The notes beneath the pieces were generated by a model that saw only the letters and a list, made by a program, of their open reading frames with translations, ran no database searches and had not been told where the DNA came from. DNA of 33,776 nucleotides from an uncultured Faecalicoccus sp. (GTDB lineage: Bacteria > Bacillota_I > Bacilli_A > Erysipelotrichales > Erysipelotrichaceae): the NCBI RefSeq assembly GCF_944327125.1, contig NZ_CALVGO010000013.1, positions 1 to 33,776 on the forward strand. The letters run 5' to 3'. Shown here in pieces: positions 1-33,776 of this stretch. The stretch's first letter is position 1; each line of letters opens with the position of its first letter. The translations under genes were made by a program, and so were the position numbers.

Positions 1-35
1 TTTTAAGGTATTCTTAAGACACTAGAGGTGAGATC

Positions 36-197
36 ATGGCTATTAAACAGCGGTTAGTTGATGAAGATCGAGATGAATTGACCAAAGATGTTGATGATTT
101 AGATGCAGCTTACATCCAACTGCTGAAAGATCAGGGAATTGATCAGGATCTTTTAGAACAGTTCCGTGATTTATCACTCGAAACGAATGACAAGTAA
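36..197 (+). CDS. small hypothetical protein, 53 aa
   Basis: A complete 53-codon ORF starts MAIKQRLVDEDRDEL and is preceded by a good ribosome-binding site (GAGGTGAG, 24-31) with suitable spacing. The product is short, very acidic (rich in D and E) and has no signal peptide, membrane segment or cysteine. Its middle is probably helical. It ends just before an intrinsic terminator, which supports its being the last gene of an upstream unit. I do not recognise a family and assign no function. Confidence rests on the ribosome-binding site, the full use of the space and the terminator placed directly after the stop. Confidence 0.6.
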   Translation: MAIKQRLVDEDRDELTKDVDDLDAAYIQLLKDQGIDQDLLEQFRDLSLETNDK

Positions 198-222
198 ACA
201 TAGACAATGTCTATGTTTTTTT
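198..222 (+). terminator. intrinsic terminator after the 53-aa ORF
   Basis: The arms ACATAGA and TCTATGT (7 bp) enclose CAATG and are followed by a run of seven T. It starts one base after the stop codon of the small ORF and ends 15 nt before the cysS start. No promoter fits in between, so cysS is either read through from upstream or the terminator is partial. The stem is AT-rich and probably weak. Confidence 0.7.
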
Positions 223-237
223 AGAAAGAGGATGAAT

Positions 238-1572
238 ATGAAACTATATAACAGTTATACGCAGTCGATTGAAGAATTAAAACCGATTGAATCGGGAAAG
301 GTCTCAATGTATGTCTGTGGGCCTACGGTTTATAACGAACCTCATGTCGGCAATGCCCGGCCCATTGTGGTTTTTGATACGTTAAAGAAAGCTTTGCGTA
401 TGCAAGGATATGAAGTAAAGTTCGTCAGCAACTATACGGATGTTGATGATAAAATCATTAAAACCGCAATTGAAAAAAATGTGAGTGAAAAAGAAATTAC
501 TGATCAATATATTGAAGCATACAATCAGGTTCGAAAAGATCTAAATGCCGATCTTCCGGATGTAGCTCCCCGTGTTACCGAGACAATGGATCAGATCATC
601 GCTTTCATTCAGAAGCTGATTGATAATGGGGCAGCCTATCAGGTTGGCGGTGATGTGTATTTTAGAGTGTCCAGTGATTACACCTATGGTGAATTATCGC
701 ATCAGAAAATGGAAGATCTTATGGTGGGTGCACGGATCGATGAAAATGAAAAAAAGGAAAATCCTTTAGATTTTACTCTGTGGAAAGAAACGGAACAGGG
801 TATTAAATGGGATTCTCCATGGTCGAAAGGCCGTCCTGGATGGCATACGGAATGTGTCGTCATGATCATGGATGTCTTTAAGAATTCGCTGATCGATATC
901 CACGGAGGAGGTTTGGATCTTAAATTCCCGCATCATGAAAACGAAATGGCACAATGCCGTATGTGTTCTCAGACGCGCTTAGCCAATATGTGGGTACACA
1001 ATGGGATGATCAATATTCAAAACGAAAAGATGTCAAAGTCTCTGGGAAATGTATGGTGGGCCAGTGATTTGATCAAAGCCCATGGCGGAAATACGATTCG
1101 ATGGATGATGATTTCTGTTCATTATCGTTCACCGCTGAATTTAAGCGAGGAAGCCATTGAATCTTCAAAGAAAGAACTTTCTAAGATTCAAAGTGCTTAT
1201 AAACAAGCTTGTGTTCAACTTCAGATTCAGGGGATTACTGAAAGTCCGGATTGTGATGAAGAGAGCTTATCCAGTTTTGTGGACGCTATGAATGATGATT
1301 TGAATACACCGAATGCGATTTCTGTCGTTCATGAAGTGATCAAAAAACTGAATCAGGCATTGCGTACAAAACCTTTTGATGGAGATAAGATATCCAAATT
1401 GGTCCATTCTCTGGAAAAAATGATGGAAGTCTTAGGAATCACATTAAATAAGGTTGTTTTGAGTGAGGAAGATAAACAGACATATTCGCAATGGAGAAAA
1501 GCCGTGCAGGCAAAAGATTTTGAATCGGCAGATACCTATCGTACTCTCTTACAGGAAAAGGGAATTCTCTAA
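238..1572 (+). CDS. cysS: cysteine--tRNA ligase (CysRS)
   Basis: Class I aminoacyl-tRNA synthetase that charges tRNA-Cys with cysteine in the cytoplasm, 444 aa. The HIGH-type motif is PHVGN near residue 36 and the KMSKS loop is at 264-268. The four zinc ligands known from E. coli CysRS appear to be conserved as C27, C206, H232 and E236. The ATG at 238 is chosen because AAAGAGG (225-231) lies 6 nt upstream. An in-frame ATG at 232 would abut the ribosome-binding site, and a longer upstream extension would run through the terminator hairpin. The stop codon overlaps the mrnC start by one base, as in the Bacillus cysS-mrnC-rlmB cluster. No T-box leader is present in the short gap upstream. Confidence 0.97.
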   Translation: MKLYNSYTQSIEELKPIESGKVSMYVCGPTVYNEPHVGNARPIVVFDTLKKALRMQGYEVKFVSNYTDVDDKIIKTAIEKNVSEKEITDQYIEAYNQVRKDLNADLPDVAPRVTETMDQIIAFIQKLIDNGAAYQVGGDVYFRVSSDYTYGELSHQKMEDLMVGARIDENEKKENPLDFTLWKETEQGIKWDSPWSKGRPGWHTECVVMIMDVFKNSLIDIHGGGLDLKFPHHENEMAQCRMCSQTRLANMWVHNGMINIQNEKMSKSLGNVWWASDLIKAHGGNTIRWMMISVHYRSPLNLSEEAIESSKKELSKIQSAYKQACVQLQIQGITESPDCDEESLSSFVDAMNDDLNTPNAISVVHEVIKKLNQALRTKPFDGDKISKLVHSLEKMMEVLGITLNKVVLSEEDKQTYSQWRKAVQAKDFESADTYRTLLQEKGIL

Positions 1573-1958
1573 TGGAAATCGTGACGCAAAACGCGACAAG
1601 TCTTGCGTGGATGGGAGATGCATTAATGACTCTGGCGGTCAGAGAGCATCTTTTGGAAAAGGGGTATCAGAAAGCGGATCTTTTACAGAAAAAAAGTGCT
1701 AAGATCTGTTCGGCCAAAGGACAGGCTGTGATTTTGGACGCTTTGATCAAAGAATCTTTTTTTAATGAAGATGAACTTTCTATTCTCCATCGCGGAAGAA
1801 ACGCAACGATCCATTCCAAAGCTAAAAATGCAACGGGAAAAATATATTTACAGGCTACGGCGTTAGAAGCACTTTTGGGATATCTGTATCTGTATGATCA
1901 TCGGGATCGTTTGGCTGTTTGTATGAAAAACATACTGGAAAAAGGAGATCAATTATGA
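1572..1958 (+). CDS. mrnC: Mini-ribonuclease III (MrnC)
   Basis: Mini-RNase III, an RNase III catalytic domain without the double-stranded-RNA-binding domain. In Bacillus it matures 23S rRNA. The 128-aa length is typical. The N-terminal signature LAWMGDALMTLAVREHLL (11-28) carries the conserved catalytic Asp (D16). The stretch HRGRNA, near residue 74, is also characteristic of the family. The ATG overlaps the cysS stop by one base and its TGA overlaps the rlmB ATG, so translation is probably coupled across the three genes. The gene order matches Bacillus. Confidence 0.93.
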   Translation: MEIVTQNATSLAWMGDALMTLAVREHLLEKGYQKADLLQKKSAKICSAKGQAVILDALIKESFFNEDELSILHRGRNATIHSKAKNATGKIYLQATALEALLGYLYLYDHRDRLAVCMKNILEKGDQL

Positions 1959-2668
1959 TCGTTTATGGTAAAAATGTATTTTCTATCATTGAAGAAGATC
2001 CGCAAACCATCGAAAAGATTTACATTCAAAAAGGAATTCGAGATCAAAAACTGGTGAAGCGTGTCCAGAATTTAAACAAGGACATTCAGTTTGTTCCACG
2101 TCCAAAACTGGATCAGCTGGCGCAGGATTCCCATCATAATGGGATTTGTATCCAGGTTCAGGATATTCCAACCTATGATTTGGATACCTTGTTGAATCAA
2201 GCTAAAAATCCCGGATTACTAGTGGCTTTGGATGGAATTCAGGACCCTCATAATTTAGGTGCCATATTACGAACTTGCGATTGTGTGGGTGTGGATGGGG
2301 TCATACTTTGTAAGCACAACAGTGTTGGCCTGACGCCAACGGCTATTAAGGCCAGTACGGGGGCCGCCTATACGATTCCTGTTTCCACGGTGACTAACTT
2401 GAAAAACGCTTTGGTAACGTGTAAGGAAAAAGGTTATTGGATCGTTGGTTCCGATATGGAACAGGCCCGCGATTATCGTCAGGGAATCTATGATGTACCG
2501 GTTGTGCTGGTGATTGGTTCAGAAGGAAAAGGGATTTCTTCTTTGGTCAAAAAACAGTGTGATTACATGGTCAAGCTGCCTATGGAAGGAAAAATTTCGT
2601 CTTTGAATGCCAGTGTGGCGTGTGCTGTTTTACTTTACCAGATTCATCAAAACCGCCATCCTTTGTAA
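1955..2668 (+). CDS. rlmB: 23S rRNA 2'-O-methyltransferase, RlmB/TrmH family
   Basis: SpoU-class 2'-O-ribose methyltransferase, 237 aa, expected to modify 23S rRNA near position 2251 in the peptidyl-transferase region. The N-terminus (MIVYGKNVFSIIEEDP) fits the small L30e-like substrate-binding domain. The catalytic domain has the conserved stretches LDGIQDPHNLGAILRTCD, IGSEGKGIS and KISSLNASVACAVLLY, which form the trefoil-knot SAM site. The ATG at 1955 is selected because AAAGGAGA (1941-1948) is correctly spaced and the start overlaps the mrnC stop. An upstream in-frame ATG at 1919 lies inside mrnC and lacks such a site. Bacillus has yacP between this gene and sigH; here yacP is absent. Confidence 0.95.
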   Translation: MIVYGKNVFSIIEEDPQTIEKIYIQKGIRDQKLVKRVQNLNKDIQFVPRPKLDQLAQDSHHNGICIQVQDIPTYDLDTLLNQAKNPGLLVALDGIQDPHNLGAILRTCDCVGVDGVILCKHNSVGLTPTAIKASTGAAYTIPVSTVTNLKNALVTCKEKGYWIVGSDMEQARDYRQGIYDVPVVLVIGSEGKGISSLVKKQCDYMVKLPMEGKISSLNASVACAVLLYQIHQNRHPL

Positions 2669-2678
2669 TTTCTTTTTC

Positions 2679-2694
2679 GCTCCTTTAAAGGAGC
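2679..2694 (+). promoter_or_regulatory. palindrome that contains the ribosome-binding site of the sigma-factor gene
   Basis: The perfect 16-bp palindrome GCTCCTTTAAAGGAGC lies in the 30-bp rlmB/sigma gap. Its right half contains the ribosome-binding site AAAGGAG (2687-2693), 5 nt before the ATG. Folded as RNA, GCTCCT pairs with AGGAGC around a TTAA loop and would hide the ribosome-binding site. No T-tract follows on either strand, so it is not an ordinary terminator. A role in translational control is inference. Confidence 0.5.
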
Positions 2695-2698
2695 ATAT

Positions 2699-3310
2699 AT
2701 GGAATCATTCAATATAAATTACTGGATCTATCAGTTTTTCATCAAAAATGATGAAGCTTTTTCTGCTTTAAAAGACTTATTCAGACCTTTGATCTTGCAT
2801 ATCATATCCCTTGAGAACATTTCTTTACAAGGATGCATGATCAATCAATCGGATTTTTATTCTCTGGCTGATACAGTTTTATTGAAATGCTTATACCGCT
2901 ATCAATACCTCCCACGAAAAAGTTTTGCCGCTTTTTACAAACGAGCCTTACTCAATACTTTGATGGATGCTTATCGTTCCATGGATAAACAAAAAGCACC
3001 TTATTCCTACTCTGTTTCTTTAGATTCTTTGATCCATGACAGTTCCAGTCAGTATCTGGGAGAACATATCGGAAATTATATGGATTCTACACATCAACTG
3101 GTTATGCACTCGATTCAGGCTGAACAGATGCAGGTAGCTTTGTATGATCAATTGAATCTTATTCAGTCCAAAGTGTTTGAGTTAAAGCTGTTGGGATACA
3201 AGCGTCAAGAGATTTGCAGACTATTAAAAATCAGTCCACAAAGCTTTGATTATACGATGAAAAAAATAAAAAGGTGTTTATGTAGAATTGACTCTCAGGC
3301 CGATAAGTGA
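2699..3310 (+). CDS. SigH/ComX-like alternative sigma factor
   Basis: A 203-aa protein located exactly where sigH (spo0H) stands in Bacillus, between rlmB and rpmG-secE-nusG. The C-terminal 55 residues fit sigma region 4: [10 protein letters not shown]-type helices, then [18 protein letters not shown], a helix-turn-helix, and a basic tail. The centre ([45 protein letters not shown]) resembles SigH/ComX region 2 and the linker after it, but is quite divergent. It probably directs RNA polymerase to a small set of stress, competence or envelope genes. The regulon cannot be inferred. The start at 2699 has a strong ribosome-binding site embedded in a palindrome. A degenerate regulator of another sort is possible but less likely. 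Confidence 0.75.
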
Positions 3311-3341
3311 TAAATTAAATAAGCTGGTGGAGTGTGATTTT

Positions 3342-3491
3342 ATGGCAGATAAAGTGATTTTGACATGTACGGAATGCTTATCCCGTAATTATGTTACAAC
3401 GAAAAATAAAAAAACAAATACGCAGCGTTTAGAAGTGAAAAAGTATTGTCCAAAATGTGGCAGACATACTTTACATAAAGAAACAAAATAG
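3342..3491 (+). CDS. rpmG: 50S ribosomal protein L33
   Basis: Bacterial L33, 49 aa, the usual length. It is the zinc-binding (C+) form, with paired cysteines CTEC near residues 9-12 and CPKC near 37-40. The ATG at 3342 gives the normal MADKVILT-type N-terminus and follows GGTGGAG (3326-3332). A longer in-frame ORF begins inside the sigma gene and is not supported. The gene sits 31 bp after the sigma gene and 10 bp before secE, the conserved rpmG-secE-nusG order. Confidence 0.95.
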
Positions 3492-3501
3492 TGAGGTTAT
3501 C

Positions 3502-3696
3502 ATGGCAAAAGAAAAAAAAGAGCGAGTTTATTCTCCTAAAGGGATATTTCAAGAATTGAAACAAGTTGAATGGCCGGGATTTAAAACGTTGATGAAATCC
3601 AGCGGACTGGTCATTGTCTTTACTTTGTTGTTTGGATTGTATTTCTTTATCTGTGAACTGCTTGCGAGTGGATTGTTGCAGGTAATCGTAGGATAG
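3502..3696 (+). CDS. secE: preprotein translocase subunit SecE
   Basis: SecE, 64 aa, the essential small subunit of the SecYEG channel. It has a short basic and amphipathic N-terminal stretch (IFQELKQVEWPGFKTLMKSS) followed by one transmembrane segment at about 33-58, typical for the single-span Gram-positive form. The motif VEWP before the membrane helix is conserved in SecE. The start at 3502 is supported by GTGAGG (3491-3496). It is in an operon with rpmG and nusG. Confidence 0.95.
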   Translation: MAKEKKERVYSPKGIFQELKQVEWPGFKTLMKSSGLVIVFTLLFGLYFFICELLASGLLQVIVG

Positions 3697-3712
3697 TATA
3701 GGAGGAATCAAC

Positions 3713-4261
3713 ATGCAGGAAGAATTAAAAAAAGAATGGTATGTTGTAAATACTTATGCCGGCCAGGAAAATCGTGTTAAAGAAAATCTTGAGCGGCGTA
3801 TTTCTACAATGGGGCTGGAAGATTATCTTTTCCAGATCGTTGTGGCCGAAGAAAAAGAAATTGAATATAAAAACGGAAAACCAGTAGAAAAAACAAGAAA
3901 TTTATTTTCGGGATATGTTCTTGTACAGATGATCATGACTGACGAAGCCTGGTATGTTGTCCGTAACACTCCAGGAGTTACTGGATTTATCGGTTCTTCA
4001 GGAAAAGGTGCCAAACCATTCCCAGTTTCTCAAGAAGAAGTGGATTCGGTTTTACGTCGTTTAGGTCGTAAGGATATCAATGTTCAGGTTGATTTTGAAG
4101 TTGGCGATACAGTTGAAATCTTAAATGGTGCTTTCAAGAATTCCGAAGGTATCGTTGAGGCAATGGACGAGGAAAAACAGGAAGCCACGGTATTGTTGAT
4201 CTTATTTGGCCGCGAAACGCCAACCGAAATCTCTTATATGGATCTTAAGAAAGTCAGCTAG
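3713..4261 (+). CDS. nusG: transcription termination/antitermination protein NusG
   Basis: NusG, 182 aa, which binds RNA polymerase and modulates pausing and termination. The NGN domain starts WYVVNTYAGQENRVKENL, and the middle shows FSGYVLVQM and VRNTPGVTGFIG. The C-terminal KOW domain is seen in FEVGDTVEILNGAFKNSEG. A strong ribosome-binding site (AGGAGGA) precedes the ATG. Its last codons and TAG stop form part of an intrinsic terminator, with the stop codon in the loop region. Confidence 0.97.
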   Translation: MQEELKKEWYVVNTYAGQENRVKENLERRISTMGLEDYLFQIVVAEEKEIEYKNGKPVEKTRNLFSGYVLVQMIMTDEAWYVVRNTPGVTGFIGSSGKGAKPFPVSQEEVDSVLRRLGRKDINVQVDFEVGDTVEILNGAFKNSEGIVEAMDEEKQEATVLLILFGRETPTEISYMDLKKVS

Positions 4262-4274
4262 ACTTTCTTTTTTT
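4247..4274 (+). terminator. intrinsic terminator overlapping the end of nusG
   Basis: A perfect 9-bp stem, AAGAAAGTC (4247-4255) and GACTTTCTT (4261-4269), encloses AGCTA and continues into seven T. The left arm is coding sequence of nusG and the stop codon spans the loop. The ribosome-binding site of the next gene begins immediately after the T-run. Confidence 0.9.
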
Positions 4275-4284
4275 AGGAATGATT

Positions 4285-5055
4285 ATGAAAACTTTGATTT
4301 TTGATTTAGATGGAACGATGTATAGAGGCTCTTCGATCATTGAAAGTGCCAGGATCTTCTTGGAACATTGCCAATCCAAACAGATTCCTTTTGTCTTTTT
4401 GACAAACAACTCAATGAGAACCCGGCAGGAAAATGCTGATCACATGCTGAGAATGGGATATCAGAATATCTCTAAAGATTTATTCTACAACAGTGCTATG
4501 GCTTCTTGTCAGTATGTTCGAAGACACTATACGGGAGATAAAGCCTATTACATCGGACAGGAAGGAATGAGAGAGGCTCTCTTGGAAGAAGGTTTCGTTA
4601 TCACGAAGAACGATCCGGATTTTGTCTTTGTCGGGCTGGATAAAACAGCGGATTATGCCTCTTATTCCAAGGCGCTGGAATTTTTGTTGAATGGGGCCAA
4701 ACTGATTGGGACCAATAAAGATCGAATTTTAGCCAAACCTGAGGGGTTTGAGTTAGGCAATGGAAGCATTGTGAAAATGTTTGAATATGCCATTGATGCC
4801 AAAAGCCCGGATATCTCTAAACCTTATACACCGATCTTGGATCTGTGTCTGGAATACTTTCATCTAAAAAAAGAAGATGTCATCTTGATTGGAGATAATC
4901 TTGAAACGGATATCCTGCTGGGAAAAAATGCCGGAGTAAAAACGGTTTTTGTACAAACGGGTGTTCATACAAAAGACGATATTCAAAGACTTCATATTGA
5001 GCCGGATCGGGTGGTAGAGGACCTGACCGACTGTTTGGACTTTTCTTTTGAGTAG
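4285..5055 (+). CDS. HAD-IIA family sugar/nucleotide phosphatase (NagD/AraL type)
   Basis: Haloacid-dehalogenase phosphatase of the NagD/AraL/p-nitrophenylphosphatase group, 256 aa. Motif I is FDLDGTMYRG with nucleophile D7 and acid D9. Motif II is TNNS, the conserved Lys is in AKPEG, and motif III is LIGDNLETDI. A C2-type cap lies between motifs II and III. The likely role is removing phosphate from sugar phosphates or nucleotides in the cytoplasm; the substrate cannot be told. The ATG at 4285 is preferred over 4279 because AGGA (4275-4278) then has 6-nt spacing. It starts 10 nt after the nusG terminator, so its expression probably depends on readthrough. Confidence 0.9.
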   Translation: MKTLIFDLDGTMYRGSSIIESARIFLEHCQSKQIPFVFLTNNSMRTRQENADHMLRMGYQNISKDLFYNSAMASCQYVRRHYTGDKAYYIGQEGMREALLEEGFVITKNDPDFVFVGLDKTADYASYSKALEFLLNGAKLIGTNKDRILAKPEGFELGNGSIVKMFEYAIDAKSPDISKPYTPILDLCLEYFHLKKEDVILIGDNLETDILLGKNAGVKTVFVQTGVHTKDDIQRLHIEPDRVVEDLTDCLDFSFE

Positions 5056-5059
5056 TTTA

Positions 5060-5068
5060 TGATATAAT
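5060..5068 (+). promoter_or_regulatory. extended -10 promoter for secG
   Basis: TGATATAAT is a perfect extended -10 element located just after the HAD stop codon and 28 nt before the secG ATG. No convincing -35 is seen at 16-18 nt spacing. It probably drives secG and, by readthrough of the next terminator, rnr and the LOG gene. Confidence 0.7.
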
Positions 5069-5095
5069 GGAAAGCGTTAAGAAAGAGTGGGAACT

Positions 5096-5326
5096 ATGGA
5101 AGATATTTTGAATGTGATTTTAATGATTCTATCGGGAATCATCATTATATTGGTTTTATTACAAAGCGGTAAATCCGATGGCTTGAGTGCTGCCTTTACA
5201 GGAAGCGGGGATCTGAACCTGTTTGCGGTCCAAAAAGAACGTGGGCCGGAAAAGGTGATTTCACGTGCCACATTGTTTTGCGGCATTCTATATTTTGCGT
5301 TAGTTATCGCATTACAGATCGTTTAA
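5096..5326 (+). CDS. secG: preprotein translocase subunit SecG
   Basis: SecG, 76 aa, an accessory subunit of the SecYEG channel. Two hydrophobic segments (about residues 2-23 and 54-75) flank a conserved polar loop that includes LLQSGKSDGLSAAFTGSGDL. The ATG at 5096 gives the normal length; a GTG at 5087 is an alternative start. The gene precedes rnr, as in many Bacillota. Its stop codon merges into the terminator stem. Confidence 0.93.
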   Translation: MEDILNVILMILSGIIIILVLLQSGKSDGLSAAFTGSGDLNLFAVQKERGPEKVISRATLFCGILYFALVIALQIV

Positions 5327-5348
5327 AAGACCGCAAGGTCTTTTTTTT
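5325..5348 (+). terminator. intrinsic terminator after secG
   Basis: AAAAGACC and GGTCTTTT form an 8-bp stem around the tetraloop GCAA, followed by a T-run that ends at 5348. The stem overlaps the secG stop codon. The rnr ATG is only 12 nt beyond the T-run, and there is no promoter between. Confidence 0.9.
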
Positions 5349-5360
5349 GGTGGTGAGAAG

Positions 5361-7406
5361 ATGAAACAGAAGATATTGGAATTATTTGAGAAAAAAAACA
5401 ACTGGACAATCAAAGAATTAGAAAAGAAGCTGGAGTGTCATTCTTCAAAAGATTTTGTAGCGTTGATTCAGGCGTTGAACGAACTGGAGGAACAGCGTAT
5501 TCTTTGTAACAACCACAATGTATATTTTTATATTGATCAAAAAGAATACGTAATCGGGAAGGTCAAAGATGTTTCGCGCTGGGAATTTGCCGTGATCAAT
5601 CCGGATCAGAAGGTTTATGTTCCCAAAAAGCTGGCTCGCAATGCCTTTGACAAAGACGAAGTTTTGGTTCATTGCACAAATAAAGGCAATGAGATCATTC
5701 ACATTTATTCACGAGGAATCACAAAAGTGACGGGAACTTTTTACTTGCGAAAAGGGAAATTTCATTTCTACAGCGATGTCGATCTCCATTCTTCTTTTGA
5801 GATCAAAAACATGGATGATTTTTCCATTGGTCATCGTATGAAAGCTGTTGTTGCCATTGTGAAATATACAGATCCTTTACAATGCAAAATCGAAGCGTTG
5901 TTAGGGTATGAATATGAAAAAGGAATGGATATCACCTCGATTTTATCGGCCAATGCGGTTCGTCAAAAATTTTCAGATAAAGTTTTGGAACAGGCGGCCC
6001 ATATGCCTGTGTCGGTCGATGAAAAGGATATGGAAGGGCGTATGGACTTTCGTGATCTTATGACGGTTACCATCGATGGGGATGATGCCAAAGACTTTGA
6101 TGATGCCATCTCGATAGAAAAGAATGAGACGGGATACCGTTTGTATGTTCATATCGCGGATGTCTCTCATTATGTTAAGGAAGGAAGTCCTATCGATCAG
6201 GAAGCCTATGCACGTTCGACCAGTATCTATGTGGCGGACCGCGTTGTTCCCATGCTTCCTTTTGCCTTGAGCAACGGCATATGTTCTTTGAACCCTCATG
6301 TTGATCGATGCACTTTGACGTGTGTTATGGATATCGACCATTACGGAAATTGTATAAAGCACGAAATCGTACCTTCTATGATTCATTCGGATTGCCGTTG
6401 TACCTATAAGAAAGTCAATGAATTCTTAGAGGGAAAGAATCATGAATATGACTTTGTGGGACAACTGCTGTTTGATTTTGAAGCATGTGCCAGACTGTTG
6501 CAGAGACGCTCGCACGATCGCGGAATGATTGATTTCAACACCAAGGAAGCCGATCTGATTCTGGATGATAATGGAAAGTGTGTGGACGTTTTGTGCAAGG
6601 AAAGAGGATTTGCCGAACAAATGATCGAGGAAGCTATGATCCTGGCCAATGTCTGTGTTGCTCATACATTGAATTCACATAAGATTCCGGGCATCTATCG
6701 TGTACATGAAGCTCCCGATCCTCAAAAGATCTCAAAATTGAGTTTGTTGGCTCATTCACTGGGAATCAAAACTTCTTTTTATCCAGAAGATGTCAAAGCC
6801 CGTGATCTTCAACAATTCCTGGAGTCGATCCAGGATGAGGGATTGCTCACTGTATTGAGCTCTACAGCTTTAAGGGCCATGCAGAAGGCACGCTATGATG
6901 CGCAGTGCCTTGGACATTTTGGCTTATCTTTAAAAGAATATTGTCATTTTACTTCACCGATTCGCCGTTATTCGGATCTTGTGGTCCATCGTATGCTTCG
7001 TAAATATGTTTTCATGCATACAAAAAAAGGAGCATCACTGGATGAAAAGAAATGTGAAACGCAGGCCTTCTATATTTCGTCAAAGGAAAAAGATGCCGTC
7101 AATGTGGAGCGTCAGGTTTCCGACTATAAAAAAGCAGAATATATGGAAGATAAAATTGGTCAGTCCTTTAAAGGCTCCATTGTAAGTGTGATGCCTTTTG
7201 GATTTTTTGTGGAACTTCCCAATACGGTTGAGGGCCTTGTCCCATTGCGTTCGTTGGATGACTATTTTGATTATGACGAGATCGCAAACAGTCTGATCAG
7301 CTACAGTGAAAAGAAAACCTATCGGATTGGACAGAGTGTCAAAGTTATCTGTGAATCCGTAGATAAACAGAAAGGACAAGTTTCCTTCATTTTGAAACAG
7401 AGGTAA
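5361..7406 (+). CDS. rnr: ribonuclease R
   Basis: RNase R, a processive 3'-to-5' exoribonuclease of the RNB (RNase II) superfamily, 681 aa. A winged-helix-like N-terminus (about 1-60) and cold-shock-type domains (about 60-200) precede the RNB core. The acidic catalytic cluster is DGDDAKDFDD (239-248). The motif FTSPIRRYSDL lies around residue 530, and a C-terminal S1 RNA-binding domain begins near IGQSFKGSIVSVMPFGFF. The protein is somewhat shorter than B. subtilis RNase R (about 780 aa), mainly in the tails. Its ribosome-binding site (GGTGGTGAG) directly follows the secG terminator. smpB, which often follows rnr, is not in the window. Confidence 0.96.
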   Translation: MKQKILELFEKKNNWTIKELEKKLECHSSKDFVALIQALNELEEQRILCNNHNVYFYIDQKEYVIGKVKDVSRWEFAVINPDQKVYVPKKLARNAFDKDEVLVHCTNKGNEIIHIYSRGITKVTGTFYLRKGKFHFYSDVDLHSSFEIKNMDDFSIGHRMKAVVAIVKYTDPLQCKIEALLGYEYEKGMDITSILSANAVRQKFSDKVLEQAAHMPVSVDEKDMEGRMDFRDLMTVTIDGDDAKDFDDAISIEKNETGYRLYVHIADVSHYVKEGSPIDQEAYARSTSIYVADRVVPMLPFALSNGICSLNPHVDRCTLTCVMDIDHYGNCIKHEIVPSMIHSDCRCTYKKVNEFLEGKNHEYDFVGQLLFDFEACARLLQRRSHDRGMIDFNTKEADLILDDNGKCVDVLCKERGFAEQMIEEAMILANVCVAHTLNSHKIPGIYRVHEAPDPQKISKLSLLAHSLGIKTSFYPEDVKARDLQQFLESIQDEGLLTVLSSTALRAMQKARYDAQCLGHFGLSLKEYCHFTSPIRRYSDLVVHRMLRKYVFMHTKKGASLDEKKCETQAFYISSKEKDAVNVERQVSDYKKAEYMEDKIGQSFKGSIVSVMPFGFFVELPNTVEGLVPLRSLDDYFDYDEIANSLISYSEKKTYRIGQSVKVICESVDKQKGQVSFILKQR

Positions 7407-7411
7407 TACAT

Positions 7412-7942
7412 ATGCATATTGCGGTATATTTAGGATCCAGTCCGGGGAACGATCCAAAATATGAAAAATTGACTCAGCAAATTGCCTGTTGGCTTTGTGA
7501 AAAGGGCCATACATTAGTTTATGGAGCCGGTTCACGAGGTTTAATGGGCCTTTTAGCCAGGACGGTACATGAAAATCATGGCAGGATCATTGGCGTTATG
7601 CCTGAATTTTTATTGGAAATCGAGCATTTGTATGAGCATTTGGACGAAGTGTACATGGTCAAAACAATGTCCAGCCGTAAACAGAAGATGATCGATCTTT
7701 CTCAGGCGTTTATTGCCTTGCCTGGAGGACCGGGGACTTTAGAAGAAATCACGGAAATCATTTCTCTAGTTCGTTTGGAACAGATTCCGGGCCCTTGTGT
7801 ATTATTTAATCTTAATGGGTATTATGACAATTTAAGGAAACAACTTTTAACGATGATTTCGGAAGGTTTTTTAGCCAAAGATCATTTAAAACATGTTTAT
7901 TTTATTGAAACAATGGATGAATTAGAGAGTATTTTTTCTTAA
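7412..7942 (+). CDS. LOG-family protein (nucleotide 5'-monophosphate phosphoribohydrolase)
   Basis: Member of the LOG / TIGR00730 Rossmann-like family, 176 aa. Known members release adenine or other bases from nucleoside 5'-monophosphates, and plant LOG proteins activate cytokinins. The nucleotide-binding signature GSRGLMGLLART is near residue 45, and the catalytic PGGPGTLEE spans 104-112. It starts 5 bp after rnr with AGAGG in the rnr tail, so the two are co-transcribed. In bacteria the role is probably purine nucleotide housekeeping; the exact substrate cannot be told. Confidence 0.9.
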   Translation: MHIAVYLGSSPGNDPKYEKLTQQIACWLCEKGHTLVYGAGSRGLMGLLARTVHENHGRIIGVMPEFLLEIEHLYEHLDEVYMVKTMSSRKQKMIDLSQAFIALPGGPGTLEEITEIISLVRLEQIPGPCVLFNLNGYYDNLRKQLLTMISEGFLAKDHLKHVYFIETMDELESIFS

Positions 7943-8006
7943 TAAATGTCATTGTTGGTCGTGAATGTGTCTTCTTTGGCTCTTGATTTGTGTTTTTGAT
8001 CCGTTT

Positions 8007-8015
8007 TGATATAAT
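8007..8015 (+). promoter_or_regulatory. extended -10 promoter for the leader ORF / ankyrin / EF-G-like unit
   Basis: TGATATAAT lies 65 nt after the LOG gene. The predicted transcription start is near 8022, about 20 nt before the ATG of the 17-codon leader ORF. No strong -35 is seen, although TTGTGT at 7988-7993 has a 16-nt spacing. The region from 7943 to 8006 holds nothing else I recognise. Confidence 0.7.
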
Positions 8016-8041
8016 CAGGCCAAGTAAAGGAAGTGGTGACA

Positions 8042-8095
8042 ATGACAACAGTTCAAAGCAAAGTTTTCGATCATTACTTCTTTCATAAAGGATAA
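8042..8095 (+). CDS. 17-aa putative leader peptide (MTTVQSKVFDHYFFHKG)
   Basis: A short ORF of 17 codons plus stop has a well-spaced ribosome-binding site (AAAGGAAG, 8026-8033, 8 nt before the ATG). It sits alone between a promoter and an intrinsic terminator. Its TAA at 8093-8095 is one base before the left arm of that terminator. The arrangement is that of a leader peptide whose translation state controls a transcription attenuator. The end of the peptide is aromatic and basic (FDHYFFHKG). I know of no matching leader peptide. It could instead be a stand-alone small protein. Confidence 0.5.
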   Translation: MTTVQSKVFDHYFFHKG

Positions 8096-8096
8096 G

Positions 8097-8123
8097 ACTG
8101 GGATGGGTGCATTCCAGTTTTTT
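8097..8123 (+). terminator. attenuator-like intrinsic terminator between the leader ORF and the ankyrin gene
   Basis: ACTGGGATG (8097-8105) pairs with CATTCCAGT (8110-8118) over 9 bp with one G-U pair around a GGTG loop, followed by six T. It lies between the only clear promoter and the ankyrin gene, so transcription must pass it to reach the downstream genes. A ribosome held at the end of the leader ORF would cover the left arm and prevent folding. Confidence 0.8.
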
Positions 8124-8164
8124 AAGTTTCCTGATCATAATAGTTAATAAAAGGAGGAATTAAA

Positions 8165-8836
8165 ATGGATCAGAATTTCAATAAGGTTTTTTGGGACGCA
8201 TGTGCAAATGGTGATTTCCCTATGGTATGCGGGCAAATCAAAGCCGGTGCTGACATCAATTATCAAAACGGGGATGGAAGAACCGCTTTAATGCGTGCCA
8301 GCAAGCGAGATCGTAAAGATGTCGTTCAAGTATTGATTGATAACGGAGCCGATGTCAACCTGGCTGACAATAAAGGGAAAACCGCTCTGATGGGAGCCGC
8401 CAAAAAAGGAAATAAAACAATTTGTAAAGCTTTATTGGACGCCGGAGCCGATGTCAACGCTCGTGATGATAGAGGACGTACCGCATTGATGCGTGCTGCC
8501 TTATTAGGGCAGGACCGCTGTGTTCAGCTTCTTCTGGATGCCGGGGCTGATATCAACGCTCAGGATGAAGTGGGACGTACCGCTTTAATGGAAGCCTGCA
8601 TCGCATTTAAGCGGGATACTATTTCTTTACTTCTGGAAAGAAATGCCAATGTGAATTTATTTGATAATAACGGCTGTACCGCTTTGATGAGAGCGGCTTA
8701 CGGCGGATATCCAAGTCTGGTCGAAAAACTTTTATCCTACGGTGCGGATAAAGACATGCAGGATAAACAAGGCAATGTCGCTCTTGATTATGTTCGTGAA
8801 CATTGCCGAGCTCAGTTGGAGCCGATCTTGAAGTAG
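8165..8836 (+). CDS. ankyrin-repeat protein
   Basis: A 223-aa protein built almost entirely of ankyrin repeats. A capping repeat at about 1-35 is followed by five regular 33-residue repeats (about 36-200), each with a GRTALM-type turn and a GADVN/GADIN ending, then a C-terminal cap. There is no signal peptide or membrane segment, so it is probably cytosolic and binds a protein partner. AGGAGG (8152-8157) gives a strong start. The stop is 12 nt before the ATG of the EF-G-like gene, whose ribosome-binding site overlaps this stop region, so the two products are likely made together. The partner is unknown; the EF-G-like protein or a ribosomal factor is a natural guess. Confidence 0.93.
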   Translation: MDQNFNKVFWDACANGDFPMVCGQIKAGADINYQNGDGRTALMRASKRDRKDVVQVLIDNGADVNLADNKGKTALMGAAKKGNKTICKALLDAGADVNARDDRGRTALMRAALLGQDRCVQLLLDAGADINAQDEVGRTALMEACIAFKRDTISLLLERNANVNLFDNNGCTALMRAAYGGYPSLVEKLLSYGADKDMQDKQGNVALDYVREHCRAQLEPILK

Positions 8837-8848
8837 GAGGATCTGGAT

Positions 8849-10924
8849 ATGCGTGATTATTTAAGTTCTGAAGTACGTAACGTTTCTGTGATTGGACACA
8901 GCGGAGCCGGAAAGACCAGTGTTCTGGAAGCAATGTTATATTACACCAAAGCGACGGACCGTTTTGGAAAAACAAGTGATGGAAGCAGTATGATCGACTT
9001 TGATGCAGAAGAAATCAAACGCGGGATCTCTGTCTATACTTCCATCGTTCCTATCGAATGGGAAGACTGCAAGATCAATTTTATCGACACACCGGGATAT
9101 TTGGATTTTGTCGGTGAAAAACAGGCCGGTTTTGCGGTAGGTGACAGTTGCTTGATCGTATGCAATGCCAAAGATGTATTGGAATCAGGAACCAAGCTGG
9201 CTTATAAACAAGCTTTGGAAGCCAAAAAACCAACCATCTTTTTTATCAACAAACTCGATGAAGAAAATACCAATTTCGCGGATGCGTATACCATGCTTCA
9301 TGAAGAATTTGGAAAATCTATTATTCCCTTTGAAGTACCGATCGTTGAAAACGGTGAAGTTGTAGGCTCTGTTAATATCATCAAAAATAAAGCCTGGTAT
9401 TACAAAGGGCCCCATGCCAACAGTGAAGTGGCTCAGCCAGTTCCGGAATCCATGCAGGATGAAGTCAGCATGTATAAAGATCAGATTGCCGAAGCTGTGG
9501 CCATGGGCGATGATGAATTGATGGAAAAATTCTTCTCTGGAGAAGAATTTACCGATGCGGAACTGACCAAAGGTGTTCGTATTGGTGTTCGTAACGGTGA
9601 GATCTGTCCGGTATTCTCAGGCAGTGCCACCCAGTCGATTGGTATCCAGCGTCTGATGGATCTGATCATTACGTATTTCCCAACGTATTCGGAAAAAGGT
9701 ATGTATACCGCAACTACCCCTAACGATGTTAAAGTAGAACTTTTGACAGCAGAATCGGAAACATTGACCGCTCAGGTTTTTAAAACGATCGTCGATCCGT
9801 TTGTTGGACGTATCTCGTATCTCAAAGTACTGAGTGGTGTCTTGAATTCGGATTCGACTCTGGTGAATGCCAATAATGGAAAACCTGAAAAAATCAGTTC
9901 TATTTATATCATCAAGGGAAAACATCAAACAGCTGCCGGTAAGCTTTTTACCGGAGATATTGGAGCCTTGGTAAAACTTCAAAACACCAAGACGAACGAT
10001 ACACTGTGTGAAAAAGGAAAACTGTTGATGGCCGATCCAATCCAGTTTGATCAACCGATGTTTGGGCAGGCTGTTTTCCCGAAAACAAAGAACGACGAAG
10101 ATAAGTTATCAAACGGTCTGGCTCGCCTTGTGGAAGAAGATCCTACTTTCAAGGTAGTCAATAACACAGAAACCAAAGAAACAGTGATCTATGGTATTGG
10201 TGATCAGCATTTGGATGTGATCTTGAATAAACTGAAGAATAAGTATAAAGCGGAAGTCACTTTATCCGATCCAAAGGTGATGTATCGAGAGACGATCACA
10301 AAGACTGCAACGGGAGAAGGACGTCATAAAAAACAGTCAGGCGGTCATGGACAGTTTGGACATGTCTTTGTGGACTTTGCACCAAACCCAGATCAGGAAG
10401 AAATGGAATTCGCCGAAAAAGTATTCGGTGGTGCCGTTCCTAAACAATATTTCCCAGCAGTTGAGAATGGTTTAAGAGAATGCTGTGAAGAAGGCAGTCT
10501 TGCCGGTTATAAGATGGTCAATATCAAGGCAACCTTAACGGATGGAAAATACCACGATGTTGACTCCAGCGAAATGGCCTTTAAGTTGGCAGCTCGTCTT
10601 GCCTTTAAAGATGCGATGACCAAATGCCATCCAATCTTGTTGGAGCCAATCATGAATATCGTCGTTACCGTTCCTGATGAATATACAGGAACTGTCATTG
10701 GAGATCTGAATAAACGACGCGGAGCCATCATGGGAATGACGCCTGAAGACGGAGATCAAATCATTGAGGCACAGGTTCCAATGGCAGAAATGGCTCGTTA
10801 TTCTATTGAATTACGCAGTATGACCCAGGGGCTTGGAAAATTCACAATGGAAATGGACCGTTATGATCCAGTTCCTGAACCACAGGCCAGCCGAATCATT
10901 CAAACCAATAAAAAAGACGAATAA
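8849..10924 (+). CDS. elongation factor G-like protein (EF-G paralog)
   Basis: Translational GTPase of the EF-G-like group found as a second copy in many Bacillota, 691 aa. The G motifs are GHSGAGKT (16-23), RGIS, DTPGY (80-84), NKLD (134-137) and SGSA. In classical EF-G the fourth motif reads NKMD, and G3 is DTPGH, where the His supports GTP hydrolysis. Here it is Tyr, as I recall for this paralog group. Domains II-V are present: KQSGGHGQFGHV of domain IV and the EF-G C-terminal domain ending near MTQGLGKF. The main fusA normally sits in the str operon, so this is unlikely to be the housekeeping EF-G. It probably acts on the ribosome under stress or slow growth. It is co-transcribed with the ankyrin gene and ends at a strong terminator. 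Confidence 0.92.
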   Translation: MRDYLSSEVRNVSVIGHSGAGKTSVLEAMLYYTKATDRFGKTSDGSSMIDFDAEEIKRGISVYTSIVPIEWEDCKINFIDTPGYLDFVGEKQAGFAVGDSCLIVCNAKDVLESGTKLAYKQALEAKKPTIFFINKLDEENTNFADAYTMLHEEFGKSIIPFEVPIVENGEVVGSVNIIKNKAWYYKGPHANSEVAQPVPESMQDEVSMYKDQIAEAVAMGDDELMEKFFSGEEFTDAELTKGVRIGVRNGEICPVFSGSATQSIGIQRLMDLIITYFPTYSEKGMYTATTPNDVKVELLTAESETLTAQVFKTIVDPFVGRISYLKVLSGVLNSDSTLVNANNGKPEKISSIYIIKGKHQTAAGKLFTGDIGALVKLQNTKTNDTLCEKGKLLMADPIQFDQPMFGQAVFPKTKNDEDKLSNGLARLVEEDPTFKVVNNTETKETVIYGIGDQHLDVILNKLKNKYKAEVTLSDPKVMYRETITKTATGEGRHKKQSGGHGQFGHVFVDFAPNPDQEEMEFAEKVFGGAVPKQYFPAVENGLRECCEEGSLAGYKMVNIKATLTDGKYHDVDSSEMAFKLAARLAFKDAMTKCHPILLEPIMNIVVTVPDEYTGTVIGDLNKRRGAIMGMTPEDGDQIIEAQVPMAEMARYSIELRSMTQGLGKFTMEMDRYDPVPEPQASRIIQTNKKDE

Positions 10925-10929
10925 TTTTT

Positions 10930-10957
10930 AGAAGCCGATTGTTCGGCTTCTTTTTTT
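10930..10957 (+). terminator. intrinsic terminator after the EF-G-like gene
   Basis: GAAGCCGA (10931-10938) and TCGGCTTC (10943-10950) form a GC-rich 8-bp stem, extendable by an A-T pair, around TTGT. A run of seven T follows. It ends the ankyrin/EF-G-like unit. Confidence 0.93.
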
Positions 10958-10966
10958 CGTGGTATC

Positions 10967-10975
10967 TGTTATAAT
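10967..10975 (+). promoter_or_regulatory. extended -10 promoter for the ABC transporter gene
   Basis: TGTTATAAT lies 10 nt after the preceding terminator and 17 nt before the chosen ATG. The 5' untranslated region would be only about 10 nt. No -35 at standard spacing is convincing. Confidence 0.7.
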
Positions 10976-10991
10976 GATTCACGGTGATTGG

Positions 10992-12728
10992 ATGAAAACA
11001 TTTAGACATTTTATATCGTATTATAAACCTTATCGGGTCATTTTCTTTTTTGATTTGTTTTGTGCTTTGACGATCTCCCTGATCGATCTGGCCTTTCCGT
11101 TGATTTTAAATTACTGTACGGATACGATGTTCATTCAAAAAAGTATGCAGATCCTTCATGGACTTTTGGGACTGACACTGGGACTTCTTATCATGTATAT
11201 TGTTCGGGCTTTATGCCGTTATTACGTATCGGCCCAGGGGCACATCATGGGAGCACAAATGGAAAGAGATATGCGTCAGGAACTCTTCGAACAGTATCAG
11301 CGTCTTTCCTTTTCCTATTACGATAAACACAATACCGGGATCATGATGTCCAGGGTCGTCAGTGATTTATTTGACATTTGTGAATTTGCCCATCATGGAC
11401 CAGAAAATCTTTTTATTTCGCTAATCAAGATTGTTGGTTCTTTTGTGATCTTGTCTTTGATTTTCTGGCCGTTGGCTTTGATCTTGTTCCTTGTCACTTT
11501 GATCATGTTGATTTTCAGTTATTTTCAAAATAAATCCATGAGGGCGACTTTTATGGATAACCGGAAAAAGATTGGAGATGTCAATGCCTCTTTACAAGAT
11601 AGTCTGGCCGGGATTCGCGTAGTTCAGTCGTTTACAAACGAAGATATTGAACAGGAAAAGTTTGCACATACCAACAATGAATTTCTTCGCTCGAAAAAAA
11701 GAAATTATCATGCCATGGGAACCTATTATTCCATGAACAATTTCTTCCAAGGGCTCTTGTACCTGACGGTTTTGGTCGGAGGAGGATATTTTGTTGCGAT
11801 GAATATGCTGAGTCCTTTGACACTGGCTACTTTTGCGCTGTATGTCAATATCTTCATTGCGCCTATTGATATCTTGATTGAATTTACTGAAATGCTTCAA
11901 AAAGGATTCTCCGGATTCAGACGGTTTGAAGAAGTGATGAAAGAAGTTCCCGACATTCAAGACAGCGAAGATGCTGTTGAATTGACCGATGTAAAAGGAG
12001 ATATTTCTTTTCAGGATGTTTCCTTTACTTATAATAAAGAAGAATCTGTCCTTGAACATGTAGACTTAAAGATCCCGGCAGGTAAAAAAGTGGCCCTGGT
12101 AGGACCTAGCGGATCGGGAAAGACAACCCTGTGTTCTTTGATTCCACGGTTTTACGATGTGCACAAAGGTTCCATCACGGTCGATGGAAAAGATGTACGA
12201 AACATCCGATTGAAATCGCTGCGTCAGGCGATTGGTCTGGTGCAGCAGGATGTCTATTTATTTGCCGGTACGATCGGACAAAATATAGCTTATGGAAAGC
12301 CGCAGGCCACGCAGAAAGAAATTATTGAAGCGGCCAAAAAAGCCAATATTCATGATTTTATTCTTTCCTTACCGGATGGATACGATACTTTTGTGGGAGA
12401 ACGGGGAGCAAGACTTTCTGGAGGACAGAAGCAGCGAATCTCCATAGCCCGTGTATTCTTGAAAGATCCTAAGATCCTGATTTTGGATGAAGCGACCAGT
12501 GCGCTGGACAATGAAAGTGAACGTATCATTCAGAAATCATTGGAACAGTTAAGCAAAAATCGTACATGCATCACGATTGCGCATCGTTTATCAACGATCA
12601 AAAATGCCGACGAGATCGTTGTGATCAATCATGAGGGCTTACAGGAAAGAGGCACTCACGATGAATTAATGAAAAAAGGCGGTACTTATGCCCGCTATTA
12701 TAATCTTCAATTTGAAGGAATGGAATAA
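10992..12728 (+). CDS. ABC transporter, fused membrane and ATP-binding half-transporter
   Basis: Exporter-type ABC half-transporter, 578 aa, expected to work as a homodimer (MsbA/LmrA/BmrA-like). The first 320 residues hold about six transmembrane segments. The ATPase domain has Walker A GPSGSGKTT, the Q-loop region IGLVQQDVYLFAGT, signature LSGGQKQR, Walker B ILILDEATS and the H-loop TIAHRLST. Substrates could be lipids, drugs or peptides; nothing in the sequence decides. No peptidase domain precedes it, and no second half-transporter is adjacent. The ATG at 10992 follows GGTGATTGG. Upstream in-frame GTG and ATG codons overlap the -10 element and are unlikely. Confidence 0.93.
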   Translation: MKTFRHFISYYKPYRVIFFFDLFCALTISLIDLAFPLILNYCTDTMFIQKSMQILHGLLGLTLGLLIMYIVRALCRYYVSAQGHIMGAQMERDMRQELFEQYQRLSFSYYDKHNTGIMMSRVVSDLFDICEFAHHGPENLFISLIKIVGSFVILSLIFWPLALILFLVTLIMLIFSYFQNKSMRATFMDNRKKIGDVNASLQDSLAGIRVVQSFTNEDIEQEKFAHTNNEFLRSKKRNYHAMGTYYSMNNFFQGLLYLTVLVGGGYFVAMNMLSPLTLATFALYVNIFIAPIDILIEFTEMLQKGFSGFRRFEEVMKEVPDIQDSEDAVELTDVKGDISFQDVSFTYNKEESVLEHVDLKIPAGKKVALVGPSGSGKTTLCSLIPRFYDVHKGSITVDGKDVRNIRLKSLRQAIGLVQQDVYLFAGTIGQNIAYGKPQATQKEIIEAAKKANIHDFILSLPDGYDTFVGERGARLSGGQKQRISIARVFLKDPKILILDEATSALDNESERIIQKSLEQLSKNRTCITIAHRLSTIKNADEIVVINHEGLQERGTHDELMKKGGTYARYYNLQFEGME

Positions 12729-12731
12729 TGC

Positions 12732-12765
12732 AGGATAGATCGTTTCGACACGGTCTGTCCTTTTT
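12732..12765 (+). terminator. intrinsic terminator after the ABC transporter, with a promoter -35 in its loop
   Basis: AGGATAGATCG (12732-12742) pairs with CGGTCTGTCCT (12751-12761) over 11 bp with two wobble pairs around an 8-nt loop, then a T-run. The loop contains TCGACA, which is correctly placed as the -35 of the next promoter. Confidence 0.8.
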
Positions 12766-12773
12766 AGTATAAT
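12745..12773 (+). promoter_or_regulatory. promoter for the GNAT/carbonic-anhydrase fusion gene
   Basis: The -35 TCGACA (12745-12750, five of six consensus bases) and -10 TATAAT (12768-12773) are separated by exactly 17 nt. The -35 is in the loop of the preceding terminator, and its right arm plus T-run form the spacer. The -10 lies 21 nt before the ATG. Confidence 0.8.
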
Positions 12774-12794
12774 GATTGCATAGGAGAATGATGT

Positions 12795-13757
12795 ATGATT
12801 CGAGAATACCAGCCGCAAGATTTACCCGTACTTTATGACATTTATCGTTATTATGTAAATACGACCCCATATAATTTTGATTTAGAACCGATGTCTTATG
12901 GAAGCTATGAAAGGCAGATCAACGAAATCGCAAACCAGTATCCTTTCTTTGTAGCCTGCCATGAAGACAGGGTGATTGGATATGCGTATGTTCATCCTGC
13001 TTTTTCAAAGAAAGCCTATCGCTATTGCATGGAAGTTACGATCTACTTTAAAGAAGGTCCGCATTATCAGATGGCGGATCCTTTGCTTGAGACCCTGGAA
13101 ATGGCTTGTCGTGAAAAAGGATACCGATGGTTGATTTCCTGCATTACCGATTCCAATCAGGCCAGTATCGATTTTCACGCCAGGCATGATTATATATTGA
13201 TGGGCTCTCTTCCAGAGTGTGGGCAAAAGAACGATCAGTGGCACGGTGTCGTTTGGATGAACAAGGACTTAATGAAAAAGACGGTTCCATATTATCAGGC
13301 CCATTCCTCTGTGATTACTGGAGATGTCAAAATTGATCAAGATTCGTCTGTCTGGTTTGGTGCTGTGATTCGAGGCGACAGTGCTCCAGTTACGATTGGT
13401 AAAGAAACCAACATCCAGGACAATGCCGTTTTGCATGGATCAATCGGACATCCTTTGACGATCTCAGATCGTGTGACCATTGGCCATGGCGCTATTGTTC
13501 ATGGCTGCACTATAAACGAAGAAGTCTTGATTGGTATGGGAGCCATCATTATGGATGATGCCTGCATTGGACGGCACTGTATCATTGGTGCAGGGACGAT
13601 CATTCCTTCAGGAAAGGTGATCCCAGAGGGCAGTGTGGTCATTGGAAATCCGGGAAAAATTGTTCATTCGATCTGTCCTGAACAGATTCAGGCAATCCTG
13701 GATAATGCCCAAGAGTATGTGGATCTCGCTAAAGACTACCGAAAGAAGAGGACATAA
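12795..13757 (+). CDS. fusion of a GNAT acetyltransferase and a gamma-carbonic-anhydrase-like protein
   Basis: One 320-aa reading frame joins two domains. Residues 1 to about 158 are a GNAT acetyltransferase of the phosphinothricin-acetyltransferase type (MIREYQPQDLPVLYDIYRYY at the start; VIGYAYVHPA; N-x-ASIDFHARHDY near the end). Residues from about 168 are a left-handed beta-helix of the gamma-carbonic-anhydrase / YrdA group with hexapeptide repeats. Three likely metal-binding histidines are H214 (NAVLHG), H231 and H236 (TIGHGAIVHG). AGGAG precedes the start. The acetyl acceptor and whether the second domain hydrates CO2 are unknown. It is followed closely by a hydrolase gene. Confidence 0.9.
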   Translation: MIREYQPQDLPVLYDIYRYYVNTTPYNFDLEPMSYGSYERQINEIANQYPFFVACHEDRVIGYAYVHPAFSKKAYRYCMEVTIYFKEGPHYQMADPLLETLEMACREKGYRWLISCITDSNQASIDFHARHDYILMGSLPECGQKNDQWHGVVWMNKDLMKKTVPYYQAHSSVITGDVKIDQDSSVWFGAVIRGDSAPVTIGKETNIQDNAVLHGSIGHPLTISDRVTIGHGAIVHGCTINEEVLIGMGAIIMDDACIGRHCIIGAGTIIPSGKVIPEGSVVIGNPGKIVHSICPEQIQAILDNAQEYVDLAKDYRKKRT

Positions 13758-13758
13758 A

Positions 13759-14889
13759 ATGGAAACAATTTTAAACTATATTCATTTACGGAAAGACATC
13801 CCGTTTTCCTTTCGTCCCTTGAACTGGATCGATCTTCTGATTTTAAATGAACTTTCTTATGTTGATTGGAATACAATCGTCGGACAAGAGCCTATTCGCT
13901 TGCCAGAAGCCTGCAAAAAGTACTTTGAAAATCATGATGAAGATGAAATCGAACGTGTTTTCAGTTTTTCAAAAAAGATTCCCAATCTGGTTCGTGATCT
14001 AAAATCGTGTCCTCGATACCAGGATGTGCAATTGATGCATTATCAGGAAGTGTTTGATGAGGAAAAACAGATCCAGTTTGGTGCCGTGTCTTTTCTCCTT
14101 CCTGATGGGACACTCCTTATCAGTTATCGGGGTACAGACAGTTCGATATTAGGATGGAAAGAAAATATGCAGATGACCTATAAAGAAGAGCTTCCATGTC
14201 ATCTTCTTGCGAAAGATTTTCTGGAGTTTGTTTTAGATCAGGTTCCTGAAACCAGTTCTTTTTTTGGCTTGGTTAAGAAGAAAGTCTATCCCAAGATCTA
14301 TATCACAGGGCATTCCAAAGGCGGGAATCTTGCCATGTATGCTGCCTTGAAATCAAAAAAATATGCGGATGTGATCACGAAAGTCCTGGCTTTTGATGCC
14401 CCTGGTTTTCTTACATCTTTTCTTTTGAAAGAAAAAGAAAATCCGCTCTGGAACAAAATCACAAATTACAAGCCTAAAGATTCTATTATTGGATGTTTGT
14501 TGGAACATCAGGAAAAATCAGTGATCTTGGATGCGGATGAATCGGGACTTCTTCAGCACGATCCTTTTTACTGGAAAATAAGTACCGACTCCTATGTGCC
14601 TGTGGATACGCTTTCTCAAGTCAGTAAAGAAACACATGAACTGGTCGATCGCTTGCTCTTATCAAAAAACGATGAAGAGAAAAAAGACTATATTGACTTG
14701 ATTTTTTCTATTTTGGATCGTCTTGATATTGACTCGGTTTCAGGTTTTAGCGATTTGAGTTTAAAAAAAGTGATGTTAGGGGTATTGGAATTGCGAAATA
14801 TGTCAGGAGATGAACGTAAGTTTGTCTTTGATATTGTAAGTTTTTTAGGGACTCAAACGTATTCGTGGATGAAAACACAGAAAAAATAG
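13759..14889 (+). CDS. alpha/beta hydrolase, DUF2974 (Mbeg1-like) family
   Basis: A 376-aa protein of the DUF2974 / Mbeg1-like group of lipase-fold hydrolases. The nucleophile elbow is GHSKGGN with S186. The stretch LLISYRGTD near residue 118 is characteristic of the oxyanion side, and FDAPG follows the elbow. No signal peptide is seen, so it is probably cytoplasmic. It probably cleaves an ester or acyl bond; the substrate is unknown. The ATG at 13759 is chosen because AGAGGAC lies upstream and it begins one base after the fusion-gene stop. A longer in-frame ORF reaches back into that gene and is a shadow. Confidence 0.88.
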   Translation: METILNYIHLRKDIPFSFRPLNWIDLLILNELSYVDWNTIVGQEPIRLPEACKKYFENHDEDEIERVFSFSKKIPNLVRDLKSCPRYQDVQLMHYQEVFDEEKQIQFGAVSFLLPDGTLLISYRGTDSSILGWKENMQMTYKEELPCHLLAKDFLEFVLDQVPETSSFFGLVKKKVYPKIYITGHSKGGNLAMYAALKSKKYADVITKVLAFDAPGFLTSFLLKEKENPLWNKITNYKPKDSIIGCLLEHQEKSVILDADESGLLQHDPFYWKISTDSYVPVDTLSQVSKETHELVDRLLLSKNDEEKKDYIDLIFSILDRLDIDSVSGFSDLSLKKVMLGVLELRNMSGDERKFVFDIVSFLGTQTYSWMKTQKK

Positions 14890-14920
14890 AGACAGGGTTG
14901 ATTTGATCCTGTCTTTTTTT
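14890..14920 (+). terminator. intrinsic terminator after the hydrolase gene, with a promoter -35 in its loop
   Basis: AGACAGGGT (14890-14898) pairs with ATCCTGTCT (14906-14914) over 9 bp with one G-U pair, followed by seven T. TTGATT at the loop is positioned as the -35 of the next promoter. Confidence 0.85.
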
Positions 14921-14926
14921 TATAAT
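14898..14926 (+). promoter_or_regulatory. promoter for the ECF transporter S-component gene
   Basis: The -35 TTGATT (14898-14903) and a perfect -10 TATAAT (14921-14926) are separated by exactly 17 nt. The -10 starts directly after the terminator T-run. The predicted start near 14933 leaves a leader of about 100 nt before the ATG. The 8-bp palindrome TTGGCCAA (14937-14944) lies at the predicted start and could be an operator. I recognise no riboswitch class in the leader. Confidence 0.8.
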
Positions 14927-15032
14927 TTCTTTAGTTTTGGCCAATACAGATCGATGGACTGTAATTGGGAATCCAAACGTTTTAATGATTTACATCGTAT
15001 CTTTAGGAACGAGAGTAGGAGGAAAAGTTTAT

Positions 15033-15647
15033 ATGTCAAAAAAATCCAGTCAGATTCGAAACCTGACCATGCTGGCGCTGTTTCTTGCCATTGAAGTTGT
15101 TTTACTGGTAACACCTTTAGGCTATTTGCGAATCGGTGTCTTAAGTGCGACTTTGATGCATGTGCCTGTGATTGTCTGTGCCTGTACAATGGGAACGAAA
15201 TATGGCGTTCTCATGGGACTTGTCTTTGGTGTGACCTCAGTCATCAATGCAACGATGGCTCCCACAGTGACAAGCTTTGCGTTTAGCCCGTTTGTAGAAG
15301 TGGGTGGATTCAGCGGCGGTTTTCAATCGCTGATCGTTGCGATTGGACCCAGACTTCTTTTAGGATGGCTGGCAGGAACGATCTATCATGGATTGAAAAA
15401 GAATGGAAAATCAATTGCCTTTAGCGCTTTTGTTTCCGCATTGATTTCCACCGTGGTTCACACAGCGGGCGTTTTAGGCCTGATCCTGATCTTTTATGCA
15501 GCTCCTTATGCTTCTGCCATTGGGGTGGCTCAATCTGGACTGATGATTGCGATGGCTACGGTGATCTTGACCAATACGGTTCCGGAAATCGTTGTCGCTG
15601 TGGTGGCCAATGTCGCACTGACAAAAGCATTAAGCTCTAGAAAATAG
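15033..15647 (+). CDS. ECF transporter S component (possibly pantothenate, PanT-like)
   Basis: Substrate-binding membrane subunit of an energy-coupling-factor vitamin transporter, 204 aa with about six hydrophobic segments. The segment LGYLRIGVLSATLMHVPVIV, the loop GTKYGVLMGLVFGVTS and the arginine in IGPRLLLGWLAGTIYHGL are typical of this group, whose helices carry the ligand site. The energising EcfA/EcfT genes are not nearby, so it would use a shared module (group II). Similarity in mind is to PanT-type proteins; the substrate is uncertain. The ATG at 15033 follows AGGAGG (15017-15022), and an upstream in-frame extension overlaps the promoter region. It has its own promoter and terminator. 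Confidence 0.85.
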   Translation: MSKKSSQIRNLTMLALFLAIEVVLLVTPLGYLRIGVLSATLMHVPVIVCACTMGTKYGVLMGLVFGVTSVINATMAPTVTSFAFSPFVEVGGFSGGFQSLIVAIGPRLLLGWLAGTIYHGLKKNGKSIAFSAFVSALISTVVHTAGVLGLILIFYAAPYASAIGVAQSGLMIAMATVILTNTVPEIVVAVVANVALTKALSSRK

Positions 15648-15657
15648 AAAAATGGAT

Positions 15658-15693
15658 AACTCAATCAAAGCTGAATTTGATTGAGTTTTTTTT
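15658..15693 (+). terminator. intrinsic terminator after the ECF S-component gene
   Basis: AACTCAATCAAA (15658-15669) and TTTGATTGAGTT (15676-15687) form a perfect 12-bp stem around GCTGAA, continuing into eight T. Confidence 0.92.
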
Positions 15694-15728
15694 CGTCTTT
15701 ATAGGTTCTTTTTCTTTTAGTGGGACCA

Positions 15729-15737
15729 TGATAAAAT
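15729..15737 (+). promoter_or_regulatory. extended -10 promoter for pcrA
   Basis: TGATAAAAT is an extended -10 with one mismatch in the hexamer, 16 nt before the pcrA ATG. No -35 at standard spacing is evident. Confidence 0.5.
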
Positions 15738-15753
15738 AAGCGAGGTGAATTGT

Positions 15754-17898
15754 ATGGATAATCTGGAAATGTTAAATGAAAAACAACGTGAAGCCGCTAC
15801 GATTACGAATTCTCATGTTCGTATCATTGCCGGGGCGGGCAGTGGAAAAACCCGTGTACTGATGGCCCGTATCGTATACTTGATACAGAATTGTGGAATT
15901 TTTCCCAATCGGATCATGGCGATCACGTTCACAAATAAGGCGACCAACGAGATGAAAGAGCGTCTCATGGCGCAAATTGGAAAAGAGGCATTGGCGGTGC
16001 GAATTTCGACCATTCACTCATTGTGTGTTCGAATCTTGCGGGAAGATGCCGATAAGATCGGATATCCAAAGTCGTTTACAATTCTGGATACCGACGATCA
16101 AAAGCAGATCTTACGCCCTGTTTACAAATCGATGGACCTTGACATCAAGGAACTGAATATGAACAAAGTACTGGGAATGATCTCCGGCTATAAAAGCGAA
16201 GGTCTTTCACCGACACAGGCCTTAGAAATGTCTTTTACTCAGGAACAGGAGAAAATTGCGAAAATCTATGATGCTTACGAGCGAAAACGAAAAGAAATGA
16301 AGGCGATGGATTTTGATGATCTTCTCCAGGAAGCTTTTCATTTATTGAAAGAATCGACAGAAGTCGCTTTGAAGTGGCAGAACCGTTTGGATTATATTCA
16401 TGTAGACGAATTTCAGGATGTGGATCCTGTACAGTATTCTATCATTCGTCTGTTGACGGGCCCGCATGCATTTTTGTGTGTTGTCGGAGACCCAGATCAA
16501 ACCATTTATACATGGCGCGGAGCCAGTGTCGATATCATTCTTCGCTTTGATAAGGATTTTAGACCTTGTAAAAGTGTGATCCTTGATCAAAACTACCGTT
16601 CCACGCAACCGATTCTCGACGCCAGCAATGCGGTGATCAAGTACAACGAAGATCGAATCAAGAAAGATCTGTTTACCAAGATACCAGGACAAGACAAGAT
16701 CGTACTTCATCCTTGTATTGACGATAACGATGAACCTTTGTATGTTTCTAAAAAAATCGTTCAGGAACATAAAAGTGGAGTTGATTATAAGGATATGGCC
16801 ATTTTATATCGTTCCAATTTTTCTTCCCGTTCTTTTGAACGTGTTTTACGGACGGTCGGCATTCCTTATCGTATCTATGGCGGGATCCGGTTTTATGAGC
16901 GGCAGGAAATCAAAGATGCCCTGGCTTATTTGAAACTTTGTACCAAACCGGAGGAAAGCGATCCTAAACAGTTGTCTCTGGATCTGGCGGTTTTACGAAT
17001 CATCAATCAGCCGCGCAGAGGAATTGGTCAAAAATCGATTGACACGATTCGGGAAAAAGCTCTGCACAGGGGACTCAATCTGTATGATACCTTAAAAGAT
17101 CCGCAAGATCTGGGTGGAGCCATTGTGAAGAAAACGGCATCTTTTGTAGATTTGATTGAAGATCTAAGAAATAAACGCGAACATTTGTCCCTGGAGGATT
17201 TTTTGGAAGTCGTTTTGGATGAAAGTGGCTATCGGCAAATGCTGGAAGAAGAAAATGAGACCGAACGTCTGGAGAACTTGAAGGAACTAAAAAACGATAT
17301 TGCGCAAAGTCTTCAGGAAGATCCGGAAATGACGCTGGAATCCTATCTGCAGGATGTATCGTTATTCACCACTCGAACCAATGAAGAATCCGCAGATTGT
17401 GTTTCATTGATGACGGTACACTCTGCCAAGGGACTTGAATTTGATACGGTCTTCATCGTTAATTTTAACGACGGCGTTTTCCCAAGCACTCGTTCCATGG
17501 ATGAAGGGGGACGAAAAGCACTGGAGGAAGAAAGACGGCTTTGTTATGTGGCAATGACCCGAGCCAAGCGCCATCTTTATATGACATGGAATACAGGTTA
17601 CAGCTATATGCTGGATACTTATAAAACACCAAGCCGTTTTTTGATGGAAATTCCAGAGGAATATACCTTGAACGAACAAAAGAAAAACACGTTTACCGAA
17701 ACCAAAACAACAGTATCTGTATCGATTCCTTCAAAAAAATCAAAGGCAAAATTCAAAGTGAAGGATCATATTCAACACGATGTGTTCGGTGAAGGAATCG
17801 TTTTAAAGATGGAAAATAATATTGCTACCATCGCCTTTAAACATCCTCACGGCATCAAGAAACTCAATGCCTTGCATCCTTCCATCCATAAAATCTAG
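15754..17898 (+). CDS. pcrA: ATP-dependent DNA helicase PcrA (UvrD/Rep family)
   Basis: Superfamily 1 3'-to-5' DNA helicase, 714 aa, used in repair and in clearing replication conflicts. Helicase motifs run in order: Q-motif LNEKQREAA, Walker A AGAGSGKT (26-33), motif Ia ITFTNKATNEM, motif II DEFQDVDPVQ, motif III VVGDPDQTIYTWRGA, motif IV DQNYRST, motif V LMTVHSAKGLEFDTVF and motif VI VAMTRAKRHLY. A Tudor-like C-terminal domain is present (HDVFGEGIVLKM). The ATG at 15754 follows GAGGTG; a GTG at 15745 overlaps that site. The pcrA-ligA-CamS order matches Bacillus. Confidence 0.97.
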   Translation: MDNLEMLNEKQREAATITNSHVRIIAGAGSGKTRVLMARIVYLIQNCGIFPNRIMAITFTNKATNEMKERLMAQIGKEALAVRISTIHSLCVRILREDADKIGYPKSFTILDTDDQKQILRPVYKSMDLDIKELNMNKVLGMISGYKSEGLSPTQALEMSFTQEQEKIAKIYDAYERKRKEMKAMDFDDLLQEAFHLLKESTEVALKWQNRLDYIHVDEFQDVDPVQYSIIRLLTGPHAFLCVVGDPDQTIYTWRGASVDIILRFDKDFRPCKSVILDQNYRSTQPILDASNAVIKYNEDRIKKDLFTKIPGQDKIVLHPCIDDNDEPLYVSKKIVQEHKSGVDYKDMAILYRSNFSSRSFERVLRTVGIPYRIYGGIRFYERQEIKDALAYLKLCTKPEESDPKQLSLDLAVLRIINQPRRGIGQKSIDTIREKALHRGLNLYDTLKDPQDLGGAIVKKTASFVDLIEDLRNKREHLSLEDFLEVVLDESGYRQMLEEENETERLENLKELKNDIAQSLQEDPEMTLESYLQDVSLFTTRTNEESADCVSLMTVHSAKGLEFDTVFIVNFNDGVFPSTRSMDEGGRKALEEERRLCYVAMTRAKRHLYMTWNTGYSYMLDTYKTPSRFLMEIPEEYTLNEQKKNTFTETKTTVSVSIPSKKSKAKFKVKDHIQHDVFGEGIVLKMENNIATIAFKHPHGIKKLNALHPSIHKI

Positions 17899-17904
17899 AG
17901 GTCA

Positions 17905-20982
<3,078 letters not shown>

Positions 20983-20988
20983 AAGATT

Positions 20989-21273
20989 ATGAATCGTCAA
21001 ATCATAGATAAGATCTTAGAGGATCTTCATTTTGAAATGGATATCCATGAAAGAAAACAGATTGAAGCAGATCTTGATGCATTAGAACGGATCTCCCGTC
21101 AGTTTTCAACAATGGATACGAAAGATGTGGAACCCATGGTTACTTGTTTTGAGGGAAACTGGAAAAACTTACGCGAAGATATTCCCATAAAACCGGTTGC
21201 TTCAACGGATCTTTTAAAAAATACAAAGTCTAAAAAAGATAATTTTGTAGTGGTTTCTAAAGTGGTGAAATAA
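20989..21273 (+). CDS. gatC: Asp/Glu-tRNA amidotransferase subunit C (GatC)
   Basis: GatC, 94 aa, the small subunit that holds GatA and GatB together in the enzyme converting Glu-tRNA-Gln or Asp-tRNA-Asn to the amide form. It has the typical N-terminal helices (LHFEMDIHERKQIEADLDAL) and the middle motif MDTKDVEPM. It starts 6 bp after the lipoprotein gene, with only a weak AAAAGA as ribosome-binding site. The gatA ATG follows its stop directly. Confidence 0.9.
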   Translation: MNRQIIDKILEDLHFEMDIHERKQIEADLDALERISRQFSTMDTKDVEPMVTCFEGNWKNLREDIPIKPVASTDLLKNTKSKKDNFVVVSKVVK

Positions 21274-22608
21274 ATGCGCTTATTTGAAAAACGAGACATC
21301 CAAACAATTATGGAACAATGCCATAAGACACAATCCAGGACCAATGCGATTGTGTCTTTTGTTCATGAGAAAAACAATATAAAGAAGGACTGGAGCGATG
21401 TTTATGTCGCGGTAAAAGACAATATCTCCGTGAAAGGCACGCCTTGCATGGCCGGTTCAAAGATTTTAAATGGGTATATTCCTCTGTATGATGCAACAGT
21501 TGTGAAAAAGCTAAAGGAAAAAGGGGCTCAAATTTTATGTAAGACAAATATGGATGAGCTGGGAATGGGAGCTACAGGACAAAACTCATGCTGCGGACCC
21601 ACATTCAATCCTTATGATGTTCAAAGAATTTCCGGAGGCAGCTCCAGTGGAAGTGCTGTGTTAGTGGCAACCGATTGTGTGCCCCTGGCTTTGGCAACCG
21701 ATACAGGAGACAGTATCCGTGTTCCTGCCAGCTATAATGGGGTAGTGGGCTTCAAACCTACCTATGGCCGTATCTCCCGTTATGGGGTGATCTCCTATGC
21801 CAGTTCAATGGATACCGTTGGTTTTATGACAACTTGTATTGAAGATGCATGGAGAGCGTTTGAGCTCTTACAAGGATATGATCCTAACGATATGACCAGT
21901 ATCGACCATTCTTTGGGGTCTATCAATTTTTCTCAATCTATTCAGGGAAAGAAGATTGGCATTTTGAAGAATGCCCTGGATCAGGTTACAGATCCTGAGC
22001 TTAAGAAAAAATTTTACGATTTGATGAACGACTTACGCCGGCAGGGAGCCATTATTCAGGAAGTAAGGTATCCCCAAGAGCTCATGGATTTGGTTTTACC
22101 TGTGTATCAGGTGATTTCTAATAGCGAAGCCTGCAGCAATTTTGCACATTTGGATGGTATTCGTTTTGGCTTACAGAAAAGCGGATTGAACTATAAGGAG
22201 GCCATCACGCAATCACGAACGGAAGGGTTTTCCTTTCCCGTCAAACGTCGTTTATTATTGGGGGCTTACAGTCTCTATGAGGAAAACCAGCATCGAATCT
22301 ATCAAAAAGCGCAAAAGATTCGCCGGCTTCTTGTGGATGAATTTCAAAAGCTTTTTGATGATTTGGAATTTCTTGCGTGCCTAACCACTACGGATATTGC
22401 CCCTAAAATTGAAGAAGAGTTTATCGACCCATCGTATTTAAAACTTGCCAATTTATCTGGATTTCCGGCTCTCAGTCTTCCTTTTGGATCAAAGATAGGG
22501 TGCCCTTACGGTCTTCATCTTTTTGCCGGAGCGTTTCAGGATGAAAAAATGATTGAGATTGCTTATCAGATCGAAAAAATAATAGATGATAAGGAGAATT
22601 TATCATGA
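21274..22608 (+). CDS. gatA: Asp/Glu-tRNA amidotransferase subunit A (GatA)
   Basis: Amidase subunit that releases ammonia from glutamine for GatB, 444 aa. The amidase catalytic triad is visible: K48 (VAVKDNISV), cis-Ser S123 (GGSSSGSA) and nucleophile S147 (TDTGDSIRVPAS). Spacing between these residues matches S. aureus GatA (K79, S154, S178 as I recall), but the region before K48 is about 30 residues shorter than usual. The nucleophile motif has Asp where many GatA have a second Gly. The gene starts right after the gatC stop and its stop overlaps the gatB ATG by 4 nt. Confidence 0.95.
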   Translation: MRLFEKRDIQTIMEQCHKTQSRTNAIVSFVHEKNNIKKDWSDVYVAVKDNISVKGTPCMAGSKILNGYIPLYDATVVKKLKEKGAQILCKTNMDELGMGATGQNSCCGPTFNPYDVQRISGGSSSGSAVLVATDCVPLALATDTGDSIRVPASYNGVVGFKPTYGRISRYGVISYASSMDTVGFMTTCIEDAWRAFELLQGYDPNDMTSIDHSLGSINFSQSIQGKKIGILKNALDQVTDPELKKKFYDLMNDLRRQGAIIQEVRYPQELMDLVLPVYQVISNSEACSNFAHLDGIRFGLQKSGLNYKEAITQSRTEGFSFPVKRRLLLGAYSLYEENQHRIYQKAQKIRRLLVDEFQKLFDDLEFLACLTTTDIAPKIEEEFIDPSYLKLANLSGFPALSLPFGSKIGCPYGLHLFAGAFQDEKMIEIAYQIEKIIDDKENLS

Positions 22609-24005
22609 ATCACTATGTACATATTGGGCTAGAAATGCATTGTGAGCTCTCTACTCAGTCAAAAATGTTCAGTCACGCACCGGCAAAGACAATAAAAGAA
22701 CCTAATTCTTGTGTTGATCTTTTGGATTTTGGATTTCCCGGGACATTACCGACCGTGAATAAAAAAGCAGTAGAATATGGTCTCCTTATCTGTGATCTTC
22801 TTCATTGCGAAATTGACAAAAACTTACGCTTTGACCGCAAAAACTATACGTATGCCGATCTTCCTAAAGGATATCAAATTACGCAACAGAATCATCCTTT
22901 GGGTAAAAACGGCCATTATCTTGTTCATGGAAATAAAATCCACATCCAAAAAGTTCATTTGGAAGAAGATACGGCAAAAATGATCCACAAGCAGGATCAA
23001 ACGTATATTGATTTTAACCGCTGCGGGTATCCTCTGGTAGAAATCGTAACGGATGCTTCCATCAATCGACCAGACATCGCGTGTGAATATGTTCGATCTT
23101 TAGTGCTGGATCTAATTTATCTACAGGTGACAGAGGGAAAGATGGAAAACGGGAACATTCGCTGTGATGTGAATGTTTCGGTGACAAAAAATCCGGATTC
23201 GCTAGGATCCAAAGTAGAAATCAAAAATATCAACTCGATTTCAAATATGAAAAGAGCTCTTGATCATGAAATAAAAAGGCAAAGTGAGCTTCTTGATCAG
23301 GGAATAGAGATTTCTGAGCAGACAAGACGTTATGATGAAACATCAAAAACAACCGTTTTACTACGGAAAAAAGAAACGGCAAGAGATTACCGATATTTAC
23401 CAGAACCGAATATTCCGGTGATCCACCTGGATGAAAGCTGGATTCGTTCCATACGGGAAAATCGGCCAATGCTTCCTGATGAATTGATTTTGATGTTGAA
23501 TGACCAGTATGGCTTAAGCTTTCAACAAGCTGAACAGCTCGTTTCGCAAAAGGAATTGACGGATTTCTTTTTAAAGGTTATAAAATATACGGATCGATAT
23601 TTGGATGTCTTTTCCTTTCTGATGGGAGATATACGTTCCTGGATGAAAGAAAATCATAGAGAAATATTGGATCAGGATCCAAAAGTTTTAGGTGATCTGA
23701 TCTGTAAGATGGATAGTAAGCTTTCCAGACAAGATGTTCGAACATGCATCATTCCTTATTTGGAACATCGATCCATTGATGCATTGATTGAGAAGTTGGA
23801 AAGTGCAAAAATGGACGATCTTTCATTGAATCTTTTGATTGATCAGGTTTTAAAAGAAAATCAAAAAAGTGTCGCCGATTATAAAAATGGTCGGGATCGT
23901 GCTTTAGGATACCTGGTTGGACAGGTCATGAAATGTTCAAAAGGACGATCGGATCCAAAGATTGTTCATGATATCCTATTGAAAAGACTGGAGGAAGCAG
24001 TATGA
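22605..24005 (+). CDS. gatB: Asp/Glu-tRNA amidotransferase subunit B (GatB)
   Basis: Subunit that binds the mischarged tRNA, phosphorylates its side chain and transfers ammonia, 466 aa. The N-terminal cradle motif is HIGLEMHCELSTQSKMF, followed by GFPGTLPTVNKKAVEYGL, DRKNYTYADLPKGYQITQ and DFNRCGYPLVEIVTD. The C-terminal YqeY-like tail domain ends near GYLVGQVMK. It overlaps gatA by 4 nt at its start and the next gene by 4 nt at its end, so the run gatC-gatA-gatB-membrane protein is translationally coupled. No GlnRS or AsnRS gene is in the window. Confidence 0.96.
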   Translation: MNHYVHIGLEMHCELSTQSKMFSHAPAKTIKEPNSCVDLLDFGFPGTLPTVNKKAVEYGLLICDLLHCEIDKNLRFDRKNYTYADLPKGYQITQQNHPLGKNGHYLVHGNKIHIQKVHLEEDTAKMIHKQDQTYIDFNRCGYPLVEIVTDASINRPDIACEYVRSLVLDLIYLQVTEGKMENGNIRCDVNVSVTKNPDSLGSKVEIKNINSISNMKRALDHEIKRQSELLDQGIEISEQTRRYDETSKTTVLLRKKETARDYRYLPEPNIPVIHLDESWIRSIRENRPMLPDELILMLNDQYGLSFQQAEQLVSQKELTDFFLKVIKYTDRYLDVFSFLMGDIRSWMKENHREILDQDPKVLGDLICKMDSKLSRQDVRTCIIPYLEHRSIDALIEKLESAKMDDLSLNLLIDQVLKENQKSVADYKNGRDRALGYLVGQVMKCSKGRSDPKIVHDILLKRLEEAV

Positions 24006-25084
24006 AAAAAGCAAATTCAAAGAACAGTGTTTTAAAATGGATCATTATTGTGATTCTTTTATTGATGATCTATGGAATCGCCGGTTTTGGCTTTTACTTC
24101 TTTTATATGAATCCACAAAATCAGGGAGCTTTTACGGAGGGAATCCTGGGCTTGATCAATGCCAATTATATCCGTCTTTTGATTGTGTTTACTGTATTTG
24201 TGGTTTTGATGCTTGTCGCAAGCTGGATCTTACATCGGCATAAGAATGAAAAGAAATTCCTTCGTGTTTTGACGCGAATTGTTTGTCTTGTTCCTGCCAT
24301 CATCGTAGGCGTTTTTGTATTGAAAAACTTTTGGCTGGATCTGCCGAAAATCACTGCACCGCAAACGATTCTTTTAAAGAACGTGGAGTGGGATAAAAAA
24401 GATAACAATCACAACATCTCGGGTATCGACCAGGATGGAAATCCAAAAACTTACCATCTTAATACTTCGACATATAATGCGCTGACAGAAAAATGGGAAA
24501 ATAAAGAAGCGTTTTCGACTTTGAAAGTTCTTCCATATAATCAAATCGTGATGTCGGTGCAGGTTGATGATCACCTTTCACAGAAGAATATAAAAAATAT
24601 GGTGTATCCGACGGAGATGTCCGATGACTGGCAGCGTTTGCAGGTTCAGATCAATAAGAAAGTATATGCATTGAACGAACCTTTATCAAACTTTCTAGAC
24701 AATGGTTGGGTAGTTGATGAAACGTCTTATGAATCCAAACAGCACGAAAACCTGGAAGCTGGAAAGTCGCAGGATCTTTTGCTGACAAATCGCGATGGAA
24801 GACAAGTTGCCTTAACCGTTAAAAATACGACAAAAGAAACACAGGAAATTGCCAAGGCTTCGGTGGTAAAGATTGTCTTGAACAACGTTGATTCAGGGTT
24901 TTATTACGTATTGCCTTCGGATATCGTGCTGGGATGGTCACACGACAAAGAAATCTTAAAAACTTATGGAGAACCAAAAGAAACCAAAGAAACAGAATGG
25001 CTTTATGATTCTGAAAACGGCTCCATGCGGCTTGTTTTTACAGATCAAGGCATTCTTGATGGAGTCACGATGTCTAGTAAATAA
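24002..25084 (+). CDS. unknown membrane protein with three N-terminal transmembrane segments
   Basis: A 360-aa protein I do not recognise. Hydrophobic segments at about 11-34, 56-77 and 88-109 are followed by a soluble region of roughly 250 residues, probably outside the cell. The soluble part has a GIDQDGNPKTYHLN stretch near residue 142, suggesting a small beta-rich domain, and later repeats with many charged residues. No catalytic motif or cysteine cluster is visible. Its ATG overlaps the gatB stop by 4 nt, with GGAGG in the gatB tail as the ribosome-binding site, so it is co-expressed with gatCAB. This probably reflects operon layout more than a role in tRNA amidation. Confidence 0.8.
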   Translation: MKKANSKNSVLKWIIIVILLLMIYGIAGFGFYFFYMNPQNQGAFTEGILGLINANYIRLLIVFTVFVVLMLVASWILHRHKNEKKFLRVLTRIVCLVPAIIVGVFVLKNFWLDLPKITAPQTILLKNVEWDKKDNNHNISGIDQDGNPKTYHLNTSTYNALTEKWENKEAFSTLKVLPYNQIVMSVQVDDHLSQKNIKNMVYPTEMSDDWQRLQVQINKKVYALNEPLSNFLDNGWVVDETSYESKQHENLEAGKSQDLLLTNRDGRQVALTVKNTTKETQEIAKASVVKIVLNNVDSGFYYVLPSDIVLGWSHDKEILKTYGEPKETKETEWLYDSENGSMRLVFTDQGILDGVTMSSK

Positions 25085-25145
25085 ATGAGCTTTCTTTTCG
25101 ATTTCATATCGAAGATCTTAACAAAATATACAAATTTTGATTCTA

Positions 25146-25154
25146 TGGTATAAT
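25146..25154 (+). promoter_or_regulatory. extended -10 promoter for the small membrane-anchored protein gene
   Basis: TGGTATAAT lies in the 91-bp gap after the three-segment membrane protein gene and 21 nt before the next ATG. An AT-rich stretch precedes it. A short inverted repeat (TTCGAT and ATCGAA around 25098-25113) has no T-run and is not called a terminator. Confidence 0.65.
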
Positions 25155-25175
25155 AAGAAACAGGAGGCCAGATTT

Positions 25176-25757
25176 ATGGGCAAAAATGTAAAAAATAAAA
25201 ATCGAAGAAAAAAGAGAACAGCGCCTAAGCAGGGACATAAATTGGTCTGGTTTACGCTGGTTATTATATTGATTCCTTTTGTGATCATTGGATATGTGAT
25301 CTTGACAAGTATGGGAGGACAGAATGAACCGGTTGTGGGGAATCGATTCCATTCATCCGATTTAAATCCATCGATTTCTAAAGATCAGATCTCTCAGGTA
25401 CAGAATGCAGTATCTTCTATCGGAAGTGTGCAAAACGTAGAAGTGAATTTGAAAAGTGCCACTTTAAGAATCTCGGTTGACATTGATGATGGTGCCAATG
25501 CGGATACATGCAATTCCATAGCCCAGGAAGCGTATAAACAAGTTACCGGGATCCTTCCTGCCGATACGTATTTCACCAATACGGAAGATAGTAAAATGTA
25601 TGATTTAGAAATCGATGTGTATAACTTCCTTTTGGATGATACGCATACAGATGGTCAAATCTACTATAAGGTTTATAAAACCGGAGCTGGGGAAGTGAGT
25701 ACGCAAAATATGACACAGCCAAAAGATCAGGAGCTTGTCAATCAATTAGTTCGATAA
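25176..25757 (+). CDS. unknown single-pass membrane protein
   Basis: A 193-aa protein with a strongly basic cytoplasmic N-terminus (about 1-25, rich in K and R), one transmembrane segment at about 27-48 and a soluble outer domain of about 145 residues. The outer domain alternates short beta stretches (VQNVEVNLKSATLRISVDID) with an acidic, threonine-rich region. This layout is common for cell-envelope accessory proteins, but I see no known motif and assign no function. The ATG at 25176 follows AGGAGG (25162-25167); an upstream in-frame TTG overlaps the promoter. The gene ends in an intrinsic terminator and faces trpS. Confidence 0.8.
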   Translation: MGKNVKNKNRRKKRTAPKQGHKLVWFTLVIILIPFVIIGYVILTSMGGQNEPVVGNRFHSSDLNPSISKDQISQVQNAVSSIGSVQNVEVNLKSATLRISVDIDDGANADTCNSIAQEAYKQVTGILPADTYFTNTEDSKMYDLEIDVYNFLLDDTHTDGQIYYKVYKTGAGEVSTQNMTQPKDQELVNQLVR

Positions 25758-25779
25758 GAGCCAAACGGCTCTTTTTTTT
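25756..25779 (+). terminator. intrinsic terminator after the single-pass membrane protein gene
   Basis: AAGAGCC and GGCTCTT form a 7-bp stem around AAAC, continuing into a run of eight T. The left arm begins in the stop codon. It faces the trpS terminator 8 bp away. Confidence 0.88.
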
Positions 25780-25786
25780 CTGCAAC

Positions 25787-25810
25787 AAAAAAGGCGCTTA
25801 GCGCCTATTT
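25787..25810 (-). terminator. intrinsic terminator after trpS
   Basis: On the - strand AGGCGC and GCGCCT form a 6-bp GC-rich stem around TAA, extending over the trpS stop codon and followed by six T. It completes a pair of convergent terminators. Confidence 0.85.
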
Positions 25811-26794
25811 TGTGATTGTAAAGCCAACTTTACGATATACTTTTGCGATTTTTTTATCGGCTATCAAGCTTGCCTTTTTTGCACCCTCCAAAAGAACCTG
25901 GTCCACGATTTTTTTATCCTGGATGTCTCTGTATTTGGCTTGAAGATCGCTCAAAAAATCATAAACGGTTTGCCCGATCTCTTTTTTTAATTCGCCATAT
26001 CCTTTTCCCTGGTAACGCGATACGATTGCTTCGATAGGTTCCTTGGCCAGAACCGATTGAATCGTTAGCAGATTGGCCAGCCCCGGCTGATTTTCCGGGT
26101 CATATTGGATCACACCTAAAGAGTCAGTAACAGCCGACATAATTTTCTTTCGGGCTAGATTTGGATCGTCCAGTAAGTCAATCGTGCCTTTTGGATTTGT
26201 TTCGGATTTTGACATCTTTTTGGTTGGGTCCTGTAGAGAATAGATTTTTTGACCCACTGTTGTCATCACAGGTTCCGGAACGATAAAGGTGTCGCTGTAA
26301 CGATGATTAAAACGTTCCGCCAGATTTCTTGCCAATTCCACATGTTGTTTCTGGTCAATTCCGACTGGTACATATTTCGCATCGTACAATAAGATATCCG
26401 CTGCCATCAGACATGGATAAGTAAACAATCCAGCCGTGATTCCCGTTTCTCCCTTGGCTGTTTTGTCTTTGTATTGTGTCATTCGCTGAAGTTCGCCCAT
26501 GTAGCTCATACATGTCATGATCCATCCCAGTTTGGCATGAGCACTGACATCGCTTTGAAGAAATAAGGTCACTTTTTTCGGGTCAAGGCCACTTGCCAGA
26601 TAAAGGGCAATCAAATCTTTTGTGTTTTGTCTGAGTTCCTTAGCTTCAATAGGAACCGTGATCGCATGCTGATTGGCAATAAAGATATATAATTCATATT
26701 GATCCTGGAATTTTACAAACTGACTGATGGCTCCAATATAGTTTCCCAAAGTGAGTCTTCCTGTCGGTTTGATTCCACTTAACATTCTATCCAT
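25805..26794 (-). CDS. trpS: tryptophan--tRNA ligase (TrpRS)
   Basis: Class I synthetase that charges tRNA-Trp, 329 aa, the usual length. The HIGH-type motif appears as GRLTLGNYIGA (12-22), in which the first His is replaced as is common in TrpRS, and KMSKS spans 193-197. The tryptophan-pocket region AADILLYDAKYVPVGIDQKQH is typical. GGAGGAAAA is placed correctly before the ATG at 26794. It is the only clear - strand gene in the window. Its 5' region is only about 100 bp, shared with the divergent spx-like gene, and too short for a T-box leader. Confidence 0.97.
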   Translation of the reverse strand: MDRMLSGIKPTGRLTLGNYIGAISQFVKFQDQYELYIFIANQHAITVPIEAKELRQNTKDLIALYLASGLDPKKVTLFLQSDVSAHAKLGWIMTCMSYMGELQRMTQYKDKTAKGETGITAGLFTYPCLMAADILLYDAKYVPVGIDQKQHVELARNLAERFNHRYSDTFIVPEPVMTTVGQKIYSLQDPTKKMSKSETNPKGTIDLLDDPNLARKKIMSAVTDSLGVIQYDPENQPGLANLLTIQSVLAKEPIEAIVSRYQGKGYGELKKEIGQTVYDFLSDLQAKYRDIQDKKIVDQVLLEGAKKASLIADKKIAKVYRKVGFTITK

Positions 26795-26815
26795 AGATTT
26801 TTCCTCCGCTTGTTT

Positions 26816-26844
26816 ATTTTACATCAAATATAGAGGAATTCCAA
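26816..26844 (-). promoter_or_regulatory. promoter for trpS
   Basis: On the - strand the -35 TTGGAA (four of six consensus bases) and -10 TAAAAT (five of six) are separated by exactly 17 nt. The -10 ends 21 nt before the trpS ATG. It diverges from the extended -10 at 26864-26872. Confidence 0.5.
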
Positions 26845-26863
26845 TGATATTTTATAAGCCCGG

Positions 26864-26872
26864 TGTTATAAT
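26864..26872 (+). promoter_or_regulatory. extended -10 promoter for the Spx-like gene
   Basis: TGTTATAAT lies 26 nt before the ATG. A -35 is not clear. It is divergent from the trpS promoter, with about 20 bp between the two. Confidence 0.7.
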
Positions 26873-26898
26873 AAAAAAGAAGTAAAGGAGGGATTACT

Positions 26899-27354
26899 AT
26901 GGTCATAATCTATACATCCCCAGGCTGTGCCAGCTGCCGTAAGGCGAAACAATGGTTAAAAGACAATCAGATTGAATTTAAAGAAAAGAATATATTTACT
27001 ACGATTCTTGATGAAAACGAGATCAAATATATTTTGTCCCGTTGTGAAAACGGTACGGAAGATATCATTTCGGTTCGCTCCAAAGCTTTTCAATCGTTAA
27101 AAAAGGATATCAATGATCTTTCTATGAAGGAGCTTGTAACATTGATCCAGAAAAATCCTTCGATCTTGAAACGCCCCATCATGTTATCAAAGAAAAGTCT
27201 TGTGGTCGGTTATGATGATGACGAGATCACTGTGATGATGCCGGCAGAATTAAGACCGGTCGTGGAAGATTCATGCAATCCGAGCTGTCCAAACTACGAT
27301 ATTTGCGGAAGTGTGCGCTTGGAGGAAAAGACACTTACATCCTCTTGTCAGTAA
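26899..27354 (+). CDS. Spx/ArsC-family redox regulator with a cysteine-rich C-terminal tail
   Basis: A 151-aa thioredoxin-fold protein of the Spx/ArsC family. Spx binds the RNA polymerase alpha C-terminal domain and senses oxidation through a CXXC switch. Here the switch is C10-A-S-C13, the same positions as in B. subtilis Spx, and the RPI motif is at 92-94. The protein is about 20 residues longer than Spx (131 aa), and the extra tail carries C126, C130, C136 and C150 in the pattern CX3CX5CX13C. This could bind a metal or Fe-S cluster, or be a second redox site. It has its own promoter, a ribosome-binding site (AAAGGAGG) and a terminator, so it is monocistronic. Confidence 0.85.
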   Translation: MVIIYTSPGCASCRKAKQWLKDNQIEFKEKNIFTTILDENEIKYILSRCENGTEDIISVRSKAFQSLKKDINDLSMKELVTLIQKNPSILKRPIMLSKKSLVVGYDDDEITVMMPAELRPVVEDSCNPSCPNYDICGSVRLEEKTLTSSCQ

Positions 27355-27381
27355 AACAGGGCAACCTGTTTTATTTTTTTT
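27352..27381 (+). terminator. intrinsic terminator after the Spx-like gene
   Basis: TAAAACAGG (27352-27360) and CCTGTTTTA (27365-27373) form a perfect 9-bp stem around the tetraloop GCAA, followed by eight T. The stem starts with the stop codon. Confidence 0.92.
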
Positions 27382-27446
27382 ATGATCAAGGATCATCTTC
27401 GTTAAAAACAGCTTTTCTAATTTCTAGTTTCGTTTATGACAGATTG

Positions 27447-27455
27447 TGCTATAAT
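27447..27455 (+). promoter_or_regulatory. extended -10 promoter for ppdK
   Basis: TGCTATAAT is a perfect extended -10, with a predicted start near 27462. It lies 45 nt before the ppdK ATG and is directly followed by two cre-like sequences. No clear -35 is visible. Confidence 0.75.
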
Positions 27456-27477
27456 GAAAACGTTGAAAACGTTTACA
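27455..27477 (+). promoter_or_regulatory. two overlapping CcpA-type cre operators at the ppdK start
   Basis: TGAAAACGTTTACA (27464-27477) matches the Bacillus cre consensus TGWNANCGNTNWCA at every position. An overlapping copy, TGAAAACGTTGAAA (27455-27468), differs from it at one position. Both come from a tandem repeat of GAAAACGTT. They span the end of the -10 and the predicted start, where a bound CcpA/LacI-family repressor would block transcription. Confidence 0.75.
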
Positions 27478-27500
27478 AATACGTAGATAGGAGGACTTGA

Positions 27501-30128
27501 ATGACAACGAAGTACGTATATCTATTTCAAGAAGGGGACGCAAATATGCGTGAGCTTTTGGGAGGAAAAGGTGCTAACTTAGCGGAAATGAGTAAGTTGG
27601 GCATGCCGGTTCCAAACGGATTTACGATCACTACCGAAGCTTGTAACAAATACTACGAAGATGGAGAAAAAATCAATGAGGAGATCCAGGCTCAGATCAT
27701 GGAATACCTGGACAAATTAGAAAAAGAAACAGGAAAGAAATTCGGAGACGTTCAAAACCCATTGCTGGTATCTGTACGTTCCGGTGCCCGTGCCAGTATG
27801 CCGGGTATGATGGACACGATCCTGAATTTGGGAATCAACGATACTGTAGCAAAGACAATTTCTGATAAATCAAATAATCCGCGTTTCGCCTACGATTCAT
27901 ACCGTCGCTTTATTCAAATGTTTGCGGATGTTGTAAAAGGATTGAGCAAAAAACGATTTGAAGAGATCATTGATGAGCTTAAGGCCGAAAGAGGCATCAA
28001 AGACGATTTGGAATTAACAGCGGAAGATATGATGACCCTGGTAGAACGCTTTAAGGAATTCTACTTATCTGAACTTCATGAAAACTTCCCAACGGATCCG
28101 AAAACCCAGATGATGGAAGCCATTGAAGCTGTATTTAAATCTTGGAATAATGAACGTGCGATCTATTATCGCCGTATGAACGATATCCCTAGTTCATGGG
28201 GAACAGCTGTCAATGTACAGATGATGGTCTTTGGAAACATGGGTGAAGACTGTGGTACCGGTGTTGCCTTTACGCGTAGTCCGGCAACAGGAGAAAACAA
28301 ACTGTTCGGTGAATTCTTAATGAACGCTCAAGGGGAAGACGTTGTAGCTGGTGTCCGTACTCCGCAGAAAATCGATCAGTTAAAAGAAGTCAGTCCGACA
28401 GCTTATGATCAGTTTGTTGAAATCTGTTCAAAACTTGAACATCACTATAAGAACATGCAGGATATGGAGTTTACCATTGAAGGTGGAAAACTCTTCATGC
28501 TGCAGACAAGAAATGGTAAACGTACCGCTCAGGCGGCCTTGAAGATTGCCTGCGATATGGTGGATGAGGGCCTGATTAATGAAGAAGAAGCCTTGATGAT
28601 GGTAGAACCGCAACAGTTGGATTCTTTGTTGCATCCAATGTTTGATCCGGATGCTTTGAAAAAGGCTACACCAATCACTTCTGCCTTACCGGCCAGTCCA
28701 GGCGCTGGATCGGGTCAAATCGTATTTACTGCCGATGAAGCCAAAGAAGAAGTGGAAAATGGAAAGAAAGTTATTTTAGTACGTTTGGAAACAAGTCCGG
28801 AAGATATTGAAGGTATGGCTGTTTCTGAAGGTATTCTTACGGTTCGAGGCGGTATGACAAGTCACGCTGCCGTTGTAGCCCGTGGAATGGGGGCTTGCTG
28901 TGTCAGCGGTGCCGGAGATATCGAAATGCACGAAGAAGATGGTTACTTCACTGTAGGTGGCAAAGATTATCACCGCGGTGACTGGATTTCTATCGATGGT
29001 TCTACTGGTAATGTCTATGGGGAAGCTTTGAAAACCGTACCTGCTGAAATCAGTGGAAACTTTGAGCGTTTCATGTCTTGGGCCGATAAAGCTCGCAAAT
29101 TAAAAATTCGTACAAATGCCGATACACCTCGTGATGCAGCACAGGCGGTGAAATTCGGGGCCGAAGGAATTGGTTTGGTACGTACAGAACATATGTTCTT
29201 TGAAGGCGATAAAATCAAAGCAATCCGTGAAATGATCGTTGCGAAAAACGAGGATCAGATGAAAGCGGCTTTGGATAAATTAGAACCTATGCAGCAGAAA
29301 GACTTTGAAGGAATTTATGAAGTCATGGAAGGACGTCCGGTGACCATTCGTTATTTGGATCCACCTTTGCATGAATTCGTTCCAACAGATCCAGAAGATA
29401 TCAAAGAATTGGCAAAAGAGATGAATATGCCGGTAGAAGAATTGGATCAGGTGATCTCTTCTCTTCATGAGGTCAACCCTATGATGGGACACCGTGGTTC
29501 CCGTCTGGACGTTTCCAATCCAGGAATTGCCCATATGCAGACTGCGGCTGTGATCAAAGCGGCCATCAATGTAAATAACGCGCATCCAGGATGGAATATT
29601 GAGCCTGAAATCATGCTTCCACTGATTGGAGACTTAAAAGAGCTCAAATATGTAAAGAAGATGGTAACGGAAACGGCCGATAAGATCATCGCTGAAGCCG
29701 GTGTTGATATGAAGTATCATGTTGGTACAATGATCGAAGTGCCACGTGCGGCTTTACTGGCCGATGAGATTGCGGAAGAAGCTGAATTCTTCTCCTTTGG
29801 TACCAATGACTTAACGCAGTTGACCTTTGGTTTCTCTCGTGATGACGCAGGAAAATTCTTACCGGAATACTATGATGCCAAGATCTATGAAAATGATCCA
29901 TTTGCCCGTTTGGATCAAAACGGTGTTGGAAAATTGATTTCTATGGCTGCTGAATTGGGAAGAAAAACCAATCCGGATATTAAATTGGGCGTTTGTGGAG
30001 AACACGGTGGAGATCCATCCAGTATTGAATTTGTAAACAAACTTGGATTGAACTATGTATCTTGTTCACCATACCGTGTGCCGATCGCTCGTTTAGCGGC
30101 TGCACAGGCTGCCATCAAACAAAAATAA
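27501..30128 (+). CDS. ppdK: pyruvate, phosphate dikinase
   Basis: Interconverts pyruvate, ATP and phosphate with PEP, AMP and pyrophosphate, 875 aa, the full family length. The N-terminal ATP-grasp domain is followed by the swivelling phosphohistidine domain, with the catalytic histidine H455 in GGMTSHAAVVARGMG (the same number as in the C. symbiosum enzyme). The C-terminal TIM barrel holds GTNDLTQLTFGFSRDD and C832 in GVCGEHGGDP. In fermenters it may run in the glycolytic direction using pyrophosphate, or supply PEP from pyruvate. The ATG at 27501 follows TAGGAGG. The cre sites suggest repression on preferred sugars. Confidence 0.97.
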   Translation: MTTKYVYLFQEGDANMRELLGGKGANLAEMSKLGMPVPNGFTITTEACNKYYEDGEKINEEIQAQIMEYLDKLEKETGKKFGDVQNPLLVSVRSGARASMPGMMDTILNLGINDTVAKTISDKSNNPRFAYDSYRRFIQMFADVVKGLSKKRFEEIIDELKAERGIKDDLELTAEDMMTLVERFKEFYLSELHENFPTDPKTQMMEAIEAVFKSWNNERAIYYRRMNDIPSSWGTAVNVQMMVFGNMGEDCGTGVAFTRSPATGENKLFGEFLMNAQGEDVVAGVRTPQKIDQLKEVSPTAYDQFVEICSKLEHHYKNMQDMEFTIEGGKLFMLQTRNGKRTAQAALKIACDMVDEGLINEEEALMMVEPQQLDSLLHPMFDPDALKKATPITSALPASPGAGSGQIVFTADEAKEEVENGKKVILVRLETSPEDIEGMAVSEGILTVRGGMTSHAAVVARGMGACCVSGAGDIEMHEEDGYFTVGGKDYHRGDWISIDGSTGNVYGEALKTVPAEISGNFERFMSWADKARKLKIRTNADTPRDAAQAVKFGAEGIGLVRTEHMFFEGDKIKAIREMIVAKNEDQMKAALDKLEPMQQKDFEGIYEVMEGRPVTIRYLDPPLHEFVPTDPEDIKELAKEMNMPVEELDQVISSLHEVNPMMGHRGSRLDVSNPGIAHMQTAAVIKAAINVNNAHPGWNIEPEIMLPLIGDLKELKYVKKMVTETADKIIAEAGVDMKYHVGTMIEVPRAALLADEIAEEAEFFSFGTNDLTQLTFGFSRDDAGKFLPEYYDAKIYENDPFARLDQNGVGKLISMAAELGRKTNPDIKLGVCGEHGGDPSSIEFVNKLGLNYVSCSPYRVPIARLAAAQAAIKQK

Positions 30129-30133
30129 ACGAT

Positions 30134-30161
30134 AAGGAGATGCTTGCCATCTCCTTCTTTT
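30134..30161 (+). terminator. intrinsic terminator after ppdK
   Basis: AAGGAGATG (30134-30142) and CATCTCCTT (30148-30156) form a perfect 9-bp stem around CTTGC. The tail CTTTT is a short T-run. The next gene starts 12 nt later, so some readthrough is likely. Confidence 0.8.
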
Positions 30162-30173
30162 ATAGGTGTTACA

Positions 30174-30776
30174 ATGAAAGAAATCGATAAAATGAAACAA
30201 GGGCTTTTATATCATCCTTTTTCTCTGGAAGACAATACATGGTTGAAAATTCGGAAAGCCCTCAAAGATTTTAATGAAAGTGAATATTGGAAAGATCCAA
30301 AGCCTTTGGAACATTTACGAAGTTTTTTTAAACAATCGTATTCGGATCTGGCGTTGGTTCCGCCTTTTTATTGCGATCATGGAATCAATATTTCTATTGG
30401 ACGTCATTTTCAAGGAAATACGGGTATCACGATCTTGGATGAAGCGACGGTCTCAATTGGAAATGATGTATTTATGGGACCTCATGTGAGCCTCTACACA
30501 CCGATCCATCCTTTGTGGGCACCCATTCGAAATAAAGATGTGGAATTGGCCAAACCAATTACTATTGAAGATTCTGTTTGGATCGCTGGGAATGTCGTCG
30601 TCAATGCCGGCGTTACAATAGGAAAAGGAAGTGTCATTGGATCGGGAAGTGTCGTAACGAAAAGTATTCCTCCCGGCGTGTTTGCGGCGGGCAATCCTTG
30701 TAAAGTCATACGAAAAATTGAGGATGAGGATATAATATATTGGGAAAGGATGTATAAGGAATCAAATCATGAATAA
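30174..30776 (+). CDS. maltose/galactoside O-acetyltransferase family protein
   Basis: Left-handed beta-helix acetyl-CoA transferase of the Maa/LacA type, 200 aa. The N-terminal family helix (MKEIDKMKQGLLYHP) precedes hexapeptide repeats. The catalytic His is in SLYTPIHPL, and the C-terminal loop GNPCKVIRKI is typical. It probably acetylates a sugar or sugar derivative; the substrate is not known. ATG 30174 is chosen because AGGTG lies just upstream; an earlier TTG at 30144 falls inside the terminator. It overlaps the next gene by 8 nt. Confidence 0.9.
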   Translation: MKEIDKMKQGLLYHPFSLEDNTWLKIRKALKDFNESEYWKDPKPLEHLRSFFKQSYSDLALVPPFYCDHGINISIGRHFQGNTGITILDEATVSIGNDVFMGPHVSLYTPIHPLWAPIRNKDVELAKPITIEDSVWIAGNVVVNAGVTIGKGSVIGSGSVVTKSIPPGVFAAGNPCKVIRKIEDEDIIYWERMYKESNHE

Positions 30777-31326
30777 AGTGCTATTTATAAACTCTTGTGT
30801 TTCCAAAGACTCAAGAACGTTGTGTCTGGCTCATCGTTTATTAAAACATTTAAAAGGAGATCATATTCAAATTGAGCTGCAGAAGGAAGACCTTCAGCCT
30901 TTGAATCTTACAGAACTGGAAAAAAGAGATCGGTCAAGCTATGAAACACGCTATGCCGTTTTACTATCTCAGGCCGATACAGTTGTGATTGCTGCTCCTT
31001 ATTACGATCTGTCGTTTCCTTCGCTTTTAAAGATATGGATCGAGATGTGCTGTCTCCAAGGGGTTACTTTTTATTATGATGAACAGGGACGATGTCAATC
31101 GTTATGTCGGGCAAAGAAGGCCTATTATGTTGCCACTGCTGGTGGAACTTATGATCCTCGATTTAGCTATGATTATGTGAAAGCTGTATTTTCTATGTTT
31201 TTTGGGATTGAAGATGTGGAATTGATCATTGCCGATCGACTGGATTTGATCGATACAAATACCGAATCCATTCTATGCCGGACAGAACATCAAATTGATG
31301 AAAAATTCAAGGAGAATCAAGTATGA
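30769..31326 (+). CDS. flavodoxin-fold NAD(P)H oxidoreductase
   Basis: A 185-aa FMN-dependent oxidoreductase of the flavodoxin-2 / NAD(P)H quinone reductase group (AzoR, KefF type). The start VLFINSCVSKDSRTLCLAHRLL holds the phosphate-binding turn, and AAPYYDLSFPSLLKIWIE is the conserved second segment. The later YYVATAGG completes the FMN site. It probably reduces quinones, nitro or azo compounds to protect from oxidative stress. It is translationally coupled to the acetyltransferase (8-nt overlap) and to ybaK (4-nt overlap). Confidence 0.85.
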   Translation: MNKVLFINSCVSKDSRTLCLAHRLLKHLKGDHIQIELQKEDLQPLNLTELEKRDRSSYETRYAVLLSQADTVVIAAPYYDLSFPSLLKIWIEMCCLQGVTFYYDEQGRCQSLCRAKKAYYVATAGGTYDPRFSYDYVKAVFSMFFGIEDVELIIADRLDLIDTNTESILCRTEHQIDEKFKENQV

Positions 31327-31811
31327 AAAAGATAGGAAAAACCAATGCCATGCGCCTGTTGGACCAACATCAAGTTGAATATACTGTTATAGAATATCCT
31401 CATCGGGAAAAAGAAGCAGTAGATGGAGTCCAGGTCGCTTCTTTATTAAAGGAAGATGTAAATACTGTCTATAAGACGTTGGTCACAAGAGCGAATACCA
31501 AGGAGATCCTGGTTTTTATGATCCCGGTTGATAAGGAACTGGATTTAAAAAAATGTGCCAGGGCAGCAGGTGTTAAAAGTGTTTCCATGATCCATGTCAA
31601 AGAAATCAACGCTTTGACAGGTTATATTCGAGGCGGATGCTCACCCCTTGGGATGAAGAAGAGCTATCGTACCTTCATTGAGGAAGATTGTTTAAGTCAA
31701 CACCATATTTTTTTTAGTGCCGGAAAAATTGGTCTTCAGATCCGGATGGATCCGAACGTGTTGATATCACATTTCTTGATACAGCCAAGCTCTTTGATCA
31801 AGGATCATTAA
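31323..31811 (+). CDS. ybaK: Cys-tRNA(Pro)/Cys-tRNA(Cys) deacylase, YbaK family
   Basis: YbaK/EbsC-family trans-editing protein, 162 aa, that removes Cys mistakenly attached to tRNA-Pro. The conserved Lys is in TVYKTLV, near residue 47, and the family signature GYIRGGCSPLGMKK is present near residue 102. The C-terminal part IFFSAGKIGLQIRMDP closes the fold. It overlaps the preceding gene by 4 nt and ends the three-gene unit. Only a weak hairpin (CAAGG with CTTTG-type pairing around 31799-31835, followed by six T) is visible as a terminator. Confidence 0.9.
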   Translation: MKKIGKTNAMRLLDQHQVEYTVIEYPHREKEAVDGVQVASLLKEDVNTVYKTLVTRANTKEILVFMIPVDKELDLKKCARAAGVKSVSMIHVKEINALTGYIRGGCSPLGMKKSYRTFIEEDCLSQHHIFFSAGKIGLQIRMDPNVLISHFLIQPSSLIKDH

Positions 31812-31943
31812 AATCTTGGCGTATTTTTTCTCTCGCAAATATATCGGATTCTATAAGATGTAGAAGAGTTTAAATCGGTTTTCTTACGCAAGATCGGTTC
31901 TATATCTATTATTCCCTCTATAGTTGAGGAGTCATAAAAAAGA

Positions 31944-31952
31944 TGATATAAT
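31944..31952 (+). promoter_or_regulatory. extended -10 promoter for the TetR/amylase unit
   Basis: TGATATAAT lies 50 nt before the TetR ATG, with a predicted start near 31959. The 190-bp gap from 31812 holds, before this, an AT-rich stretch with three ATCGG repeats (31843, 31874, 31893) of unknown meaning. Confidence 0.75.
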
Positions 31953-31961
31953 ATCAAAGAA

Positions 31962-31989
31962 TTTAGACACGTGTAAATGTTTAAACACG
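31962..31989 (+). promoter_or_regulatory. operator-like repeats downstream of the TetR promoter
   Basis: TTTAGACACG (31962-31971) and TTTAAACACG (31980-31989) are direct repeats 18 nt apart. The first overlaps the palindrome ACACGTGT (31967-31974) and the second overlaps TGTTTAAACA (31978-31987). They lie between the predicted start and the TetR ribosome-binding site. They are good candidates for binding by the TetR protein encoded just downstream. Confidence 0.55.
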
Positions 31990-32002
31990 AGAAGGATAAA
32001 GT

Positions 32003-32572
32003 ATGCGATATAATCTTGAAAAGAAACCGAGTCGATTCGCCATTCGGACCCTAAAAACATTTTCTGACACCATGTTTTCGTTATTAGAAACAAAAAGCTT
32101 TGAAACGATCATGGTTTCTGAAATCTGTCAGCTCGCCAATTATCCCCGAGCCACTTTTTATAATTATTTTGAAGATAAATATGATTTGTTGGAATATTGT
32201 TGGACGATCATAAAAGATAAAATCTATCCTCAAGATTTTGTTGAGATGAATAGTGAAAACCGCGTCTATGAAATATTTGGAAGAATTTATGATTTTTTTG
32301 ATGAAAAAAAAGATCGCCTTTTCCGGATTTTATCTCACAATCCATTAGAAGGAGAGCTTTATCTTTGTTTTAAACAGTATATGGGTTCACAGATTTTAGA
32401 TATCATGAATACAATTCATTTTTCCAGCGATCGTTTTCTTCCGGAAGGTTTGTTGGCTGAATATTACTGTGCAACGATGCTTTTGGTTCTGGAATACAGC
32501 TTTTTAAAAGAAATGAAATTTACGAAGACTCAGGCGATTGCATACTTACAGACTCTTTTAAAGAAAGGATGA
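32003..32572 (+). CDS. TetR/AcrR-family transcriptional regulator
   Basis: A 189-aa regulator with an N-terminal TetR helix-turn-helix (about residues 16-62): FETIMVSEICQLANYPRATFYNYFEDKYDLLEYCW matches the family pattern through its YPRATFYNYFEDK core. The rest is a helical ligand and dimer domain. The ligand is not predictable. It is probably a repressor of itself and of the amylase gene that follows 5 nt after its stop. GAGAAGGATAAAGT precedes the ATG and the repeats at 31962-31989 lie at the promoter. Confidence 0.88.
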   Translation: MRYNLEKKPSRFAIRTLKTFSDTMFSLLETKSFETIMVSEICQLANYPRATFYNYFEDKYDLLEYCWTIIKDKIYPQDFVEMNSENRVYEIFGRIYDFFDEKKDRLFRILSHNPLEGELYLCFKQYMGSQILDIMNTIHFSSDRFLPEGLLAEYYCATMLLVLEYSFLKEMKFTKTQAIAYLQTLLKKG

Positions 32573-32577
32573 AATGT

Positions 32578-33776
32578 ATGTGGACAAAAAACAGTGTCTT
32601 TTATCAAATCTATCCATTAGGTGCTTTTGGATGTCCTTTTGAAAATGATGGAAATCTGGAACATCGAATCTTGAAGATCGAAAACTGGATCACGGATTTA
32701 AAAGAATTAGGAATTGACTGTGTGTTGTTTAATCCGCTTTTTGAAAGTCACAGTCATGGATACGACACCATTGATTATTACCGTTTGGATTCCAGACTGG
32801 GAACCAACGAAGATTTTGTAAAAGTTTCTGATATGCTTCATGCCAATGGGATTCGTGTTGTCCTGGATGCGGTTTTCAATCATGTAGGGCGTGGTTTTTT
32901 TGCGTTTCAGGATGTTTTGAAAAATCGCGAAAATTCACAATATAAAGATTGGTTTTATATTAATTTTTGGGACAACAACAATTATAATGACAATCTAAGC
33001 TATCAAAATTGGGAAGGCAATAACAATCTTGTGAAATTAAACCTTCAGAATAGGGAAGTTGTAAATTATCTTCTAAATGTTGTCGATTTTTGGAAACAAT
33101 CGTTTGATATCGACGGTCTGCGTTTGGATGTGGCTTATTGTCTGGATCATGGCTTTTTAAAAGCTTTACATTCTCACTGTAAGAATATTGATTCCGAATT
33201 CTTTTTATTAGGGGAAACTTTACATGGCGACTATAACCAGTGGGTCAATGAGGAAATGCTGGACAGTTGTACCAATTATGAATGTTACAAAGGCCTCTAT
33301 TCGAGTTTTAACAGTGCTAATTTGTTTGAGATCCTGCATTCTTATCATCGCCAGTTTGGAAAGGAACCCTGGTGTCTCTATACCGGCAAACAGCTTTTGT
33401 GTTTCCTCGATAATCACGATGTAACTCGTATAGCTTCCATTTTGAATCATGAAGAACATTTGCCGTTGATTTATACGATGTTATTCACGATGCCGGGAAT
33501 CCCTTGCCTTTACTATGGCAGTGAGTGGGGAATCAAAGGAGAGAAAAATTGGAACGATACCTCTTTGAGACCATCGATTGAGCGTTTAGAAAGAAACGCG
33601 CTGACAAAATTTATTTCTAAACTGATTCACATCAAACACACACATCCAAGCTTATGGGGATGTGATTATGAACAGATTTTTTTAACGAACACATATTGCG
33701 TATATGCTATGAAGAGTCCGGAAGAAACACTTTGGATCGCCATCAATTTATCGGATCAAAACGTGGAAGTTTCTGT
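32578..33776 (+). CDS. GH13 alpha-amylase-family enzyme (truncated by the window end)
   Basis: Open reading frame with 399 complete codons in view that runs off the window. The four GH13 regions are visible: DAVFNH (97-102), GLRLDVAY with nucleophile D184, GETLHG with acid E213, and FLDNHD (276-281) with transition-state D281. No signal peptide is present, so it probably acts on malto-oligosaccharides inside the cell. The start VFYQIYPLGAFGCP resembles bacterial intracellular amylases or neopullulanases; the exact specificity is not decided. The ribosome-binding site AAGAAAGGA lies in the last TetR codons, so the two genes form an operon. Confidence 0.93.
   Translation, partial: MWTKNSVFYQIYPLGAFGCPFENDGNLEHRILKIENWITDLKELGIDCVLFNPLFESHSHGYDTIDYYRLDSRLGTNEDFVKVSDMLHANGIRVVLDAVFNHVGRGFFAFQDVLKNRENSQYKDWFYINFWDNNNYNDNLSYQNWEGNNNLVKLNLQNREVVNYLLNVVDFWKQSFDIDGLRLDVAYCLDHGFLKALHSHCKNIDSEFFLLGETLHGDYNQWVNEEMLDSCTNYECYKGLYSSFNSANLFEILHSYHRQFGKEPWCLYTGKQLLCFLDNHDVTRIASILNHEEHLPLIYTMLFTMPGIPCLYYGSEWGIKGEKNWNDTSLRPSIERLERNALTKFISKLIHIKHTHPSLWGCDYEQIFLTNTYCVYAMKSPEETLWIAINLSDQNVEVS

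What the first reader, a model, noticed from the sequence alone, without database searches (positions are those of the whole stretch)
12795..13757. Fusion of an acetyltransferase and a gamma-carbonic anhydrase
A Pat-like GNAT domain and a beta-helix with three likely zinc-binding His (H214, H231, H236) share one chain. A trimer formed by the beta-helix would display three acetyltransferase domains. A link between CO2/bicarbonate or metal state and acetylation is possible. I do not know of a characterised protein with this architecture.
Basis: partly seen in the sequence, partly recalled or inferred. Interest (0 to 1): 0.5.

Follow-up and report, generated by a model that had tools for sequence, protein, structure and literature searches.

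The report
Acetyltransferase fused to gamma-carbonic anhydrase
A gut bacterium makes one protein that joins an acetyltransferase to a carbonic-anhydrase-like zinc domain; close relatives keep the same joined gene, so it is a real and apparently undescribed two-domain protein, whose activities are untested.

Summary
Window 12795-13757 (+) is one intact 320-residue frame: a phosphinothricin/arsinothricin-type GNAT (1-158), a short linker, and a gamma-carbonic-anhydrase beta-helix (about 163-320) with H214/H231/H236. A predicted model has mean pLDDT 97.3; the halves match PDB gamma-CAs (Z about 30) and Pat/ArsN acetyltransferases (Z about 25). It is no assembly join: 10 of 272 genomes of the family, in 5 genera, carry the fusion, and it reads through in the Faecalicoccus pleomorphus DSM 20574 record. 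No other fusion was found in 395 class and 392 phylum genomes. Outside Faecalicoccus it sits directly after tsaD in the t6A operon (6 of 6), where other genera have the GNAT alone (4 genomes) or the gamma-CA alone (1): the fusion appears to have arisen in that slot. Nine of the 10 fusion genomes showed no other alpha-, beta- or gamma-CA. Both domains are under purifying selection. CA activity cannot be predicted (close homologues range from active to nearly inactive); the window's acetyl-CoA loop carries Q where the other 9 fusions have G; the Pat/ArsN1 Arg gate is replaced, so the substrate is unknown. A new variant joining known kinds. The t6A link is a testable guess.

The parts
12795..13757 (+). 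GNAT-gamma-CA fusion gene, 320 aa
   Evidence: open frame; both domains over Pfam cut-offs; model pLDDT 97.3
12795..13268 (+). Pat/ArsN1-type GNAT domain, residues 1-158
   Evidence: Pfam; phmmer to PDB 5jtf E 1.5e-19; VIA-align Z about 25
13032..13034 (+). E80, aligned with the general base Glu88 of ShPAT / Asp85 of PpArsN1
   Evidence: invariant in 10 of 10 fusions; alignment; role from PMC6465285 passages
13068..13070 (+). Q92 in the acetyl-CoA loop; Gly in the other 9 fusions
13269..13298 (+). linker, about residues 159-168
   Evidence: model secondary structure; length differs by 1-2 residues among fusions
13299..13754 (+). gamma-CA left-handed beta-helix and C-terminal helix, about residues 169-320
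13434..13436 (+). H214, predicted zinc ligand
   Evidence: 10 of 10 fusions, 49 of 49 lone gamma-CAs
13485..13487 (+). H231, predicted zinc ligand
   Evidence: 10 of 10 fusions, 49 of 49 lone gamma-CAs
13500..13502 (+). H236, predicted zinc ligand
   Evidence: 10 of 10 fusions, 49 of 49 lone gamma-CAs
12732..12761 (+). terminator-like hairpin after the ABC gene
   Evidence: -17 kcal/mol, z -4.71
12745..12773 (+). promoter-like site TCGACA-17-TATAAT ahead of the fusion
   Evidence: 11 of 12 consensus; scan found 4 sites against 6.0 in shuffles, so suggestive only
13759..14889 (+). Mbeg1-like (PF11187) hydrolase-type gene, one base after the fusion's stop; follows the fusion in 8 of 10 fusion genomes
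   Evidence: Pfam 204.4 bits; synteny
14888..14916 (+). terminator-like hairpin closing the two-gene unit

Best explanation
A genuine, conserved two-domain protein. Shown here: the single frame, the homology and predicted folds of both halves, conservation of both across five genera, and the history of the locus (a gamma-CA gene joined a GNAT gene that already lay behind tsaD in the t6A operon of Erysipelotrichaceae; in Faecalicoccus the fused gene and its Mbeg1-like neighbour lie elsewhere). Inferred: the gamma-CA beta-helices form the usual trimer with a zinc held between neighbouring subunits, each chain displaying one GNAT; since ArsN1-type GNATs build their sites across a dimer, trimers may pair into hexamers or larger arrays. 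The gamma-CA half is the main or only carbonic anhydrase of these anaerobes (CO2 to bicarbonate), while the GNAT half N-acetylates an amine other than phosphinothricin or arsinothricin; in the window's own species that half may be weakened.
For: Frame and domains; model and fold matches; 10 of 272 family genomes with the fusion; invariant active-site residues; dN well under dS in both halves in three close pairs; slot after tsaD filled by GNAT alone, gamma-CA alone or fusion; slot GNATs one group 100/99; no second gamma-CA in 10 of 10, beta-CA only in G287, alpha-CA and DabA in 0 of 10.
Against: No activity tested. Near gamma-CAs are often inactive or nearly so (PMC12648627; PMC6690855). All NCBIfam equivalog cut-offs are missed. 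The acetyl-CoA loop is atypical and the window has Q92 in place of Gly. The gamma-CA tree does not make the fusions one branch (p-AU 0.104). Four of the ten genomes are only 68-81% complete, so absence of another CA is weaker there. Other CA classes were not searched.
Confidence: 0.5

Rival explanations
1. Trimerising scaffold: the beta-helix keeps its zinc fold but serves mainly to assemble the GNAT into trimers; carbonic anhydrase activity is negligible.
For: Close gamma-CA homologues include very weak or inactive proteins, and the authors state that no pattern tells active from inactive (PMC12648627); a C. autoethanogenum gamma candidate neither acted nor complemented (PMC6690855).
Against: Zinc ligands and R193, N206, Q208 invariant in 10 of 10; the gamma-CA half is if anything more constrained than the GNAT in two of three close pairs; no other alpha/beta/gamma CA in 9 of 10 genomes.
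Confidence: 0.27
2. CA with a fading GNAT: the gamma-CA half is the working part and the GNAT is a degenerate or regulatory acetyl-CoA-sensing domain.
For: Atypical acetyl-CoA loop in the whole slot clade and Q92 in the window; Pat/ArsN1 gate residues replaced.
Against: Catalytic-type Glu80 and many GNAT residues invariant in 10 of 10; dN/dS far under 1 in the GNAT half; the model is a complete GNAT fold.
Confidence: 0.15
3. t6A helper: the fusion supplies bicarbonate to t6A synthesis.
For: Fusion arose in the tsaD slot; t6A synthesis needs much bicarbonate in the human mitochondrial system (PMC5951830); yrdA lies near tsaC in E. coli K-12.
Against: Lone gamma-CAs are near tsaD in only 2 of 48 genomes (read by eye); tsaC is not on the fusion's contig in any fusion genome with a PF01300 hit; Faecalicoccus has separated the genes.
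Confidence: 0.07
4. Assembly or contamination artefact.
For: The window genome is a draft in 87 contigs and reads were not available.
Against: Same join in ten separate assemblies of five genera, and in the named DSM 20574 record.
Confidence: 0.01

Closest known systems
CamH-type gamma-carbonic anhydrases (PDB 4MFG C. difficile, 9QEV Caloramator, 1V3W P. horikoshii, 3TIO E. coli YrdA)
   Same: Left-handed beta-helix with C-terminal helix, three zinc-type His, R193/N206/Q208; Z 29-30, rmsd about 1
   Different: Those are standalone; here about 12 N-terminal residues are replaced by a GNAT domain
Phosphinothricin/arsinothricin N-acetyltransferases (PDB 5JTF/5WPH/6M7G PpArsN1, 5T7D BAR)
   Same: Same GNAT fold, 30% identity, general-base Glu80
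   Different: Gate R75/R77 of PpArsN1 aligns with F70/K72; acetyl-CoA loop atypical; fused to a gamma-CA
CcmM of beta-carboxysomes
   Same: A gamma-CA beta-helix inside a longer multidomain chain (architecture recalled; model hit 39.2 bits)
   Different: CcmM carries small-subunit-like repeats after the CA (recalled), no GNAT; score far under its cut-off of 550

Membership tests
gamma-carbonic anhydrase | three zinc-ligand histidines in the HxnHx4H-type pattern | tested here: met
   H214, H231, H236; 10 of 10 fusions, 49 of 49 lone gamma-CAs
gamma-carbonic anhydrase | conserved Arg, Asp/Glu, Asn, Gln near the zinc (roles recalled) | tested here: met
   R193, N206, Q208 10 of 10; position 195 D in 8, E in 2
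gamma-carbonic anhydrase | left-handed beta-helix fold with C-terminal helix | tested here: met
   predicted model; Z 30.1 to 4mfg, rmsd 0.8 over 153
gamma-carbonic anhydrase | curated score for NF050158 (gamma carbonic anhydrase equivalog), 250 bits | tested here: not met
   173.8 bits for the window, 137.9-180.6 for the five other fusions scanned; a lone family gamma-CA also misses it at 157
gamma-carbonic anhydrase | homotrimer with interfacial zinc; CO2 hydration | not testable with these tools
   needs protein
Pat/ArsN1 GNAT acetyltransferase | GNAT fold and Acetyltransf_4 profile | tested here: met
   41.8 bits against 24.3; Z about 25
Pat/ArsN1 GNAT acetyltransferase | general-base acidic residue (Glu88 of ShPAT) | tested here: met
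   E80, invariant in 10 of 10 fusions
Pat/ArsN1 GNAT acetyltransferase | acetyl-CoA loop Q/R-x-x-G-x-G/A (pattern recalled) | tested here: not met
   window PHYQMA; the other 9 fusions keep the first Gly but not the Q/R
Pat/ArsN1 GNAT acetyltransferase | substrate gate Arg75/Arg77 of PpArsN1 | tested here: not met
   aligned with F70/K72, both invariant in the fusions
Pat/ArsN1 GNAT acetyltransferase | curated scores for NF040504 (210) and NF040502 (300) | tested here: not met
   100.5 and 71.7 bits
CcmM carboxysome protein | NF053794 cut-off 550 | tested here: not met
   39.2 bits

The most novel reading that the evidence does not exclude
The gamma-CA half feeds bicarbonate to t6A synthesis: the fusion arose inside the rarA-tsaE-tsaB-rimI-tsaD operon, whose pathway uses bicarbonate with a high Km in the one system measured, so one protein would couple CO2 supply (and perhaps acetyl-CoA state, through the GNAT) to a universal tRNA modification.
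Probability: 0.1. Interest if true: 0.75.

Novelty: new variant of a known kind. Interest (0 to 1): 0.42.

Why it matters
It is an apparently undescribed domain architecture, kept in gut Erysipelotrichaceae, with a readable origin: the same operon slot holds either half or both. If active, it would be the main carbonic anhydrase of these anaerobes and would give a physiological setting for the poorly understood CamH-type gamma-CAs. Its birthplace beside tsaD makes the question whether gamma-CAs serve bicarbonate-using pathways such as t6A synthesis directly testable.

Tried and rejected
Assembly artefact: rejected (ten assemblies and the DSM 20574 record). Fusion widespread in the phylum: not found; the window's own genome was the only one with a match spanning both domains among 395 class genomes (E<=1e-20) and 392 phylum genomes (E<=1e-40); in the genome-contig scan only F. 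pleomorphus (L031) spanned both among the 80 best of 186 loci; 0 of 124 plasmid records with a match covers 80% of the query. These samples are not exhaustive. Single origin of the fused gamma-CA half: neither shown nor rejected. Fission in G031: its lone gamma-CA is short at the N-end and nests among the fusions, but its GNAT falls outside the fusion group; left open. General gamma-CA/tsaD linkage: rejected as a family-wide rule; reading the position lists by eye (G031), lone gamma-CAs lie within 10 kb of tsaD in 2 of 48 genomes (G014, G025); genomes whose tsaD position was cut from the listing were left out of the 48. tsaC linkage: none; no PF01300 hit lies on the fusion's contig in the nine fusion genomes with a hit. 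The E. coli case (yrdA about 1 kb from tsaC, opposite strand) is a single example. Among the 50 rows shown in each no PDB chain covers both domains, which does not exclude one. One search read the Mbeg1-like gene one base out of frame (13760); corrected to 13759.

Full report
What is there. The window's ORF 12795-13757 (+) is one uninterrupted 320-residue frame. Pfam places Acetyltransf_4 at 2-154 and Hexapep at 237-270, both over cut-off. NCBIfam's best models are gamma carbonic anhydrase NF050158 (167-318, 173.8 bits) and ArsN1 family B acetyltransferase (2-158, 100.5 bits), both under their cut-offs of 250 and 210. An AlphaFold2 model from 81 aligned sequences has mean pLDDT 97.3 and pTM 0.81. 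VIA-align 2 gives Z 30.1 to C. difficile 4mfg (rmsd 0.8, 153 aligned) for residues 163-317 and Z about 25 to Pat-type GNATs for residues 1-165; Foldseek agrees.

Is it real beyond this assembly. In the family, 10 of 272 genomes have a match spanning both domains, in five genera (own genus 4; g61 2; g22 2; g73 1; g14 1), the nine others at 47-66% identity, none with an internal stop. The DSM 20574 record of Faecalicoccus pleomorphus encodes it in one frame; that species matches the window at 66%, and the tool puts the corresponding genome in the window's genus, so the window is probably a Faecalicoccus. Class-level (395 genomes) and phylum-level (392 genomes) searches gave no other fusion.

Conservation. 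In the alignment of 10 fusions, GNAT residues (E80, H128, W149 and others) and gamma-CA residues (R193, N206, Q208, D209, H214, H231, H236) are invariant. Position 195 is Asp in 8 and Glu in 2. Nei-Gojobori estimates for three close pairs show purifying selection on both halves: G001-G002 GNAT dN 0.166 / dS 0.821, gamma-CA 0.069 / 1.513; G204-G205 0.109 / 0.786 and 0.046 / 0.622; G024-G212 0.032 / 0.222 and 0.038 / 0.18. In the two wider pairs computed (G000-G003, G003-G002) synonymous change is saturated or nearly so.

The locus. Gene order around tsaD, found by tblastn, is rarA-tsaE-tsaB-rimI-tsaD-[slot]-(Mbeg1-like, NAD-dehydrogenase-like)-HAD-guaA, with members missing in places. These names are my own reading of the reference proteins, from recall, except Mbeg1-like. 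In the slot directly after tsaD lie the fusion in G024, G212, G204, G205, G016 and G287, a lone GNAT in G190, G031, G006 and G217, and a lone gamma-CA in G014. In Faecalicoccus the tsa operon lies elsewhere (three of the four genomes inspected), and the fusion stands between an ABC transporter gene and the Mbeg1-like gene in all four. The Mbeg1-like gene follows the fusion in 8 of 10 fusion genomes; in G016 and G287 the HAD gene follows.

Trees. The slot GNATs form one group against the other GNATs sampled (38 rows; 100/99, starred), with the ten fusions one branch inside (91/89, not starred). The gamma-CA tree (59 rows) does not make the fusions one branch: G031's lone gamma-CA groups with the G204/G205 fusions (99/90, starred) and the G016 fusion groups with lone ones of genus g2 (84/91); holding the ten together is not rejected (p-AU 0.104). 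One fusion with later replacement or fission, or more than one joining, are both open.

CA complement. At E<=1e-20 none of the 10 fusion genomes has a second gamma-CA (weaker hexapeptide hits exist). Beta-CA (PF00484) is found in 32 of 272 family genomes, among the fusion genomes only in G287. Alpha-CA (PF00194) 0 of 10; DabA of the bicarbonate uptake system (PF10070) 0 of 10. Six of the 10 genomes are at least 94% complete; G001, G205, G287 and G016 are 68-81%. Other CA classes were not searched.

Mechanism. The gamma-CA half has what the interfacial zinc site needs. Activity is not predictable: the close structure 9QEV has very low activity and its authors state that no pattern separates active from inactive members (PMC12648627, passages); a C. 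autoethanogenum gamma candidate was inactive and did not complement (PMC6690855, passages); an E. coli gamma-CA is reported as characterised (PMC7470111, search listing only), while PMC12648627 lists YrdA as inactive. The GNAT half keeps the general-base acid, but the PpArsN1 gate R75/R77, given by the partner chain of the dimer (PMC6465285, passages), aligns with F70/K72, so phosphinothricin and arsinothricin are unlikely substrates. The acetyl-CoA loop is unusual in the whole slot clade, and Gly92 is Gln in the window alone. Because ArsN1-type sites are shared across a dimer and gamma-CAs are trimers, a hexamer or larger array is a plausible inference, untested.

The novel reading. t6A synthesis uses threonine, ATP and bicarbonate; in the human mitochondrial system the Km for bicarbonate was 31 mM for t6A formation and 13 mM for the first step (PMC5951830, passages). 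A CA placed beside tsaD would suit that. In E. coli K-12 yrdA lies about 1 kb from tsaC, on the other strand. Against it: a lone gamma-CA is near tsaD in only 2 of 48 genomes (read by eye), tsaC is not linked in the fusion genomes, and Faecalicoccus has separated the genes. Searches for 'carbonic anhydrase' with 'threonylcarbamoyl' (15 papers, listing) and 'gamma carbonic anhydrase' with 't6A' (none) showed no title or abstract proposing a bacterial gamma-CA/t6A link.

In print. Searches in the open PMC library: gamma carbonic anhydrase + acetyltransferase + fusion protein + GNAT (0 papers), Faecalicoccus + carbonic anhydrase, gamma-carbonic anhydrase / domain fusion / acetyltransferase domain, two of three (20 papers, 15 listed, none on this), tsaD / acetyltransferase / gene fusion / carbonic anhydrase, three of four (39 papers, 12 listed, none on this), phosphinothricin acetyltransferase + gamma-carbonic anhydrase. 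Subscription papers and database annotations were not searched.

Local transcription. In the window a terminator-like hairpin (12732-12761; -17 kcal/mol, z -4.71) overlaps a promoter-like site (12745-12773, 11 of 12) between the ABC gene and the fusion, and a second hairpin (14888-14916) follows the Mbeg1-like gene. The promoter scan found fewer sites than shuffles (4 against a mean of 6.0), so a two-gene unit is only suggested.

Verdict. Observation confirmed; interpretation partly supported; a new variant that joins two known kinds, with activities untested.

Noticed in passing
window 8165-8836: An ORF of 223 aa made of ankyrin-type repeats (by eye from the translation), in a small-genome gut bacterium.
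   Followed up: no
window 30144-30776: A second, unrelated hexapeptide acetyltransferase-like ORF (31% to the fusion's beta-helix over 195-298), of maltose O-acetyltransferase type by eye.
   Followed up: no
window 13759-14889: Mbeg1-like (PF11187) gene begins one base after the fusion's stop and follows it in 8 of 10 fusion genomes; its function is unknown to me.
   Followed up: partly
L135 2997-3476 and L132 3420-3983 (G031): G031 has the GNAT alone in the tsaD slot and an N-terminally short lone gamma-CA on another contig that groups with the fusions: a possible fission.
   Followed up: partly
L141 4850-5323 (G014): A lone gamma-CA starts right at the end of tsaD, exactly where the GNAT or fusion starts in other genera.
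   Followed up: partly
L133 and L159 (G190 contigs 1 and 2): The rarA-tsa-GNAT-guaA block occurs twice, at 100% for the tsaD and GNAT queries, in an assembly rated 10% contaminated.
   Followed up: no
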